This document shows positions 1 to 64,000 of a DNA stretch of 64,000 nucleotides, one piece after another. The notes under the pieces are model-generated. The model was not told the DNA's origin. It did no database searches and saw only the letters and a program-made list of their open reading frames with translations. Position 1 is the stretch's first letter. Each line of letters begins with the position of its first letter. Location of the stretch: NCBI RefSeq assembly GCF_002119765.1, contig NZ_CP021112.1, positions 4,148,501 through 4,212,500 on the forward strand, in the 5' to 3' direction. Position numbers and translations under genes: made by a program. The stretch comes from Pseudorhodoplanes sinuspersici. GTDB taxonomy: Bacteria > Pseudomonadota > Alphaproteobacteria > Rhizobiales > Xanthobacteraceae.

Positions 1-156
1 GGCTTCGGCATTGGCGATGGCGGCTTCGACCTCGGCTTTGCTGGCCAACGCAACCTTGGCCTGCACGTCGCCGGTTGAGGGATTGAAGACATCGCCGAAC
101 CGACCGGACGTCCCGCTGACCGTTTTCCCGCCAATAAAATGGCCAACCTCACGCAT
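1..156 (-). CDS. mmsA: Methylmalonate-semialdehyde dehydrogenase (CoA-acylating), N-terminus only
   Basis: The complement of the first 156 bases encodes 52 residues beginning MREVGHFIGGKTVSGTSG and continuing through a segment with FNPSTGDVQAKVALAS. This is the characteristic N-terminus of MmsA, an aldehyde dehydrogenase superfamily enzyme that converts (methyl)malonate semialdehyde to propionyl- or acetyl-CoA in valine, inositol and beta-alanine catabolism. The ATG at 156 is preferred over an in-frame ATG at 168 because GGAG lies six bases upstream of it. The gene runs off the left edge, so NAD-binding and catalytic Cys regions are not visible. Identification rests on the N-terminus alone. 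Confidence 0.8.
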   Translation of the reverse strand, partial: MREVGHFIGGKTVSGTSGRFGDVFNPSTGDVQAKVALASKAEVEAAIANAEA

Positions 157-550
157 ACTCGTCTCCATTGAAAATTTTGAGCTTTTCGCTCCGGCCGCGG
201 CCGAACCCGTCTCTGGCGGTTCAGATAGCGCAGGCAATAGGCAAGCGCAAAGCTTTGCAGCTAGTGCCGTGCATATCAATGAATATGGCCGGCCAATAAA
301 TATGAGGTCATACGTCGAGCGCCGATTGGCCTCGCGCGTGAGCGGATAGCTTCATGTCTCTTGGTCGATTTGGCGCGAACCATTTTTCCAGAATGGTTCA
401 ATTCGCTTCCTCTCTTTTCCTTTCGCAGGTGCGGAAAGATCCAGGCAGGAAGCGTTAGCCTTTACCTGCCCTTAATGGCGCTCCGCCTAATCTACGGCAT
501 CGGGGTGTGGCCTCGCGTGTTCGTGGCATTGGCGTTTGGGGTGGCGTTTT
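157..550. other. Intergenic region between divergent mmsA and motA
   Basis: About 390 bases with no convincing gene; the open frames here lack ribosome binding sites and family resemblance. It should hold the promoters of mmsA (leftward) and motA (rightward). The one clear structure is a perfect 8-bp inverted repeat at 377-399, GAACCATT and AATGGTTC separated by seven bases, which has the size of a transcription-factor half-site pair. No regulator for it is encoded nearby. Confidence 0.5.
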
Positions 551-1324
551 ATGGATATTGCAACCGGCTTGGGGCTGATTGCCGGCGTTATTGTTCTCTG
601 CACATTGATCCTGATGGGCGGCGAACTGAGCATGTTCGTCGACGTCCATGCCTTCATCGTGATTTTCGGCGGCGCTTTCGCGGCGACCCTGATCCGCTTT
701 CCGCTCAGTTCGATTTTCCACGGGCTTCCGCTCGGGATGAAATTCGCGTTCACGGTTCGCCGCATCACCCAGCGCGATCTCGTCGATGAAATCGCCGCTC
801 TTGCCGAGATCGCCCGCAAGCAGGGGCCGATCGGACTGGAAAAGGCCGAGATTTCCGATCCCTTCCTCGCCAAGGGCGTGCGCTATGTCGCCGACGGTTA
901 TGACGCCGACTTCATCCGCGATAACCTCGAACGCGACCGCGACAACTTTCTCATGCATCTGAATGAAGGCTCGAAAGTGTATCGCGCGATCGGCGATTGC
1001 ACGCCGGCCTTCGGCATGGTCGGCACGCTGATTGGCATGGTGCAGATGTTCGCCAACATGACCGATCCGTCAAAGCTTGGTCCCTACATGGCGGTGGCGC
1101 TGCTTGCGACCTTCTACGGCGCGACGGTCGCCAACCTGTTCTGTCTGCCGATCGCCGACAAGCTGCATGTGAAGCTGGTCGATGAGGAGATCAACCGGAC
1201 GCTGATCATCGACGGCATTCTGATGATGCGCGAATCCAAGAGCCCGGCCTTGGTACGCGAAATGCTGCTCGCCTATCTGCCCGAGAAGCATCGCCACGAA
1301 GCCGAAGAACTGGCCGCGGCGTAA
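551..1324 (+). CDS. motA: MotA/TolQ/ExbB-family proton channel protein (MotA-like stator)
   Basis: Encodes about 257 residues from ATG 551 (MDIATGLGLI); an in-frame TTG at 536 lies just upstream but ATG with a GGTGG-like site is preferred. Four membrane segments are evident, two near the N-terminus and two after a cytoplasmic loop of about 100 residues. The segment GDCTPAFGMVGTLIGMVQMF carries the conserved proline of the MotA/PomA third helix. The cytoplasmic loop is charged, as expected for FliG contact. It is followed after 20 bases by a MotB-like gene, the normal stator pairing. The protein would couple proton flow to flagellar torque. No other flagellar genes are in the window, so a role with another rotary complex cannot be excluded. 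Confidence 0.85.
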   Translation: MDIATGLGLIAGVIVLCTLILMGGELSMFVDVHAFIVIFGGAFAATLIRFPLSSIFHGLPLGMKFAFTVRRITQRDLVDEIAALAEIARKQGPIGLEKAEISDPFLAKGVRYVADGYDADFIRDNLERDRDNFLMHLNEGSKVYRAIGDCTPAFGMVGTLIGMVQMFANMTDPSKLGPYMAVALLATFYGATVANLFCLPIADKLHVKLVDEEINRTLIIDGILMMRESKSPALVREMLLAYLPEKHRHEAEELAAA

Positions 1325-1344
1325 CGCCGTGCGGGATTGATCCA

Positions 1345-2172
1345 ATGGCCAAGAAAAAACGCGATGAGGCGCATGGCGGTCACGGCTGGTTCGTGACCTT
1401 CGCCGACCTGATGGCGCTGCTGGTCGCCTTCTTTGTGATGCTTGTGGCATTCTCTTCACCCGACAACAACAAGATGCAGGTTGTTGCCGGATCGATGCGC
1501 GATGCTTTCGGTGTACAAAACAACGCGCGTTATTCCGGCGTGATCGAGGTCGATGGCATTCCTACCCGTCCCAAGGTGAAGAACGTTGCCAAGATCAATC
1601 CGAGCGACGCTTCGGCGACGCCATCGCCGAACGACAGCGATTTTACCAAGGAATACGGCGTGCGGCTGAAGCGGGACAGCGCTTTCGCGCTGGCGTCTGC
1701 ATCCCTGCGACAGGCATTGCAGGAAATGCCGGAGATCACCGAGATATCAAAGAACATCATGATGATCGAGACCGATGAGGGACTTAATATCGAGATCGTC
1801 GATCAGGATGGTCGCTCGATGTTTCCCGAAGGCTCGAAAATGCCCTTCGAGCGCACGCGCCGCCTGATTCAGAAGCTCTCGACGCAATTACGGGCGATGC
1901 CGTACCGCCTGTCGATCGCCGGCCACACGGCAGTATCCCGGACACCCGCCAAGCCGGGCTACGGCCCATGGGATTTGTCGGCCGAGCGCGCCAACGTGGT
2001 CCGCCAGATTCTGGACGAGAGCGGCGTACCGACGGGGCATTTCTACATGGTGGCCGGCCGCGCCGACACCCAGCCGCTGTTTCCGGATGACCCCTATATG
2101 GCGGCCAATCGCCGCGTGACCATTACCCTGATGCGGGAAGCGCCGCCGGTTCCGGCGAATCTGAAACCTTAG
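1345..2172 (+). CDS. motB: MotB-like flagellar motor stator protein with OmpA domain
   Basis: A 275-residue protein with a short basic cytoplasmic N-terminus (MAKKKRDEAHG), one membrane helix (about residues 15-37) and a periplasmic OmpA/MotB peptidoglycan-binding domain (about 150-265). The membrane helix contains FADLM with Asp21, the equivalent of the proton-accepting Asp32 of E. coli MotB. The C-terminal domain has SIAGHTA and the LSAERANVVRQIL helix typical of OmpA-like folds. It lies 20 bases after the MotA-like gene and surely forms one operon with it. The predicted role is to anchor the stator to the cell wall and complete the proton channel. Confidence 0.85.
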   Translation: MAKKKRDEAHGGHGWFVTFADLMALLVAFFVMLVAFSSPDNNKMQVVAGSMRDAFGVQNNARYSGVIEVDGIPTRPKVKNVAKINPSDASATPSPNDSDFTKEYGVRLKRDSAFALASASLRQALQEMPEITEISKNIMMIETDEGLNIEIVDQDGRSMFPEGSKMPFERTRRLIQKLSTQLRAMPYRLSIAGHTAVSRTPAKPGYGPWDLSAERANVVRQILDESGVPTGHFYMVAGRADTQPLFPDDPYMAANRRVTITLMREAPPVPANLKP

Positions 2173-2293
2173 CGAGGTCAGGATGTTGCGGCGGAGATGC
2201 GCTGATATTGCGACAACGCCGCGCGGCATACTTGCGGCATTATTGGCTCTGCGATAAGCGGGCTTTTCTTTGCGGCAACCTCCAAGGGTAAGT

Positions 2294-4243
2294 ATGACCC
2301 AAAGTACCGATGCCTCGCCGGCCGATGCCGGCGTGCAATCCGCCGACCGAGGCGCCGCCGACGGTCAGGCGAGCAGTTCTTCTCATGGCAGAGCCCATTT
2401 TTGGAAGCTGACGCTCGGGAGTATCGGTGTCGTCTATGGCGATATCGGCACCAGCCCCCTCTATGCATTTCGCGAGGCCGTGAATGCTGCGAGTGGCGAG
2501 GCCATCGCCACGCCGACTGTTGTACTCGGGGTCCTGTCGATGATCGTGTGGTCGCTGATCATCGTCGTCACGTTAAAATACATTACGATTCTGCTGCGCG
2601 CGGACAATAACGGTGAGGGCGGTACGCTTTCGCTCACGGCGCTCGCTTTTCGTGCGCTCGGCAAACGCACGTTCCTGGTATTGATTCTGGGGATCGTCGG
2701 AGCAGCCATGTTTTACGGCTCATCCTTGATCACGCCGGCCCTGTCCGTCATGTCCGCGATTGAGGGGCTGAAGACCCGTACGCCGGCCTTCGAGCCGTTT
2801 GTGTTGCCGCTGACGGTTCTTATCCTTGTGTGTTTGTTCGCTGTGCAGTCACACGGAACGGGACGCGTGGCGGCGCTGTTCGGTCCGATTACGGCAGTCT
2901 GGTTTGTTGTGATCGCGTTCCTCGGGGCGCTGCATATAGCAGATTATCCCGGTGTCCTTCACGCGCTGAATCCTCTGTATGCGGCGACTTTCCTCGCAAC
3001 GAACGGGTGGATCGGCCTGACCACGCTTGGCGCGGTCTTTCTCGTGGTGACCGGTAGCGAAGCGCTCTACGCGGATTTGGGTCATTTCGGTCGCAAGCCG
3101 ATCCAGACGGCTTGGATTTTCCTCGTACTGCCGGCCTTGCTGATCAATTATTTCGGTCAGGGAGCGCTTGTGCTCTCTCAGCCGACAGCCATCGAAGATC
3201 CATTCTATCGCCTCGTGCCGGATTCAATGCTGGTGCCGATGGTCATTTTGGCTACGGCTGCGACGGTGATTGCCAGTCAGGCGGTGATTACCGGTGCCTA
3301 TTCGATCACGCAGCAAGCGATCCAACTCGGGCTGCTGCCACGTTTTGCGATCCGGCACACCTCCGCGCTGCACTACGGCCAGATCTATATGCCACGCGTC
3401 AATACAGCGCTTCTGGTCGGTGTGCTGCTGCTGGTGTTCATGTTCCGCACGTCGAGCGCGCTCGCCCACGCTTATGTGCTTGCGGTTGCGGCGACAGGCC
3501 TTTCAGCGACGCTGCTCGGCGTCATCGTGATATGGAGGCTGTGGGGCTGGCGGCTGTGGGCCGTCATTCTGCTAATGGCTCCGTTCATCCTGGTCGACAG
3601 CGCCTTCCTCTTCGCGACACTGCTGAAACTGGTCGAAGGTGCGTGGGTTCCGGTTCTCTTCGGCGGCGTCATCATTCTCGTCATGTTCACGTGGCGGCGA
3701 GGGACACGCATTCTCGCCAACAAGACCCACCGCACCGAGGTGCCGCTTGAGTCTCTGCTGCGTAATCTTGAGAGGAAGCCGCCGCATCGCGTGCCCGGTA
3801 CCGCTGTGTTCCTGACCAGCGATCCGGGATCGGCGCCGACGGCGCTGATGCACAATCTCAAGCACAACAAGATCCTGCACGAACACAACGTCATTTTGAC
3901 CATTGTCACTGCCGACACCCCACGCGTACCGGAAGAAGACCGGGTTGTCATGACGCCGGTGAGCCCGCATTTCAGTACGGTGACGTTGAAATTCGGCTTC
4001 ATGGAACAGCCGAATGTGCCGAAAGCGTTGGCGATTGCGCGCAAGCAGGGCTGGAGCTTCGACATCATGTCGACGTCATTCTTCCTGTCTCGGCGCGCGC
4101 TCAAACCATCCCCGCAATCGGGGATGCCGCTGTGGCAGGATCGGTTGTTCATCGGCCTTGCCAAGAGCGCCAACGACGCAACGGACTTCTTCCAGATCCC
4201 CACTGGCCGCGTGGTGGAAGTCGGCACGCAGGTGACGCTCTAA
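2294..4243 (+). CDS. kup: Low-affinity potassium uptake protein Kup
   Basis: 649 residues from ATG 2294, chosen because AAGGGTAAGT directly precedes it; an upstream in-frame TTG at 2270 is less likely. After a variable Ser/Ala-rich tail comes the family signature [21 protein letters not shown], followed by about 12 hydrophobic helices and a soluble C-terminal domain of about 190 residues. Kup/HAK/KUP proteins are proton-coupled potassium symporters of the inner membrane. Length and domain order match the family. It stands alone on the plus strand between the motor genes and an unrelated secreted protein, so it is probably its own transcription unit. Confidence 0.95.
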
Positions 4244-4264
4244 CCCGTCAATCCGCGACGGGTT
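4242..4264 (+). terminator. Hairpin at the kup stop codon
   Basis: AACCCGTC and GACGGGTT form a perfect 8-bp stem around a 7-base loop, beginning inside the kup stop codon. No long T-run follows, so it may be a weak or Rho-assisted terminator or an mRNA 3'-end stabiliser. Confidence 0.4.
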
Positions 4265-4429
4265 CTGCTCGCCGTCCATTACTTGTGCCTTTGTCGCCCC
4301 AGCCCCGCTGTGGAAGCCGCGGTATGCGGGTGATGTCAAGATTGCCGCGCGGCGCTGCTTTTGCGATCCGGCAATTTGTATAAGATCGGGCCAACCGGTC
4401 TGAAGATCGCAGGCATGGAGGAACGGCAA

Positions 4430-6574
4430 ATGCGGTTTCGGCATTGTCTTGTTTCAAGCATCGCTCTCGGTGCTGTTACGTTCGCCTTATCGTTTCCGGA
4501 TACGCTGCATGCGCAGCAGTCGTCGGTCTCCGTCGATGCCGACGACATTGGCGGCGTTGTGACCGGCCCGAACGGACCGGAGCCGGGCGTCTGGGTGATT
4601 GCCGAAACCACAGATCTTCCGACACGGTTCACAAAGAGCGTCGTAACCGACGATCAAGGCCGTTACGTCGTTCCCGATCTGCCGACCGCCAATTACCAGG
4701 TCTGGGCGCGCGGCTACGGCCTGGTCGATTCGCCGAGGATGCGGGCGAAGCCGGGTGAGATGCTCAATCATACGGCAGTGCCGGCGCCGGATGAACGCAG
4801 CGCCGCGCACTATTATCCCGCGATCTACTGGTACACGATGATGAAGATGCCGCCGGCCAAGGATTTCGGCGGCGCATCCGATATCCCGAAAGATATCACG
4901 CAGGATGTCTGGCGGATGCGGATGAACAATGTCGATTGCGTCGGTTGCCATCAACTCGGACAGGAATCCACACGCACGATCCCGGCCCAGTTCGGGCAAT
5001 TCGAATCCGGAGAAGAGGCGTGGATGCGCCGCATCGCCGCCGGCCAGTCCGGTGAGATGATGACCAATCGCATCGCCGGGCAGCTTGGCGGCGTACCTTA
5101 CAAATATTTCGGTGACTGGACCGACCGCGTCGCCAAGGGCGAATTGCCAAAGAACAAACCGACACGGCCGCAGGGGCTCGAGCGCAATATCGTCGTCACC
5201 ACGTGGGACTGGTCGACGCCGGACAAATATCTCCACGATCTGATTTCGTCGGACCGGCGCAAGCCGACCGTGAATGCCCATGGAAAGCTTTTCGGCTCGC
5301 CGGAATATTCCACCGACATGATGCCGATCCTCGATCCGAAAACGCACACGGTGTCGTATTTCAAATTGCCGGTGCGGGATCCGGACATGCCAGTTTCGCT
5401 GGGTCCGGGACATGCCGGCGCCATCAAGCCGACGACGCCGTCGGCCTATTGGGGTGATGCGGTCCTGTGGGATACACGCGCCAACAACCACAATGCGATG
5501 TTCGACGACAAAGGTCGGCTATGGCTCGCGGCCAGTGTCCGCGGAATGGCCAATCCCGCCTTCTGCAAGGCTGGATCGGATCATCCGTCGGCTAAGGTCT
5601 TTCCACTCGAGACCAGCGCCCGGCAGGTGGCGATGCTTGATCCGGCGACCATGAAGTACTCCTTCATCGATACCTGCTTCGGCACGCATCATCCGCAATT
5701 CGGCTACGATGCCGACAACACGCTGTGGCTCAGCGGTTCTGGGCCGGTGGCGGGCTGGGTCAATACCCGCATTTTTGACGAGACTGGCGACGCCGCCAAA
5801 GCGCAGGGCTGGGCACCATTCGTGCTCGACACCAGCGGCAACGGCATCCTCGATACCTGGACCGAGCCCGGCAAGCCGGCGGAAACTGGAAAGGATATGC
5901 GGATCACCGGCGGCTCGGGTCCTTATGCGGTGATGCCGCATCCGACCGACGGTTCGATCTGGTACACGGTCGGTACATTCGGCGGGCAGCCCGGTTTTCT
6001 GCGCTTCGATCCGAAAACCAAGCTCAGCGAGTTCTATGCCGTCCCCAAACCGGGTTTCGGGATCCGTGGCGGTGATATCGACAAGGAGGGCGTGCTCTGG
6101 GGGTCGGCCTCGAGCGGTCATCTGGTGAGCTTTGATCGCCGCAAATGTAAAGGTCCACTCAATGGGCCGGCTGCGACCGGCGGTCACTGCAGGGAAGGTT
6201 TCGCGTTCCATCGCTATCCCGGGCCGGGTTTTGAAGGCTTTGAGGAATCCAGCGCCGAGGCGAGCTATTACACCTGGGTAGACCAGCACAATGCGGTCGG
6301 GCTCGGCGAGAACGTGCCGATCTCGACGGCCAATCTCCAGGATGGCTTTGTCGCGTTGAAGGACGGTCAGATGGTCCTGATGCGCGTTCCATACCCGATG
6401 GGCTTTTATGCCAAGGGCCTGGACGCGCGGATCGACGATCCGGCCGCCGGCTGGAAGGGCAGGGGCCTGTGGAGTGCGAGCGGCGATCGCACGCCCTGGC
6501 TCAACGAGCTCGGCAAGGGCGCGCGTCCGATGGCAGTGCAGATTCAGGTTCGGCCCGATCCGCTGGCCAAATAG
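4430..6574 (+). CDS. Secreted single-haem protein: carboxypeptidase-regulatory-like domain, CxxCH, beta-propeller
   Basis: 714 residues from ATG 4430, chosen for the GGAGG eight bases upstream. A signal peptide ends near LHA-QQ (about residue 28), so the product is periplasmic or secreted. Residues about 38-115 resemble a carboxypeptidase-D regulatory (CarbopepD_reg) beta-sandwich (GGVVTGPNGPEPGVWVIAET, GRYVVPDLPTANYQVWARGYG). A c-type haem motif C170-V-G-C173-H174 follows. The rest (about 270-700) has repeated strand motifs ending in W or F with Asp/Gly turns (DDKGRLWLAAS, YDADNTLWLSGSG, DKEGVLWGSASSG), as in streptogramin-lyase or NHL beta-propellers. No enzyme partner is adjacent. Electron transfer or substrate oxidation is plausible, but the function is not known to me. 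Confidence 0.75.
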   Translation: MRFRHCLVSSIALGAVTFALSFPDTLHAQQSSVSVDADDIGGVVTGPNGPEPGVWVIAETTDLPTRFTKSVVTDDQGRYVVPDLPTANYQVWARGYGLVDSPRMRAKPGEMLNHTAVPAPDERSAAHYYPAIYWYTMMKMPPAKDFGGASDIPKDITQDVWRMRMNNVDCVGCHQLGQESTRTIPAQFGQFESGEEAWMRRIAAGQSGEMMTNRIAGQLGGVPYKYFGDWTDRVAKGELPKNKPTRPQGLERNIVVTTWDWSTPDKYLHDLISSDRRKPTVNAHGKLFGSPEYSTDMMPILDPKTHTVSYFKLPVRDPDMPVSLGPGHAGAIKPTTPSAYWGDAVLWDTRANNHNAMFDDKGRLWLAASVRGMANPAFCKAGSDHPSAKVFPLETSARQVAMLDPATMKYSFIDTCFGTHHPQFGYDADNTLWLSGSGPVAGWVNTRIFDETGDAAKAQGWAPFVLDTSGNGILDTWTEPGKPAETGKDMRITGGSGPYAVMPHPTDGSIWYTVGTFGGQPGFLRFDPKTKLSEFYAVPKPGFGIRGGDIDKEGVLWGSASSGHLVSFDRRKCKGPLNGPAATGGHCREGFAFHRYPGPGFEGFEESSAEASYYTWVDQHNAVGLGENVPISTANLQDGFVALKDGQMVLMRVPYPMGFYAKGLDARIDDPAAGWKGRGLWSASGDRTPWLNELGKGARPMAVQIQVRPDPLAK

Positions 6575-6687
6575 ATTTTGGAAACGATAGAAGTTGTACG
6601 CGGCAAAAGAGGACGAACAGCGCGCGATCTGAAAGTGCGCTTTCGCAGCAGGTTTCTTCATGACGGCCTGATGGCAACTATCGCAGC

Positions 6688-7125
6688 TCAGTCGTGGTGA
6701 TGGTGCTTGCGCCTTTCCGTCGCGCCTGCAACAGGAATCATGACCAGCCGTCCGTAGCGGACGCCGCGTTCGGCGATGATGTGGTCGGAAAAGTTTCTGA
6801 CCTCACGGGTATGGCCTTTCAGGGTGGTGACCTCAAGGCAGCTTTCGTCATTCAGATGCACATGCAACGTCGCAAGCGACAGGTCATGATGGCCGTGGAA
6901 ATTCTGGACCAGCCGCTGCGCCAGATCGCGAGCCGCATGGTCATAGACATAGACAAGCGCTGCGACGCAATCGCCGTTGCCGCCCTCGTCCTCCTTCGCT
7001 TGCGCTAGACCCGCGCGAGCAAGATCGCGGATCGCTTCCGAGCGGTTCTGATAACCGCGCTTTTCCATTAGCGCATCGAGATCGGCGAGCAGATCTTCAT
7101 CCAACGTGACAGTGACACGCTGCAT
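6688..7125 (-). CDS. nikR: Nickel-responsive transcriptional regulator NikR
   Basis: 145 residues with an N-terminal ribbon-helix-helix domain (MQRVTVTLDEDLLADLDALMEKRGYQNRSEAIRDLARAGL is split here as a beta strand plus two helices) and a C-terminal ACT-like metal domain. High-affinity nickel ligands are all present one position later than in E. coli NikR: His77, His88, His90 and Cys96 within LHVHLNDESCLEV. A His/Asp-rich tail (HHHHD) could add metal binding. The gene is divergent from a TonB-dependent receptor, with a perfect NikR-type operator between them. NikR binds DNA when nickel is replete and represses nickel uptake, so autoregulation plus control of the receptor is the simple reading. 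Confidence 0.95.
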   Translation of the reverse strand: MQRVTVTLDEDLLADLDALMEKRGYQNRSEAIRDLARAGLAQAKEDEGGNGDCVAALVYVYDHAARDLAQRLVQNFHGHHDLSLATLHVHLNDESCLEVTTLKGHTREVRNFSDHIIAERGVRYGRLVMIPVAGATERRKHHHHD

Positions 7126-7143
7126 TTTGAGCTCCGGGGGTAA

Positions 7144-7171
7144 GTATGATCTTTTGTTGACAACATCATAC
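7144..7171. promoter_or_regulatory. NikR operator, GTATGA-N16-TCATAC
   Basis: The half-sites GTATGA (7144-7149) and TCATAC (7166-7171) are separated by exactly 16 bases, identical to the operator described for E. coli nikABCDE. It lies 18 bases upstream of nikR and 10 bases upstream of the receptor start, so bound NikR would cover both promoters. A TTGACA hexamer occurs within it at 7157-7162. Confidence 0.92.
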
Positions 7172-7181
7172 TGAGAAAGAG

Positions 7182-9365
7182 ATGATCCGCCCGGCCCGTT
7201 TGCCGGAACGGGTCAGGGGGCGTCGTTTGAAGTTCAATAAATGCGTTGCGTCGCGCCGCAAAGGGCGCGCGGCGACGGTCGTTTTTGAAATCTCCTCGAT
7301 CACGACCATTGGTCTGGCGATCTTGCATTCTCCCGCCGCGGCCCAGCGGGCGGTCGTGCTGCCGGAAATAGCAGTTTCGTCGGGAACGCAGGGCACACCG
7401 TCCGGCAGTTCGTCGTCTTCGACAACGGGCGAACCGCAGCCGGACAATGCGGCCAGCGAAGAGCGCGTCTCCGGCGACCAGATCAATTCGATGCCGATTG
7501 CGCGTCCCGGCGAAGCGCTGGAAATCACGCCCGGCCTCGTGGTGACCCAGCATAGCGGTGAGGGCAAGGCGAACCAGTATTTTCTGCGCGGCTTCAATCT
7601 CGATCATGGTACGGATCTCGCCATTACCGTGGATGGCATGCCGGTCAATATGCGCACCCATGGGCACGGCCAGGGATACGCCGATATCAACTTTCTCATC
7701 CCTGAACTGATTTCGTCCATGCTGATCCGCAAAGGTCCATATTTTGCTGACCTTGGTGATTTCTCCTCCGCCGGTGCCCTCGACATCGATTACGCACGCC
7801 GCTTTCAGAAAAACTTTGTCGGTGCGACCTATGGCAGTTTCGGATACCAGCGAGGCCTCGCCATCGGCTCGACGCCGCTCGGCGACGGCACACTCCTGTC
7901 CGCGCTCGAGGTCCACGGTTATGATGGCCCATGGGACGTGCCGGACAAGGTCCACAAGATCAATGGTGTCGTGCGCTACAGCCAGGGCACGATCAGCGAC
8001 GGCTTCACGCTGACGGGCATGGCCTATTCCAATCGCTGGACCGCGACCGATCAGGTGGCACAGCGCGCGATCGACAACGGGGTGATCGGACGCTTCGGCT
8101 CGCTCGATCCGACCGATGGCGGACGATCCAGCCGCTACAGTCTTTCAACCCGCTGGTCGCGATCGACAGCCGCGACGCAGTCGAAGGTTGAGGCTTACGC
8201 GATCAACTCGTCGATGACGCTGTTCAACAACTTCACGTATTTCCTCGACGATCCGGTCAATGGCGATCAGTTCAGCCAGACCGACCGGCGCACGCTGATG
8301 GGGCTCAACGCAAGCCATCTGATGAAAGGAAGAATTGGCGATGTCGAGACGGAGAATCTGATCGGCATCCAGACGCGCTATGACGACATTCATCTCGGTC
8401 TGTTCAAAACCGCGCAACGCATGACGTTGTCCACGGTTCGCGACGACGCCGTTCGCGAGGGCAGTGTCGGCATCTATGGTCAGAACACCACCCGCTGGAC
8501 CGACTGGTTCCGCACCATTGTCGGCCTGCGCGGTGACTTCTACGGGGCCAGGGTCAACAGCGATATCCCGGAAAATTCCGGTAGCGCCAGTGCCGGCATC
8601 GGCAGTCCGAAAGTGGGCGTCGTGTTTGGTCCTTTTGCCAAGACCGAGATCTTTCTGAATGCCGGCATGGGCCTGCACAGCAACGATGCACGCGGCTCGA
8701 CCATTACCGTCGATCCGAATGATCCTGCATTACCGCTGCAGAAATCGCCCTTGCTGGTACGCTCGCGCGGCGCCGAGGTCGGCATCAAGAGCAATGCGAT
8801 CCAGGGACTGGAAAGTTCGGTCGCGCTGTTCATGCTGAATTTCGATTCCGAGCTGCTGTTCGTCGGCGATGCCGGCACGACGGAAGCCAGCCGTCCGAGC
8901 CGCCGTGTCGGTATCGAATGGACCAACCGTTATGCGGTCACGCCCTGGCTCAGCCTCGATCTCGATCTCGCCTTCACGCGAGCCCGTTTTACGAATGACG
9001 ATCCCGCCGGCAATTTTATTCCTGGCGCCCCGGATGCTGTCGTCAGCGCAGGTCTCGTCTTTGGCAAGGATACGGGATGGTACGGTTCCGCCAAGCTGCG
9101 CTACTTTGGGCCGCGCCCTCTCAACGAGGATGACAGCGTCCGGTCCTTGGCCAGCACGGTTATCAATGCTCGGCTCGGCTACAAGTTCGAGAACGGCCTG
9201 CGCGTTCAGCTCGACGCTTTTAACCTGTTCAATGCGAAAACGAACCAGATCGAATATTTTTATACATCGCGGCTTCCGGGCGAGCCGCTCGCCGGCGTCG
9301 ACGACCGGCATGTTCATCCCATCGAACCGACCGCGGTCCGGCTGACACTGGCTGGCCAGTTCTGA
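7182..9365 (+). CDS. TonB-dependent outer-membrane receptor, probable nickel (nickelophore) receptor
   Basis: 727 residues. After a long basic N-terminus a signal sequence probably ends at AAAQ (about residue 55). A plug domain follows (ITPGLVVTQHSGEGKANQYFLRG, VDGMPVNMRTHGHGQGYADINFLIPELI), then a 22-stranded barrel ending in aromatic Phe (LTLAGQF), the usual C-terminal outer-membrane signature. The plug contains a His-rich HGHGQGYAD segment. The start at 7182 is preceded by GAAAGAG. Substrate is inferred from the divergent nikR and shared operator: it would be repressed by nickel, so a nickel chelate is likely. No TonB, ExbB, ExbD or nickel permease gene is adjacent, so energy and inner-membrane steps must come from elsewhere. 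Confidence 0.85.
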   Translation: MIRPARLPERVRGRRLKFNKCVASRRKGRAATVVFEISSITTIGLAILHSPAAAQRAVVLPEIAVSSGTQGTPSGSSSSSTTGEPQPDNAASEERVSGDQINSMPIARPGEALEITPGLVVTQHSGEGKANQYFLRGFNLDHGTDLAITVDGMPVNMRTHGHGQGYADINFLIPELISSMLIRKGPYFADLGDFSSAGALDIDYARRFQKNFVGATYGSFGYQRGLAIGSTPLGDGTLLSALEVHGYDGPWDVPDKVHKINGVVRYSQGTISDGFTLTGMAYSNRWTATDQVAQRAIDNGVIGRFGSLDPTDGGRSSRYSLSTRWSRSTAATQSKVEAYAINSSMTLFNNFTYFLDDPVNGDQFSQTDRRTLMGLNASHLMKGRIGDVETENLIGIQTRYDDIHLGLFKTAQRMTLSTVRDDAVREGSVGIYGQNTTRWTDWFRTIVGLRGDFYGARVNSDIPENSGSASAGIGSPKVGVVFGPFAKTEIFLNAGMGLHSNDARGSTITVDPNDPALPLQKSPLLVRSRGAEVGIKSNAIQGLESSVALFMLNFDSELLFVGDAGTTEASRPSRRVGIEWTNRYAVTPWLSLDLDLAFTRARFTNDDPAGNFIPGAPDAVVSAGLVFGKDTGWYGSAKLRYFGPRPLNEDDSVRSLASTVINARLGYKFENGLRVQLDAFNLFNAKTNQIEYFYTSRLPGEPLAGVDDRHVHPIEPTAVRLTLAGQF

Positions 9366-9463
9366 GGGCGTGCGGTCAGGCAATCCAAAACTGCCGCTAT
9401 TTTAGCCTGTTGACGGGCGGGACGAGTGGTGCTTCCACTCACGCAACAAGCGGGAGAAAGCCG

Positions 9464-9805
9464 ATGGGCTGGTTCAAGCAAAAGCAGCCGGTGGTGCACG
9501 ATCTGAAGCCGGCGGATGTGGCGCGCGGGATCGCCGAAGGCCGCGTGCTGCTGGTTGATGTGCGCGAGCCGAACGAAGTAGCGATCGAAGCCTATCCGGA
9601 TGCCGTCGTCGTACCGCTGTCGTCGTTCGAGCCGACGGAGATACCAGATCCCCGTGGCCGACAGGTGGTGTTCGCCTGCCGCTCGGGACGCCGCTCCGTC
9701 ACCGCTGCACTCGCTGCGCAGGAAGCCGGCCTGCCGTACGACTCTCATCTTGAAGGCGGCATCTTGGCCTGGAAAGAGGCTGGACTGCCGACCAAAACCG
9801 GATAG
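9464..9805 (+). CDS. Single-domain rhodanese-like protein
   Basis: 113 residues from ATG 9464, which is preceded by GGGAG; upstream in-frame codons back to 9410 lack a binding site. One rhodanese domain covers almost the whole protein, with the structural motif LLVDVREPNEV and an active-site loop ACRSGRRS in which Cys72 would carry the persulfide. Such proteins transfer sulfane sulfur or act as persulfide sensors. No signal peptide is seen, so it is cytoplasmic. It lies 12 bases before a periplasmic binding-protein gene and could be co-transcribed with it, though a functional link is not obvious. Confidence 0.85.
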   Translation: MGWFKQKQPVVHDLKPADVARGIAEGRVLLVDVREPNEVAIEAYPDAVVVPLSSFEPTEIPDPRGRQVVFACRSGRRSVTAALAAQEAGLPYDSHLEGGILAWKEAGLPTKTG

Positions 9806-9817
9806 GCCGAAGAGACC

Positions 9818-10927
9818 ATGCGATCGACGCCGAAACTCGCGTCCGCTGTTGCGACAGCCGGGCTTGCGCTTGCCGCTTTTGTATGGCCCGCCGCCGCGCA
9901 AAAGGAGCGAATCCTCAACGTCTATAACTGGTCCGACTATATCGACCCGGCGGTGCTGCAGGACTTCACCAAGGAGACCGGCATCAAGGTCCGCTATGAC
10001 ACCTTCGATTCCAACGACACGCTGGAAGTGAAGCTGCTCACTGGCAGATCCGGCTACGATATCGTCGTGCCGACCGCGTATTTTCTCGAGCGCCAGATCA
10101 AGGCCGGGCTGTTCCAGAAGCTCGACAAGAGCAAGCTGCCGAACCTGCAGAATGTCTGGCCGGCCATTGCCGAACGGTTGGCGACATACGATCCGAATAA
10201 CAATTTCGCGGTCAACTATATGTGGGGCACCACCGGCATCGGCTACAACGTCAAGAAGGCGAAGGAGATCCTGGGCGGCGGCGTGCCGGATTCATGGGAC
10301 ATCGTGTTCAAGCCGGAAAATCTTGCGAAGTTCAAGGATTGCGGCGTGATGATGCTCGATTCCGCCGACGACATCATGCCGGCTGCGTTGCAGTATCTCG
10401 GTCTCAATCCCAACAGCACCAGTCAGGCCGATCTCGAAAAGGCGGCCGATTTGTTGAGTAAGGTACGGCCTTCCGTCCGCAAATTTCACTCGTCCGAATA
10501 CCTCACCGCACTCGCGACCGGCGAGATTTGTCTTGTCGTCGGCTGGTCTGGCGACATCAAGCAATCGCAGAAGCGCGCCGCCGAAGCCAAGGGCGGCGTC
10601 GAAGTCGGTTATGCGATCCCGAAGGGCGGCGCGCAGATGTGGTTCGACAATTTTGCGATCCCGAAGGATGCGAAAAACGTTACCGAAGCACATGCTTTCA
10701 TCGATTACATGATGCGTCCCGACATTGCGGCGAAGAACTCGAACTTTGTCGCCTATCCCAACGGCAATCTTGCCAGCCAGACGCTGATCGATCCGGTGGT
10801 GTTCAAGGACACGACGATCTATCCGGACGATGCGACGATGAAAAGTCTCTACACCGTCACCGCGCGCGATGCGAAGACGCAGCGGATCATGAACCGGCTG
10901 TGGACGCGCGTGAAGACGGGGAAATAA
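9818..10927 (+). CDS. Polyamine ABC transporter substrate-binding protein (PotF/PotD family)
   Basis: 369 residues with a clear signal peptide (MRSTPKLASAVATAG, cleavage near AAAQ). The mature start LNVYNWSDYIDPAVLQDFTKETGIKVRYDTFDS is the hallmark of PotF/PotD putrescine or spermidine binding proteins, and later segments such as TGEICLVVGWSGDI and VGYAIPKGGAQMWFDNFAIPKDA fit PotF. It would deliver polyamines to an inner-membrane ABC transporter. No PotG, PotH or PotI gene is next to it, so it is an orphan binding protein in this window. A short hairpin separates it from the convergent lpxXL gene. Confidence 0.88.
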   Translation: MRSTPKLASAVATAGLALAAFVWPAAAQKERILNVYNWSDYIDPAVLQDFTKETGIKVRYDTFDSNDTLEVKLLTGRSGYDIVVPTAYFLERQIKAGLFQKLDKSKLPNLQNVWPAIAERLATYDPNNNFAVNYMWGTTGIGYNVKKAKEILGGGVPDSWDIVFKPENLAKFKDCGVMMLDSADDIMPAALQYLGLNPNSTSQADLEKAADLLSKVRPSVRKFHSSEYLTALATGEICLVVGWSGDIKQSQKRAAEAKGGVEVGYAIPKGGAQMWFDNFAIPKDAKNVTEAHAFIDYMMRPDIAAKNSNFVAYPNGNLASQTLIDPVVFKDTTIYPDDATMKSLYTVTARDAKTQRIMNRLWTRVKTGK

Positions 10928-10935
10928 TGCCGAAG

Positions 10936-10957
10936 ACCCTCTCTGGAAGGAGAGGGT
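10936..10957. terminator. Hairpin between convergent genes
   Basis: ACCCTCTC and GAGAGGGT form a perfect 8-bp stem with a 6-base loop between the 3' ends of the PotF-like gene and lpxXL. There is no strong T-run on either side, so it could be a shared weak terminator or a repeat remnant. Confidence 0.4.
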
Positions 10958-10963
10958 GAAGAT

Positions 10964-11866
10964 TCACCGCCACCTGCGATGCAGCCATAGCCACTGGTCC
11001 GGATTCTCCCGGATCCAGCCTTCGACCACGTCGGTGATCTTCTGCATCGTGCCCTGTACGTCGATCTTGCCGTCGGCGTCGCGCACGGGCGGGACTTCCG
11101 GTGTCAGCTCGACGAAAAAACGGTGGTTGGGCTTGCGAACCACGCGCACGCCATGGATCGGGCATTCCACCTGCCGTGCCAGTCGCGCAATGAGCGGGTT
11201 GGCGTTGGTCTGCCGCCCGAAAAACGTCACCGGCACGCCGCGCACGTAATATTGGTCGACCAGCATGCCGACATGCAGGCCTTCCTGCAGCGCTTCGCCG
11301 GCTTTCAGCGCGCCATCAAGACCGGTCTTGATCAGCCGGCCCATATTCACGCCGCGGGTCGCCATCACCATGTCGGCGATCGCGCCGATATTTGGTGCGC
11401 GGTAAACCGCAGCGCTCGGCAGGTTATGAGCCGGGCCGGGCAGGGCCGGCATCTCCCAATTGGCCAGATGCGCCGCAAACACGAGCGCCGGCTTGCCATC
11501 ATCGCGCAACTGGATGAAGCGCTCCTCGGAAGCCGGATCGAAATCGATGTGGCTGCTGCCGCGATTGTCCGGATCGTGATCCCAGATGCGATCGAGATGT
11601 GCGAACTCGATGCCCAGACGTCCGAGATTGTCCCATACGCCGAGAAGGATGTCCTCGATCTCGGCGTCCGATTTCTCCGGGAAAGCCATCCGCAGGTTGT
11701 TGCGGCCGATCTTGTGCTCACGCAGCTTCGGTCCGACCTTGCGCATGACCTTGGCCGCAAAGTCCGACATGCGATGCGGATCGGTCCAGCGCAGCATCTT
11801 GATCAGGCCGACCGCGGCATTGCCGACGACCACATCGCGAACGGCGTTCGGAACGCGGATGCGCAT
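10964..11866 (-). CDS. lpxXL: Lipid A very-long-chain fatty acid acyltransferase (LpxL family, LpxXL)
   Basis: About 300 residues from ATG 11866 (an in-frame TTG sits one codon upstream). It belongs to the LpxL/HtrB lysophospholipid acyltransferase family: the catalytic HX4E motif is H-LANW-E at residues 133-138. In Rhizobiales LpxXL transfers 27-hydroxyoctacosanoate or similar from AcpXL to lipid A at the inner membrane. Assignment to this family member rather than ordinary LpxL is supported by the acpXL, fabZXL and fabF genes upstream on the same strand. It follows the dehydrogenase by 16 bases and is likely co-transcribed with it. Confidence 0.88.
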   Translation of the reverse strand: MRIRVPNAVRDVVVGNAAVGLIKMLRWTDPHRMSDFAAKVMRKVGPKLREHKIGRNNLRMAFPEKSDAEIEDILLGVWDNLGRLGIEFAHLDRIWDHDPDNRGSSHIDFDPASEERFIQLRDDGKPALVFAAHLANWEMPALPGPAHNLPSAAVYRAPNIGAIADMVMATRGVNMGRLIKTGLDGALKAGEALQEGLHVGMLVDQYYVRGVPVTFFGRQTNANPLIARLARQVECPIHGVRVVRKPNHRFFVELTPEVPPVRDADGKIDVQGTMQKITDVVEGWIRENPDQWLWLHRRWR

Positions 11867-11882
11867 CAATCAATCCGGCGGA

Positions 11883-12905
11883 TCACAGCGTCACAATCAC
11901 TTTGCCGAACACCTGCCGCGTTTCGAGGCGTTCGAGACCGCGCTCGAATTGCTCCAGCGGCACTTCCATGTCGATGACAGGCGTCAATCCCGCTGCCATC
12001 TTGTCGAGCCCTTCGGAGATGTTGCGCATGGTCGCGCCGAACGAGCCGAAGATCTTGTATTGCTGCTGGAACAGCTGCATCAGATTCATCTGCACCGTCG
12101 GCCCCGCGGTCGAGCCGCAGGTGACCAGCCGGCCGCCGCGCTTCAACACCAGCAGCGAACCGTTGAAGCCTTCGCCGCCGACATGTTCGAACACGACGTC
12201 GACGCCTTTCTTCGCCGTGAGCTTGCGCGTCACGCTCTCGAACCGGTCCTTGCGGTAATTGATGACGTGATCGGCCCCCAGCGCCTTGGCTTTCTCGATC
12301 TTGTTGTCGTCGCCGACGGTGGTGATGACCGTGCAGCCGATCGCCTTTGCCATCAAGATGGCGGCGGTGCCGATGCCTGAACCCGCGGCATGGACCAAAA
12401 TCGTTTCGCCCGGCTGCAGCTTGGCATTATCGAACAGCATGTGCTGGACGGTCGAATAGGCGACCGGCGTGCAGGCGGCGTCGCGCATCGATACGCCCTT
12501 CGGCACCGGGATGACCAGCCGCTCTTGCATGTTGACGATTTCGCGCGCGAAGCCGTCGACATGGAAGCCCATCACGCCGTTGACGTTTTCGCAGAGATTG
12601 TCGCGGCCTTCCTTGCAGGCCTTGCAGACGCCGCAGGTCAGCGCGCCATACATCACGACAGGGTCGCCGGCCGAAAAGCGCGTGACGCCATCGCCGACCG
12701 ACATCACTTCGCCGGCCGCCTCGACGCCGACAACCACGGGGAAAGCGCGCTTGGCGAAAGCCATGCCGCGATAGCCCCAGAGGTCGAGATGGTTGAGCCC
12801 CACCGCCTTGATGCGAATCTGTACCTCGCCGGCGCCAGGCGGAGGCGGCGGGGGGAGATCGACCAGGTCGAGCTTGCGGTCAGCAATCAGGGCGAGCGCA
12901 CGCAT
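11883..12905 (-). CDS. Zinc-type alcohol dehydrogenase-like oxidoreductase of the VLCFA-lipid A locus
   Basis: 340 residues of the medium-chain dehydrogenase/reductase family. An N-terminal GroES-like domain carries a structural-zinc cysteine cluster CGVCKACKEGRDNLC; the Rossmann domain has HAAGSGIGTAAILMAKAIG. In rhizobia a dehydrogenase of this type is a constant member of the acpXL cluster and is needed for normal very-long-chain acyl synthesis, perhaps as an enoyl or keto reductase. Here it follows an MFS gene by about 80 bases and precedes lpxXL by 16 bases. The substrate cannot be read from sequence, and the catalytic zinc ligands look incomplete compared with classical alcohol dehydrogenases. 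Confidence 0.85.
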   Translation of the reverse strand: MRALALIADRKLDLVDLPPPPPPGAGEVQIRIKAVGLNHLDLWGYRGMAFAKRAFPVVVGVEAAGEVMSVGDGVTRFSAGDPVVMYGALTCGVCKACKEGRDNLCENVNGVMGFHVDGFAREIVNMQERLVIPVPKGVSMRDAACTPVAYSTVQHMLFDNAKLQPGETILVHAAGSGIGTAAILMAKAIGCTVITTVGDDNKIEKAKALGADHVINYRKDRFESVTRKLTAKKGVDVVFEHVGGEGFNGSLLVLKRGGRLVTCGSTAGPTVQMNLMQLFQQQYKIFGSFGATMRNISEGLDKMAAGLTPVIDMEVPLEQFERGLERLETRQVFGKVIVTL

Positions 12906-12986
12906 CAGCGCTGGTCTCCGGTCATGGGCGGGAAGGGTTTCGGGCGCTTTGCCTATCGCCCGTATGCGGGCGGCGTCAACCCGCTT

Positions 12987-14231
12987 CTAGTCCTGCACTT
13001 CGGGCGCGGCCGCCGCTTCGTGGGCCAGCGGCGCGGCCTGCGGGGCCAGGATATCGAAGGTCCGCTCCTGGCGTTCCGGCGGTGCCGTCGTCCGGGTCCG
13101 GTAGACCGCGACGATGGCCAGCACCAAGCCGGCACAGGCCATCATGTACAAAATGCCGTCGATGCTGTGACGCTGGATCAGGACCGAGCCGAGGAGGGGG
13201 CCGAGCACGGAACCGATGCCGCTCGCCAGCAGGAGGCGGCCGCTGACGGCGACGATGCTGTCGGCCGGCATCCGGTCATGCGCATGGGCGACGCTCACCG
13301 GGTAGATGGTCGACATCAGACCACCGAACAATGCTGCGACCGGCAGGATCACGCCCAGGATAGGGGGGAGCCGTAGCATGATGACGGCCGTGATCATCAG
13401 GCCGGCGCCAAGGACCGCTACGACGATCCGGCGGTCGAAACGATCGGAGATCCGGCCGATCGGAACCTGGAAGGCGAGGCCGCCGAGGACAGCCGCCAGC
13501 ATGAACAGCCCAATGGTCCCACGATCGACATTCTCGTCCTGCATCCAGGCTGGGACGAGGGTATAGAACGCGCCGCTGATGAAGCCGCTTAACAACGCGC
13601 CTGCGACCGCAACCGGCGCTTCACGCGACAATTGTCCATAGGGGAGAAATGCGGTCGCAATGATCTGGGGCTGTTCGGCACGCGTCATGCTGACCAGCAC
13701 CAGGGCAATGGCGAACAGCACAATGACGATATTGAACGGTCCCGCGGTTTCGATCTCGACCCGGCTGATCAGCAATTGCCCAAGCGCGAGCGCTGCGAAA
13801 CAACCGACCATGTAGATGGAAAAAACACGGCCACGCTCTGTTGGATCTGCCTTGGCGTTCAGCCAGCTTTCCGTTGTGACAAAGAGGCCGGCGCAACCAA
13901 AGCCAATGATCGCCCGTAGAATGGCCCAGGGCGCTGGTTGTTCCATGAGGGCCATGGCCGCTGTCGCAGCGATGACGATGCCGCCGAAGGCCGCATAGAC
14001 GCGGATATGTCCGAATCTTTCGATGATGTTTTTGCAAAACAGCGCGCCGAGGGTGAAACCGGCGAAGTAACTGCTCAGGACCACACCCGCGACGAGTCCG
14101 TCGAAATCGGCAAGTGCGACGCGGAGCGCGAAAAAAGTTCCAAAAAATCCGATCGCGAGTTGTACGGTGCTGGTCGCGACGATGAGTGTACCAATTTGCG
14201 CTTTGGCTTTGACGGACTGGCCAGATTGCAT
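12987..14231 (-). CDS. MFS transporter inserted in the VLCFA-lipid A locus
   Basis: 414 residues from ATG 14231, chosen because AGGTGG precedes it; frames extending to 14318 would run through an inverted repeat. Twelve hydrophobic helices are apparent, with a central charged loop. The motif ESWLNAKADPTERGRVFSIYMVG and a C-terminal Ala/Pro/Glu tail resemble YcaD-type MFS proteins. The substrate is unknown. It separates fabF1XL from the dehydrogenase and lpxXL, is bounded upstream by a strong terminator-like hairpin, and has its own structured promoter region, so it appears to be a separate transcription unit that may read through into the dehydrogenase and lpxXL. Confidence 0.85.
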   Translation of the reverse strand: MQSGQSVKAKAQIGTLIVATSTVQLAIGFFGTFFALRVALADFDGLVAGVVLSSYFAGFTLGALFCKNIIERFGHIRVYAAFGGIVIAATAAMALMEQPAPWAILRAIIGFGCAGLFVTTESWLNAKADPTERGRVFSIYMVGCFAALALGQLLISRVEIETAGPFNIVIVLFAIALVLVSMTRAEQPQIIATAFLPYGQLSREAPVAVAGALLSGFISGAFYTLVPAWMQDENVDRGTIGLFMLAAVLGGLAFQVPIGRISDRFDRRIVVAVLGAGLMITAVIMLRLPPILGVILPVAALFGGLMSTIYPVSVAHAHDRMPADSIVAVSGRLLLASGIGSVLGPLLGSVLIQRHSIDGILYMMACAGLVLAIVAVYRTRTTAPPERQERTFDILAPQAAPLAHEAAAAPEVQD

Positions 14232-14243
14232 TGCACCACCTGA

Positions 14244-14321
14244 CCAGTGTCGTGGTTCAGAAATTCGCTTTATTAGTCGCGGCGAGTCTTTCAAGCGAAT
14301 TTCTGAACCAAACGACACTGG
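14244..14321. repeat. Long inverted repeat upstream of the MFS gene
   Basis: The left arm (14244-14270, 27 bases) begins CCAGTGTCGTGGTTCAGAAA and the right arm (14293-14321, 29 bases) is its reverse complement except for a two-base insertion. The spacer is 22 bases. The left arm ends 12 bases upstream of the MFS start codon. The element could be an operator pair, a promoter-proximal mRNA structure or a small mobile repeat; nothing in the sequence decides between these. Confidence 0.85.
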
Positions 14322-14512
14322 AATGTTGAATTTGCCAGTATCCCATCGAATCCGATGTTCGCTCCCGAGGGCGCTGCAAAATCAAGCGAACCTCGGATTC
14401 GGGACACTAGGCAGCCAATGCATTGTCGCTCACGTCCGGCTGCGCGCGTCAGTATCGCCGCAACTGTATCAATATCGTGGTGAGAGCCGCAAAAATTCCA
14501 GAAAAGTCACAT

Positions 14513-14539
14513 CGTGCCGTCCTCAGAGAGGACGGCACG
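14513..14539 (-). terminator. Rho-independent terminator after fabF1XL
   Basis: A perfect 12-bp stem (CGTGCCGTCCTC with GAGGACGGCACG) and a 3-base loop lie 34 bases beyond the fabF1XL stop. Read on the minus strand the stem is followed by GACTTTTCTGG and a further T-run, fitting an intrinsic terminator. It would end the acpXL-fabF1XL message before the MFS gene. Confidence 0.75.
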
Positions 14540-14573
14540 GCAACAGGTCAGAACGGTGCAGTGATGTGACGCG

Positions 14574-15848
14574 TTACGCCGGCTCACCGGTGACGACGAC
14601 GCAGGTATTCTGCCCGCCGAAGCCAAAGGAGTTGGAAATCACCCGCCGCACCTTGGCGTCGCGTGCGACATTTGGCACGACGTCCAGCGGGATGGCCGGA
14701 TCAGGGACTGCATAATTGATGGTCGGCGGGATGCGCTGATTGATGATGGTCAGCGCCGAGACCACAGCCTCGATCGCGCCGGCCGCCGTCAGCGTGTGGC
14801 CGATCATCGACTTGTTAGACGAAATCGGAATGCCCTTCAGCCGCTCGCCGAACACGGTCGAGACGCCGAGATATTCCATCTTGTCATTCTCGGGTGTCGA
14901 GGTGCCATGCGCGTTGATGTAGTCGACGTCTTCCGGCGTCACACCGGCATCGTCGAGCGCCCTGCGCATGCAGGAGATCACCGGCTTGCCGTCGGGGCTC
15001 GATCGCGTGCGGTGGAAATTGTCGGCCTTCTCGCCGACGCCCTCGACGACGGCGAGAATTTTCGCCCCGCGCGCCACCGCATGATCGTAGCTTTCCAGCA
15101 CGACAGCGCCCGCGCCTTCCGCCAGCACAAAGCCGTCGCGGTTCTTGGAGAAGGGGCGCGACGCGCCTTGCGGCGCCGTATTGTTGGTCGAAAGAGCCGA
15201 GAGCAATGAGAAGCGCACGACGGACTCAGCGGTGATCGATCCGTCCGCGCCGATCGCAAGCGCCGCCTCGCATTCGCCCCGTTGAATGGCTTCGACGCCG
15301 AGCTGGATCGCCGTTGCGCCCGAGGCGCAGGCTGTGGTCAGCGAGATCGGCGAGCCCTTGGTGCCGAAATGCTCGGCGAGCCGTTCCGGTACGACACCGT
15401 ATTTCGATGCTTCGTAGAAGGAGCTGAATTCAGGTTTGGTCGCGACACGGACAAGATCGGCATATTCGATCTTCTCGTTGGTGCCGGAGGCGGCGGCGAG
15501 CGCATAGCGCTGCGACCATTCGATTTCGAGCGGCGGGAAGGCCAGGAAGAACGGGCCGGGGAAATCGCCCTTGCCGATGCCGGATTCCTCGATCGCTTCA
15601 GTGCCGGCAAGACGCGCGAGCTTTTCCGAAAGCTCGGACGACACCATGCCGTCCTCATAGACGTGATCGACGGCACCAGCGATGGTGGTACGCAGGCCTT
15701 CGGTTGCAAATCGTGTGATGGACCGGATGCCGGATTCGCCCGCGGTGAGACGCTGCCAGTTATCTTCCTTGCCGGTGCCAAGCGGGGAGACGATGCCCAT
15801 CCCGGTGATGACGACGACCGGACGGCCTTTCTTGTCGCGCAATGCCAT
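14574..15848 (-). CDS. fabF1XL: Beta-ketoacyl-ACP synthase for very-long-chain fatty acids (FabF1XL)
   Basis: 424 residues with the complete FabF/KASII catalytic set: nucleophile Cys174 in TTACASG, His314 in INAHGTST and His351 in SMIGHTLTAAG. It would condense malonyl units with acyl-AcpXL during elongation to C26-C28 chains for lipid A. It starts 3 bases after the stop of the upstream FabF-like gene, so the two are translationally close and probably act as a pair. The active-site triad is intact only in this member. A terminator-like hairpin follows the gene. Confidence 0.9.
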   Translation of the reverse strand: MALRDKKGRPVVVITGMGIVSPLGTGKEDNWQRLTAGESGIRSITRFATEGLRTTIAGAVDHVYEDGMVSSELSEKLARLAGTEAIEESGIGKGDFPGPFFLAFPPLEIEWSQRYALAAASGTNEKIEYADLVRVATKPEFSSFYEASKYGVVPERLAEHFGTKGSPISLTTACASGATAIQLGVEAIQRGECEAALAIGADGSITAESVVRFSLLSALSTNNTAPQGASRPFSKNRDGFVLAEGAGAVVLESYDHAVARGAKILAVVEGVGEKADNFHRTRSSPDGKPVISCMRRALDDAGVTPEDVDYINAHGTSTPENDKMEYLGVSTVFGERLKGIPISSNKSMIGHTLTAAGAIEAVVSALTIINQRIPPTINYAVPDPAIPLDVVPNVARDAKVRRVISNSFGFGGQNTCVVVTGEPA

Positions 15849-15851
15849 GCT

Positions 15852-17039
15852 TCACCCCACACGTTCGATCAGCGCCAATCCCTCGCCGCGCCAGTGACCG
15901 ACCGAGGTCACAACGGCCTGGGAAATACCGCCTGCTGGCGCATCGCCCGTGTCGCCACTGCCGGACGCCGGAAACAGCGTGCCCTTGCGCACAGCCTGGC
16001 AGCCGATGGCGATATTGGCAAGAAACTGCGCCTCCATCCCGTTGCCGATATAGGTGGTCGTGGCGCGGACCGGGAGACCGATCTCGGACAAAACCTTGCG
16101 CTCTTCGGAAGTTGCCGGCTCGGCCCCGGAGGCGCCGGAAATGACCACGGCGCTATCGCGGTTCACCGCGTTTTCGAGGCTCGACCATTCGGCCTGCAGC
16201 GTGGCTGCGGTATCGCCGGGCTTGCGGGGGTTGCGGTTGGACAACACGCGCGAGAGCTTGGCGATCGGTTTGGCGCCGCGTTTCTCTGCGTGCTCGCGGC
16301 TCTCCAGCACGACAAAGGCGCCCATCGCGGCAAGCGCCAGCGCGCCATTGGGGCCACGATCCCAGACGGGACGGAATGGCGCTTCCAGCAGCGGCGTTCC
16401 GAGCCGGAACAGCAGCACCAGATCCCAGCGTGTGCCGTTATAGGCGCCGCCGACAAGGCTGATGTCGCTTTGCCCGGCCGCGATACGCGCATGGGCGATG
16501 TTCAGTGCATCGGCGCCGGACGCTTCCTCGCCCATGAAGGTGCGCGAGGAGCCGACCACGCCATGCACCAGCGAAATATTCCCGGCGAGAAGATTGGGAA
16601 GCTGAGCCAGAAAGAGGGTGGGGCGCAGGTCGCTCATCAGCCGTTCGTTGACGAACGCGTCGCGCTTCTCAGCGTTGCGCACATCCGTGAGGATCGCGGT
16701 ATCGACTGTCACGTCGCGCTCGCCGCCGCCGGCGGCGACGATCATGTCGGTCCTGTCGAGGATCTCGGTATTCTTGGCGACGCCGGCATCGGTCAGCGCG
16801 AGGCCTGCGGCATAAACGCCGATGCGCTGCCATGCTTCCATCTGCCGCTGATCCCTTTTGGGAATCTGCGTATCGTATTCAATCGGACCAACGGGGAAGG
16901 TGATGTAAGGCGCAAACGTCTTGTCGTCGTACGCGGGCGTTCCGCCGGCCATCAGCTTGTCCCAATGCTGATCGAGCCCTTCGCCAAGCGCAGAGACAAG
17001 ACCAATACCGGTAATCCAGACGTCGTGACGATCGCTCAC
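15852..17039 (-). CDS. fabF2XL: Catalytically degenerate FabF homologue (FabF2XL), chain-length-factor-like
   Basis: 395 residues with an overall thiolase/KAS fold (VWITGIGLVSALGEG at the N-terminus). All three catalytic residues appear to be lost: the nucleophile position is Glu172 (GEEASG in place of ACASG), the first His motif is replaced by SGASGAEPATSEE, and the second His is Asn in YIGNGMEAQF. This recalls the KSbeta or chain-length-factor subunit of aromatic polyketide synthases, which pairs with an active KSalpha. Position between fabZXL and fabF1XL matches fabF2XL of rhizobial acpXL clusters. A structural role setting chain length is my inference. Confidence 0.85.
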   Translation of the reverse strand: MSDRHDVWITGIGLVSALGEGLDQHWDKLMAGGTPAYDDKTFAPYITFPVGPIEYDTQIPKRDQRQMEAWQRIGVYAAGLALTDAGVAKNTEILDRTDMIVAAGGGERDVTVDTAILTDVRNAEKRDAFVNERLMSDLRPTLFLAQLPNLLAGNISLVHGVVGSSRTFMGEEASGADALNIAHARIAAGQSDISLVGGAYNGTRWDLVLLFRLGTPLLEAPFRPVWDRGPNGALALAAMGAFVVLESREHAEKRGAKPIAKLSRVLSNRNPRKPGDTAATLQAEWSSLENAVNRDSAVVISGASGAEPATSEERKVLSEIGLPVRATTTYIGNGMEAQFLANIAIGCQAVRKGTLFPASGSGDTGDAPAGGISQAVVTSVGHWRGEGLALIERVG

Positions 17040-17082
17040 TGAAACACGCTAATCCTTGAACGCACTCCGATGCCGTCCGGCA

Positions 17083-17568
17083 TCATGATTTGCTGTCGAC
17101 CTTGCGGAAATCGTCGAGCGGAAAATCGAGCTGCCTGGCCCAGGTGACCATGGTGTTCTGGAATTCCGGGCTTGGGTAGGGGATGATCCGGTAGGTCAGG
17201 CGGGCATCGGCAATCGCCGTCGTGCCGGATTTGATTTTTCCGTCAGCAATGGCGAAACCTGATCCGTCGTGAATGATCTTGCCCTCGGTCGAAAGCTCCA
17301 TGCCGGGAAACACGGCGCCGCGGACTTTCGCTTCCTTCACGCCGGCGAGAACCGGCAAGCCGGTAAAGCCGGTGATGGCGCTGACGAGCCAGCCGCAGGT
17401 CTGTGCCATATTCTCGATCAAGAGGACGCCCGGCATCAGCGGATAGCCGGGGAAATGCCCTTCAAAGACCGGGCTTTCCATCGGCACCTTGCTCTCGGTG
17501 CGAATCCAGCGCTCGTCGGCTTTCACCTCGACGAAGCGGTCCAGCATCTGGAAATATTCAAGCCGCAT
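17083..17568 (-). CDS. fabZXL: 3-hydroxyacyl-ACP dehydratase (FabZXL)
   Basis: 161 residues of the hot-dog fold. The FabZ active-site motif is present: His38 in FEGHFPGYPLMPG and Glu52 in LIENMAQ. Ordinary FabZ is usually about 150 residues; the C-terminal extension here ends in a Lys/Ser-rich tail. It would dehydrate 3-hydroxyacyl-AcpXL intermediates. It lies between acpXL and fabF2XL on the minus strand with 43 bases to the next gene, consistent with one operon. Confidence 0.9.
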   Translation of the reverse strand: MRLEYFQMLDRFVEVKADERWIRTESKVPMESPVFEGHFPGYPLMPGVLLIENMAQTCGWLVSAITGFTGLPVLAGVKEAKVRGAVFPGMELSTEGKIIHDGSGFAIADGKIKSGTTAIADARLTYRIIPYPSPEFQNTMVTWARQLDFPLDDFRKVDSKS

Positions 17569-17629
17569 GGACGCCTGCCCCGTGTTGGAAGGACAATGAG
17601 GCGCAACTGGTCTTCGTCATCCGCCCGTC

Positions 17630-17914
17630 TCAGGCAGAGTTTTTCGCCGCGATCAATTCGTCGATGCGGGCGCACAGATTTTTCAGGACGAAATACTGAT
17701 CCGTCGTCGCCTGACCGTCATTGATCTGCTGGGTCCATTGCTCCAGAGGCAGCTTGATCCCAAAGGCTTTGTCGATCGCAAAGGCGATATCCAGAAAATC
17801 GAGGCTGTCGATTTTCAGATCGTCGATGGCATGGCTTTCCGGCGTGATCGTATCGCGGGGAATATCGCACGTCTCGGCAATGATATCGGCGACTTTATCG
17901 AAAGTGGTGGACAT
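17630..17914 (-). CDS. acpXL: Specialised acyl carrier protein AcpXL
   Basis: 94 residues from ATG 17914; a TTG four codons upstream opens the frame but lacks support. The phosphopantetheine attachment motif is DSLDF with Ser37. It is longer than housekeeping AcpP (about 78) and has the extra C-terminal segment ([24 protein letters not shown]) typical of AcpXL, which carries the C26-C28 hydroxy-acyl chain transferred to lipid A. It heads the minus-strand locus and is divergent from the membrane hydrolase gene, leaving about 200 bases for the promoters. Confidence 0.93.
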
Positions 17915-18120
17915 CTGTGCTCTCAAGGATCACGGGCAGGCGGCTGTCAGCCCAGGGAAGGGGACGGCTAGAGTCTGCCGTTTTTGGGATTTGAAGCCCT
18001 ATAGCGAAGGCGGGGCGCAAGTTCAACGGCGCCGCGTCATCCGCGGCTTTCTGTGCCCCTCCCTTGTGCAAAGGGGCCCAATTTCCTAACCAGCAGGTCG
18101 CCTTCCGGCGGCGGTGGACG

Positions 18121-19368
18121 ATGAGCGAGCCAAAAAACAGCGAACCCACGGTCAAAAAGCGCTGCGTCTTCTTTCTGGGCGGCTATGAGCCGATCCCGCC
18201 GCAGCGCCAGCACGAACGGTTTATCCGGGAACTGGCCAGGTCCGAAAAGGCCTGGTCGGCCAAGGCCGAGGTCGGCCCACTGGAGGTGTCTCCGGACGGG
18301 CGGGTCGGCCTGTGGAGAATCGCGACGGGCGGCCCGAACTGGTCGACAAAGGCCGAATACCGGTCGCTCCTGTGGCACGACATCGTCATGACCGATTTCG
18401 GCCGCCCGGCGTGGCGCCGGGTGCTGCAGAGCATCGTGGCTTTCGGCGATTTCATCCTGACCGGCACCGCCTTCCGCTATCTCGCGGTCAATTGGCGCTA
18501 TGGGCTGTTCTTTCTCTATCCGGTCATTCTGCTGGTCGGTTTTGCAGCATTGGCGGCCTATGGGGCGGCCTATCTCACCGGCCTCGGATTGCCCTTGCCG
18601 TATCTCCTTGGGCCGCTGATCGCATTGGCGATTTTCTCGATCCTGATTGTCTGGCCGGGCCGCTTCCTGCTGCTCGACTACATGATGGATGACTGGATCT
18701 TTGCGCACGAATTTGTCCACAGGTCTCGCGCGGGCCTCGACGCGCGGCTCGATGACTTTGCGAAGAAGCTCGCCGATGTCCTGCGCGAGGGGGGCTACGA
18801 CGAGGTGGTCTTTGCCGCGCACAGCCTTGGTTGCGCGTTGAAAGTGGCGGTGGTCGATCGCGCGCTGCAGATGGTGCCGGGTTTCGGCAAGAATGGAGAG
18901 CGCCTTGTTTTGCTCTCGACCGGCTCGTCGGTTTTGAAGATTGCCTTTCACCCGAAGGGATTATGGATGAAAGAGGCCGTCGCCCGGGTCTCCGCGAATC
19001 CGGCGATCTTCTGGGTCGAGTATCAATCGATGGCCGACCCGATCAGTTTCTATAAAGTCGACCCGATCGCGGCGCTGAAATTACCGGCGACCGGTCGGCC
19101 GATCATCCGGCGGGTGCATATCCGCGACATGCTGCAGACGGCGACCTATAGACGATTCAGGGCGAACTTCTTTCGTCTGCATCGTCAGTTGGTCATGGGG
19201 AACGAGAAACGGTACTTCTACGACTATTACATGATCTGTTGCGGCCCGTTGCGCCTTGAGACGCGCGTCACGAAGCCGGAAACAATCGTCGCCAGTTTTG
19301 CCCCGGACGGCGCTCTGATAGAGCCAAAAGATCAATCTTTTCAACCACAAAGGACCAATGCTTCATGA
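18121..19368 (+). CDS. Membrane-embedded alpha/beta-hydrolase-like protein
   Basis: 415 residues from ATG 18121. The N-terminal part includes KKRCVFFLGGYEPIPPQRQH, then two adjacent membrane helices (about residues 125-185), then a domain with VVFAAHSLGCALK, where Ser235 sits in an H-S-L-G nucleophile elbow. This suggests a serine hydrolase or lipase facing the cytoplasm. Catalytic Asp and His are not obvious. It overlaps the next gene by 4 bases (ATGA), so the two are translationally coupled. Being divergent from acpXL hints at envelope lipid metabolism, but this is only context. I do not recognise a named family. Confidence 0.7.
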   Translation: MSEPKNSEPTVKKRCVFFLGGYEPIPPQRQHERFIRELARSEKAWSAKAEVGPLEVSPDGRVGLWRIATGGPNWSTKAEYRSLLWHDIVMTDFGRPAWRRVLQSIVAFGDFILTGTAFRYLAVNWRYGLFFLYPVILLVGFAALAAYGAAYLTGLGLPLPYLLGPLIALAIFSILIVWPGRFLLLDYMMDDWIFAHEFVHRSRAGLDARLDDFAKKLADVLREGGYDEVVFAAHSLGCALKVAVVDRALQMVPGFGKNGERLVLLSTGSSVLKIAFHPKGLWMKEAVARVSANPAIFWVEYQSMADPISFYKVDPIAALKLPATGRPIIRRVHIRDMLQTATYRRFRANFFRLHRQLVMGNEKRYFYDYYMICCGPLRLETRVTKPETIVASFAPDGALIEPKDQSFQPQRTNAS

Positions 19369-19949
19369 CGCCCGCCATCGCCAAAGCCATTCTCGTGATT
19401 GGCGCGGTCTCCTGGTTCGTGATTCGGCTGCCGCATCAAAAGCGGTCGTGGAAAACCGCCACCCGCATCAACCAGCGCACCTCCCGCGAGAAGTTGCTTT
19501 TAACCTGTTCTTTCATGGGGTTAGGCGTCATTCCTTGCATTTATGTTTTCGCCGGCGTGCCGCGATTTGCCAATTATCCGTTCCAGCCGATCCTCGCCTG
19601 GCTCGGCACGGCCGTGTTTGCGGCTTCGCTCTGGCTGTTTTTTCGGGTGCACAAGGAGCTCGGCCGCAACTGGTCCGATTCGCTGGAAGTGCGCGAAAAG
19701 CACGTGCTCGTCACCGAAGGTCTCTACCACTACGTAAGGCACCCCATGTACACGGCATTTTTCATGTGGGCGGTGGCGCAATTGCTGCTGTTGCCGAACT
19801 GGATTGCCGGCCCTGCGGGCCTCGTCGGTTTCGGTATTCTTTTCTTCTTCCGCGTCGGTCGCGAGGAGCAAATGATGCTGGAAACCTTTGGTGAAGACTA
19901 TCGGGCTTATATGCAACGGACAGCCCGTCTAATCCCCGGAATCTACTAG
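19365..19949 (+). CDS. Isoprenylcysteine carboxyl methyltransferase (ICMT/PEMT-like) membrane protein
   Basis: 194 residues with four to five hydrophobic helices. The C-terminal signature LVTEGLYHYVRHPMYTAF followed by EEQMMLETFGEDYRAYMQRT is the SAM-binding pattern of the ICMT/phospholipid methyltransferase superfamily. Bacterial members methylate unknown lipidic or small substrates rather than prenylated proteins. It overlaps the upstream hydrolase-like gene by 4 bases, suggesting the two act on the same membrane substrate. Confidence 0.85.
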   Translation: MTPAIAKAILVIGAVSWFVIRLPHQKRSWKTATRINQRTSREKLLLTCSFMGLGVIPCIYVFAGVPRFANYPFQPILAWLGTAVFAASLWLFFRVHKELGRNWSDSLEVREKHVLVTEGLYHYVRHPMYTAFFMWAVAQLLLLPNWIAGPAGLVGFGILFFFRVGREEQMMLETFGEDYRAYMQRTARLIPGIY

Positions 19950-20110
19950 AGATTGACGTGGCAACACGGCAACACAGTTAAAGCTTCACGTTGAAAACGT
20001 TCCAGCAATGTGGCGTTTCGCGGGTATGGCGTTGTACACCGGAATGTGTCGGCGGGCGGTTCTCAATGACGCGGACCGAGCCATGAACAGAATGCGGAGC
20101 ATCGGGTCCG

Positions 20111-20884
20111 ATGAGGGGGAGCTTGCGGAACTGGGCATTTTTGCCCGTTGTGGCGCTGATTTTGGCCGTTATCGCGAACGGGCCGGTATCGGCGCAGAAT
20201 ACAGCCTCGATTGAACGGTCCACCAAATCGCCTTCCAAGCGAATCGCGCAGAGCGCGGGACACGTTTATCTGCTCCGCGGACTTTTGAACGTCTTTTCGC
20301 TCGGCATGGATGACCTTGCCGCCAAGATCCAGGCACGCGGTATCAGCGCCAGCGTCCATAATCACTCCGAATGGCAGACGCTGGCGGACGATATCATCGC
20401 AAAATACAAGGCCGGTAACCGCGCGCCGATCATTCTCGTCGGGCATTCGCTCGGTGCCGATGCTGTGATGTTCATGGGCGAATATCTTGGGAAGAATCGC
20501 GTGCCGGTTGCGCTGATCGTGCCGTTTGACGGCACCGGGTCTTTCGCGGCGTCGAGCAATGTCGCGCGCGTGATGAATCTGACCCAGCGCGATTATGCGC
20601 ATATGCGGCGCGGTGCTGGTTTCCGTGGCGAATTATCGAATATCGACATGAGCGGCCAGCCCGGCATCGATCATGTCAATATCGACAAGTCGGCGCGTCT
20701 GCACACGATGGTTCTGAACAAGATCCAGGCGGTGCTCCGACGTGGTGGCAGCCGCACGGCCGCACCAAAAGCTCAACCGGCGCCGGAAGCAGCTGCCCCT
20801 GCTGCCCCGCAGTCGCCCCCTGCCGCCACTGCAAGCACGTCGGGTGCTTCGACGGCGCCGACCGATGCGAGCTCCACGCGGTAA
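20111..20884 (+). CDS. Secreted alpha/beta-hydrolase-like protein with Pro/Ala-rich tail
   Basis: 257 residues. The first 28 form a signal peptide (cleavage near VSAQ). The core has YLLRGLLNVFSLGMDDLA at the start of a hydrolase fold and ILVGHSLGADAVMF, with Ser113 in a GHSLG elbow. A His occurs in PGIDHVNID near the expected catalytic-His position (about residue 195). The last 45 residues are low-complexity Ala/Pro/Ser/Thr, likely a disordered periplasmic tail. It may be a lipase or esterase; no substrate clue is present. The ribosome binding site is weak. Confidence 0.7.
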   Translation: MRGSLRNWAFLPVVALILAVIANGPVSAQNTASIERSTKSPSKRIAQSAGHVYLLRGLLNVFSLGMDDLAAKIQARGISASVHNHSEWQTLADDIIAKYKAGNRAPIILVGHSLGADAVMFMGEYLGKNRVPVALIVPFDGTGSFAASSNVARVMNLTQRDYAHMRRGAGFRGELSNIDMSGQPGIDHVNIDKSARLHTMVLNKIQAVLRRGGSRTAAPKAQPAPEAAAPAAPQSPPAATASTSGASTAPTDASSTR

Positions 20885-21064
20885 TTCAGAACTCTAAGCC
20901 CAAATCAGCGTTAGCGCGCGTCGCCTCGGAGGCGCGCTCTCTGCCTGCGATCAATCGGGACGGAACGCCGACTGATCGCAAACTTTCCACGTTTACGCCT
21001 GGCTTTGGAACGAATCGGTTTTTACCGCGACCCTCACAAGTCAACGAGATGTGAGGTGTCACGG

Positions 21065-21418
21065 ATGCTGGCTCGGGGGATCAGCCGTATTCTTTTTGCT
21101 TCTTTCGCATTCACAACAACGGCTCTTGCCGACAACCGTCCTTCGATGAGCGGTATTGCTTCCGTCTACGGATATCGGGGAGAAAAGACAGCCAGTGGGG
21201 AAATGGCCCGGCCGCGCGGCCTGACCGCGGCGCATCGGAGCCTTCCGTTCGGAACGAAAGTTCGCGTCACCCACAAAAGAACCGGAAAGTCGGTGGTTGT
21301 TCGCATCAATGATCGCGGCCCCTTCATCAAAGGCCGTGTCATCGACCTGACCCCGCGCGCGGCATCAGCGATCGGTTTTTCGGGCCTCGCTCCCGTCGAT
21401 CTTAAGGTTGAAAATTGA
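21065..21418 (+). CDS. RlpA-like septal ring lytic transglycosylase family protein
   Basis: 117 residues from ATG 21065, which has GAGG eight bases upstream; the frame is open to a TTG at 21005. A signal peptide ends near ALA-D. The rest is a double-psi beta-barrel with [17 protein letters not shown] and [24 protein letters not shown], the RlpA signature including the Asp of DRGPF. There is no SPOR domain, so this is a minimal form that probably cleaves or binds peptidoglycan glycan strands in the periplasm. Confidence 0.88.
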
Positions 21419-21457
21419 AAAACAGTCTCGGCCAAGCGCGCGGCCGCTGCTTCGCTG

Positions 21458-21766
21458 TCAGCGTGTCTTGATCGGCGTTTCGACCGGTGTGCAGCCGCGC
21501 ATGCCGGACAGAACGCAGTCCTGGTCCTTCCGCATCGTCGCGATTGAATTCGCGAGCCACAAAGCTGAGACCACCAGAAGCGTCACAAAGCCGAACGCGA
21601 TCAAGTTCACCAGCATCCGATGCCTGAAATCATCGGGCTCGTCGTTATGCGCAAATTTTTCCAGCTCTCCGGCCGGAGGCTCTGCAAGACTGGGCGCCGG
21701 CCGGAACGGACGCCGGGTGCGAATATTGACCACTTTATCGCTGGTCGATGTCGGATGCTCCGGCAT
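21458..21766 (-). CDS. Small single-pass membrane protein, hypothetical
   Basis: About 102 residues from ATG 21766 (an ATG three codons upstream is possible). The N-terminal half is basic and proline-rich (VVNIRTRRPFRPAPSLAEPP), then one membrane helix at about residues 51-72 (LVNLIAFGFVTLLVVSALWLA), then a short tail with two cysteines (CVLSGMRGC) that would be periplasmic if the N-terminus is inside. Such proteins occur in Rhizobiales without assigned function. It converges on the RlpA-like gene. Confidence 0.65.
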   Translation of the reverse strand: MPEHPTSTSDKVVNIRTRRPFRPAPSLAEPPAGELEKFAHNDEPDDFRHRMLVNLIAFGFVTLLVVSALWLANSIATMRKDQDCVLSGMRGCTPVETPIKTR

Positions 21767-21927
21767 CGTATTCACTCACTTTGATAAGTCTGGTCTTGTA
21801 TCATACTTGGCGAGACATTGGGTATTCCAACGCCATCAGCTCGCAGCTAACGCCGCGATTGCGGCAGCGCAAGATGCGCAGGCTAAGCGAACAAAATTGA
21901 TGGGACCGATTTTCTGAGACGAAAGCG

Positions 21928-21956
21928 CAGACGCCGGATTTCTTATCCGGCGTCTG
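21928..21956 (-). terminator. Hairpin downstream of aqpZ
   Basis: A perfect 12-bp stem (CAGACGCCGGAT with ATCCGGCGTCTG) and 5-base loop lie 22 bases beyond the aqpZ stop. On the minus strand only a short T-tract (CTTTCG) follows, so it is a probable but not classical terminator. Confidence 0.6.
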
Positions 21957-21977
21957 TCATGTCTGCTCTTAGGACTT

Positions 21978-22682
21978 TCAGGCCTTGTCTGCTTCCAGCA
22001 GCCCCGACCCGAAAAACAGCCCGGCAACGCCGGCGCCAATCAGCGGAGCGACGATAAACAGCCAGAGCTGTGCGACTGCGTGTGGTGCAGTGCCGTAGCC
22101 GATCAATGCCGGGCCAATCGAGCGAGCCGGATTGACCGAGACACCGGTGACGTTGATGCCGACGATATGGATGGCCGTCAGCGTCAGGCCGATAGCCAGG
22201 CCCGCAAATTGCGATGGGGCGCCACGCTGCGTCACACCGAGAATGCAGACGAGGAAAATAAATGTTGCTACGGCTTCGAAAACGAAGGCTGAGGTGAGAT
22301 TGTATTGGCCCAGATAGCCTTCGCCCCAGCCGTTCTGGCCAAGACCGCCATTCCAGCCCTCGGCCTTGCCCGACAGGATGAGATACAGCACCGCGGCTCC
22401 GGCGATGGCGCCAAGAATTTGCGCGATCGCGTACGTGATGAAATCACCGACCGACATGCGGCCGGCGAGCAGCACGCCGAAGCTCACAGCCGGGTTGACG
22501 TGGCAACCCGACACCGGACCAATGCCATAGGCCATTGCAACGATCGCAAGGCCGAACGCAAATGCGATGCCGAGGATATCGATTGAAGTCGGGCCAGTGC
22601 CCATGCCGGCAATCACTGCGGCACCGCAACCAAACAAGACGAGTGTGAAAGTCCCTATGAATTCTGCAACTGCTTTCTTCAT
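21978..22682 (-). CDS. aqpZ: Aquaporin Z-type water channel
   Basis: 234 residues from ATG 22682 (MKKAVAEFIGTFTLV). Six membrane helices and two NPA half-helices are visible: HVNPAVS (NPA 63-65) and SVNPARS (NPA 184-186) with the selectivity-filter Arg187. The preceding His in TAIHIVG (His172) fits the narrow, water-selective AqpZ subgroup rather than glycerol facilitators. It is transcribed alone, with a hairpin downstream. Confidence 0.93.
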   Translation of the reverse strand: MKKAVAEFIGTFTLVLFGCGAAVIAGMGTGPTSIDILGIAFAFGLAIVAMAYGIGPVSGCHVNPAVSFGVLLAGRMSVGDFITYAIAQILGAIAGAAVLYLILSGKAEGWNGGLGQNGWGEGYLGQYNLTSAFVFEAVATFIFLVCILGVTQRGAPSQFAGLAIGLTLTAIHIVGINVTGVSVNPARSIGPALIGYGTAPHAVAQLWLFIVAPLIGAGVAGLFFGSGLLEADKA

Positions 22683-22871
22683 GCATGCCTCTGGCCGTTT
22701 GCTTAATACGCAATCATCAACAATGTGCGCGATGATACAAAGCGCATATTGATCATCGCAGATTCGCGCAAACGGCGGGGGAGAGCTTGCTTGCATATCA
22801 GCGCTGTGGATGAGCGCCAGGATAGGCCGCCGATGCAAGCGTCGTGGACTTTTGTGATTGATGAAAACGGA

Positions 22872-23537
22872 TCAGCGCTTTGCCCGTTTGGACTTGGTCT
22901 TGGACTGAGACTTCGTCTTTGATTTTGATGCTGTTTTGGCTTTGGCCACACGCTTTGCGGCCATTCCGGGTTCGCGGAAGGGATACGTTTCGCCATCCGG
23001 CAACGGCACGCGAAACACATTCAACGTCATTGCAACGAGCGTGTAGTATCCGAGTATTCCAACGAACTCGACCATGCCCGCGTCACCGAACATGGCATGC
23101 ACGCGGCTGTAAGTCTTGTCTGAGACCCGCTTTGTGCGGTGCAGTTCGGCAATGAAGTCATAAATCGCGCGCTGCTCCTTGCTCAGCTTCGGCGCGCGCC
23201 CGGTGCGCAGAGCATCGATCGTTGCCGCCTTGACGCCGGACCTTTGCGCGATCGGCGCGTGAACCCAGAATTCGTATTGCGATCGCCAGATGCGTCCCAG
23301 CACCAAGATGATGAATTCCGACAGATGCGGCGGGATGCTGGTGTTGTACCTGCAGAAGGCGCCGAGCTTCTGGGCGAGATCGCCGTAATCCGGCGCTTCC
23401 AGGAAAACTGCGAAAGGCCCGCCGAGCGCACCCTTGCCGCGCGACATCTCTATGTCGGCCAACAGCGCAAGCTGCTTGTCGCTCATCTTAGACTTATTCG
23501 GGATTTGCAGGCGAGGCGCAGGGATAGGGGCCGGCAT
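22872..23537 (-). CDS. Carboxymuconolactone decarboxylase (CMD/AhpD) family protein
   Basis: 221 residues. The central part (RYNTSIPPHLSEFIILVLGRIWRSQYEFWVHAPIAQRSG) is the helical AhpD-like core typical of CMD family proteins, and the catalytic Cys pair of AhpD is absent, so a peroxidase role is unlikely. Enzymes of this group act on lactones or remain uncharacterised. The last 25 residues are a Lys/Ser/Thr/Arg-rich tail that may bind nucleic acid or be disordered. It lies 41 bases from purB on the same strand and is translated in the same direction. Confidence 0.75.
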   Translation of the reverse strand: MPAPIPAPRLQIPNKSKMSDKQLALLADIEMSRGKGALGGPFAVFLEAPDYGDLAQKLGAFCRYNTSIPPHLSEFIILVLGRIWRSQYEFWVHAPIAQRSGVKAATIDALRTGRAPKLSKEQRAIYDFIAELHRTKRVSDKTYSRVHAMFGDAGMVEFVGILGYYTLVAMTLNVFRVPLPDGETYPFREPGMAAKRVAKAKTASKSKTKSQSKTKSKRAKR

Positions 23538-23578
23538 TGAACGGTCCTCGATGCTTTTGCTCGGTCGGGAATGGATGC

Positions 23579-24886
23579 TCAGGCTTCGCCAAACACGCGC
23601 TTGAAGATCGTGTCGACGTGCTTGAAGTGATAACCCAGATCGAAATTCTCCTCGATCTCGGCATCGCTCATTTTCGCGGTGACACGCGGGTCGGCTTTCA
23701 GGAAGGCGAGGAAGTCACCTTCGCCGCGCCAGACCTTCATCGCGTTGTCCTGGACGATCCTGTAGGCATCCTCGCGCGCGACACCCTTGTTTGTCAGAGC
23801 GATCAAGACGCGCTGCGAATGCACCAGTCCGCCGAGCCGGTCGAGATTCTTCTGCATGTTCTCGGGATAGACGATGAGTTTATCGATGATGCCGGCGAGC
23901 CGGTTCAGCGCAAAGTCGAGCGTTACCGTCGCATCTGGTCCGATCATGCGTTCGACCGACGAATGCGAGATATCGCGTTCATGCCACAGCGCCACATTCT
24001 CCATCGCCGGGATCGCATAGGAGCGGACCATGCGGGCGAGGCCGGTGATGTTTTCCGACAGCACCGGATTGCGCTTGTGCGGCATCGCCGACGAGCCCTT
24101 CTGGCCCTGCGAGAAGAACTCCTCGGCTTCAAGCACTTCGGTGCGCTGCAGATGGCGGATTTCCGTCGCCAGCCGCTCGACCGATGAGGCGACAACACCA
24201 AGCGTTGCAAAATACATCGCGTGCCGGTCGCGCGGGATCACCTGCGTCGAGATCGGCTCGGGTGTTAGGCCCATGGCTTTGGCGACATGCGCTTCCACGC
24301 GCGGGTCGATTTGCGCGAAAGTGCCGACAGCACCGGAAATGGCGCAGGTCGCGATCTCCTTGCGGGCGGCGATCAGCCTTGCCTTGGCGCGATCGAATTC
24401 GGCGTAGGCCTGCGCCAGTTTCAGGCCAAACGTGACCGGTTCGGCATGGATACCATGCGAGCGGCCGATGGTCGGGGTCAGCTTGTGTTCGAATGCGCGC
24501 CGCTTCAGCGCCGCGAGCAGCCTGTCGACATCGGCAATCAGGATATCGGTCGCGAGTGCAAGCTGGATGCTGAGACAGGTGTCGAGCACGTCCGAAGAGG
24601 TCATGCCCTGATGGACGAAGCGCGCATCAGGGCCGACGATTTCGGCAAGGTGGGTCAAAAACGCGATGACGTCATGCTTGACCTCGGCTTCGATGGCGTC
24701 GATGCGTGCGACATTGAACGTCGCCGCTTCGCCTTTCTCGCGAATCGTTTTCGCGGCTTCCTTCGGGATCTGTCCCAGCTCCGCCATGGCCTCGGCGGCA
24801 TGCGATTCGATCTCGAACCAGATGCGGAATCTCTGCTCGGGCGACCAGATGGCCGCCATTTCCGGCCGGGTGTAACGGGGAATCAT
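23579..24886 (-). CDS. purB: Adenylosuccinate lyase
   Basis: 435 residues from ATG 24886 (MIPRYTRPEMAAIW, the usual family start); the open frame extends 22 codons upstream without support. Fumarase/aspartase superfamily signatures are present: TSSDVLDTCLS, GRSHGIHAEPVTFG with the catalytic His, and the flexible loop GSSAMPHKRNP. The enzyme acts twice in purine synthesis, cleaving SAICAR and adenylosuccinate with release of fumarate. It is cytoplasmic and tetrameric in known homologues. Confidence 0.97.
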   Translation of the reverse strand: MIPRYTRPEMAAIWSPEQRFRIWFEIESHAAEAMAELGQIPKEAAKTIREKGEAATFNVARIDAIEAEVKHDVIAFLTHLAEIVGPDARFVHQGMTSSDVLDTCLSIQLALATDILIADVDRLLAALKRRAFEHKLTPTIGRSHGIHAEPVTFGLKLAQAYAEFDRAKARLIAARKEIATCAISGAVGTFAQIDPRVEAHVAKAMGLTPEPISTQVIPRDRHAMYFATLGVVASSVERLATEIRHLQRTEVLEAEEFFSQGQKGSSAMPHKRNPVLSENITGLARMVRSYAIPAMENVALWHERDISHSSVERMIGPDATVTLDFALNRLAGIIDKLIVYPENMQKNLDRLGGLVHSQRVLIALTNKGVAREDAYRIVQDNAMKVWRGEGDFLAFLKADPRVTAKMSDAEIEENFDLGYHFKHVDTIFKRVFGEA

Positions 24887-25002
24887 GGGCTGCTCACGAT
24901 AAGCACGAAAAGGATATCGGCCGTCGCGTAACACGCCGCCGCCGCCCGGCAAACCCCTGTCAGGCCCTCAGAAAGTGCTTTTGCAGCCGTTTTCCGCCTG
25001 CG

Positions 25003-25392
25003 TCAGCGGTAGAGCCCGTAGGTCTCCCACTTCTCTTCCGGGATAGGTTTGCCGACCTTGTAGGTGAAGGTGGACACCTTCATGCGGTCGGGCGTCGCCT
25101 TGCAGGTGAAGGAATATTGGTACCACTTGCCCTTGCTGCGGAAGGCGCCGCCATCGCCAGTCACTGTGTCGCCGCGGAGCTTCGGCTTCGACAGGGCATA
25201 GATCACCGCCCGATCCGGCCGGTATGGATTGGCGTCCTTGTTGACCCTGGCCATCGTCTCCACGGCGCAGACCTGCTCTAGCCGGGTGGTCGGATCAAGG
25301 TGGGCCAGGCTGCGGTCGAAGCGGGTATTTCCGGCATGCGAGGGGGCCGCGAATAGCAACATGGCGCAGGCGGTCAGGACAATCTGCTTCAT
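25003..25392 (-). CDS. DUF930 domain secreted protein
   Basis: 129 residues with a signal peptide (MKQIVLTACAMLLFAAPSHA, cleavage before GNTRF). The mature part matches the rhizobial DUF930 pattern, with RLEQVCAVETMARV, KPKLRGDTVTGDGGAFRSKG and FTCKATPDRMKV; Cys residues at both places could form a disulfide. The function is unknown. It is a periplasmic protein restricted mainly to Hyphomicrobiales, which supports the taxonomic placement. Confidence 0.8.
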   Translation of the reverse strand: MKQIVLTACAMLLFAAPSHAGNTRFDRSLAHLDPTTRLEQVCAVETMARVNKDANPYRPDRAVIYALSKPKLRGDTVTGDGGAFRSKGKWYQYSFTCKATPDRMKVSTFTYKVGKPIPEEKWETYGLYR

Positions 25393-25445
25393 TTCAGCTT
25401 CCGGGAATCAAAGGCTATTGGGATGGGCAGACGAGGGCATTTTCC

Positions 25446-25967
25446 TTATTGGCGCTTTCTGGCGGCCTCCAATTGTGCGGCGGCGGTTTGAACATCGGCC
25501 AGATCGCGGAATGCGAGTTTGCCGGTGTAATCGACATCCCGCATTTTTGTCGACATGTTTGATGCGAAATACAGATGCCCGCTTTCGCCACCTGCGCTCA
25601 TGATTTCGAGTTTTTCGTCCATGCGATTGAACGGGCAGGAGACCGTGCTCGGCCGCAGGCCGGTCCGGACGATCAGCGCTCGCCGGTCGGTGATCGCGTA
25701 AATTGTGTATTGGGTCTCGATGGCGAGGATGATGGGCGCTGCAAGCATTGCGAGCCCTATCATGGCAAGGGGGATGAAAATCCCCCACGTCGTGCGTCCG
25801 GCCAGGAACAGTCCGAAAATCGCGATGCACCAGGGCACCCCGATCCACAACAGAAAGATCTTGTTGCGGATGGTGGTCCAGATGTCGGGGCGCACCGCGT
25901 AGATCACCCGTTCGCCGGGTTCAAGGTCGTTGGCGAGCAGCGTCAGCGCATGGGCCGGCGCGATCAC
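25446..25967 (-). CDS. Membrane protein with PH-like cytoplasmic domain, hypothetical
   Basis: 173 residues. An N-terminal segment ([14 protein letters not shown]) resembles the start of bacterial PH-like membrane proteins, followed by two membrane helices (about 37-57 and 62-82) and then [27 protein letters not shown], the typical PH-like beta-strand motif seen in YdbS-type and related families. The start codon overlaps the end of rpe by 4 bases, so it is translationally coupled to rpe. Function is unknown. Confidence 0.7.
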
Positions 25968-26647
25968 GCCGCTTCGCCGCGTGTCAGGGCGGCAGCATGG
26001 CGAATGGCCGAGATGTTGTCGCCATAGGCGGACGGACCGCCTTTGAACACCGCCGAGCCGGCCACCAGAACATTGGCGCCCGCGGCCACGACTTTCGGAG
26101 CGGTGTCGGCGGTGATGCCGCCATCGACTTCGAGATCGATCGGCCGCCCGGCAATCATTGAACGGACTCGTGCAATTTTTTCGCTCGCGGACGGAATGAA
26201 AGCCTGGCCGCCGAAACCCGGATTGACCGACATGATGAGGACGAGATCGACCAGATCGAGCACATATTCGATGCTGCTTTCCGGCGTTGCCGGATTGATC
26301 GACACGCCAGCCTTTTTCCCGAGGGCGCGGATCGCCTGCAATGACCGGTGCAGGTTGGGCCCGGCCTCCGCATGAACGGTAATGATATCGCAGCCGGCTT
26401 TGGCAAAGGCTTCGAGATGCGGGTCGGCCGGCGCGATCATCAGATGCACGTCAAAGATTTTCTTCGAATGCGGCCGGATCGATTTGATCACGTCCGGCCC
26501 GAAGGTAATGTTGGGCACGAAATGCCCGTCCATCACGTCGAGATGGATCCAGTCGGCGCCGGCGGCATCGGCGGCACGCACTTCCTCTCCGAGTTTGGAG
26601 AAGTCCGAGGCCAGGATCGATGGCGCGATCAAAAGGGGGCGGGGCAT
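25964..26647 (-). CDS. rpe: Ribulose-phosphate 3-epimerase
   Basis: 227 residues forming a TIM barrel. Family signatures are complete: [35 protein letters not shown] with metal-ligand His and catalytic Asp, [17 protein letters not shown] and LEVDGGIT. It interconverts ribulose-5-phosphate and xylulose-5-phosphate in the pentose phosphate pathway or Calvin cycle. It is not next to other Calvin genes here, so a housekeeping role is likely. The downstream membrane-protein gene overlaps it by 4 bases. Confidence 0.96.
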
Positions 26648-26914
26648 GCTGTCCTCATCAAACCTTGCCGCGTCAAACGTCGCTTACTGAATCGTGAGCG
26701 GCCCGTCTAACACCCCCGCCTTGGGCGGGCAAACCGTGGATTTTGAGAGCGTGGCGACGGCTTTTCCCGCATAACTGGCCGCTGCGGCAAATGTGGGCAG
26801 AGTCACGACACCTGCACGAATCCTGCATTGCGCCTATATGGATGTCAGATTTCTGCGCCACCATCCCCCGGCAGCCGGCCAGCCGCGGTCTCTTAGGCTA
26901 TTCTCGAGGAATTC

Positions 26915-28162
26915 ATGGCTCGTACTGATGTGATTGTTCTCGGCGCCGGCGTCGTCGGCGTGTCCGCCGCCCTTCACCTTGCCAAACGCGGTCTGTCCGT
27001 CTCGCTGATCGATCGAAAGCCCGTGGGTGAGGAGACCTCATACGGCAATGCCGGGATTATCGAGGGCAATACGTATTTCCCGTATCCGTTTCCGCTGAAG
27101 ATTTCCGCGTTGTTGAAGATCGCTTTCAAACAGGCGCCAGAAGCGAATTATCACTTATCTTATCTGCCAAAGATTGCGCCGTGGCTGTTTGCCTATCTTC
27201 GGCATTCGCGCGGCGCGGCGATGTTCGAATTTGCCGCAAAGATGCGGCCGCTCTTTGCCAATTCGATTGCCGAGCATGAAAAGCTGATGCGGGAAGCCGG
27301 CGCGGAGCGCTATCTGCGTACCAATGGTTGGCTGAAAATCTATCGCACGACGCAAGCCTTCAATGACGCCAAGCCCGATCTCGATGCCATTGCCGCTGCC
27401 GGCCTCGCATTCGAGGCGCTGGATACGGCGGGGTCGATGGTGCTGGAGCCAGGACTTTCGCCGATTTTCGAGCGTGGGATCTATTGGCCGCAGGCCGCGA
27501 GTGTCAACAATCCGCTTGCGGTGACGCGCGCCTATGCCGAGCGTTTCAAGGCGCTGGGCGGGGTGATCGTGACCGGCGATGCGCGGTCACTGCACCGAGC
27601 CGATGGCCGCTGGCGTGTCGATACGACCGAAGGACCGGTGGATGGCGCGCAGGCGGTGGTCGCGCTTGGCCCATGGGCGCAGGATGTTCTCGATCCGCTC
27701 GGCATCAGGCTGCCGCTCGAAGTGAAGCGCGGTTATCATCGACACTTCAAGCCCAAGGGCAACAAGGGCCTGAACCGTCCGGTGCTGGATGCCGAAGTCG
27801 GATACGCGATGGTGCCGATGGAGCAGGGGCTGCGCCTGACCACGGGCGCGGAATTCGCCGCGCGCGATGCGCCGCCGACGCCGGTGCAGTTCGATCGCCT
27901 GATGCCGCAGGCGCGCGCGCTGTTTCCCATTGGCGAGCCGGTGGAAGACGAGCCGTGGATGGGCCGGCGTCCGTGTTTTCCGGATTCCATGCCGGTGATC
28001 GGGGCTGCGCCGGGGCAAAGCAATCTTTGGCTCGATTACGGCCATGCGCATTGGGGGCTAACACTGGGGCCCGTCAGCGGCCGCTTGCTCACGGAACTGA
28101 TGATGGGCGAAACGCCCTTCACCGATCCTGCGCCTTATCGTGCGGAACGGTTCATGAAGTAA
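26915..28162 (+). CDS. FAD-dependent amino acid oxidoreductase (DadA/DAO family)
   Basis: 415 residues preceded by GAGGAATTC. An N-terminal FAD-binding GxGxxG motif (VIVLGAGVVGVSAALHLAKRG, split over about residues 6-26) and a C-terminal FAD-contact segment (RPCFPDSMPVIGAAPGQSNLWLDYGHAHWGLTLGP) match D-amino acid dehydrogenases of the DAO superfamily. It probably oxidises D-amino acids or related imino compounds and passes electrons to the respiratory chain. No alanine racemase is adjacent, so the exact substrate is open. It converges on a KTSC gene. Confidence 0.87.
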   Translation: MARTDVIVLGAGVVGVSAALHLAKRGLSVSLIDRKPVGEETSYGNAGIIEGNTYFPYPFPLKISALLKIAFKQAPEANYHLSYLPKIAPWLFAYLRHSRGAAMFEFAAKMRPLFANSIAEHEKLMREAGAERYLRTNGWLKIYRTTQAFNDAKPDLDAIAAAGLAFEALDTAGSMVLEPGLSPIFERGIYWPQAASVNNPLAVTRAYAERFKALGGVIVTGDARSLHRADGRWRVDTTEGPVDGAQAVVALGPWAQDVLDPLGIRLPLEVKRGYHRHFKPKGNKGLNRPVLDAEVGYAMVPMEQGLRLTTGAEFAARDAPPTPVQFDRLMPQARALFPIGEPVEDEPWMGRRPCFPDSMPVIGAAPGQSNLWLDYGHAHWGLTLGPVSGRLLTELMMGETPFTDPAPYRAERFMK

Positions 28163-28190
28163 TGGTTTTGCGAAAAATGATGTTCGAAAT

Positions 28191-28454
28191 CTAATGAGCC
28201 GTGCGTTCGCTGAACGGCAGGATTTCGTGGAAGTGATAGCGGCCGCGAATGGCGATGTTGAAGAACGCGCCTTTCGACGACGACGCCAGAAAGGCTTCGT
28301 AGATAGATTGCGGGACATTCGCGTAGGCATATTGGCGGCCGGACACGAACGTGATGCGCAGCTCACGCTTGTCGGCGGCATAGACCGTCTCACGAATGAC
28401 GGAGGATTCAACGGCTCTCGCCTGGGGCGGAATATATTGCGAACGCATAACCAC
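28191..28454 (-). CDS. KTSC domain protein
   Basis: About 87 residues. The segment RELRITFVSGRQYAYANVPQSIYEAFLASSSKGAFFNIAIRGRYHF contains the pattern of the KTSC domain (strand, VP..Y..FL.A.SKG..FN..IR..Y). GTG 28454 has an AAGGA at better spacing, while ATG 28448 is two codons further in; either is possible. KTSC proteins are small, sometimes fused to nucleic-acid enzymes, and their function is unknown. Here it is a stand-alone gene. Confidence 0.8.
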   Translation of the reverse strand: MVMRSQYIPPQARAVESSVIRETVYAADKRELRITFVSGRQYAYANVPQSIYEAFLASSSKGAFFNIAIRGRYHFHEILPFSERTAH

Positions 28455-28554
28455 ACGCTTTCCTTGTTGGTATTTATTTCATGAACAACGCCGATGAAAG
28501 CGGGCAGTTCATGTTTACCGTCAGGATCGTCGCGGATGGTTTATCCGTGGGGTT

Positions 28555-29559
28555 TTAGGCAAATTTGCCGCGCTCGAATGTGTCGCGCCATGATGGGAGT
28601 GCATTGTCGAAGGGCAGGGCTTTTGCTTCGTAGACGCCACGGGCGATAGCACGTGCCAGCACATTGGCTGCGAGAGCGCCGAGCGTCGTCAGCGACATCA
28701 GCGGGTCTGCGAGAGGCTTTCGACCCGTTGCGGCCGCAAAGACGACATCGCCGTCAAGCGGCGTGTGCACGGGATAGATCGCGCGGGCGCAACCGGTTTG
28801 CGCCATAACGGCAAGGCGGTTGGCCTGCGCGCTGGTGAGAACGGCATCGGTCGCAACCAGCGCAATGGTGGTCGCCTGGCGTGGTGCGCCGCCTTTGGTG
28901 CGAATGACGAGATCGTCCGGCGTGAATTGCTTTGGCCAGCCGCGTCCGCCGAATTCATTGTCACGTTCAAACGGCGCCGCCCAGAAATACGGGCCGTCGC
29001 CGATGGTGACGCTGCCGACCGCATTGACGATGACGAGCGCGCCGACGGTGTGACCTTCATCCGTGGTCGCCGATGCCGAGCCGACACCGCCTTTCAGGTT
29101 GACCACAGTCGCGCCCATGCCGGCGCCGGCGCTGCCCAATGCGAAGGTATCCGAGGCCGCCGAGGCCGCCCGATAGCCAAGCTCCCGGTAGGGTGAGAAT
29201 CGGCCCCAGTCCTTGTTCCCGCCTGCCAGCAGATCGAAAACGATGGCCCCGGGCACAATCGGCACGCGTGCCGGTCCGATGGCAAAGCCACGGCCTTGCT
29301 CACGCAGCCAGGCCTGTGCGCCTGAGGCGGCATCAAGCCCGAAAGCGGAGCCGCCTGAGAGTGTAATCGCATCGACCTGCTCGACGGTTGTTTCCGCGGC
29401 CAGAAGCTCGGTTTCGCGTGTGCCCGGTCCGCCGCCGCGCAAATCGACGGAGGCGATTGTGGGCTCGTCAAAAATAATGACGGTCGAACCCGAGCCGAGC
29501 ACTGCGTCATCGGCATGGCCGACCTTCAATCCCGCGACGTCGGTGATCAGATTGCGCAA
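28555..29559 (-). CDS. DmpA/P1-family N-terminal nucleophile peptidase (S58)
   Basis: 334 residues from TTG 29559, which has GGAG seven bases upstream and gives the family-typical start (L/M)RNLITDVAGLKVGHADD. The open frame continues 60 codons further but only by reading through a palindromic repeat, so the longer version is rejected. Signatures include TLSGGSAFGLDAASGAQAWL and VIVNAVGSVTIGDG, the latter holding the self-processing site region of DmpA/beta-peptidyl aminopeptidases. Substrates could be peptides with N-terminal beta- or D-amino acids. It is monocistronic. Confidence 0.82.
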   Translation of the reverse strand: MRNLITDVAGLKVGHADDAVLGSGSTVIIFDEPTIASVDLRGGGPGTRETELLAAETTVEQVDAITLSGGSAFGLDAASGAQAWLREQGRGFAIGPARVPIVPGAIVFDLLAGGNKDWGRFSPYRELGYRAASAASDTFALGSAGAGMGATVVNLKGGVGSASATTDEGHTVGALVIVNAVGSVTIGDGPYFWAAPFERDNEFGGRGWPKQFTPDDLVIRTKGGAPRQATTIALVATDAVLTSAQANRLAVMAQTGCARAIYPVHTPLDGDVVFAAATGRKPLADPLMSLTTLGALAANVLARAIARGVYEAKALPFDNALPSWRDTFERGKFA

Positions 29560-29575
29560 TGGCCTGCTCCACGTT

Positions 29576-29706
29576 GTCTCCCGCGGGCTCGACCCGCGGG
29601 TCCATCTTTTTCGAATGATGATTGCATCAGACGCGGGCCTGCCCGCGTCTGACCCTATCAATTCCACAAGTCGGGTAAACCCGACTTGCGGGTCAAGCCC
29701 GGCAAA
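29576..29706. repeat. Composite palindromic repeat, variant copy
   Basis: Three perfect palindromes in series: CCCGCGGG pairs around 29580-29600, a 12-bp stem TCAGACGCGGGC/GCCCGCGTCTGA with a CT loop (29627-29652), then after 14 bases a 9-bp stem CAAGTCGGG/CCCGACTTG with a TAAA loop (29667-29688). The layout matches the elements at 33846 and 36134 although the stem sequences differ. It fills the gap between two divergent genes. Confidence 0.8.
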
Positions 29707-29790
29707 TGACGAGCAGTAACATGACAGCCCTGCGGTCACATCACAGAGAGGCGACGGGCGATCCGCTTGCGTCGTGCCCCGCAGCCATGC

Positions 29791-30534
29791 ATGACAACAT
29801 CCATGCCGGACGTGTCTTTCCTTGCCGCGTTATTCGCGGGCCTGATCAGCTTCCTGTCTCCTTGCGTGTTGCCGCTGGTGCCGCCTTATCTCGTCTATCT
29901 GGCGGGAACCTCGCTTGAGCGGCTGGCCGACAAGGAGCCAGAACCGCGTGTGCGGCTGGAAACGGTGTTTGCGGCCTGTCTGTTCGTGGCGGGATTTTCG
30001 ACCGTCTTCATCGCGCTGGGAGCGAGCGCCACCCTGATCGGCGGGCTGCTGCGCGCCTATTCGGATGTTCTGGCGACGGTTGCCGGCATCGCCATCATCA
30101 TCATGGGCCTGCATTTCCTTGGGCTGACGCGCATCTCGTTTCTGCTGCGCGAAAAACGCGTCGGTATGGCCAAGCCGATCGGGCTGTGGGGCGCCTATGT
30201 GATGGGACTGGCCTTCGCCTTTGGCTGGACGCCATGCATCGGACCGATCCTGGCCGCGATCCTTGCGGTTGCTGCGTCCGAAGCCACCGTGGCCAAAGGC
30301 GCCTCGCTGCTGGCCGTTTATTCGCTCGGTCTTGGTATCCCGTTCGTGCTGGCCGCCTTCGCGGCCGAGCCTTTCGCGGCGTTCCTGTCGCGTTTCCGCG
30401 CGCATCTGCAGAAGGTTGAGATGGCGATGGGCGCGCTTTTGGTTCTGACGGGGATCATGTTTCTCACCGGAACGATCACGACCATGAGTTTCTGGCTGCT
30501 GGAGACATTCCCGGCTTTGGGCCGGATCGGGTGA
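29791..30534 (+). CDS. ccdA: Cytochrome c biogenesis protein CcdA (DsbD transmembrane family)
   Basis: 247 residues from ATG 29791 (ATG 29803 is an alternative). Six membrane helices are apparent. The two redox cysteines are in place: Cys25 in FLSPCVLPL and Cys149 in FGWTPCIGP. CcdA carries reducing power from cytoplasmic thioredoxin across the inner membrane for apocytochrome c reduction. No other ccm genes are nearby. The protein length is typical of stand-alone CcdA rather than fused DsbD. Confidence 0.92.
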   Translation: MTTSMPDVSFLAALFAGLISFLSPCVLPLVPPYLVYLAGTSLERLADKEPEPRVRLETVFAACLFVAGFSTVFIALGASATLIGGLLRAYSDVLATVAGIAIIIMGLHFLGLTRISFLLREKRVGMAKPIGLWGAYVMGLAFAFGWTPCIGPILAAILAVAASEATVAKGASLLAVYSLGLGIPFVLAAFAAEPFAAFLSRFRAHLQKVEMAMGALLVLTGIMFLTGTITTMSFWLLETFPALGRIG

Positions 30535-30863
30535 CGCGCGAAAACAGCAGGAAAACAAGGGCCTTTGCCCGGCCTGTTTCACGTGAAAATATTCCTATGG
30601 CCCGCTATTCGTCCGTTTTCATGCTCGTAGAAGATGCTTTGCTCGGTCGCGGAAGAGACCGCAACATGCGTGTTCGCCCGTGTCGTCGTCTGTCATCGAA
30701 CGCAGAGCAGCACCTGTAACGCGCTTTGACGCCGTGGCGTGATCCAATCCGGCACAGGTTCCGCATTGGCGGTGCGACACGTTGCATTGTCGAACGGGAG
30801 ATGATCGCCATCTAAACTCGATGCGTGCGGGCGTTCGCCCGATCAGCAGGGAGGCAAGTCCCG
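30535..30863. other. Intergenic region with parS-like site
   Basis: About 330 bases without a supported gene. It contains the parS-like sequence at 30575-30590 and a CGGGCG/CGCCCG hairpin at 30828-30841 just before the next gene. Short open frames present have no ribosome binding site and no recognisable product. Confidence 0.5.
30575..30590. promoter_or_regulatory. parS-like ParB-binding sequence
   Basis: TGTTTCACGTGAAAAT matches the bacterial parS consensus TGTTTCACGTGAAACA at its first 14 of 16 positions, including the perfect core TTTCACGTGAAA. It is intergenic, just after ccdA. parS sites usually cluster close to the chromosome origin; a lone diverged site could also be a chance palindrome. 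Confidence 0.5.
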
Positions 30864-31388
30864 ATGGCCATCAGACGGAAAGAGGAAGAGCGTGCGCTCG
30901 ACGCCGACGAGCGCGACCTCGTGGAGAAGACGCATCACCCGGCGCTTCAGGAGCTATCCGACCGCGAATTGTCTGATCTGGTGAAACTCGTGCGCGAACG
31001 TCGTGACAGGGCGAAGACGCAGGCCAATCAGCGGCGGCGCGAGATGCGTGGCAAGGCCGCGCCCAAGGGGGCGACGCCATCGAAATCCGATGAGGGATCA
31101 AAAGCCAAGCTGGCCGTGCTTGCGATGGCCGTCCGCCGTCTCAATAGCGAAAGCGAACGCCGCCGCCGCATGATGGCCGCCGTCACTCATGTCGAGAATG
31201 CAAGGAAGGCACTCGCGATGAAGCAAGCGAGCGAGGCCGGTAACGAAACCGGCTTCAACACCCGGCAAGCCCATAACGGCATGCGCAACATCGCCACGGA
31301 GCGACGGAAATCACTGATCCGTCCGATGGAGCGCGGGCGTCTGCGCAAGGCCGCCGCGGTGGCTCAGGCCAAGCGCGATGCGCGCTGA
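30864..31388 (+). CDS. Conserved basic hypothetical protein
   Basis: 174 residues from ATG 30864, preceded by GGGAGG. It is highly charged and helical, rich in Arg, Lys, Ala and Glu (ALQELSDRELSDLVKLVRERRDRAKTQANQRRR is a predicted amphipathic region), with no signal peptide, membrane segment or cysteine. The C-terminus (RPMERGRLRKAAAVAQAKRDAR) is strongly basic, suggesting nucleic-acid or ribosome association. I do not recognise a family; its composition and position among single genes give no operon context. Confidence 0.7.
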   Translation: MAIRRKEEERALDADERDLVEKTHHPALQELSDRELSDLVKLVRERRDRAKTQANQRRREMRGKAAPKGATPSKSDEGSKAKLAVLAMAVRRLNSESERRRRMMAAVTHVENARKALAMKQASEAGNETGFNTRQAHNGMRNIATERRKSLIRPMERGRLRKAAAVAQAKRDAR

Positions 31389-31510
31389 TTGACGGCAAGA
31401 GAGCCTTTCCGGCTTTGATGGCTTCGCGGATGAGGCCGGTAATAGGACCGGCCTGTGCGGCGGTTTTCCATTGTTGTTTTCCGTATGGATGTGCTCTTGC
31501 TTTGCCGCCA

Positions 31511-31624
31511 GATCACGATGATTTTGGATCGGATCGATCCAAAATCATAAACGTGATCGATTCTCATAAGTTAGAGCATGATGTTGTCCGAAAACCGCTT
31601 CGCACTTTTCGGCATCATGCTCTA
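31511..31624. repeat. Composite intergenic repeat with two nested palindromes
   Basis: First element (31511-31558): outer arms GATCACG/CGTGATC enclose a perfect 13-bp inverted repeat TGATTTTGGATCG/CGATCCAAAATCA with a 3-base centre. Second element (31572-31624): perfect 12-bp arms TAGAGCATGATG/CATCATGCTCTA enclose a further pair CCGAAAA/TTTTCGG. The combination resembles the AGAGCATGAT-type intergenic repeats I know to be common in Rhizobiales genomes. A decayed copy of the second half lies at 42725. Confidence 0.85.
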
Positions 31625-31661
31625 GGCGAAGCGAAATAGCATTGCCCCGGTGTGAAACACG

Positions 31662-32459
31662 ATGTTGAAGCGTTTTTTTCAACGGCAGCCTTCTCCCCAC
31701 GGCGCCGATCGCTCCCGTTTCGAGACGCGGGCGCCGAGCCATCAGAATGCGCTTGATATTTTTTCCGGTGGCTGGGCGTCCGATCTGTCGCCGGTGTTGC
31801 CGGGCGCAATCAGTGGCGATGTCCCGCTCTTTGCCGATACGAGACCCAAGGCCGCGGCAACAGGACTTGGCCGCAACGGGCGCCTCGACGGCATGCGCAT
31901 TCTCGAACTTGGGCCACTCGAAGGCGGGCACAGCTATGCGCTGGAACAACTCGGCGCCGATGTGCTGGCGATCGAGAGCAACGCCGACGCCTATCTGAAA
32001 TGCCTCATCGCCAAGGAAATCACCGGGATCAAAGCCAAATTCATGCTGGGCGATGTGACTGAATTTCTCAAGTCAACACGCGAGCGCTTCGACCTGATTT
32101 TTGCCTGTGGCGTCCTCTATCACATGCGCGATCCGATCACCGTGATCGAGGATATCAGCCGCGTCACCGACCGCTGCTATGTCTGGTCGCACGTGTTCGA
32201 TGAAAAGCATTATCATGGTCCGCCGCGCCGCAAGCTGTTCGATCCGCGTCATGCGGACATGGAATTGTGGGAGACGAATTACGGACGTTCGTCGAAGGAT
32301 CCGAAATTCTGGGGCGGCAACGGTGCTTATGCGCGATGGATGCGGGCGAACGATATGCTGGCGCTGTTCGATCGCCACGGACTGAAGGCGTTCGGCCTTG
32401 CATACGACATGGCCAGTCCCATTGCGACGGCGATCAGCTTCTGCGCGCAGCGGGGCTAG
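31662..32459 (+). CDS. Class I SAM-dependent methyltransferase
   Basis: 265 residues. The Rossmann-fold SAM-binding motif is MRILELGPLEGGHSYALEQLGADVLAIE (motif I ELGPLEGGH, then acidic IE at the end of strand 2), followed by MLGDVTEFL and FDLIFACGVLYHMRDP, the pattern of small-molecule or tRNA-wobble (CmoA/B-like) methyltransferases. The N-terminal 70 residues have an unrelated head with FSGGWASDLSPVLPG. The substrate is unknown. It stands alone between two repeat regions. Confidence 0.8.
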   Translation: MLKRFFQRQPSPHGADRSRFETRAPSHQNALDIFSGGWASDLSPVLPGAISGDVPLFADTRPKAAATGLGRNGRLDGMRILELGPLEGGHSYALEQLGADVLAIESNADAYLKCLIAKEITGIKAKFMLGDVTEFLKSTRERFDLIFACGVLYHMRDPITVIEDISRVTDRCYVWSHVFDEKHYHGPPRRKLFDPRHADMELWETNYGRSSKDPKFWGGNGAYARWMRANDMLALFDRHGLKAFGLAYDMASPIATAISFCAQRG

Positions 32460-32466
32460 AGTCTCT

Positions 32467-32539
32467 CCGCTCGTCGCCGCGGAGGCGGGGACCCAGAAAA
32501 CAAACAGAGCTGGATTCCCGCCTTCGCGGGAATGAGCGG
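32467..32539. repeat. Palindromic repeat, 30-base arms
   Basis: Left arm 32467-32496 and right arm 32510-32539 are imperfect reverse complements; the right arm in reverse reads CCGCTCATTCCCGCGAAGGC and onward to ATCCAG. Each arm is itself a small hairpin (CCCGC/GCGGG). It is one of five loci of the same family in the window, here between a methyltransferase gene and the marR gene. Confidence 0.85.
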
Positions 32540-32615
32540 CGAGAGACCGAGACCTTCTGCCAAACGAAGAGCGGCTATGACACCACGTGTCCAGCCACGG
32601 CGCGCAGTTGTCGTT

Positions 32616-33071
32616 TCAGCCTCTTTCGATCAGCCCTTCTGCTCGCGCCAGAATCTTGTTCATGATCCGCTCCAGCATGAGACGTTCGTCCGCGTCGAGG
32701 GCGCCAAGGAGATAGTCTTCTCGGGCACGGACGAGCGGGACAATCTTCTGAAACAAGCTGCGACCGGCCGGAGTCAGTTCGAGAATCTTGGCTCTCCGGT
32801 CGGTGGCATCCTCCCGGCGCTCGATGAAACCTTCCTCTTCGAGTCGCGCGACGGCCCGGCTCACCTGCATCTTATCGAGCGCCGAATAAGGCGCGATGTC
32901 TTTGGCTGCCATTCCGCTGTGGGTGCCGAGCGCCGCCAGGACGCGCCACTCGACGCGGCTGATATCGAAGCGACCCGCATAAAGCTGTGAGATCGCAAGC
33001 GAAACGCGCTCAGCCAGGGCCGCAAGTTGGTAGGGGAAAAAGCGCCCCAGTTCGAAGCGGTCACGGGACAT
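32616..33071 (-). CDS. MarR-family transcriptional regulator
   Basis: 151 residues from ATG 33071, which has AGGTG at suitable spacing; the frame is open to 33242 but that part overlaps the divergent promoter. A winged helix-turn-helix is clear: SRVEWRVLAALGTHSGMAAKDIAPYSALDKMQVSRAVARLEEEGFIERRED (helices and wing), then DRRAKILELTPAGRSLF, the MarR wing and dimer region. It is divergent from a VOC-family gene, with a 16-bp palindrome between them, so it probably represses that gene and itself in response to a phenolic or other small ligand. Confidence 0.88.
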   Translation of the reverse strand: MSRDRFELGRFFPYQLAALAERVSLAISQLYAGRFDISRVEWRVLAALGTHSGMAAKDIAPYSALDKMQVSRAVARLEEEGFIERREDATDRRAKILELTPAGRSLFQKIVPLVRAREDYLLGALDADERLMLERIMNKILARAEGLIERG

Positions 33072-33234
33072 GGTCATCACCTGTTCGCCCATTGGCCAGA
33101 CGCCTGCATCGGCGGCACCCAAAATTGTATCGTATGTTAGTGATTTTAATACGTTTTGTCCAATTGCCGCTGGCGCGTTCCCCCTTATTACATCGAAAAT
33201 CCTGCTTGGTCGTCTTCTTGGCCTTGCGCAAATT

Positions 33235-33250
33235 AGTAACATTTGTTACT
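33235..33250. promoter_or_regulatory. Palindrome between marR and VOC gene, candidate MarR operator
   Basis: AGTAACA and TGTTACT form a perfect 7-bp inverted repeat with a 2-base centre, 30 bases before the VOC start codon. Size and position fit a MarR dimer site that would block transcription of the downstream gene. Confidence 0.65.
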
Positions 33251-33279
33251 TTATGGATCAGGAAACCAAGGAGGGCATC

Positions 33280-33819
33280 ATGCTCATCGAAAAGATTCAT
33301 CACGTCGCCTACCGCTGTAAGGATGCCAAGGAGACAGTCGACTTCTACAAACGCGTGATGGGGATGGAGCTTGTTGGCGCCATTGCCGAAGACAAGGTTC
33401 CCTCAACCAAGGAGCCCGACCCCTACATGCATATTTTTCTCGATGCCGGCTCGGGCAACATTCTCGCTTTTTTTGAGCTGCCAAAATCGCCGCCCATGAG
33501 CCGCGATCCGAATACGCCGGATTGGACGCAGCACATCGCCTTTCAGGTCGCCGACGTCGCCGCTCTCGAAACCATCAAGGCCAAAGCCAAGGCTGAAGGC
33601 CTGGAGGTCGTTGGCCCGACCGACCATGACATCTTCAAGTCGATCTATTTCTTCGATCCGTCCGGTCATCGTCTCGAACTTGCAGCATGGACGACCACGC
33701 CCGAGACCATGGCGAAACTCAAAGCTGTGGCGCCGGCCATGGTTGAGGAATGGGCGGCGACCAAGAAGCCGCCGCGTCACGCCGCCTGGCTTCATGAAAA
33801 GGAGTTCGCCGCGCATTGA
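33280..33819 (+). CDS. VOC-superfamily (glyoxalase/dioxygenase-like) metalloenzyme
   Basis: 179 residues from ATG 33280, preceded by a full AAGGAGG. Paired beta-alpha-beta modules carry the likely metal ligands: His in EKIHHVAYRC, His in TQHIAFQV and Glu residues in LAFFELPKS and GHRLELAAW. This is the layout of glyoxalase I, fosfomycin-resistance proteins and extradiol dioxygenases. Reaction is not decided by sequence. The divergent MarR regulator suggests inducible detoxification or catabolism of an aromatic or electrophilic compound. Confidence 0.82.
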   Translation: MLIEKIHHVAYRCKDAKETVDFYKRVMGMELVGAIAEDKVPSTKEPDPYMHIFLDAGSGNILAFFELPKSPPMSRDPNTPDWTQHIAFQVADVAALETIKAKAKAEGLEVVGPTDHDIFKSIYFFDPSGHRLELAAWTTTPETMAKLKAVAPAMVEEWAATKKPPRHAAWLHEKEFAAH

Positions 33820-33845
33820 GTGCCCTTTGCGCCTATAGCGTTTTG

Positions 33846-33969
33846 GTCGTCCCCGCCGGAGCCTGTCATCGGGCGCGCGACCGATCTCGGGCCTGCCCGA
33901 GATCGGCAAATGAATATGACCTAAGTCGGCAACAGCCGACTTAGGTGCGCGGCCCGTTGGCGGGACGAC
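33846..33969. repeat. Composite palindromic repeat, copy A
   Basis: About 124 bases between converging genes. Outer segments GTCGTCCCCGCC and GGCGGGACGAC pair; inside are a 12-bp stem CCGATCTCGGGC/GCCCGAGATCGG with a CT loop (33881-33906), 13 bases, then an 11-bp stem CCTAAGTCGGC/GCCGACTTAGG with an AACA loop (33920-33945). Copy B at 36134 is nearly identical. The rest of 33820-34122 shows no gene. Confidence 0.85.
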
Positions 33970-34122
33970 AGCGACTTATTTTGAGGTTTCCATCAAAACA
34001 CGAAACGCTTTTAGGGCAGGGGAGCGTGGATGCCCGGCAACGCAGACAAGTTTACGCAGTCTGCGCACGTTTGACTGCAGGGCCGGGAAGGATAGTGACG
34101 ACCTCAAGCTCGAACAAAGCCC

Positions 34123-34839
34123 CTAGGGCTTCACACCATAGGTGATGATCATCGGCCCAAGCTCGGCCTGATTGATGCGCTTGAAGCCGGCGCGCTGGAA
34201 GTAGATCGCGATCTCCTGCGGCGTCGACATCTTGCTGATGCTGGGCGGGCGCTGCGCCGGCGGGATCCTGGTGTGCTCGATGAAGATGTTCCAGCCCTGG
34301 TCGCTGGCGAGGCTGATATTGTCGACGATCATCCGGCCGCCTGGCTTCAGAATACGGAAGCCTTCGACGATGTAGTTGTAGCGCTCCCACTCGTCGAGAT
34401 GCATGAACACCGTCGTGCAGTAGACCATATCGGCCGATGCGGTTGCGATCGGCGACAGGTCGAAGCCGTTGGTCGCGATCGCCTCGACATTCTTGTGATC
34501 CGCGAGCCGCTGTTTGATCACGGCGATCATGTTCTCGGAGACGTCGGTGCCGATCCAGCGCTTGCAGAGCGGCGCGACGAGTTCTCCGACGCGGCCGAAG
34601 CCGGCGCCGATATCGACGATCACATCGTCGGGGTGAATACCGACATGGCGCTGCAGCCATTCCAGGGTCTGCTCTGCCGAGCGCTGGTGCTCGACCTTAT
34701 CCAGCGTGCCGCTGACCGCGAGCTTTGCCTTGTCCTCGGTCGGCGCGACGGCGTTCCAGACCGACTTGTATTCGAACCTGGCATAGCTATCCCAAGGCCG
34801 CGGCTTCAGGCCGGTAGCCCTCAAAACACGCTGAAGCAT
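34123..34839 (-). CDS. SAM-dependent methyltransferase, hypothetical substrate
   Basis: 238 residues from ATG 34839, which has AGGAGG nine bases upstream. The SAM motif is VIVDIGAGFGRVGELVAPLCKRWIGTDVSENMIAVIK (motif I DIGAGFGR, acidic GTD), with DMVYCTTVFMHLDEWE and ILKPGGRMIVDN as motifs II and III of class I methyltransferases. The substrate is unknown. It follows the RecD-like gene by 57 bases on the same strand and could be co-transcribed. Confidence 0.82.
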   Translation of the reverse strand: MLQRVLRATGLKPRPWDSYARFEYKSVWNAVAPTEDKAKLAVSGTLDKVEHQRSAEQTLEWLQRHVGIHPDDVIVDIGAGFGRVGELVAPLCKRWIGTDVSENMIAVIKQRLADHKNVEAIATNGFDLSPIATASADMVYCTTVFMHLDEWERYNYIVEGFRILKPGGRMIVDNISLASDQGWNIFIEHTRIPPAQRPPSISKMSTPQEIAIYFQRAGFKRINQAELGPMIITYGVKP

Positions 34840-34896
34840 TGTGATGTCCTCCTGTCGGAAAGCATGAGCGATCGCCACAGCCGGGTCAATCACGCT

Positions 34897-36027
34897 TCAA
34901 GACACCACGATGCTGAGCCGCTTCGCCGCGCGGGTGATACCGGTATAGAGCCAGCGTTCGCGACTGTCAGGGAAGGCGAAGCTTTCGTCGAACAAAACGA
35001 CATCGTCCCATTGTGAGCCTTGCGACTTGTGCACGGTGAGCACATAGCCGTAATCGAATTCGTCGTATTTCTTGCGCTGGGGCCAGTCGAAATCTTCGAT
35101 GCCGCCCAAGAAACACTCGCGGCGCACGGAGACTTTCACCGCTTTCACGCCAAGCGCGGCGCCTGACACGTCGGCTTCGGGTGTTATACGCATGGTGATG
35201 ACGCTGCCGGATTTGCCGGCGGCGCGTTCCTTCACCACCCACAATCCGCCATTGAACAGCGCCTTGCGGCGGTTGTTGCGCAGACACACGAGCTTGTCGC
35301 CCGCCACCGGCAGACCTTCCTCGCGGCCAAGCCGTTCACGCAGCCGCGTGTTGTAAGCTCTGCGCGTGTTGTTGCGGCCGACCAGGATCTGGTCGGTCTC
35401 AAGCACGCGGTCGGGATCGAAATCGCTGCGCAACACGACTTCGGTGTCGCCATAGCGGCCGGGTTCGAGCCGTCTGCCTTCGCGCACCATCATGGAGAGG
35501 CGAACGATCGGATCATCCTGCGCCTGGCGATGCACTTCGGTCAGCATCGCGTCGGGCTCTGCCTCGGTGAAGAAGCCGCCGCCCTGGATCGGCGGAAGCT
35601 GCGCAGGATCGCCCAGCACCAGCACCGGAATGCCGAACGACATCAGGTCGCGGCCGAGTTCGGCATCGACCATCGAGCATTCGTCGATGACGATCAGCGC
35701 CGCCTTGGAGGCGGGGGCGTCGTCCCAGAGTTCGAAGCTCGGCGTTTCCGCGCTGCTTTCCCGGGTCTTGTAGATCAGCGAATGAATGGTCGAGGCGCCG
35801 TAGCAGCCCTTGGAGCGCATCACCAGCGCCGCCTTGCCGGTGAAGGCCGCGAACGAGACCTTGCCATCGACGCTTTCGGCGAGATGCCGGGCGAGGGTGG
35901 TCTTGCCGGTGCCGGCAAAGCCGAACAGCCGGAAAATCTGCGGGGTGTTGCCGGTGCCGGGCTTGGCTTTCAGCCAGGCCGACACGGCGCGGAGGGCATC
36001 GTCCTGTTGCGGGGAGAATTCGGGCAT
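34897..36027 (-). CDS. RecD/Dda-like ATP-dependent SF1B DNA helicase
   Basis: 376 residues with the full SF1 helicase set: Walker A GFAGTGKTT (residues 36-44), motif II VIDECSMVD, motif III VLGDPAQLPPI, a UvrD-like C-terminal domain with VLTVHKSQGSQWDDVVLFDE and motif VI WLYTGITRAAKRL. It is much shorter than RecD or RecD2, resembling phage T4 Dda-type helicases. There are no RecB or RecC genes here. A role in DNA repair or replication fork processing is likely. Confidence 0.88.
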   Translation of the reverse strand: MPEFSPQQDDALRAVSAWLKAKPGTGNTPQIFRLFGFAGTGKTTLARHLAESVDGKVSFAAFTGKAALVMRSKGCYGASTIHSLIYKTRESSAETPSFELWDDAPASKAALIVIDECSMVDAELGRDLMSFGIPVLVLGDPAQLPPIQGGGFFTEAEPDAMLTEVHRQAQDDPIVRLSMMVREGRRLEPGRYGDTEVVLRSDFDPDRVLETDQILVGRNNTRRAYNTRLRERLGREEGLPVAGDKLVCLRNNRRKALFNGGLWVVKERAAGKSGSVITMRITPEADVSGAALGVKAVKVSVRRECFLGGIEDFDWPQRKKYDEFDYGYVLTVHKSQGSQWDDVVLFDESFAFPDSRERWLYTGITRAAKRLSIVVS

Positions 36028-36088
36028 GGGGCGGTGTGTAGAGCGATTTGGGGCGCGATGTAACCCTGACTCGTGTCAGTCCCAAACT

Positions 36089-36252
36089 CCGCTCATTCCC
36101 GCGAAGGCGGGAATCCAGTCTTGTGACTCTGGGGTCCCCGCCGGAGCCGTCATCGAGCGCGCGACGGTCTCGGGCTTGCCCGAGATCGGCAAATGAATAT
36201 GACCTAAGTCAGCAACAGCCGACTTAGGTGCGCGACCCGTTGGCGGGGACGA
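36089..36252. repeat. Two repeat families side by side, including composite copy B
   Basis: 36089-36118 is a full arm of the CCGCTCATTCCCGCGAAGGC family. From 36134 to 36252 lies copy B of the composite palindromic element, nearly identical to copy A at 33846 over about 117 bases, including CTCGGGC/GCCCGAG and CCTAAGTC...GACTTAGG stems. A few base changes occur inside the stems. The region has no gene. Confidence 0.85.
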
Positions 36253-36260
36253 GCGGAAAC

Positions 36261-36295
36261 AAAAAAGCCCGCTCGGAAACCAAGCGGGCTTTTTT
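36261..36295. terminator. Bidirectional Rho-independent terminator after livK
   Basis: AAAAAAGCCCGCT and AGCGGGCTTTTTT form a perfect 13-bp stem including A and T tracts, separated by a 9-base loop. It sits 15 bases beyond the livK stop, and its symmetrical A/T tracts allow termination from either side. Confidence 0.92.
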
Positions 36296-36310
36296 GCGCG
36301 AGGGCGAAAA

Positions 36311-37456
36311 TCAATCCTCGAAATAGCTGAGCTTGCCGTCCGGGCCCTTCTTCCAGGTGTAGAGCACGTAGCGGTCTTTCTTCTTGCCATCGACGATGTA
36401 GCCGTCATTCGACACGTCGCCGTTCTTGTCGAAGGCGATGTCGCCGAGCACGGTCTTGAACGGCTTTCCGGCCCGCAGAACGTCGGCCACCTTCTTCGGA
36501 TCAAGCGACTTGGCCTGTTCGGCCGCGGCCTTGATGAGCTGCAGCGCCGCATAGCTGTAGAGCGTGTAGGCGTGCGGCTCGAAGCCCTTCTTGCGGAACA
36601 CCTCGACGATTTCCTTGTTGGCCGGATTGGTACGCGGATCGGGCGAGAAGGTCATCAGCGTACCTTCGGCGCCGGGGCCGGCAATGGAGGCGAACTCGTC
36701 ATCGGTGATGCCGTCGCCGCCCATCAGCGGTGCCTTCACGCCCTGGTCGCGCATCTGGCGCACGATCAGGCCGCCGGTATCGTGCAGGCCGCCCCAATAG
36801 AGCAGGTCGATATTGGCGGCCTTCAGTTTGGAGACGAGCGCGGTGAAGTCCTTGTCGTCGCGGTTGACGCCTTCATAGAGGACTTCCTTCACGCCGCCCT
36901 TGTTCATGGCCTTGCGCGTTTCGTCGGCGAGGCCCTGACCATAGGTGGTCTTGTCATGCACGACGGCGACGCGCTTGCCCTTGAACTTCTCCGCGATGAG
37001 GTTGCCGGCAACGCCGCCCTGCTGATCGTCGCGGCCGCAGACGCGAAATACGTTCCACATCTTGCGATCGGTGATCCGCGGATTGGTCGCGGCCGGCGTG
37101 ATCGAAAGGATGCCGTTTTCCTGATAGACCTCGGAGGCCGGCATGGTGACGCCGGAATTGAAGTGGCCGACCACGAACTTCACGCCATCCGCTGCGAATT
37201 TGTTGGCGACCGAGACGCCTTCCTTCGGGTCGCCGCGATCGTCGCCGACGAAGAGCTGAATCTTCTGGCCGTTGATGCCGCCGGCGGCATTGATGTCGGC
37301 CACCGCCTGTTCGACGCCGTTTTTCAGTTGCAGGCCGAAGGCGGCGCTGCCGCCGGTGATCGGGCCGGCGACGCCGATCTTGATTTGCGCCGTCGCAGAA
37401 CTCGTCGCGGCTACGGCAAAGCCGAGCGCAAGGCCGAGTACGATTGTCCGTTTCAT
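36311..37456 (-). CDS. livK: Branched-chain amino acid ABC transporter substrate-binding protein
   Basis: 381 residues with a signal peptide (cleavage near TAQ) and a type I periplasmic binding fold: IKIGVAGPITGGSAAFGLQLKNG at the N-terminus, HFNSGVTMPASEVYQENG and AVVHDKTTYGQGLADETRKAM as the two lobes' contact segments. It captures leucine, isoleucine, valine or related ligands for the Liv transporter encoded upstream on the same strand. It is last in the cluster and followed by a strong terminator. True ligand cannot be told from sequence; rhizobial LivK-like proteins have varied specificity. Confidence 0.9.
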   Translation of the reverse strand: MKRTIVLGLALGFAVAATSSATAQIKIGVAGPITGGSAAFGLQLKNGVEQAVADINAAGGINGQKIQLFVGDDRGDPKEGVSVANKFAADGVKFVVGHFNSGVTMPASEVYQENGILSITPAATNPRITDRKMWNVFRVCGRDDQQGGVAGNLIAEKFKGKRVAVVHDKTTYGQGLADETRKAMNKGGVKEVLYEGVNRDDKDFTALVSKLKAANIDLLYWGGLHDTGGLIVRQMRDQGVKAPLMGGDGITDDEFASIAGPGAEGTLMTFSPDPRTNPANKEIVEVFRKKGFEPHAYTLYSYAALQLIKAAAEQAKSLDPKKVADVLRAGKPFKTVLGDIAFDKNGDVSNDGYIVDGKKKDRYVLYTWKKGPDGKLSYFED

Positions 37457-37558
37457 TCAAAACTCCCCTCGAATGCGTGGCGGGCTGGTTCCGCCGCAAG
37501 GATGCTGGTTGGACGGTATTCGCCTTACGTCGATTCTAGCGCCAAACCGGGAAAAAGG

Positions 37559-37981
37559 TCAGCCGGATTTGGATGCTGCGGCGTTTCGCGCAACTCTTTT
37601 TGCCGCCCAATTCAGGAGGCCGGCCCGCCGGTAGATCCAGCCATATTGTTCCGCCATCTGACCGGCTCTGGTCATGCGGTAACCCCACAGACCAAACAAC
37701 AGGCAGAACAGGGTATCGACCGCGTAATAATACGGTGCCAGCAGCGTGCCGCCGAACAGGGCGAAGTGGAAGAAGCGGACCGCGCCGCCAAGCGCGAGAG
37801 CCGCCAGAAACACCTGCCATGACGGCCGCCAGGTGCCGGCAATGGCCCGGCCGGACAGAAAGGCGGCGCCGCCCCCGAGAAAGATCGTGACCAGCAGGAA
37901 GACGAAGAAGGAATCCTCTTCATAAAAGAGCGAGGCGATGACGCGCAGAAAAATAAAGACGGGGACCAATACCAGATCCAT
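37559..37981 (-). CDS. Small membrane protein in liv operon (DUF6867-like)
   Basis: 140 residues with three to four hydrophobic helices and a basic C-terminus. Its start codon abuts the livF stop (TAG-ATG) so it is translationally linked to the transporter genes. Proteins of this size at this position, between livF and livK, recur in Bradyrhizobium-type genomes and are, as I recall, listed as DUF6867. The role is unknown; assembly or regulation of the Liv permease is an inference from position. Confidence 0.7.
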   Translation of the reverse strand: MDLVLVPVFIFLRVIASLFYEEDSFFVFLLVTIFLGGGAAFLSGRAIAGTWRPSWQVFLAALALGGAVRFFHFALFGGTLLAPYYYAVDTLFCLLFGLWGYRMTRAGQMAEQYGWIYRRAGLLNWAAKRVARNAAASKSG

Positions 37982-38734
<753 letters not shown>

Positions 38735-38760
38735 GATGCACTCCGCAAGTCAAATATAAC

Positions 38761-38850
38761 CCGCTCGTCCCCGCGAAAGCGGGGACCCAGAGCCGCACCG
38801 CAAAATGTATCTGCCGAAGACTGGGTCCCCGCTTTCGCGGGGGCGAACGG
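38761..38850. repeat. Palindromic repeat between livG and livF
   Basis: Arms of 30 bases at 38761-38790 and 38821-38850 are near-perfect reverse complements, starting CCGCTCGTCCCCGCGAAAGC, with a 30-base spacer. It belongs to the same family as the elements at 32467 and 46855. Its place within an operon means it is transcribed and could form a large RNA hairpin. Confidence 0.88.
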
Positions 38851-38873
38851 AGTGTGGAGCGAGGCCCGGTGAT

Positions 38874-39779
38874 TCACAGCCCGACCTCCGATGCGACGGC
38901 TTCCACCTCTTCCTGTTCGACGCCGAGATAGGCGGCGATGACGTTCGGATCGTTCTTGACCTGATCGCGGGTGCCGTCGGAGATCTTCTCGCCGTAATCC
39001 AGCACGACGACGTGATCGGAAATCTGCATGACCACTGACATGTCGTGCTCGATCAGGAGGATCGAGGTCCGGTGCCGGTCGCGGATCTGGATCAGCAACT
39101 CGGACAGTTCTGCGCTTTCGCGTGGATTGAGACCCGCCGCCGGTTCGTCAAGGCACAGCAGCACCGGATCGGTGCACATGGCGCGCGCGATTTCGAGCCG
39201 GCGCTGATCGCCATAGGGAAGATCGCCCGCCGGATCGTCGGCGCGATCGATAAGATTGATGGTCTCGAGCCATTGCACGGCCTTGTCGATGGCGATGGCC
39301 TCGGCATTGCGGAATGGCGCCAACCCGAAGATGCCGAAGATGGAAAAGCCCGAGGCCCGCATCAGCGGCTTGTGCTGGGCGACCAGAAGATTTTCCAGCA
39401 CCGTCATGCCGCGGAACAGACGGATATTCTGAAACGTGCGTGCGACCCGCGCATATTTGGCGACGTCGTGGTCGGCCATGCGTTCCAGCAGAAACAACGA
39501 ACCGTTGCGGCCGGTGTCGCTTTGCTTCGGGCTGGCCGTCAATTCTTCGAGACGATCCCAAGCGGCAGGCTCGCCGCATTGCAGCGCGATGCGGCCTTCG
39601 GTCGGCTTGTAGAAACCGGTGATGCAGTTGAACACGGTGGTCTTGCCGGCGCCGTTCGGGCCGATCAGCGCGGTGATGTCGCCGTGCTTGGCCGTGAAGG
39701 ACAGGTCGTGCACCGCGATGAGCCCACCGAACCGCATGGTGAGATGCTCGACGCGGAGGATATCGTCGGAAGCGCTCAT
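38874..39779 (-). CDS. livG: Branched-chain amino acid ABC transporter ATP-binding protein LivG
   Basis: 301 residues. Walker [10 protein letters not shown], Walker [17 protein letters not shown], and the LivG-typical [22 protein letters not shown]. The signature loop is [16 protein letters not shown], as usual for LivG. An insert of about 40 residues after Walker A ([20 protein letters not shown]...) makes it longer than E. coli LivG (255). It overlaps livM by 4 bases, so translation is coupled. Confidence 0.93.
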
Positions 39780-41152
39780 CCACGGCCTTCCTTGACGAAC
39801 TTGGCGGCGATGGTCTTGCGCTCATGCAGGAAGGCGGTGGGATCACGCGTCGAGATCAGGCCGCGCGGCTTCCAGATCATGATCAGCACCATCGCCGCGC
39901 CGAACAGCAGCATGCGGTATTGCGTCGGATCGAACTGACTGCCGAAAATGGTTTTCAGGAAGTCGAGCTCGCGCAGATATTCGGTGCCGCCAATCATCAG
40001 GATCGCGGCGATGGCGACGCCGAAGGCGCTGCCCATGCCGCCGAGCACGACGATGGCGACGATCATCGCCGATTCCATGAAGGTGAAGGATTCCGGCGAG
40101 ATGAAGCCCTGGCGCGCGGCGAAAAAGGAGCCGGCAAAGCCGCCGAACATCGCGCCGATGGCAAAGGCCGAGAGCTTGGTGTTGGTGGTGTTGATGCCGA
40201 GCGCGCGGCAGGCGATCTCGTCTTCGCGCAAGGCCTCCCAGGCGCGGCCGATCGGCAGACGGCGCAGCCGCATGGTGACGAAGGCCGTCAGCAGCGCGAG
40301 GCACAGGATCAGGTAATAGAGAAAGATGGTGCGATAGAGCGGCGAGAATTCAAGGCCGAACACCGCGGCGAAGCCATCGTCATCGGCGTTGAACGGAATG
40401 CCGAAAAAGCTCGGCCGCGGAATGCCGCTGATGCCGGCATAGCCGTTGGTGAGATCGACCCAGTTGATCAGCACAAGGCGGATGATCTCGCCGAAGGCCA
40501 GGGTAACGATGGCGAGATAGTCGCCGCGCAGGCGCAGCACCGGAAAGCCGAGCAGGATGCCCCAGAAGGCGGCGAGAATGCCGGCGAGCGGCAGCAGAAT
40601 CCAGAACGAAAAACCGAAATTCTGCGACAGCAGCGCATAGGAATAGGCGCCGACCGCATAGAAGGCGACGTAGCCGAGATCGAGCAGGCCAGCGAGGCCG
40701 ACGACAATGTTCAGGCCCCATCCCAGCATGATGTAGATCAGGATCTGGATGCCGAAATTGTCGATCCACTTCACCGAACCCTGCCAGCCGGCAAGCTGAA
40801 TCGCGACGACCGGATAAAGAAACGCAAAGCCAAGCGCGAATGGCATAGCGAATTTTGCGATCGCTGCGCGCCGGTGAGCGGCCTTGAGGCTTGTGCTCTC
40901 CGGTTTTGCGGCGGCTCGCCTTTGCGCCAGCGGCCGGATGACGAACGAGACGATCAGGCTGATGACGACAACGCCCAGCACCATCGCCGCCAGCAGGTAA
41001 GGCCGTTCCTGCAGGATCAATTCGTTGCGGATGTTGACGGTGGTCTGCAGGCCGATCAGCGGCAGCAGCAGGCCGAAGGTCACAAGACCTGCCAGGAGGG
41101 CGTCTCTCAATCCGCGCAGCACATCGATGCGCGGCTGTACCTTCTCCACCAT
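39776..41152 (-). CDS. livM: Branched-chain amino acid ABC transporter permease LivM
   Basis: 458 residues. The N-terminal 110 residues hold two to three extra helices (like the DUF3382 region of LivM), followed by the BPD_transp_2 permease domain with [32 protein letters not shown] and the coupling segment [29 protein letters not shown] that contacts the ATPases. It forms the channel with LivH. It starts one base after the livH stop and overlaps livG by 4 bases. Confidence 0.94.
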
Positions 41153-41153
41153 G

Positions 41154-42074
<921 letters not shown>

Positions 42075-42407
42075 TCGACGTGCCTTTCCCCAAAGTCCCG
42101 TAGCCCGGCTCGTCGAACGGACGCCGAAACGACATCCGATGACCCATGTTTCATAGCAGCGGCACCCCGGCGCAGCAACGCAGCGCTGGCTGAAACGATA
42201 TTCCGATCAAATACCTGTGGACGTCGAATGCCCCCTGCGGGATCCCGCCGCTCAACCAACCGGACGCTGAAATTTTGCGCAGTCTTTAGGCGAAGGCGAG
42301 TGGTCTTCTGCTGAAAAAAGGCCAAGACCGCCGATGACCCTCCAGGAACGCCGAGGCTGCGCCGCGCGTTGTGAGTGCTGGGCAGGGGCCCTTCAAGGAG
42401 CCTAAAC
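42075..42407. other. Intergenic region upstream of livH and the small Gln/Gly/His gene
   Basis: About 330 bases between divergent genes. I see no additional gene, no strong palindrome and no clear sigma-70 boxes. It must carry the liv operon promoter leftward and the promoter of the small gene rightward; AAGGAG precedes the latter. Confidence 0.4.
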
Positions 42408-42572
42408 ATGGGTAAGCAACAGCAGCAGAATAACCCAAACCAGGGTGGCCAGCACGGAGGCCAGCAGCAGAAACCTGGTCAGCAGACCCAGCAGCCCGGC
42501 CAAGGCGGCCAGCATGGCGGTCAACATGGTGGACAACAGAAGCCAGGGCAGCATGGCGGCCAGAGCCGTTAG
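42408..42572 (+). CDS. Small Gln/Gly/His/Pro-rich low-complexity protein
   Basis: 54 residues from ATG 42408, with AAGGAG eight bases upstream. Nearly the whole sequence is made of Q, G, H, P, K and N in repeats such as GGQHGGQQ and KPGQ, with no hydrophobic core, so it should be disordered and highly soluble, resembling hydrophilin- or stress-type proteins in composition. The good ribosome binding site, its independent position and a terminator 50 bases later argue for a real gene. His residues might bind metal. No family is recognised. Confidence 0.65.
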   Translation: MGKQQQQNNPNQGGQHGGQQQKPGQQTQQPGQGGQHGGQHGGQQKPGQHGGQSR

Positions 42573-42622
42573 GACGGCATCGCGGCAAGCTTCTGCTGAA
42601 TAAGGCTGAGCTTGGACCATGG

Positions 42623-42657
42623 AAGCCCCGCCATTTCGCCGGCGGGGTTTTCATTTT
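42623..42657 (+). terminator. Rho-independent terminator after the small gene
   Basis: CCCCGCC (42626-42632) and GGCGGGG (42641-42647) form a 7-bp stem, extended by A-T pairs, with an 8-base loop, then TTTTCATTTT. A typical intrinsic terminator placed 50 bases after the small Gln/Gly/His gene. Confidence 0.85.
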
Positions 42658-42724
42658 GGGCGCGATCGTGGTTCCAGTATCCTAGCCGTGTCGGCGAACG
42701 CGTTATTTCTGATCCTTCAAAGGC

Positions 42725-42771
42725 AATGATGTTTCCGAAACCGCTTCACACGTTTCGGCATCCTGTTCTAG
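42725..42771. repeat. Decayed copy of the AGAGCATGATG-type repeat
   Basis: This stretch aligns with 31577-31624: ATGATGTTTCCGAAACCGCT corresponds to the intact copy with small deletions, and TTTCGGCATCCTGTTCTA to its right end. The arms no longer pair perfectly. It lies just before the AraC gene. Confidence 0.75.
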
Positions 42772-42780
42772 TCTGCCCGA

Positions 42781-43668
42781 ATGACGGCCGGACTTCCCTT
42801 ATTCCATCTCTATGGCGATCCGCCCGACGAACAGGCGTTCGACTTCATCCATGTCGAAACCATCGCCTCGCGTTCATCGATCAACGATTGGCTGATCCGC
42901 GTGCATCGGCATCGCAACCTGTTCCAGATTCTGGTCATCGAACGCGGCGGCGGCGAGATGACCTGCGAAGCGTCGATCAAGCCTTTTACCGCGCCGTGTA
43001 TCATCGTCGTCGCGCCGAGCATGGCGCATGGCTTTCGCTTCCATGCCGACGTGACCGACGGCTGGGTGATGAGCTTCAGCGACGATGTTGCGCTGATCCT
43101 AGGAGAGCGGTCCGGCGAAGCGATCGCGCAATTGAATGCGATGGCGGCGGAGCCGGTCATGGCATTCGACCCGGCGCGGGATGGCGGAAGGCTGGTGCAG
43201 CTCTGCAAGGATCTGCATCAGGAAACGTTCCTGGCGCGCGACGGCTACAAGCTGGCGATGCGCGCTTTGCTGGCGCTGATTGCGATCGAAATTGCGCGGC
43301 AATCGGCGAGCCGGGCACGGAGCGGCGCCATGACCCTGATGCCCGCCGATGCGACGGTGGAAGCGCTGAAGCGGCTGGTGGACAAGAATTTCCTGACAGA
43401 GCGGCAGATCGGATTTTACGCCTCGGCCCTGGCGATGACGTCCGATCGGTTGAATGACCATGTGAAGCGTGCCACCGGCGTCACCGCCGGCCATTTGATC
43501 CGCCAGCGCGTGCTGACGGAGGCAAAGCGGGACCTGGTTTTCACCGGCCGGCCGATCCACGACATCGCCTATGCCCTGGGATTCACCGATCCGTCCCATT
43601 TCGCGCGTTTTTTCCGCAAGCAGACCGGCACCACGCCGCAGGAATTCCGCGCCGCGCAGTTGCGGTGA
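42781..43668 (+). CDS. AraC-family transcriptional regulator (PobR-like)
   Basis: 295 residues. The N-terminal half is a cupin-like sensor domain (RHRNLFQILVIERGGGEMTCEA, CIIVVAPSMAHGFRF); the C-terminal hundred residues hold two helix-turn-helix motifs, ending with RPIHDIAYALGFTDPSHFARFFRKQTGTTPQEFR, the classical AraC signature. The layout resembles PobR, the activator of 4-hydroxybenzoate hydroxylase. Nearby pca genes fit aromatic catabolism, but no pobA is in the window, so its target is uncertain. Confidence 0.85.
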   Translation: MTAGLPLFHLYGDPPDEQAFDFIHVETIASRSSINDWLIRVHRHRNLFQILVIERGGGEMTCEASIKPFTAPCIIVVAPSMAHGFRFHADVTDGWVMSFSDDVALILGERSGEAIAQLNAMAAEPVMAFDPARDGGRLVQLCKDLHQETFLARDGYKLAMRALLALIAIEIARQSASRARSGAMTLMPADATVEALKRLVDKNFLTERQIGFYASALAMTSDRLNDHVKRATGVTAGHLIRQRVLTEAKRDLVFTGRPIHDIAYALGFTDPSHFARFFRKQTGTTPQEFRAAQLR

Positions 43669-43783
43669 TCGGGCCGCGGCGGCCGCGATTAAGGTAAACA
43701 AAAGCTTACCATTGAAGGCGCAATTGGAGACGCGCAGACTCCAGCCCTACGTCCGAAGTAAGGACGGCGGCAGGAGCGAAGCG

Positions 43784-44446
43784 ATGCGGTGGACGCCGAA
43801 AGTCATTCCTATTCTGATTGCGGTGATTGCGCTCGATTTCGCCCTGGTCTTTGGATTCGAGGCCTGGCGCATTCTGTCTTCGCCGACGCTCGGACTTGAG
43901 CGGCTGGGCTTTGCCAACACCGTTTACGCGATCGGCAAATGGGCCGGCTTGCAGACGACGCAGCATCTGCCGCTGGCGGCATTCTTCGGTGTCATGAGTC
44001 TTGCGATCGCGATCATGTGCAGCTGCCATCTGGCAACGCGGATCGGTACATTGCGCGGTCATCGCATCTCGCACGACATGCTCGATGCCGGGTTGATCCT
44101 CATTGTTGTTTCAACACTGGTCGCGGCAACGCCTGCGATGCTGAGCGGAGCAACCGAAATACTGATCCATGAGCGTCTGCCGCTCTGGCTGGTCGGTCTT
44201 GCCGCGACGCTGTCGATGATCGAACGGCTGTACGAGCCCGAATATCAGCACAAGCCCGGCTTCCTCGATCGATGGGTGTCGCGCATTGCGGCTCGCCGAA
44301 ATATCAAGCCGGAGGATTTCGTGTCTCCTGCTATGCGCGAGGGGATATCGGCCCGCTGGGATCGCCTGCGTGACGAGGCTGGTTATGTCGTCAAGCCCGC
44401 ACCGGTGAAGGCATGCGGCCCCGCTTACAGCATTTACGGAAGGTAG
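43784..44446 (+). CDS. Four-helix membrane protein, hypothetical
   Basis: 220 residues from ATG 43784, with AGGAGCGAAGCG directly upstream. Hydrophobic helices are visible at about 5-25, 60-80, 98-118 and 130-150; the rest, after a Tyr/Glu/His-rich link, is a soluble C-terminal domain of about 70 residues with RWVSRIAARRNIKPEDFVSPAMREG. I do not recognise a family. It converges on the flavodoxin-fold gene with a two-base gap, so the stop codons almost touch. Confidence 0.6.
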   Translation: MRWTPKVIPILIAVIALDFALVFGFEAWRILSSPTLGLERLGFANTVYAIGKWAGLQTTQHLPLAAFFGVMSLAIAIMCSCHLATRIGTLRGHRISHDMLDAGLILIVVSTLVAATPAMLSGATEILIHERLPLWLVGLAATLSMIERLYEPEYQHKPGFLDRWVSRIAARRNIKPEDFVSPAMREGISARWDRLRDEAGYVVKPAPVKACGPAYSIYGR

Positions 44447-44448
44447 GG

Positions 44449-45543
44449 TTATTTCGGCCGGACGTCGCGCAGCTTGCGGTCGGGCTCTTTCAACTCGCCG
44501 TTGTGCATCTGCCGCACGCCCTGCATGAGCGCCCGCGCGCAATTGCGCACCTCATCCTGAAACGACGTGTCGCGGTCGAGATCCTCGTGGCTCGTCGCAT
44601 AAGGCTTGTAGTAACCGACATAGCGATCGATCGCGGCAAGATGGCCCGCGGAGATCAATCCGATGTCCTCCAGCCAGTCGCACAGGATGCGCCGCAGATT
44701 TTCCGCGCCGCTGGCATCGCCATGGACAACGACGGAAAACACGCGGCCGGCCAGATGGCGCGGATAATCCCAACCCTTGAGTTCGATCTCTTTTGCCAGC
44801 GCCGGGTCCTTGCCTTGTGTCGTGGTCGGATCGGGATTGCCACCGTCGGCGCAGACCAGCCGGTCGATCATCAGCTTGAGGCTGGACGGCGCCTGATACC
44901 AGTTCACCGGACACAGGATCATGATGCCGTGCGCGGCCACCCATTTGGGATAGATCTCCGCCATCCAGTCGCCGGTCTGCCCCATCGCGTGATTGGGATA
45001 ACAGGAGCACGGCCAGTGGCAGAGCGGCATCGCCGTCGAGACGCAGGATTTGCACGGATAGATGACGCGCCCGTATTCCGAGGCGAGGCGCGACAGATCG
45101 AGCAACTCGGTTTCATATCCGCCCCCATCGTCGATGACGGATTTAGCAATCTCCGCCAGGCGATATGTCTTTGACATCTCGCCGGGACAGGTCTGATTGC
45201 TGCGCGAGGAGCCGTTGACGATCAGGATGCGCGAGGGAGACGCCTTGTCTTTCTGCCATGCTTCGGCAGCCTCCACGGCGCGGCTCGCATCGCGCCATTC
45301 GTCGGACAATTGATAGGCGGGATCGGCATAGCCTTCGCCGGCGGGATGCGTGCGCGGCGCCTTGTGATAGTCGTCATAGCTGACCCAGGCAGCGTCGGCG
45401 ATCTTCGCAAGCTCGGGCGCCAGCGGCTCGAAGATCGGATCGTAAAATCTTGCCTTGAACCGCCGGTCGAACTCCTCGCGCGTCAACTGGACGCTCGGCA
45501 TTCCTTTTCGGACATCGATCTTGTGGATATCGGGTTTGGGCAT
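44449..45543 (-). CDS. NADPH-dependent FMN reductase/flavodoxin-fold protein with long N-terminal extension
   Basis: 364 residues. From about residue 104 a flavodoxin-like domain begins (RILIVNGSSRSNQTCPGEMSKT, where GSSRS binds FMN phosphate), then IYPCKSCVSTAMPLCHWPCSCYP, a cluster of six Cys, and HGIMILCPVNWYQAPSSLKLMIDRL. The first 100 residues are unusual for the family (KFMN-type reductases are about 190 residues) and contain Asp/Trp/Tyr-rich motifs. The Cys-rich loop suggests a metal or redox role beyond simple FMN reduction. It lies downstream of pcaC on the same strand with a 90-base gap. Confidence 0.75.
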   Translation of the reverse strand: MPKPDIHKIDVRKGMPSVQLTREEFDRRFKARFYDPIFEPLAPELAKIADAAWVSYDDYHKAPRTHPAGEGYADPAYQLSDEWRDASRAVEAAEAWQKDKASPSRILIVNGSSRSNQTCPGEMSKTYRLAEIAKSVIDDGGGYETELLDLSRLASEYGRVIYPCKSCVSTAMPLCHWPCSCYPNHAMGQTGDWMAEIYPKWVAAHGIMILCPVNWYQAPSSLKLMIDRLVCADGGNPDPTTTQGKDPALAKEIELKGWDYPRHLAGRVFSVVVHGDASGAENLRRILCDWLEDIGLISAGHLAAIDRYVGYYKPYATSHEDLDRDTSFQDEVRNCARALMQGVRQMHNGELKEPDRKLRDVRPK

Positions 45544-45631
45544 GACGCGCTCACTGAAAACACAGCGCGCAAAAAGAGCGCGCGCCAGCTGAGCTAACGC
45601 GCGTCATGCTTTTCGGTTCAGGGCAGGGTGC

Positions 45632-46021
45632 TCAACCCTTCTTGTCCAGCTCGGCGATGATCTCGCCCGCTTCCTTGAAGGCGTGATTGGCGGCCGGAAC
45701 GCCGCAATAGATCGCCTGTTGGATGATGATCTCCTTGATGTCGTCGGGCGTAAAGCCGCCTTCGACCAAAGCCGCCCGCACATGCATGCGGAATTCAGCC
45801 CATTTATCGAGCGCCAGCATGGTGCCGATCACCAGGACGCGGCGGGTGCGCTCGTCGTAATGCGGGCGGGTCCACACTTCGCCCCAGGCATAGCGGGTGA
45901 TGAAGTCCTGGAATTCGCTGTTGAACGGTGTCTTGCCGGCATTGGCCTTGTCGACCCAGGCATTGCCGAGCACCTTGCGGCGCCGCGCCATGCCGGTGTC
46001 GTAGCGTTCTTTCTCGTCCAT
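45632..46021 (-). CDS. pcaC: 4-carboxymuconolactone decarboxylase
   Basis: 129 residues from ATG 46021, with GGAG six bases upstream (an adjacent ATG at 46024 is also possible); upstream in-frame sequence overlaps pcaD and is a shadow. RRRKVLGNAWVDKANAGKTPFNSEFQDFITRYAWGEVWTRP and RVLVIGTMLALDKWAEFRMHVRAAL are the standard PcaC core with the catalytic helices. It converts 4-carboxymuconolactone to 3-oxoadipate enol-lactone. It follows pcaD by 13 bases. Confidence 0.93.
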   Translation of the reverse strand: MDEKERYDTGMARRRKVLGNAWVDKANAGKTPFNSEFQDFITRYAWGEVWTRPHYDERTRRVLVIGTMLALDKWAEFRMHVRAALVEGGFTPDDIKEIIIQQAIYCGVPAANHAFKEAGEIIAELDKKG

Positions 46022-46034
46022 CATTTTCTCCAGA

Positions 46035-46814
46035 TCAGCCAAGGAAGCCGATGACTTCCTTCGCGTAAGCCTCAGACTGCTCGACATTGGCGATATGCGC
46101 AGCATCGACGATGGCGAGCTTCGATCCCTTGATGCGGTCGCGGATGAATTCGGCGGCCTCGACATTGGTCGCCATGTCCTTCGATCCGGCGATGATCAGT
46201 GTCGGCGCGGTGATAGCTTTGATGATCTCGCGATGATCCATGTCGCGCACGGCGGCGCAGCAGCCGAGATAGCCCTCGACCGGTGTTGCGATCATCATCT
46301 CCTTCATCCGCGCGGTGACGTCGGGATTACTCTTCTGGAAATTCTGCGTCAGCCACGCATTGATGACCGTGTCGGCGATGGCCGCAACGCTGCCGCCTTT
46401 GGTGACGGTGTCGATGCGCGTATGCCACGGTGTCTTGTCGGGATAATAAGTGCTGGTGTTGGACAGGATGAGTTTCTCGATCCGCTCCGGCGCATGGGCG
46501 CCAAGCCACATGCCTTCCATGCCGCCCATCGACAGGCCGAGCCAGTTGACCTTTTTCAAGCCGAGGCCATCCATCACCGCAATGGCGTCGCGGGCCAGCA
46601 ATTCCATCGTGTAAGGACCTTTGGGCACGCCGGACCGGCCATGGCCGCGGCGATCGTAACGCACGACGCGATAACGGCCGGCAAACGCCTCCATCTGCGG
46701 ATCCCACATGTGCTTTGTGGTGCCGAGCGAACTCGACAGCATCAGCACCGGTGCATCGGCCGGCCCTGTAACCTCGACATCGATGGGACAGCCGTGGGAA
46801 TCGATAACGGGCAT
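46035..46814 (-). CDS. pcaD: 3-oxoadipate enol-lactonase
   Basis: 259 residues, alpha/beta-hydrolase fold. The nucleophile elbow is GLSMGG with Ser95, oxyanion region LSSSLGTTKHMWDPQ, and a late His in VDAAHIANVEQ as the third triad member. It hydrolyses 3-oxoadipate enol-lactone in the protocatechuate branch of the beta-ketoadipate pathway. Directly followed by pcaC. A palindromic repeat separates it from pcaB. Confidence 0.92.
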   Translation of the reverse strand: MPVIDSHGCPIDVEVTGPADAPVLMLSSSLGTTKHMWDPQMEAFAGRYRVVRYDRRGHGRSGVPKGPYTMELLARDAIAVMDGLGLKKVNWLGLSMGGMEGMWLGAHAPERIEKLILSNTSTYYPDKTPWHTRIDTVTKGGSVAAIADTVINAWLTQNFQKSNPDVTARMKEMMIATPVEGYLGCCAAVRDMDHREIIKAITAPTLIIAGSKDMATNVEAAEFIRDRIKGSKLAIVDAAHIANVEQSEAYAKEVIGFLG

Positions 46815-46854
46815 TCAGTTTCCTCCAGTGACTTTTGTGAAATGCAATATCTCT

Positions 46855-46933
46855 CCGCTCATTCCCGCGAAAGCGGGAATCCAGACAGTATCTTTAACGA
46901 GGTCTGGGTCCCCGCTTTCGCGGGGACGAACGG
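46855..46933. repeat. Palindromic repeat between pcaB and pcaD
   Basis: 30-base arms at 46855-46884 and 46904-46933 with a 19-base spacer; the first begins CCGCTCATTCCCGCGAAAGC. Same family as 32467, 36089, 38761 and 61490. It splits the pca cluster but would be part of the message if pcaB, pcaD and pcaC are co-transcribed. Confidence 0.88.
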
Positions 46934-46954
46934 AGCAGGATCAAGCGCGGACAT

Positions 46955-48319
46955 TCATCGTCCCGTCTTCGCGGTCGCGATCAGCCGGTCGATGAATTGC
47001 TGCGCGACGCCCTGATAGCTCATGGGTTCGAACAGCTTCGACAATTCATTGGCGGGGATCACCGCGGTGACCTTGGGATTGTCGGCCAGCGCCTGCTTCA
47101 GCGGAATTCCATCCGCATGGGCTTTCTTGCTGGCCTCCTCGACCAGCTTGTGTGCGTCCGACTTGCCGATCCTGTCGGCGAGCCGGAAGGCGACAGCTTC
47201 AGCCATGATTTGTCCGCCGGTGATGTCGAGATTGGCGCGCATGCGCTCGGCGTCGACGTCGAGCCCTTCGGCAATGTCGACGACCGACGTGAGCGCGCCG
47301 GACGTCACCAGCGCGAGGGCCGGGAAGGTCGGCCATTCCGCCGCCCAGGCGCCCGCCGCGCGCTCATGCTCCTGCACTTCGGCGGCCAGGATCGTCGCGC
47401 AAAGCTGCGGCGCAATCGCCGCGCAGGCAAGGCCGGCCGCCGCGGCCACGGGATTTCGCTTGTGCGGCATGGTCGAGGAGCCGCCGCGGCCTTCACCCGC
47501 CGGCTCGAAGGCTTCGCCGACTTCCGTCTGCATCAACAGCGCGACATCGCGCGCGATCTTGCCGCAGGTGCCGGCCAGCATCGTCAGCGCCGTTGCGACT
47601 TCGCCGAGCCGGTCGCGATGGGTGTGCCACGGGCCGTCCGGCAAAAGCAGATCGAGTTCTTTGGCAAAGGCGATCGAGACATCGATGCCGCGGTCGCCGA
47701 GTGCGGCGAGCGTCCCGGTGGCGCCGCCGAATTGCAGCGCCAGCGATTCCTGGCGCACCCGTTTCAACCGCGCGCGCGCGCGGGACAGCGCCGATGCATA
47801 ACCCGCGACCTTGAGGCCGAACGGCATCGGCAAAGCCTGCTGCAGCCAGGTGCGCCCGACCGTTGCCGTGTGCCGATGCTTTTCCGCCAGCGTTGCGAAA
47901 GCCGGGATGGCACGATCGAGATCGGTGATCAGCGCATCGATCACTGCGCGTAATTCGAGAACAAGCGCAGTGTCGATGATGTCCTGGCTGGTCGCGCCCC
48001 AATGCACATAGCGCGAGGCGTCGCGATCGCTCTTGGCGACTTCCGCCGTCAGCGCTTTGACCAGCGGGATGGCGAGATTGCCTGCGGCGACGGCGGCAAG
48101 GCTCAGCGCATGCATGTCGTAGAGCTTGGCCTGGCAAGCCTGTGCGATCGGCATGGCCGCGCCGGACGGAATCACACCGACCGATGCCTCGGCGGCCGAG
48201 AGCGCGGCCTCGGCCCGCAGCATGCGCTGCAGGCGCGCGGTGTCGGACACGATTTCGCGCATCGCCGCGCTCGAGAAGAGCGGGCCCATAAGCGAAGACG
48301 GCATGAGTGGGCTGGACAT
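46955..48319 (-). CDS. pcaB: 3-carboxy-cis,cis-muconate cycloisomerase
   Basis: 454 residues from ATG 48319, which has AAGGGG eight bases upstream. It belongs to the fumarase/aspartase superfamily, with GATSQDIIDTALVLELR, GRTWLQQALPMPFGLKVAGYASAL and the signature GGSSTMPHKRNPVAAA. The HGI-like region of PurB is absent, and the ensemble with pcaD and pcaC supports PcaB. It makes 4-carboxymuconolactone from carboxymuconate. Protocatechuate dioxygenase (pcaGH) is not in the window. Confidence 0.92.
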   Translation of the reverse strand: MSSPLMPSSLMGPLFSSAAMREIVSDTARLQRMLRAEAALSAAEASVGVIPSGAAMPIAQACQAKLYDMHALSLAAVAAGNLAIPLVKALTAEVAKSDRDASRYVHWGATSQDIIDTALVLELRAVIDALITDLDRAIPAFATLAEKHRHTATVGRTWLQQALPMPFGLKVAGYASALSRARARLKRVRQESLALQFGGATGTLAALGDRGIDVSIAFAKELDLLLPDGPWHTHRDRLGEVATALTMLAGTCGKIARDVALLMQTEVGEAFEPAGEGRGGSSTMPHKRNPVAAAAGLACAAIAPQLCATILAAEVQEHERAAGAWAAEWPTFPALALVTSGALTSVVDIAEGLDVDAERMRANLDITGGQIMAEAVAFRLADRIGKSDAHKLVEEASKKAHADGIPLKQALADNPKVTAVIPANELSKLFEPMSYQGVAQQFIDRLIATAKTGR

Positions 48320-48537
48320 GCGATGGCCCCTTTGGATTTGCGCGCGCACCCTAGAGCATGGCCCGTACGAATTGAATCCGGGTCCGCACAGGTTTTTGTC
48401 GCGGGGGCACATTTTCTGTGCCGAACCGGTGCTCCGTCACCGGAAACAGGGGTACATGCAGGGAATGCAGACCCGCCACCTCGGCTGCATCGCACCGCAC
48501 ACTTGCGTCGAAGGCCTGAAATCGGCGATACCGCCGC

Positions 48538-49185
48538 ATGTTTGACCTGACCCTCTCTTTTGATAACGGCCCCGAGCCGGACGTGACGCCGCTGGTGCTC
48601 GACATCCTGAACCGGCGTTCGATCAAAACCACGTTCTTTGTCATCGGCCAGAAAGTGAGTAAGCCGGAATGCCGCAAGCTCGCCGAGCGCGCGCATGCCG
48701 AGGGTCACTGGATCGGCAATCATTCCTGGACGCATTCAATCCCGCTCGGCGAACGCCGTGAGGCCGATATCGCCGAATTCGAGATCGGACAGACGCAGGC
48801 CGCGCTTCAAGGCCTTGTTCATCCACACCGGTTTTTTCGTCCCTTCGGCGGCGGCGGCAATCTGGACCGGCGTCTGATGTCCGGCCCGGTGGTCGAGTAT
48901 CTGAAGCGCGGCGGCTACACATGCGTGTTGTGGAATGCGATCCCGCGCGACTGGGCCGATCCCGATGGCTGGGTCGATCGCGCGATGGAGCAATGCCGCT
49001 CGCAGCCCTGGACCCTGATGGTGCTGCATGACTTGCCCACAGGAGCGATGGCGCATCTCGAACAGTTTCTTGATAGGGTGGGCGACGCGGGCGGGCGCAT
49101 CCGTCAGGACTTTCCACCCGACTGCACCCCGATCATCGACGGACAGATTGTGCGGCCGATCGATCACTACGTGGCTGCAGCCTGA
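48538..49185 (+). CDS. Polysaccharide deacetylase (NodB homology) family protein
   Basis: 215 residues. The NodB domain has motif 1 LTLSFDNGPE (normally TFDDGP; here Asp-Asn), motif 2 GNHSWTH with the metal His pair, motif 3 FFRPFGGGGN, and later VLWNAIPRDWADP and LMVLHDLPTG, which provide the remaining catalytic Asp and His. A cytoplasmic enzyme (no signal peptide) of about the usual size. It would remove N-acetyl or related groups from a sugar. It is 24 bases upstream of coxG but unrelated in function. Confidence 0.85.
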   Translation: MFDLTLSFDNGPEPDVTPLVLDILNRRSIKTTFFVIGQKVSKPECRKLAERAHAEGHWIGNHSWTHSIPLGERREADIAEFEIGQTQAALQGLVHPHRFFRPFGGGGNLDRRLMSGPVVEYLKRGGYTCVLWNAIPRDWADPDGWVDRAMEQCRSQPWTLMVLHDLPTGAMAHLEQFLDRVGDAGGRIRQDFPPDCTPIIDGQIVRPIDHYVAAA

Positions 49186-49209
49186 TTATTTTTAATGGAG
49201 TGACCCGCT

Positions 49210-49659
49210 ATGGCGATGACGATGACCGGTGAAGTCCCGCTTGCTGCAAAGCGCGAGGATGTGTGGGCAAAGTTGAACGATCCGGCGGTGCTGAAGGCCT
49301 GCATTCCCGGTTGCGAAGAGTTGAACATGCTCTCGGATACCGAATTCGAGGCCGTGGCGGTCAACAAGATCGGCCCGGTCAAGGCGAAGTTCAAAGGCAA
49401 GGTGCAACTGACCGATCTCGATCCGCCGAATGGCTACAAAATCTCCGGGCAGGGCGACGGCGGCATTGCCGGCTTTGCCAAGGGCGGCGCCGTCGTCCAG
49501 CTTTCCGATCACGAAGGTGGCACGCTGTTGAAGTACGATGTCGAAGCCCAGATCGGTGGCAAGCTGGCCCAGCTCGGTCAGCGCCTGATCAACGGCGCCG
49601 CCAAGAAGATGGCCGACGATTTCTTCGCAAGATTTGCCGAGGCCGTGAAGGCGGGCTGA
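49210..49659 (+). CDS. coxG: CoxG-type SRPBCC protein (carbon monoxide dehydrogenase subunit G family)
   Basis: 149 residues with a START/SRPBCC fold: MTMTGEVPLAAKREDVWAKLNDPAVLKACIPGCEEL is the typical opening, and GQGDGGIAGFAKGGAVVQLSD and ISGQG the mid-part. CoxG proteins are membrane-linked in CO oxidisers and help recruit CO dehydrogenase, but most homologues have unknown roles. It lies 3.8 kb before coxS, with unrelated genes in between, so it may not belong to the cox operon. It is followed by an SDR gene at 91 bases. Confidence 0.8.
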   Translation: MAMTMTGEVPLAAKREDVWAKLNDPAVLKACIPGCEELNMLSDTEFEAVAVNKIGPVKAKFKGKVQLTDLDPPNGYKISGQGDGGIAGFAKGGAVVQLSDHEGGTLLKYDVEAQIGGKLAQLGQRLINGAAKKMADDFFARFAEAVKAG

Positions 49660-49750
49660 TCGGATATTTCGGCGCCGCCGACTGCATTCTCCCGGCACGC
49701 CGCAAGGCGTGCCGGTCGCGTATCGGCATGAGCGTAAGGGGGCGGATACC

Positions 49751-50452
49751 ATGACGGAGCGTGTCGCAATCATCACCGCCGGTGGCTCCGGCATGGGCGC
49801 GTCGGCCGCGCGGCGGTTGGCCAAGGACGGCTATCGGATCGCCGTGCTGTCGTCATCCGGCAAGGGCGAGGTGCTCGCCAAAGAGTTCGGTGGGATCGGC
49901 GTCACCGGCTCCAACCAATCAAACGACGATCTCAAACGGCTGGTTGACCAGACGATGGAGCGATGGGGACGCGTCGATGCGCTGGTGAACAGTGCGGGCC
50001 ACGGTCCGCGCGGTTCGCTTCTGGAGATCACCGACGAGCAGTGGCACACGGGGCTCGACGTCTATTTGATGAATGTGATCCGTCCCACGCGCTTGGTGGC
50101 ACCGATCATGGCCAAACAGAATACGGGTGCGATCGTCAACATCTCAACGGCCTGGGCCTTCGAGCCGAGCGCCATGTTCCCAACGTCGGCCGTGTTTCGC
50201 GCCGGGCTCGCGTCCTACACCAAGATTTTTGCCGACACTTATGCCGCCAGCAACGTGCGCATGAACAACGTGCTGCCCGGCTGGATTGATAGCCTGCCTG
50301 CGGCAGAAGAGCGGCGGCAGAGTGTACCGATGCAGCGTTATGGAACGGCCGAGGAGATCGCCGCGACAATCGCGTTTCTGGTCTCCGAGGGCGCGGGCTA
50401 CATCACCGGCCAGAATATCCGCGTCGACGGCGGATTGACCCGGTCTGTGTGA
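49751..50452 (+). CDS. SDR-family protein lacking the catalytic Tyr and Lys
   Basis: 233 residues from ATG 49751. The Rossmann part is present: TAGGSGMGASAARRLAKDG for the dinucleotide (TGxxxGxG-like) and NSAG (80-83). Ser132 (IST) fits the catalytic serine; thirteen positions on, the expected YxxxK becomes T145-S-A-V-F149 within FPTSAVFRAGLASYTKIFA. With Tyr and Lys both absent, classical oxidoreductase activity is unlikely unless another residue substitutes. It may bind NAD(P) for a regulatory role or use a different mechanism. Strongly similar to SDR in the C-terminus (ITGQNIRVDGGLT). Confidence 0.82.
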   Translation: MTERVAIITAGGSGMGASAARRLAKDGYRIAVLSSSGKGEVLAKEFGGIGVTGSNQSNDDLKRLVDQTMERWGRVDALVNSAGHGPRGSLLEITDEQWHTGLDVYLMNVIRPTRLVAPIMAKQNTGAIVNISTAWAFEPSAMFPTSAVFRAGLASYTKIFADTYAASNVRMNNVLPGWIDSLPAAEERRQSVPMQRYGTAEEIAATIAFLVSEGAGYITGQNIRVDGGLTRSV

Positions 50453-50489
50453 TCGCTAGCAGCGGCGGCGCCGAGCGGCGGCGCTCGAT

Positions 50490-51377
50490 CTAGCTCGGCT
50501 CAGGAAAGCCGAAGAGGTCGCGCGCGTTGCGGCCAAGGATGCGATTGCGGACCGTCTCATCCGGGACCCATTCCAGCATCAGATCCAAAAGATCGCCGTC
50601 GTTCGGCATGATGCGCCCTTGCATATTCACATGCGGCCAATCCGAGCCCCAGAAGAGACGCTCCGGTGCTGCTTTCACCAGCGCCTTCGCGATCGGCGTC
50701 ACTGCGGCATAGGGGAAGTCCTGCCTGGTGCAGCGCATCGGCCCTGACAGCCGCACCCAGATTTTTCCTGAGTCCAGCATGCGCAGAATGGTTCTGAAGG
50801 CGGGCTGATCCACGCCGCCTTCGGCTGGTATCGCACCGAAATGGTCCAGCACCACTCTTCCAGGCAACGCGGTGAGCCGGTCGGCATAGTCATCCAGATC
50901 GCGCGGGGAAGGATAGAATTGCACAACCCATCCCAAATCCGCCGCCATCGCGGCGATGCGCTCGGAGAGGTGCGGCAGATGCGCGCCGTGATGCGGGCTG
51001 ACGAAGCGGCAGCCGCGGACGCCGAGATCGTGCAGCTGCTTCATCCTCTCGGCTGTCGTGTCCAGGGGCAGCAACGCCACGCCGCGGAAGCGATCGGGCC
51101 AACGGCGCAACGTATCCTCCAGATGGCGGGTATCCATGCCATAACCGCCGCCGCTGACGATCACGGCATAGCTCAAGCCGAGGATGTCCTGCATCGCGAG
51201 ATTCGTTTCCGGAAGCGCATCCTCGGAAATGTATTTGCTGCCGGGATCGAAGGGATATTTCTCCGCCGGGCCGAACAGATGGATTTGTCCATCGACCGCG
51301 CCGGGCGGGCAAATCAGGCGCGGCTTTTTCGGGTGACGATCGGGCGGCGGAGTCAGCGGCGGCACAGTGAACTTCAC
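50490..51377 (-). CDS. Amidohydrolase 2 family hydrolase (LigI/PDC-hydrolase-like)
   Basis: 295 residues of a TIM-barrel hydrolase. The second conserved His is in VDGQIHLFGP (His33); the first of the usual HxH is Gln31. VVLDHFGAIP gives His179, and LFWGSDWPHVN gives Asp246 in the C-terminal metal or base position. Closest in pattern to 2-pyrone-4,6-dicarboxylate hydrolase (LigI) and its metal-independent relatives. It overlaps the downstream end of a Bug-type binding protein by 4 bases (ATGA), so the pair is one unit and the transported ligand may be its substrate. Confidence 0.78.
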   Translation of the reverse strand: MKFTVPPLTPPPDRHPKKPRLICPPGAVDGQIHLFGPAEKYPFDPGSKYISEDALPETNLAMQDILGLSYAVIVSGGGYGMDTRHLEDTLRRWPDRFRGVALLPLDTTAERMKQLHDLGVRGCRFVSPHHGAHLPHLSERIAAMAADLGWVVQFYPSPRDLDDYADRLTALPGRVVLDHFGAIPAEGGVDQPAFRTILRMLDSGKIWVRLSGPMRCTRQDFPYAAVTPIAKALVKAAPERLFWGSDWPHVNMQGRIMPNDGDLLDLMLEWVPDETVRNRILGRNARDLFGFPEPS

Positions 51378-52336
51378 TCCGGACGGATATTGGCGGCGCG
51401 GATGACCTCACGCCATTGGGGAATCTCACGCTCAATCTGCGCACGGAAGACGTCAGGCGTGCTGCCGATCAGCTCAACACCTTGCGGCATGAGCCGCTGC
51501 GCCACCTGTGGGTCTTTTGCCGCGGCAGCAAGTGCCTTCGACAGCGTTGCGCAAGCTTCCGAAGGCGTGCCCTTGGGAACCAAGACGCCCATCCATAAAA
51601 TTCCTTCGAAACCTGGGACGCCAAGTTCGTCGATCGTCGGCACGTCTGGCGCTACCGCCGCACGCTGTGCACTGGCAAAGGCCAATGCGCGAATGGTGCC
51701 AGCCTTGATGTGTGGCGATGCGGTGGCCCATGCATCGAGCTTCAGTGCGACGCGGCCGGCAACCAGATCCGTCAATGCCGGAGCGGCGCCGCGATAAGGA
51801 ATGTGACGCACCTGCAGCTTGAGTTGTCGCAGCAGAAGCTCCATCGCGACATGCGGGTGCGATCCAATGCCGGCGGAGGAATAGGCCAATTCGTTCGGGT
51901 GCGACCGCGCATAGTCAACGAATTCCTGGAAGGTCTTGAAGGGCGCGTCACGCGCCGAGACCAGCACCTCTGGCACCTGCGCGACCAGGGAAAGAGGGAT
52001 GAAGTCGCGCACGACATCCAAGCTGGGATCAGCTGTCAGGCTGGGATTGATGGTGTGGCTGGGGGTCGTGAAGAGCAAAGTGTACCCGTCGGGATCGGCG
52101 CGCGCGACGCGCTGGGTTGCGACATTGCCGCCAGCACCGGGGACATTTTCGATGACGATCGGTGTATTGCCCAGTTCTACGCCGAAGCGAGCAAAGACGA
52201 CGCGAGCTGTGACGTCGACAGCTCCGCCCGGCGGAAAGGGCACGATGACGCGGATGGCTCTGTCGGGATAGGCGGCATGTGCCATCGCCGGTGCAACGGC
52301 GAGCCCAGCGAGTAATGTTCGTCGCGTGATAGCCAT
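51374..52336 (-). CDS. Tripartite tricarboxylate transporter substrate-binding protein (Bug family)
   Basis: 320 residues from ATG 52336, with GGAGG seven bases upstream. The N-terminus MAITRRTLLAGLAVAPAMAHA has the twin-Arg look of a Tat or Sec signal. The mature protein (AAYPDRAIRVIVPFPPGGAVDVTARVVF) starts with the standard Bug pattern YPxxPIxxIVPFxPGGxxDxxAR. Bug proteins bind carboxylates such as tricarballylate, citrate or terephthalate. No TctA or TctB membrane genes are adjacent, as is common for this expanded family. It overlaps the LigI-like hydrolase gene by 4 bases. Confidence 0.87.
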   Translation of the reverse strand: MAITRRTLLAGLAVAPAMAHAAYPDRAIRVIVPFPPGGAVDVTARVVFARFGVELGNTPIVIENVPGAGGNVATQRVARADPDGYTLLFTTPSHTINPSLTADPSLDVVRDFIPLSLVAQVPEVLVSARDAPFKTFQEFVDYARSHPNELAYSSAGIGSHPHVAMELLLRQLKLQVRHIPYRGAAPALTDLVAGRVALKLDAWATASPHIKAGTIRALAFASAQRAAVAPDVPTIDELGVPGFEGILWMGVLVPKGTPSEACATLSKALAAAAKDPQVAQRLMPQGVELIGSTPDVFRAQIEREIPQWREVIRAANIRPE

Positions 52337-52530
52337 GAGACGCCTCCCCGAGAGAGGAGCTTTAAGGGAAGAAAAACATCTCCCTCGCATCCCCCCGCAA
52401 TTTTTTGACTTTTGCTGCTGGCCACAGTCTCACGGTTCAAAGCAAAGGTGTAGGTCGTGCTCGCTCATGCAGCTTTGCAATAAGTGAGGATCGGGGGGCA
52501 CTCACCTGATCAATGTCAAACAAGCACGTT

Positions 52531-53178
52531 CTACTCGCCGCGCGGCTGGCTGATGTTTCGGCGCCAGAGGTCGGCGACCGACCGGCCCTTGGTGGGCGGC
52601 TCCGGGCTATAGGCGGAGACGATTGTGGCGAGCTCCGAGGGGCCGTTCAGAAGCTCGGCGCTCTGGCGAAGGATCGCTTTACGGACATCCGAATTGAACG
52701 GGATCGAGACGTGCGTGACGATCGAGTTGGTCACCTTGCGCGAGGCGAGATTATAGGAGCCGGGGATCTTCGGATAAGTCGGGCTGTGGATGTTGATGCA
52801 GTTCTCGACCGGGCATCGATACACATCGCCCCAGACCGTGGCGGCATCGAGCGTGATGATCGTCGGATGGAATTTCGCTTCATCGGCCATGCGCTTGCCG
52901 AACATGTAGGCGCGGGCACCGCCGGCCGAATGGCCGATGATCAGCACCGGCTCTTCATCGCGGGTCGACAGGCCAAGATGCGTGTCGATCAGAACGCGCC
53001 AGCCCTGGCGGCGTAGATCGTTGGCCAGCGGCGCGAGCGGCGTCAAAGCGCCGGGCTGATATTGGGCGAGCCCGTTGAAGAGCAGGGCGGTAGGTTTGAC
53101 GGGAGATTGCGCGGCTGCAGGCGAGACGGTCAGCGCCGCTGCAAGGCCCGCGGCTGCGAGTCCCAAGGCGAGTTTCAT
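52531..53178 (-). CDS. Secreted alpha/beta-hydrolase-like protein
   Basis: 215 residues with a signal peptide (MKLALGLAAAGLAAALTVSPAAA, cut before QS). The nucleophile elbow IIGHSAGGARAYMFG gives Ser84. Two Cys in VYRCPVENCINIHSP may form a disulfide in the periplasm. A late His in NSIVTHVSIPF could be catalytic. It resembles the secreted protein at 20111 in layout, minus the Pro/Ala tail. Substrate unknown. Confidence 0.68.
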   Translation of the reverse strand: MKLALGLAAAGLAAALTVSPAAAQSPVKPTALLFNGLAQYQPGALTPLAPLANDLRRQGWRVLIDTHLGLSTRDEEPVLIIGHSAGGARAYMFGKRMADEAKFHPTIITLDAATVWGDVYRCPVENCINIHSPTYPKIPGSYNLASRKVTNSIVTHVSIPFNSDVRKAILRQSAELLNGPSELATIVSAYSPEPPTKGRSVADLWRRNISQPRGE

Positions 53179-53495
53179 GGTACGCTTTACTCGTTACGCA
53201 ATACGGTAAGTTTTAGGCGATGTCGTAAACGGAAAATTACCTACGACGCTTTGGCTAATTTCCTCCTAACGGCCGGCCTGCCCAACGCGCCGCTGCCCAC
53301 CCTAGGCTCCGGCCATAACCCGGATTGTGACAGGCGAGGTGGGGCGCCAATCCGCCGCTTGACCGGCGCACGCGCGCGGTTCAGAGTTGTTCCTGTTCTA
53401 ATTTGCGGAAAACGGCGAGATTTCAGCTCCGGAGGGAGCCATCCGGCCGGTTTCGTGCCAAAAACACTTCGAATCTGTCTTTGAGGAGGGACCTC
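53179..53495. other. Divergent intergenic region upstream of coxS
   Basis: 317 bases between the secreted-hydrolase gene (leftward) and coxS (rightward). It holds the presumed cox operon promoter, but no long palindrome or clear promoter boxes can be named. GAGGAGGG before 53496 is the coxS ribosome binding site. Confidence 0.4.
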
Positions 53496-53966
<471 letters not shown>

Positions 53967-54066
53967 CGCGAGAAGACATCGGAAACTGTCCGTAACGGGC
54001 AAGAATCTGCCCGTTACGTGCAGAGAAACTGGCCGCAACGGGAAGGAATCCGTCAGGGAGAGCGCC

Positions 54067-56430
54067 ATGAACGCGACCGGAATCGGCGCGGCGGTGCGCC
54101 GCAAGGAAGACCAGCGTTTCATCACCGGCAAGGGCCACTACACCGACGACCATGCCCGGCCGGGTCAGACCTTTGCCTCTTTCGTTCGCTCGCCGCATGC
54201 GCATGCGAGGCTGGCGAAGATCGATGTCGCGGCGGCATCGCAGATGCCCGGCGTGATCGCCGTTTACACCGGCGACGATTTCGCGGCCGACAAGCTCGGC
54301 AATCTGATCTGCGGCTGGATGATCCATTCCAAGGATGGGTCGCCCATGCTCATGGCGCCGCATCCGGCGCTGGCGCGCGGCAAGGTCAACCATGTCGGCG
54401 ATGCTTATGCCGTCGTCATCGCGGAAACGCTGGCGCAGGCGAAGGATGCGGCCGAAAAGATAGCCACCGATTTCGAGGTGCTGCCGGCGATCACCGATCC
54501 GGCGCAGGCGCAGAAGCAGGGCGCGCAGCAGATCCACGATGTCGCGCCCGACAACACGATCTACCGGTGGCATATCGGCGATGCTGATGCGAACGCCGGC
54601 GCGATGAAATCGGCCAAGCACATCACCAGGCTCGATTTCATCAATAATCGTCTCGTGCCGAATGCGATCGAGCCGCGTGCGGCGATTGCCGAATACGATG
54701 CCGGGGCTGAGCATTTCACGCTCTGGACCACGAGCCAGAACCCGCATGTGGCGCGGCTGGTGATTTCCGCCTTCGTCGGCGTTGCGCCCGAGCACAAGCT
54801 GCGGGTGATCGCGCCGGATGTCGGCGGCGGTTTCGGCTCGAAGATCTTCATCTATCCCGAAGAGGTGGTGTGCCTCTGGGCGTCGAAGAAGACCGGACGT
54901 CCGGTGAAATGGACCGCCGATCGCAGCGAAGCCTTCGTCACCGATGCGCATGGGCGCGACCATGTCACCCATGCCGAACTCGGCTTCGACGAGAACAACA
55001 AGATCGTCGGCATGCGAGTGAAAACCATCGCCAATCTCGGCGCCTATATGTCGACCTTCTCCTCGGCGGTGCCGACCTATCTCTATGCGACATTGCTGTC
55101 GGGCCAGTACGCGATCCCGTCGATCTATTGCGAGGTGGATTCGGTCTATACCAACACGGTGCCGGTCGATGCCTATCGCGGCGCGGGGCGGCCGGAGGCG
55201 ACATTCGTTGTCGAGCGGCTGATCGAAGTGTCGGCGCGCGAGCTCGGCGTCGATCCGGCGGAGCTGCGCAAGAAGAACTTCGTCAAGACCTTCCCGTATC
55301 AGACGGTGGTCGCCTCGCTCTATGACGCCGGCGATTACGACGCATCGCTCTCGAGAGCAATGGAGATCCATGACGCGAAGGGCTTTGCCAAGCGCAAACG
55401 CGAAAGCGCGAAGAAAGGCAAGCTGCGCGGCATCGGCTATTCCAACTACATCGAGGCCTGCGGCATCGCGCCGTCGGCGGTGGTAGGGTCGCTCGGTGCC
55501 GGCGTTGGCTTATGGGAATCAGCAGAGGTGCGAGTCAATCCGACCGGCACCGTCGAAATTCTCACCGGCTGCCACGCTCACGGGCAGGGGCATGAGACCA
55601 CCTTCGCCCAGCTTGTGTCGGATCGTCTTGGCATTCCGATCGATCAGGTGTCGATCGTGCATGGCGACACCGACAAGGTGCAGTTCGGCATGGGCACGTA
55701 CGGCTCGCGCTCCGGCGCGGTCGGCATGTCGGCGATCGTGAAGGCACTCGACAAGGTCGAGGCCAAGGCCAAGAAGATCGCTGCGCATCTGCTTGAGGCC
55801 GCCGAAGGTGATATCGAATTCAAGGACGGCAAGTTCACCGTCGCCGGCACCGACAAGGCGATCGGTTTCGGCGATCTGGCATTACAGGCCTATATTGGTC
55901 ACAAATTCCCGACCCAGGAGATCGAGCCGGGACTGAAGGAAAGCGCCTTCTACGACCCGACCAATTTCACCTTCCCCGCCGGCTGCCACATCTGCGAAGT
56001 CGAGGTCGATCCGGATACGGGTGCGACCACCATCGCCAAATGGACCGCCGTCGATGACTTCGGCACTGTGATCAATCCGATGATCGTCGAAGGTCAGGTG
56101 CATGGCGGCATCGCCCAGGGCGTCGGCCAGGCGCTGCTGGAGCACGCGGTCTATGACAAGGACGGCCAGCTCGTGTCCGGCTCGTTCATGGATTACGCGA
56201 TGCCGCGCGCGGAGAATTTTCCGACCTTCGAGGTCGGCATGACGACAACGGTTTGTCCGTCCAACCCGCTCGGGATCAAGGGCTGCGGCGAGGCCGGCGC
56301 GATTGCCGCGCCCGCCGCGGTCATGAACGCCATCACTAACGCTATCGGAACAGAAGAGATCGACATGCCGGCGACACCGTCGGCGGTCTGGCGTGCGCTC
56401 CGCAAATCCATGCCGGCGCACGCCGCTTAA
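54067..56430 (+). CDS. coxL: Molybdenum hydroxylase large subunit, form II CO dehydrogenase-like (CoxL-like)
   Basis: 787 residues. It has the aldehyde oxidase/xanthine dehydrogenase fold, with GGGFGSKI in the MCD-binding region. The active-site loop is AYRGAGR at residues 369-375, which defines form II CoxL; true CO dehydrogenases (form I) have AYxCSFR with the Cys that holds copper. Therefore CO oxidation is not established; other aldehydes, purines or aromatic compounds are possible. Form II proteins are common in Bradyrhizobium-type bacteria. GGGAG precedes the start. Confidence 0.92.
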   Translation: MNATGIGAAVRRKEDQRFITGKGHYTDDHARPGQTFASFVRSPHAHARLAKIDVAAASQMPGVIAVYTGDDFAADKLGNLICGWMIHSKDGSPMLMAPHPALARGKVNHVGDAYAVVIAETLAQAKDAAEKIATDFEVLPAITDPAQAQKQGAQQIHDVAPDNTIYRWHIGDADANAGAMKSAKHITRLDFINNRLVPNAIEPRAAIAEYDAGAEHFTLWTTSQNPHVARLVISAFVGVAPEHKLRVIAPDVGGGFGSKIFIYPEEVVCLWASKKTGRPVKWTADRSEAFVTDAHGRDHVTHAELGFDENNKIVGMRVKTIANLGAYMSTFSSAVPTYLYATLLSGQYAIPSIYCEVDSVYTNTVPVDAYRGAGRPEATFVVERLIEVSARELGVDPAELRKKNFVKTFPYQTVVASLYDAGDYDASLSRAMEIHDAKGFAKRKRESAKKGKLRGIGYSNYIEACGIAPSAVVGSLGAGVGLWESAEVRVNPTGTVEILTGCHAHGQGHETTFAQLVSDRLGIPIDQVSIVHGDTDKVQFGMGTYGSRSGAVGMSAIVKALDKVEAKAKKIAAHLLEAAEGDIEFKDGKFTVAGTDKAIGFGDLALQAYIGHKFPTQEIEPGLKESAFYDPTNFTFPAGCHICEVEVDPDTGATTIAKWTAVDDFGTVINPMIVEGQVHGGIAQGVGQALLEHAVYDKDGQLVSGSFMDYAMPRAENFPTFEVGMTTTVCPSNPLGIKGCGEAGAIAAPAAVMNAITNAIGTEEIDMPATPSAVWRALRKSMPAHAA

Positions 56431-56450
56431 AATTCGAGAGGACGGAAACC

Positions 56451-57272
56451 ATGTACGCTTTCAAATTCGAACGCCCGACGACAGTGAAGCAGGCGGCGGC
56501 ATTGCTTGCGGCCAATCAAGAAGCGAAATTGCTGGCCGGCGGTCACTCGCTGATCCCGGTGATGAAGCAGCGGCTGGCAAGCCCCGACCTGATCGTCGAT
56601 CTGTCGAAGATCGAAGGGCTGAGTGGCATCGAGGTGACGCCGCGCACGGTGACGATCAAGGCGATGACCAAGCATCGTGATGTGGCGAATTCGAAGGAAT
56701 TGCTGGAGGTGATGCCGGCGCTCGCGAGCGTGCCGGATTCGATCGGCGATCCGCATGTGCGCGGCACCGGCACGATCGGCGGCTCGGTCGCCAATAACGA
56801 TCCGAACGCGGATTATCCGGCGGCGTGCCTCGGCCTCGGCGCAACGATCGTGACCAACAAGCGCAAGATCCCCGCCGACGAATATTTTCAAGGCATGTTC
56901 GCAACGGCGCTCGAGCCGGACGAGATCATCACCGAGATCACATTCCCGATCGTCAAGAAGGCGGCGTATCAGAAGTTCAAGCATCCGGCGTCAGGCTTTG
57001 CGCTGGTCGGCGTGTTCGTGTCGAAGCGTTCGTCGGAAATTCGCGTGGCGGCGACCGGTGCCGGCTCGAACGGCGTGTTCCGGATTCCCGAATTCGAAGA
57101 AGCTCTGAAGAAGCGTTTTTCGCCGAAGTCGCTCGAAGGCATCACGCTGTCAGCAGACGGCATGAACAGCGACATCCACGGCAGCGCCGAATACAGAGCG
57201 CATCTCGTCGGTGTCATGGCGCGGCGTGCCGTCGCTGCGGCGAACGAGCGGGGCGGGGAGGATGAGGAGTAA
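56451..57272 (+). CDS. coxM: Molybdenum hydroxylase medium subunit, FAD-binding (CoxM-like)
   Basis: 273 residues with the FAD-binding PCMH motifs AGGHSLIPVMKQRL and TIGGSVANNDPNADYPA, both matching CoxM and CutM. It receives electrons from CoxS via FAD and passes them to an acceptor such as quinone. It starts 20 bases after coxL, so the three subunits are co-transcribed. The C-terminal tail (RGGEDEE) is acidic and charged. Confidence 0.93.
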   Translation: MYAFKFERPTTVKQAAALLAANQEAKLLAGGHSLIPVMKQRLASPDLIVDLSKIEGLSGIEVTPRTVTIKAMTKHRDVANSKELLEVMPALASVPDSIGDPHVRGTGTIGGSVANNDPNADYPAACLGLGATIVTNKRKIPADEYFQGMFATALEPDEIITEITFPIVKKAAYQKFKHPASGFALVGVFVSKRSSEIRVAATGAGSNGVFRIPEFEEALKKRFSPKSLEGITLSADGMNSDIHGSAEYRAHLVGVMARRAVAAANERGGEDEE

Positions 57273-57292
57273 CGGTTCTTTCTTCACCTGCC

Positions 57293-57409
57293 CCTGAAAA
57301 GGGGAGGTCGACCGCCTGAGTGAAGCGAAGGCGGGCAGGTGGGGGTCATCTTTTCGGGCCGATATTTTGATCGACCCCCTCCCTGACCCTCCCCCTTTCA
57401 GGGGGAGGG
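57293..57409. repeat. Complex palindromic repeat after coxM
   Basis: CACCTGCCC and GGGCAGGTG flank the first half (about 57293-57344) and a perfect 10-bp stem CCCTCCCCCT/AGGGGGAGGG with a TTC loop ends it (57387-57409). The latter could terminate transcription from either side, though no T-run follows. Its family differs from the other repeats here. Confidence 0.75.
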
Positions 57410-57435
57410 AACGCAAGAGCCGCACGCGTTGAAGT

Positions 57436-57942
57436 CTACGCCACCTCTGTCTCCAGTTCCGCCAGCAGATCCCGCAAGTTCAGCGGCTCAGTCTTCATCT
57501 TGATGCCGCCGCTCTCATCCCGCGGCCATTCTTCACGCGGCCGGTCCCAGTACAGCTCGACACCGTTGTCGTCGAAATCGCGCAAATACAGTGCCTCGCT
57601 GACGCCATGGTCACTCGCACCATCGAGCGGGATGCCGGCATCGATCAGCCGCCGGAGCGCGTCGGCCAAGAGCCGGCGCGTCGGGTAGAGGATGGCGATG
57701 TGATAAAGGCCGGTGGTGCCCGGCGCCGGTGGCTGGCCGCCGCGGCTTTCCCAGGTGTTGAGGGCGATGTGGTGGTGATAGCCGCCCGCCGACATGAATA
57801 CCGCACCCGGCCGGCGATAGGTTTCCTCGAAGCCCAGGATATCCCGATAAAATGGCACAGCCCGCTCGAGATCGGCGACCTTCAGGTGCACATGGCCGAT
57901 CCGGACGCCCGGATCGATTGTTGAGGCGGGCTTTTCGGACAT
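57436..57942 (-). CDS. VOC-family (catechol-2,3-dioxygenase-like) metalloprotein
   Basis: 168 residues from ATG 57942, preceded by GAGG. Two beta-alpha-beta-beta units with metal ligand candidates: His in IGHVHLKVAD, His in LYHIAILYP and Glu in GVELYWDRP, a CatE-type extradiol pattern. It is the only minus-strand gene inside the 53.5-63.2 kb molybdenum hydroxylase region and likely a separate unit. Confidence 0.83.
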   Translation of the reverse strand: MSEKPASTIDPGVRIGHVHLKVADLERAVPFYRDILGFEETYRRPGAVFMSAGGYHHHIALNTWESRGGQPPAPGTTGLYHIAILYPTRRLLADALRRLIDAGIPLDGASDHGVSEALYLRDFDDNGVELYWDRPREEWPRDESGGIKMKTEPLNLRDLLAELETEVA

Positions 57943-58050
57943 GGCTGATCCCTCGGTGATGCGTTCAAAAGACGCTATATTGCCCCTATGTAAGCTGGAC
58001 GCTCCCGGCGGCAAGCTGGCATAGCTTGCTGACCTGAATCCACGATCCGT

Positions 58051-58133
58051 CATGGCCGGGCCTGACCCGGCCATCCCGATAAGGCGGGGCATAGTGCCTC
58101 CCTAAGCGGGATGCGCGGGTCAAGCCCGCGCAT
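58051..58133. repeat. Two small palindromes upstream of coxD
   Basis: ATGGCCGGG/CCCGGCCAT with CCTGA loop (58052-58074) and ATGCGCGGG/CCCGCGCAT with TCAAG loop (58111-58133) share layout but differ in stem sequence. Each pair covaries, so base pairing seems to be maintained. They lie between the divergent VOC gene and coxD. Confidence 0.75.
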
Positions 58134-58156
58134 GACGAACGCTTAGAGGTCTTCGC

Positions 58157-59086
58157 TTGAACAAATCAACGTCGCGCTCCGTTCCGTCCTCCATCGACGA
58201 TACGCTGAAGCTTCTGACTGCCGGGCAATATGTCGGCGATCGCTCGCTGGCGACCGTCCTGTTTCTGGCGCTGAAGATGGGGCGGCCGCTCTTTCTTGAA
58301 GGTGAGGCGGGCGTCGGCAAGACCGAGATCGCCAAGGTGCTGGCTGAGACGCTCGGCCGCCGGTTGATCCGGCTGCAATGCTATGAAGGCCTCGACGTTT
58401 CTGCTGCCGTCTATGAATGGAATTACGCCGCGCAGATGATCGCGATCCGGCTGGGTGAGGCCGAGGGCAACACCGATCGCGAGCGCCTGGAGCACGACGT
58501 GTTCTCCGACCGCTTCCTGATCAAGCGGCCGCTGCTGCAGGCGCTGGAGCCGGACACGGCCGGCGCGCCGGTGCTGCTGATCGACGAACTCGATCGCACC
58601 GACGAAGCCTTCGAAGCGTTCCTGCTCGAAGTGCTGGCCGATTATCAGGTGACGATCCCGGAAATGGGAACGGTGAAGGCGCAGCATCCGCCGATCGTCA
58701 TCATCACCTCGAACCGCACGCGCGAGATCCATGACGCGCTGAAGCGGCGCTGTCTTTATCACTGGGTTGGCTATCCGGATGCTGAACGCGAACTTTCGAT
58801 CGTGCGCACCAAGGTGCCGGGCATCGCGCAGGCTTTGTCAGCCGAAATCGTTCATTTTGTGCAGCGGCTGCGCAAGCAGGAATTGTTCAAGGCGCCGGGC
58901 GTTGCCGAGACGCTCGACTGGGCGACGGCCTTGTCCGAACTCGATGTCGTTGCGCTCGATCCGGTGACGGTGTCCGACACGCTCGGCGTGCTGTTGAAAT
59001 ACCAGGACGATATCGCGCGTCTCGACGGCACCAAGGTGAAGGAAATTCTCGACGATGTGCGCTCGCAGTTGAGAGCGGCGGAGTGA
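58157..59086 (+). CDS. coxD: MoxR/CoxD-type AAA+ ATPase
   Basis: 309 residues from TTG 58157, supported by GAGG seven bases upstream; no ATG occurs nearer. Walker A GEAGVGKTE, Walker B VLLIDELDR, and sensor-1 IITSNRTREIHDALKRRCLYHW are clear. CoxD of Oligotropha is a chaperone that helps assemble the CuSMoO2 site or inserts the cofactor; here it is paired with CoxE, a VWA protein. It starts the second part of the locus. Confidence 0.9.
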   Translation: MNKSTSRSVPSSIDDTLKLLTAGQYVGDRSLATVLFLALKMGRPLFLEGEAGVGKTEIAKVLAETLGRRLIRLQCYEGLDVSAAVYEWNYAAQMIAIRLGEAEGNTDRERLEHDVFSDRFLIKRPLLQALEPDTAGAPVLLIDELDRTDEAFEAFLLEVLADYQVTIPEMGTVKAQHPPIVIITSNRTREIHDALKRRCLYHWVGYPDAERELSIVRTKVPGIAQALSAEIVHFVQRLRKQELFKAPGVAETLDWATALSELDVVALDPVTVSDTLGVLLKYQDDIARLDGTKVKEILDDVRSQLRAAE

Positions 59087-59095
59087 TTTGTGTTT

Positions 59096-59207
59096 CGTCA
59101 TTCCGGGGCGCGAGCGTAGCTCGCGAACCCGGAATCCAGGGCCGCGAATACCGTGCGTGTTGCCCTGGATTCCGGGTCCGCGCCTTCGGCGCGTCCCGGA
59201 ATGACGG
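59096..59207. repeat. Large nested inverted repeat between coxD and coxE
   Basis: Arms of 46 and 45 bases (59096-59141 and 59163-59207) are reverse complements at the ends: CGTCATTCCGGG and CCCGGAATGACG, and ACCCGGAATCCAGGG and CCCTGGATTCCGGGT. Each arm carries its own hairpin (GCGCGAGC-GTA-GCTCGCG and CGCGCC-TTC-GGCGCG). The inner hairpins differ in sequence though each is self-complementary. It lies just upstream of the coxE start and could affect its translation. Confidence 0.85.
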
Positions 59208-59221
59208 TTGAGAGAGTAAGG

Positions 59222-60427
59222 ATGGAACAACAAGGCCGTCTTGCCGAAAACATCGTTTACTTCGCGCGCGCGCTGCGCGCCGCGGGCATTCCTGTCGGCC
59301 CCGGTTCGGTGATGGACGCGCTCGAAGCGCTGCGCGTTGCCGGCATCAATACGCGCGAGGACTTTTACTGGATGCTGCATTCAGTGTTCGTGAAGCGGCA
59401 TGAACACTCGATCCTGTTCGAGCAGGCGTTCCAGATCTTCTTCCGCAAGCGCGCTTATTTCGATCAGCTGATGGCAATGATGCTGCCGCAGACCATGCCG
59501 CAGCCTGACAATGCGCCGCCGCCTCCCGCCGCCAAGCGCGTGCTCGATGCGATGTTCAAGAACGAGAAGAAACAGCAGCCGCAGGACAAGAAAGAGGTCG
59601 AGGTCGATGCGCGGCTGACGGTCTCCGATCGCGAGGTGCTGGAGAAAAAAGATTTCGCGCAGATGTCGGCGGCCGAGATTGCCGAGGCCAAGCAGGCGAT
59701 CAAGCAGCTGGTGCTGCCGCTCGACGAAGTGAAGACGCGCCGTCTCAAGGTTTCGCGTCACGGCCATATGATCGATCTGCGCCGCACCTTGCGCTCCAGC
59801 ATGAAGGCGGGTGGAGCGGTGATCGATCTCAAATATCTCGGGCCGAAGACCAAACAGCCGCCGATCGTCGCCTTGCTCGATATCTCCGGTTCGATGAGCC
59901 AGTACACGCGGCTGTTTCTGCATTTCCTTCATGCGGTGACGGATAATCGCAAACGCGTGTCCACTTTCCTGTTCGGCACGCGGCTGACCAACGTGACGCG
60001 CGCGCTGAAGGCGAAGGACCCCGATGAAGCCCTGGCTGCTTGTTCGGGCGGCGTGCTCGACTGGTCCGGCGGCACGCGCATCGCGCCCTCGCTTGCCGCC
60101 TTCAATCGGCAATGGGGACGGCGGGTGCTCGGGCAGGGCGCGGTGGTGCTGCTGATCACCGATGGACTCGAACGCGAGCCGGGTGGTCAACTGGCCTTCG
60201 AGATGGATCGTCTGCATCGCTCGTGCCGGCGGCTGATCTGGCTCAATCCCCTGTTAAGGTTTGAGGGCTTCGAGGCGAAGGCGAGCGGCATCCGGATGAT
60301 GCTGCCATACGTTGACGAATTGCGCCCCATTCACAATCTCAATGCGATGAAGGATCTGTGCCGGGCGCTCTCGGCCGATGGCGACGGCAAGGCCGAGGCG
60401 AAGTATTGGTTGAACAAGGTCGCGTAA
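59222..60427 (+). CDS. coxE: CoxE-type VWA domain protein
   Basis: 401 residues from ATG 59222; the open frame upstream (to 59153) reads through the repeat and is rejected. VALLDISGSMSQYTRLF about residue 217 is the MIDAS-like motif of the VWA domain (DxSxS), followed by VVLLITDGLER. The N-terminal half carries a helical region with AKQAIKQLVLPLDEVKTRRLKVSRHG. It acts with CoxD in maturation of the molybdenum enzyme. Confidence 0.9.
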   Translation: MEQQGRLAENIVYFARALRAAGIPVGPGSVMDALEALRVAGINTREDFYWMLHSVFVKRHEHSILFEQAFQIFFRKRAYFDQLMAMMLPQTMPQPDNAPPPPAAKRVLDAMFKNEKKQQPQDKKEVEVDARLTVSDREVLEKKDFAQMSAAEIAEAKQAIKQLVLPLDEVKTRRLKVSRHGHMIDLRRTLRSSMKAGGAVIDLKYLGPKTKQPPIVALLDISGSMSQYTRLFLHFLHAVTDNRKRVSTFLFGTRLTNVTRALKAKDPDEALAACSGGVLDWSGGTRIAPSLAAFNRQWGRRVLGQGAVVLLITDGLEREPGGQLAFEMDRLHRSCRRLIWLNPLLRFEGFEAKASGIRMMLPYVDELRPIHNLNAMKDLCRALSADGDGKAEAKYWLNKVA

Positions 60428-60469
60428 CGCATGAACGTGCGCGCAAAGTGATTCAAGGAACAGGCGGAG

Positions 60470-60814
60470 ATGACTCAAATGACTCAGAATTCGCTGGCCA
60501 CCGACGAAGACATCCTCCACGCCGCTGAGGAGTGGCGAAAGGCAGGGCGCGGTGTGGCGCTGGCCACGGTGGTGGAAACATGGGGCTCGGCACCGCGGCC
60601 GGTCGGCTCCAATCTTGTTATCGATGAGGAAGGCAATTTCCTCGGCTCTGTGTCGGGCGGTTGCGTGGAAGGTGCGGTGGTGACCGAAGCCATCGATGTG
60701 ATCGAAAGCGGCAAGCCCAAGACGTTGGAATTCGGGGTGGCCGACGAGACCGCCTGGAAAGTCGGGCTGTCCTGCGGCGGCACCATCCGCGTGTATGTGG
60801 AGAAGGTGGATTGA
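60470..60814 (+). CDS. XdhC/CoxI N-terminal domain protein
   Basis: 114 residues. GRGVALATVVETWGSAPRPVGSNLVIDEEGNFLGSVSGGCVEGAV is the conserved N-terminal part of XdhC and CoxF families, ending with CGGTIRVYVE. In many bacteria this domain is fused to a Rossmann domain; here it is a separate gene, overlapping the second by 4 bases. It probably binds molybdenum cofactor before insertion. Confidence 0.9.
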   Translation: MTQMTQNSLATDEDILHAAEEWRKAGRGVALATVVETWGSAPRPVGSNLVIDEEGNFLGSVSGGCVEGAVVTEAIDVIESGKPKTLEFGVADETAWKVGLSCGGTIRVYVEKVD

Positions 60815-61566
60815 AACTCTCGATCCTCAAAGCCCTCAACGAAGAGCGCGGGGCGCGGCGCGGGGCGATCGTCGTCACCGATGTCGCGACTGGCGAGCAG
60901 CGGCTTGTGAAAGGCGCCGATATCGCCGCCGATCCGCTGCATGAGTTGCTCGACAAGCATATCCGCAGCGGCAAGAGCGGTATGGAAGAGACGCCGGCCG
61001 GAAAGTTTTTCCTGACCGTGCATGTGCCGTCGCCGCGGCTTGTCATCACCGGCGCGGTCCATATCAGCCAGGCACTGGCACCGATGGCGAAGCTGCTTGG
61101 CTATGACGTGACCATCGTCGATCCGCGCACCGCCTTCGCGACGCCCGAGCGATTTCCCGATGTGAAAGTGCTGGCGCAATGGCCTGATGAGGTCCTGCCG
61201 CCGATGAAGATCGATCGCTACACCGCCTTCGTGGCGCTGACGCACGATCCGAAGATCGACGACCCGGCGCTGACGCACGCGTTGTCGAAAGACTGTTTCT
61301 ATATCGGCGCACTGGGTTCGCGAAAGACGCATGCGCGCCGGGTCGAGCGGCTGAAGGCACAGGGCTTTGGCGACAACGAGATCGCGCGCATTCACGCGCC
61401 GATCGGGCTCGATATCGGTGCTGTGTCGCCGCCGGAGATTGCGGTGTCGATCATCGGCCAGATCACCGAAAAGCTGCGGCAACCACTGTCCGTTCCCCGC
61501 GAAAGCGGGGACCCGGAACTTCGCGGGAATGAACGGGGTTTGCGGGCCGGCAAGGAAACAGCATGA
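60811..61566 (+). CDS. XdhC-family Rossmann domain protein with repeat-derived tail
   Basis: 251 residues from TTG 60811, overlapping the previous stop (TTGA). The C-terminal XdhC domain is seen: RLVITGAVHISQALAPMAKLLGYDVTIVDPRTAFAT and YIGALGSRKTHARRVERL. The last 28 residues (SVPRESGDPELRGNERG and beyond) are encoded by a palindromic repeat element and are not part of the family, so the tail was probably acquired by insertion. It works with the upstream domain in Moco loading. Confidence 0.87.
   Translation: MKLSILKALNEERGARRGAIVVTDVATGEQRLVKGADIAADPLHELLDKHIRSGKSGMEETPAGKFFLTVHVPSPRLVITGAVHISQALAPMAKLLGYDVTIVDPRTAFATPERFPDVKVLAQWPDEVLPPMKIDRYTAFVALTHDPKIDDPALTHALSKDCFYIGALGSRKTHARRVERLKAQGFGDNEIARIHAPIGLDIGAVSPPEIAVSIIGQITEKLRQPLSVPRESGDPELRGNERGLRAGKETA
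61490..61536. repeat. Palindromic repeat inside the XdhC-family coding sequence
   Basis: CCGTTCCCCGCGAAAGCGGG and, after a short gap, CTTCGCGGGAATGAACGG form the two arms of the same family as 38761 and 46855, with the spacer largely deleted. It lies in the reading frame of the XdhC-family gene and encodes its C-terminal tail. Confidence 0.85.
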
Positions 61567-63185
61567 AATTCGGTCCCGTATCACCTGAGGACGCACTGGG
61601 CGGAACGGCCGTGCACACCATCCGCAAAGGCGAACTCGTGCTCAAGAAGGGCACGGTGATCGACGCCTCACATGTCGCAGCGCTGAAGGCGGCCGGTATT
61701 GCGGATATCGTGGTGGCGCACCTCGATGCCGGTGACGTCTCGGAAGACGAGGCCGCCGCTGCGATTGCCGAAGCGTCGGCGGGCGAGGGCGTTCGCACGG
61801 ATGCAGCGTTTACCGGCCGCTGCAATCTCTTTGCCGAGAAGGCGGGCGTCCTTGTTGTCGACCGTGCGCAGATCGATGCGATGAACCGCATCGATGAATC
61901 CGTCACCGTCGCAACATTGCCGGCCTACAAGCCAGTGGTCGAAGGCGAGATGCTGGCGACGGTGAAGATCATTCCTTTCGCGGTGGCCGGCGATATCTTC
62001 CTGTCGGCGATGAAGACCGCGCATCAAGGAACGCCTCTGGTGCGTGTGGCGCCTTACAAGATTAAGAAGGTCGGCGTTGTTTCGACATTGCTGCCCGGAC
62101 TGTCGCCGAAAGTGATCGACAAGACGCTGAAGATCACCGACGACCGGCTCGAGCCGGCCGGCGCGCGCATCATCGCCGAGCGGCGTGTGCCGCACGATCA
62201 GGCGGCGCTCGCCAAAGCCATCCGCGAAGTCGAGAACGAAGGCGCCGAACTCGTGATCGTATTCGGCGCATCGGCGATCGCGGACCGGCGCGACGTTATT
62301 CCGGCGGCGATCGAAGCGGTCGGCGGCACGATTGAACATTTCGGCATGCCGGTCGATCCCGGCAATCTGATGCTGATCGGCTCGGCGCATGGCCGGCCGG
62401 TCCTGGGGGCACCGGGCTGCGCCCGCTCGCCGAAGGAAAACGGGTTCGACTGGGTGTTGATGCGCCTGCTCGCCGGACTTCCGGTGACCCGCGAAGACAT
62501 CACCGGCATGGGTGTCGGCGGGCTCTTGATGGAAATCGTCACCCGGCCGCAGCCGCGCGAGGAGCCAGTCGTCGACAAGACCGGACGCTTCGCCGCGGTG
62601 ATCCTTGCGGCGGGACGCTCGACCCGGATGGGTGGCCCCAACAAGCTGATGGCGGAAATCACCGGCAAGCCGCTGGCGCGGATCGTGGCGGAGGCCGCCC
62701 TGAAGTCGCAGGCGCAGTCGGTTGTCGTCGTGACCGGCCATCAAAGCGAGACCATCACCGATGCGCTGAAAGATCTGCCCGTCAGGTTCGCGCATAATCC
62801 CGATTTCGCCGATGGCCTGTCGACATCCCTGCGCACCGGCCTTGCGGCCTTGCCGGCGGATATCGACGGTGCGGTGGTGATGCTGGCGGACATGCCGCAG
62901 GTGGACAGCGTTCTGATCGACAAGCTGATGTCAGCTTACGATCCGGACAAGAGCGCGCTGATCGCGGTGCCGGTGATCGACGGCAAGCGCGGCAATCCGG
63001 TGCTGTGGTCGCGCCGGTTCTTCCCGGAATTGATGGCACTGCAAGGCGACATGGGTGCCCGCTTTCTGATCGGCAAATATCCCGAAGCGGTTATCGAGGT
63101 GCCGATGACCGGGCAGGGCGCGCTGATCGATGTCGATACGCCGGACGCTCTTGCGGCGGTGAAGGCCGAGCTGGAGCGCCATTGA
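61563..63185 (+). CDS. Molybdopterin-binding domain fused to MobA/MocA-like nucleotidyltransferase
   Basis: 540 residues. Residues 1-340 match the MoeA/CinA-like molybdopterin-binding domain (KFGPVSPEDALGGTAVHTIRKGELVLKKG, IVFGASAIADRRDVIPAAIEAVGG, GAPGCARSPKENGFD). From about 346 there is a nucleotidyltransferase (AVILAAGRSTRMGGPNKLMAEITGKPL; VVMLADMPQVDSVL), as in MobA and MocA. The fusion would insert molybdenum and form the CMP adduct (MCD) needed by CoxL-type enzymes. It overlaps the upstream XdhC-like gene by 4 bases. Confidence 0.9.
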   Translation: MKFGPVSPEDALGGTAVHTIRKGELVLKKGTVIDASHVAALKAAGIADIVVAHLDAGDVSEDEAAAAIAEASAGEGVRTDAAFTGRCNLFAEKAGVLVVDRAQIDAMNRIDESVTVATLPAYKPVVEGEMLATVKIIPFAVAGDIFLSAMKTAHQGTPLVRVAPYKIKKVGVVSTLLPGLSPKVIDKTLKITDDRLEPAGARIIAERRVPHDQAALAKAIREVENEGAELVIVFGASAIADRRDVIPAAIEAVGGTIEHFGMPVDPGNLMLIGSAHGRPVLGAPGCARSPKENGFDWVLMRLLAGLPVTREDITGMGVGGLLMEIVTRPQPREEPVVDKTGRFAAVILAAGRSTRMGGPNKLMAEITGKPLARIVAEAALKSQAQSVVVVTGHQSETITDALKDLPVRFAHNPDFADGLSTSLRTGLAALPADIDGAVVMLADMPQVDSVLIDKLMSAYDPDKSALIAVPVIDGKRGNPVLWSRRFFPELMALQGDMGARFLIGKYPEAVIEVPMTGQGALIDVDTPDALAAVKAELERH

Positions 63186-63409
63186 TCGTCTGACGTCAGC
63201 GGGTGCTGTTCGGGGCCGAGCTTCTCCGTTGATCTAACTTTTGAGGATTTGTTCTGGCGGCCGTGCCCTGCGCGGCCGCTTTTTCTGTGGCCACGGCCTT
63301 GCGTCCCCGTCTCATCATTGTTATGACTGACTGGTCAGTCATTTTAGAGAAGCCGAGAGACACGTCGAGGCGGAACGGCTTCACGGTCGAAGGGGTGCGG
63401 AGGCGCAGG
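63186..63409. other. Intergenic region upstream of the TetR gene
   Basis: About 220 bases holding the tetR promoter and a perfect operator-like palindrome at 63323-63342. GGAGG lies six bases before the ATG at 63410. No coding sequence is seen. Confidence 0.5.
63323..63342. promoter_or_regulatory. Candidate TetR operator palindrome
   Basis: ATGACTGAC and GTCAGTCAT form a perfect 9-bp inverted repeat around a TG centre. It lies 68 bases upstream of the TetR-family start, matching the usual self-regulated site of efflux-linked TetR proteins (the TGACTGACTGGTCAGTCA type). Confidence 0.8.
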
Positions 63410-64000
63410 ATGCCGGAAAAGCCATCGCGTTTAACGTCGCGTCTGGAAAGTTTGCGGCCGGAAACGCCGGTTGCGGCGTCGCAAGGCGCAAAGCCAAAGG
63501 CAGCAAAGGCGCGAGGCACAAGAACACAAAGCGCGCGCGAGGTGCGCAGCGCCGCGCGGAAGGAGGCGATCCTCACCGCCGCGCTGGAAGAGTTTTCCGC
63601 ATCCGGCTTTGCCGCCGCGCGTCTGGAAGACGTGGCCAAGCGCGCCGGTGTCGCCAAGGGCACGATCTATCTCTACTTCGACGATAAGGAAGCTTTGTTC
63701 CAGGAACTGGCGCGCTCGATGTTGAGCCCGGTTGTCGGCCATATCGAGACTTTCGCTACGACCGATGTGCCGTTCCGCATGCTCGCCGATAACATCGTCG
63801 ATGTGATGGTGCGAGAAGTGCTCACCACACGGCGCAAGGATATCATCCGTCTCATCATTTCCGAAGGCACGCGCTTTCCCGCACTCGCTGAATTTTATCA
63901 TCGCGAAGTGTTGAGCAGGGTGATCGCGGCATTGCGCGTGGTGCTGCAGCGTGCGGTGGATCGCGGCGAATTGCGCCACAAGGCCCTGATCGAATTTCCC
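63410..64000 (+). CDS. TetR/AcrR-family transcriptional regulator, C-terminus beyond window
   Basis: At least 197 codons from ATG 63410, preceded by GGAGG; the gene continues past the right edge. The N-terminal 42 residues are basic and low-complexity, then the DNA-binding domain: [56 protein letters not shown], a clear TetR helix-turn-helix (residues about 48-100), then the ligand-binding domain. The palindrome upstream is its likely operator. The target is probably an efflux operon to the right, not seen here. Confidence 0.9.
   Translation, partial: MPEKPSRLTSRLESLRPETPVAASQGAKPKAAKARGTRTQSAREVRSAARKEAILTAALEEFSASGFAAARLEDVAKRAGVAKGTIYLYFDDKEALFQELARSMLSPVVGHIETFATTDVPFRMLADNIVDVMVREVLTTRRKDIIRLIISEGTRFPALAEFYHREVLSRVIAALRVVLQRAVDRGELRHKALIEFP

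Follow-up and report, generated by a model that had tools for sequence, protein, structure and literature searches.

The nikR–receptor locus

The window, a 64,000-nucleotide stretch of the Pseudorhodoplanes sinuspersici chromosome, carries a nikR gene and, divergent from it, the gene of a TonB-dependent receptor, and a 28-base palindrome, GTATGATCTTTTGTTGACAACATCATAC (7144-7171), is placed between the two, 18 bases from nikR (Table 1). The palindrome reads GTATGA-N16-TCATAC, with arms identical over 7 bases. Its half-sites and its 16-base spacing are the same as those of the nikA operator of E. coli MG1655, GTATGACGAATACTTAAAATCGTCATAC, which was taken from the MG1655 sequence and starts 65 bases upstream of nikA. 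An exact site with the half-sites and spacing of the classical operator had been claimed in an earlier note on this DNA, and both points were borne out, by scans of the window and the genome and by the comparison with nikA. The 56-base gap given there (7126-7181) applies when the receptor frame is opened at ATG 7182; it becomes 101 bases if translation starts at TTG 7227.

Table 1. Features of the nikR–receptor locus, in window coordinates
Feature	Position	Strand	Basis and remarks
nikR, nickel-responsive repressor, 145 aa	6688..7125	-	TIGR02793, PRK02967.1, NikR_C, RHH_1, alignment with E. coli NikR
NikR operator GTATGA-N16-TCATAC	7144..7171	.	Exact site; sole exact copy in the genome; at no more than one mismatch upstream of the receptor in 31/80 relatives (best 80 of at least 589)
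-35-like element TTGACA of the predicted receptor promoter, within the operator	7157..7162	+	Promoter scan; spacer element rich in TTG among the 33 stacked operators
-10-like element GATGAT of the predicted receptor promoter	7181..7186	+	Promoter scan; aligned with the -10-like pattern conserved in the operator stack
Possible ribosome-binding site AGGGGG, 6 bases 5' of TTG 7227	7215..7220	+	Read from the sequence; putative
TonB-dependent receptor, 712 aa from the probable start TTG 7227	7227..9365	+	Reading frame opens at ATG 7182 (727 aa); Plug and barrel domains, structure model, fold matches

NikR was recognized by TIGR02793 (194.2 bits, cut-off 175.45) and PRK02967.1 (200.6, cut-off 83), and contains the Pfam domains NikR_C and RHH_1. 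It is identical to E. coli NikR at 76 of 132 aligned residues. Alignment of H77, H88, H90 and C96 with H76, H87, H89 and C95 of the E. coli protein confirms the earlier statement that all four nickel ligands are kept, and the contact residues R3, T5 and T7 are kept as well; the ligand and contact roles are presumed here to be those of E. coli NikR. NikR_C was present in 60 of 149 genomes sampled from the family of the host and absent in all six other genomes of the genus that were listed. All eight receptor-bearing genomes of the family found in both genome searches possess NikR (8/8, versus 60/149 in the sample), adjacent and divergent in four, distant on the same contig in two and on another contig in two. 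A gene next to nikR (4430-6574, plus strand) encodes a protein of 714 aa that looks secreted and has a CVGCH motif of the c-type cytochrome kind and a weak carboxypeptidase-regulatory-like domain below the Pfam cut-off; no nickel connection was seen for it.

The receptor has the Pfam Plug and barrel domains. An AlphaFold2 model built with 64 sequences reached a mean pLDDT of 88.0 and a pTM of 0.89, with the mature N-terminus in a low-confidence part, and Pfam, model and Foldseek together predict a plug and 22-strand barrel fold, the strands not being counted individually. The nearest solved folds are PqqU and YncD, followed by FecA and siderophore receptors, and the copper receptor OprC first appears at rank 22. 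Solved receptors resemble it only weakly in sequence (best E 4e-11, to YncD), so that the fold does not name the substrate. The receptor is the sole full-length match in its own genome, two others being short and less than 40% identical. A search with the receptor of Methylobacterium oryzihabitans (L038) gave matches at E <= 1e-100 in 28 genomes out of a sample of 397 from the order, which indicates a sporadic family.

Operator and promoter

Scanning of the 5.97 Mb genome revealed one exact operator, the one described above, and one other site with a single mismatch (C1:433338); the latter, inside an open reading frame (L123: site 4339-4366, frame 3762-4484), was set aside. With up to two mismatches the genome gave 39 matches versus 40 for a reversed control pattern, which is background level; taken alone, nothing but the exact site carries information. 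A second window match at 21779, with two mismatches, was discarded as chance level. That the palindrome itself is a chance match is scarcely credible, because, whatever the background-level count at two mismatches may lend to this idea, an order-1 Markov model derived from the window puts the expected number of exact sites at 0.04 for the genome, 0.0004 for 64 kb and 4e-7 for 56 bases, and the one site found lies beside nikR and is conserved in relatives. In the fetched urease, HupE and NicO regions, the operator was not found at up to two mismatches. An Rfam scan of the window gave no match, and riboswitch control of the window receptor was rejected.

A promoter scan of 301 bases, in which 0.1 sites would be expected, gave a single one, TTGACA-N18-GATGAT at 7157-7186. 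When the operators of the window, 31 relatives and plasmid pHCG3 were stacked without gaps (n=33), a TTG-rich element was found in the spacer, its register shifting by one base, and, at a fixed distance, an extended -10-like pattern: T35 in 25/33, G36 in 25/33, A39 in 23/33 and T43 in 24/33. Judged from these sequences, a conserved, predicted sigma-70-like promoter of the receptor overlaps the operator. Transcription from it would start near 7193, which is past ATG 7182 and makes TTG 7227 the likelier start; the receptor thus probably begins 45 bases inside its reading frame. Ni-NikR bound to the operator would occupy the -35 element, an arrangement typical of repression, and would thus be expected to repress the receptor. 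Helicobacter NikR both activates and represses, and on this general precedent NikR at the operator might instead activate the receptor; given the position over the -35 element, activation is considered very improbable.

Conservation of the operator in relatives

The relatives comprised 80 named loci, the best 80 of at least 589, each searched over at most 900 bases upstream of the plug. Upstream of the receptor, the operator was exact in 26 of these best 80, carried one mismatch in 5 and was not found at up to one mismatch in 49, with L019 and L055 kept in the denominator in spite of less than 200 bases of upstream DNA. The 31 loci with an operator are mostly Bradyrhizobium and not independent. 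As a control, 509,288 bases of receptor and downstream DNA from the same 80 loci contained zero exact operators. The earlier note had proposed such a search for the motif upstream of orthologues as a check. Among close relatives with full upstream DNA, L010, L020, L022 and L026 showed no operator at up to one mismatch.

Being 18 bases before nikR as well, the operator could serve nikR autoregulation only, with the receptor as an unregulated neighbour for another substrate. Ten of the best 80 relatives (L009, L017, L024, L025, L027, L030, L031, L045, L051 and L052) nevertheless keep the exact operator before the receptor without a nikR match in the fetched flank, L011 being left out of this count for its incomplete flank. 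The operator thus goes with the receptor and not with nikR alone; furthermore, the conserved promoter pattern faces the receptor. Autoregulation alone is therefore improbable, although less so than activation.

A nikR near the receptor with no site within one mismatch was found in L043, L046, L059, L132, L133, L135 and L171, whose lineages may use a different NikR site. Loci that lacked the site but had nikR or nickel genes were searched again with up to three mismatches and 8-base arms. One candidate with two mismatches was obtained in L171 and candidates with three mismatches only in L132 and L133, and none was found in L043, L046, L059, L128 and L135.

Nickel genes beside relatives and in the host genome

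Neighbouring genes were named only on Pfam, NCBIfam or record annotation, because longest-frame calls yielded some antisense reading frames. Genes for nickel/cobalt permeases or metal enzymes were not found among the window neighbours examined and are present beside the receptor in relatives. The absence of an adjacent inner-membrane transporter proposed in the earlier note thus holds for those window neighbours, but several relatives do have an adjacent nickel permease. In two Afipia loci (L045 and L051) a gene of one shared cluster is directly downstream of the receptor, and that of L045 belongs to the NicO family by Pfam, weakly so in NCBIfam. The order in L038 is nikR, a reading frame taken for urease small subunits, ureC, a one-mismatch operator, receptor and NiCoT. 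A [NiFe]-hydrogenase small subunit is encoded near the receptor in Hyphomicrobium (L056). Three receptor neighbours in Janthinobacterium L060 gave no metal link, and no metal gene was present among the annotated neighbours of the receptor in Methylobacterium sp. XJLW.

On plasmids, where 11 of 49 matching records were examined, A. carboxidovorans pHCG3 has hyp genes, nikR, a one-mismatch operator and the receptor in this order, P. acidisoli has nikR, a HoxN-type gene and the receptor, and on the plasmids of Methylocystis rosea and Methylomagnum ishizawai nikR is followed by the receptor. In B. guangxiense p53363 (L129) and Bradyrhizobium sp. 62B (L130) a HoxN-type gene is followed by the receptor and hydrogenase genes, and the operator, exact in the former and with one mismatch in the latter, precedes the HoxN-type gene. 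On C. necator pHG1 (L128) a HoxN-type gene precedes the receptor by 4.4 kb, with a regulatory hydrogenase farther out; the operator was not found there. Group II intron matches occupy L128:5619-7468, between the HoxN-type gene and the receptor of pHG1. Together with operator conservation and promoter overlap, the nickel genes beside relatives support the link of the receptor to nickel drawn in the earlier note.

In the host genome a urease alpha subunit was found, and searches gave no match to the [NiFe]-hydrogenase large subunit and none to CbiM; ten matches to the NikA model were all below cut-off. A HupE/UreJ pair (192 and 46.6 bits) is located at 3.678 Mb, and a NicO gene at 2.690 Mb has a weak match to a nickel/cobalt efflux model as its sole NCBIfam match. 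A TPP riboswitch match (L121:11873-11985) was observed about 3 kb from the HupE/UreJ pair. There are five TonB_C matches in the genome. Between ureC and ureE, a 238-aa reading frame (L126:10070-10786) has a signal-peptide-like start and two TonB_C-like stretches; that it ties urease to TonB-driven nickel uptake is only a guess.

Proposed mechanism

The site, its conservation, the promoter overlap and the family membership were obtained by computation, and from them we infer how the locus would work: very probably, the window receptor is a nickel-repressed outer-membrane uptake receptor under the adjacent NikR. The 28-base palindrome would be the operator of this NikR. With sufficient nickel, Ni-NikR would bind it, cover the -35 element and halt transcription of the receptor, and transcription of nikR would probably be stopped as well. 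When nickel is short, repression would be lifted, and the receptor, energized by TonB, would bring a nickel complex through the outer membrane. Import from the periplasm would then fall to a permease whose gene is located at another place, with the HupE/UreJ pair as the best guess, and the nickel would serve urease, the principal nickel enzyme detected. Counting against this reading are the 49 of the best 80 relatives with no operator at up to one mismatch, the seven loci that have a nearby nikR but no such site, the cobalamin riboswitches described below, which point to cobalt, and the lack of a permease among the window neighbours examined and of an operator in the fetched urease, HupE and NicO regions.

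Cobalamin riboswitches and exchange of the switch

By Rfam scan of all 80 relatives, the receptor is preceded by a cobalamin riboswitch in 16 of these best 80 of at least 589 (L033, L034, L035, L036, L037, L039, L040, L041, L044, L049, L071, L073, L078, L079, L082 and L084). The same best 80 divide into 31 with a NikR site, 16 with a riboswitch, none with both and 33 with neither. Since part of the receptor family stands behind this riboswitch, cobalt is a live alternative cargo. The receptor of Methylorubrum CM4 is 3.4 kb from cob genes, and the order in Novosphingobium ES2-1 is receptor, NiCoT, cobW and cobN. Nine Janthinobacterium receptors, L060-L062, L066-L070 and L074, have neither a NikR site at up to one mismatch nor a cobalamin riboswitch.

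For 91 receptors (33 labelled NikR, 16 B12 and 42 none) placed in a quick tree, whose long branches leave deep placings unsure and in which nine of ten plasmid rows were labelled without an Rfam scan, 18 label changes were counted versus a shuffled mean of 39.3, and 4 changes between NikR and B12 remained when the label none was omitted. L131, labelled none in the tree, has a riboswitch upstream of its receptor by a home-made profile. Nine receptor stretches that were read showed a riboswitch-like element in five by the home-made profile, a one-mismatch operator in three and neither in one.

The closest pair with different switches is L036 (M. ajmalii) and L038, in which the receptors are 95.2% identical (639/671) and the NiCoTs 89.7% (312/348). 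Their DNA is 89.8% identical over a single block of 3,069 bases, which runs from inside the receptor gene to the stop codon of the permease, and blastn gave no match longer than 30 bases outside it. The L036 cassette stands behind a riboswitch, while that of L038 stands behind nikR, urease and the one-mismatch operator. Two more receptor copies, of 93% and 89% identity, are present in the genome holding L038 (100% match), and a separate nikR and a one-mismatch operator accompany each of them. In genome G317 one receptor copy is behind a riboswitch-like element, and another is beside nikR with no site at up to one mismatch. In one Methylobacterium genome three receptor copies (L167, L168 and L169) each have their own nikR and an operator of the GTGTGA-N16-TCATAC type.

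Six receptor histidines are near-invariant, H109 (91/91), H127 (90/91), H145 (86/91), H147 (91/91), H484 (91/91) and H697 (88/91), numbered from TTG 7227, and are common to the NikR and riboswitch groups. These shared histidines, the riboswitches in 16 of the best 80 relatives and the 95% identical receptor under either switch would fit a window receptor that is NikR-controlled yet carries cobalt, or nickel and cobalt alike, instead of nickel specifically. Such a cargo also finds a parallel in the presumably related META1_1076/1077 receptor operon of Methylorubrum extorquens, the only one tested in PMC2773004, for cobalt, and reported in the available passages to relieve cobalt limitation. However, NikR control would make little sense for cobalt alone, and the window and its closest clade have the NikR-type switch, no riboswitch being found. 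A cobalt or mixed cargo is thus rather unlikely, though a serious competitor, and a nickel-repressed, nickel-importing receptor is preferred.

Metal choice may be set by regulation. As a tentative extension, to which we give somewhat less than an even chance, the receptor family, with NiCoT where present, would be a nickel/cobalt-neutral uptake cassette, and the switch alone would decide the metal, the NikR operator in nickel users and the cobalamin riboswitch in cobalt users. The switches would be exchanged over short evolutionary times, as between L036 and L038, and the six conserved histidines would handle either metal complex. This exchange, by which a near-identical receptor-permease cassette is found under NikR or a B12 switch, is the addition made here, the kind of receptor itself being already predicted. 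In the portions of the literature examined, no description of a near-identical cassette under two switches was found, which does not prove that nobody has published one. The L036 and L038 cassettes offer a natural experiment on whether the metal specificity of outer-membrane uptake sits in the receptor or in its regulation.

Comparison with known systems

A group of nickel/cobalt TonB-dependent receptors was predicted from the same kind of evidence by Rodionov in 2006, as related in passages of PMC2773004, PMC3400609 and PMC7142613. One Ni/Co cluster contains Bll6948, Daro_3944, RPA_4757, pHCG3_081 and Daro_1684 (PMC3400609, in part), and Bll6948 and Daro_3944 are included among the predicted nickel receptors (PMC7142613, in part). 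The substrate, unstated according to the earlier note, had thus already been predicted as nickel or cobalt for the receptor group in the accessible text of these three papers, and the nickel reading of the note stands. The window receptor is 55% identical to the only matching receptor of pHCG3, presumably pHCG3_081, named by plasmid. It is also 57.5% identical to a receptor of the AM1 megaplasmid (99,642-101,564), probably META2_0097, matched by position only. META2_0097 and META1_1076 (IcuA) were found by similarity to Daro_1684, according to the accessible part of PMC2773004. By sequence relationship through pHCG3, with names matched by plasmid or position, the window receptor is assigned to the predicted Ni/Co group. 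In the partial literature examined, no measured transport was found for a NikR-controlled member of this group. With the window, the predicted nickel receptors gain a chromosomal example from a genome that has urease and gave no [NiFe]-hydrogenase match.

The pHCG3 receptor, like that of the window, has a divergent nikR and an operator, although with one mismatch, whereas the window locus differs from the Rodionov group in its chromosomal location and in the absence of hydrogenase or permease genes among the neighbours examined. With the E. coli nik system the window shares the half-sites, the spacing and the NikR ligands and contact residues; in E. coli the operator controls the ABC transporter nikABCDE, whose genes are followed by nikR, whereas the presumed target in the window is an outer-membrane receptor and is read divergently from nikR. 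FrpB4 and NikH of Helicobacter resemble the window receptor in NikR-controlled, TonB-dependent nickel uptake (for FrpB4, PMC3856676, in part), predicted in the case of the window. By the published clusters given in the available text of PMC2771747, however, FrpB4 is placed in cluster 112 and the predicted Ni/Co receptors in cluster 52.
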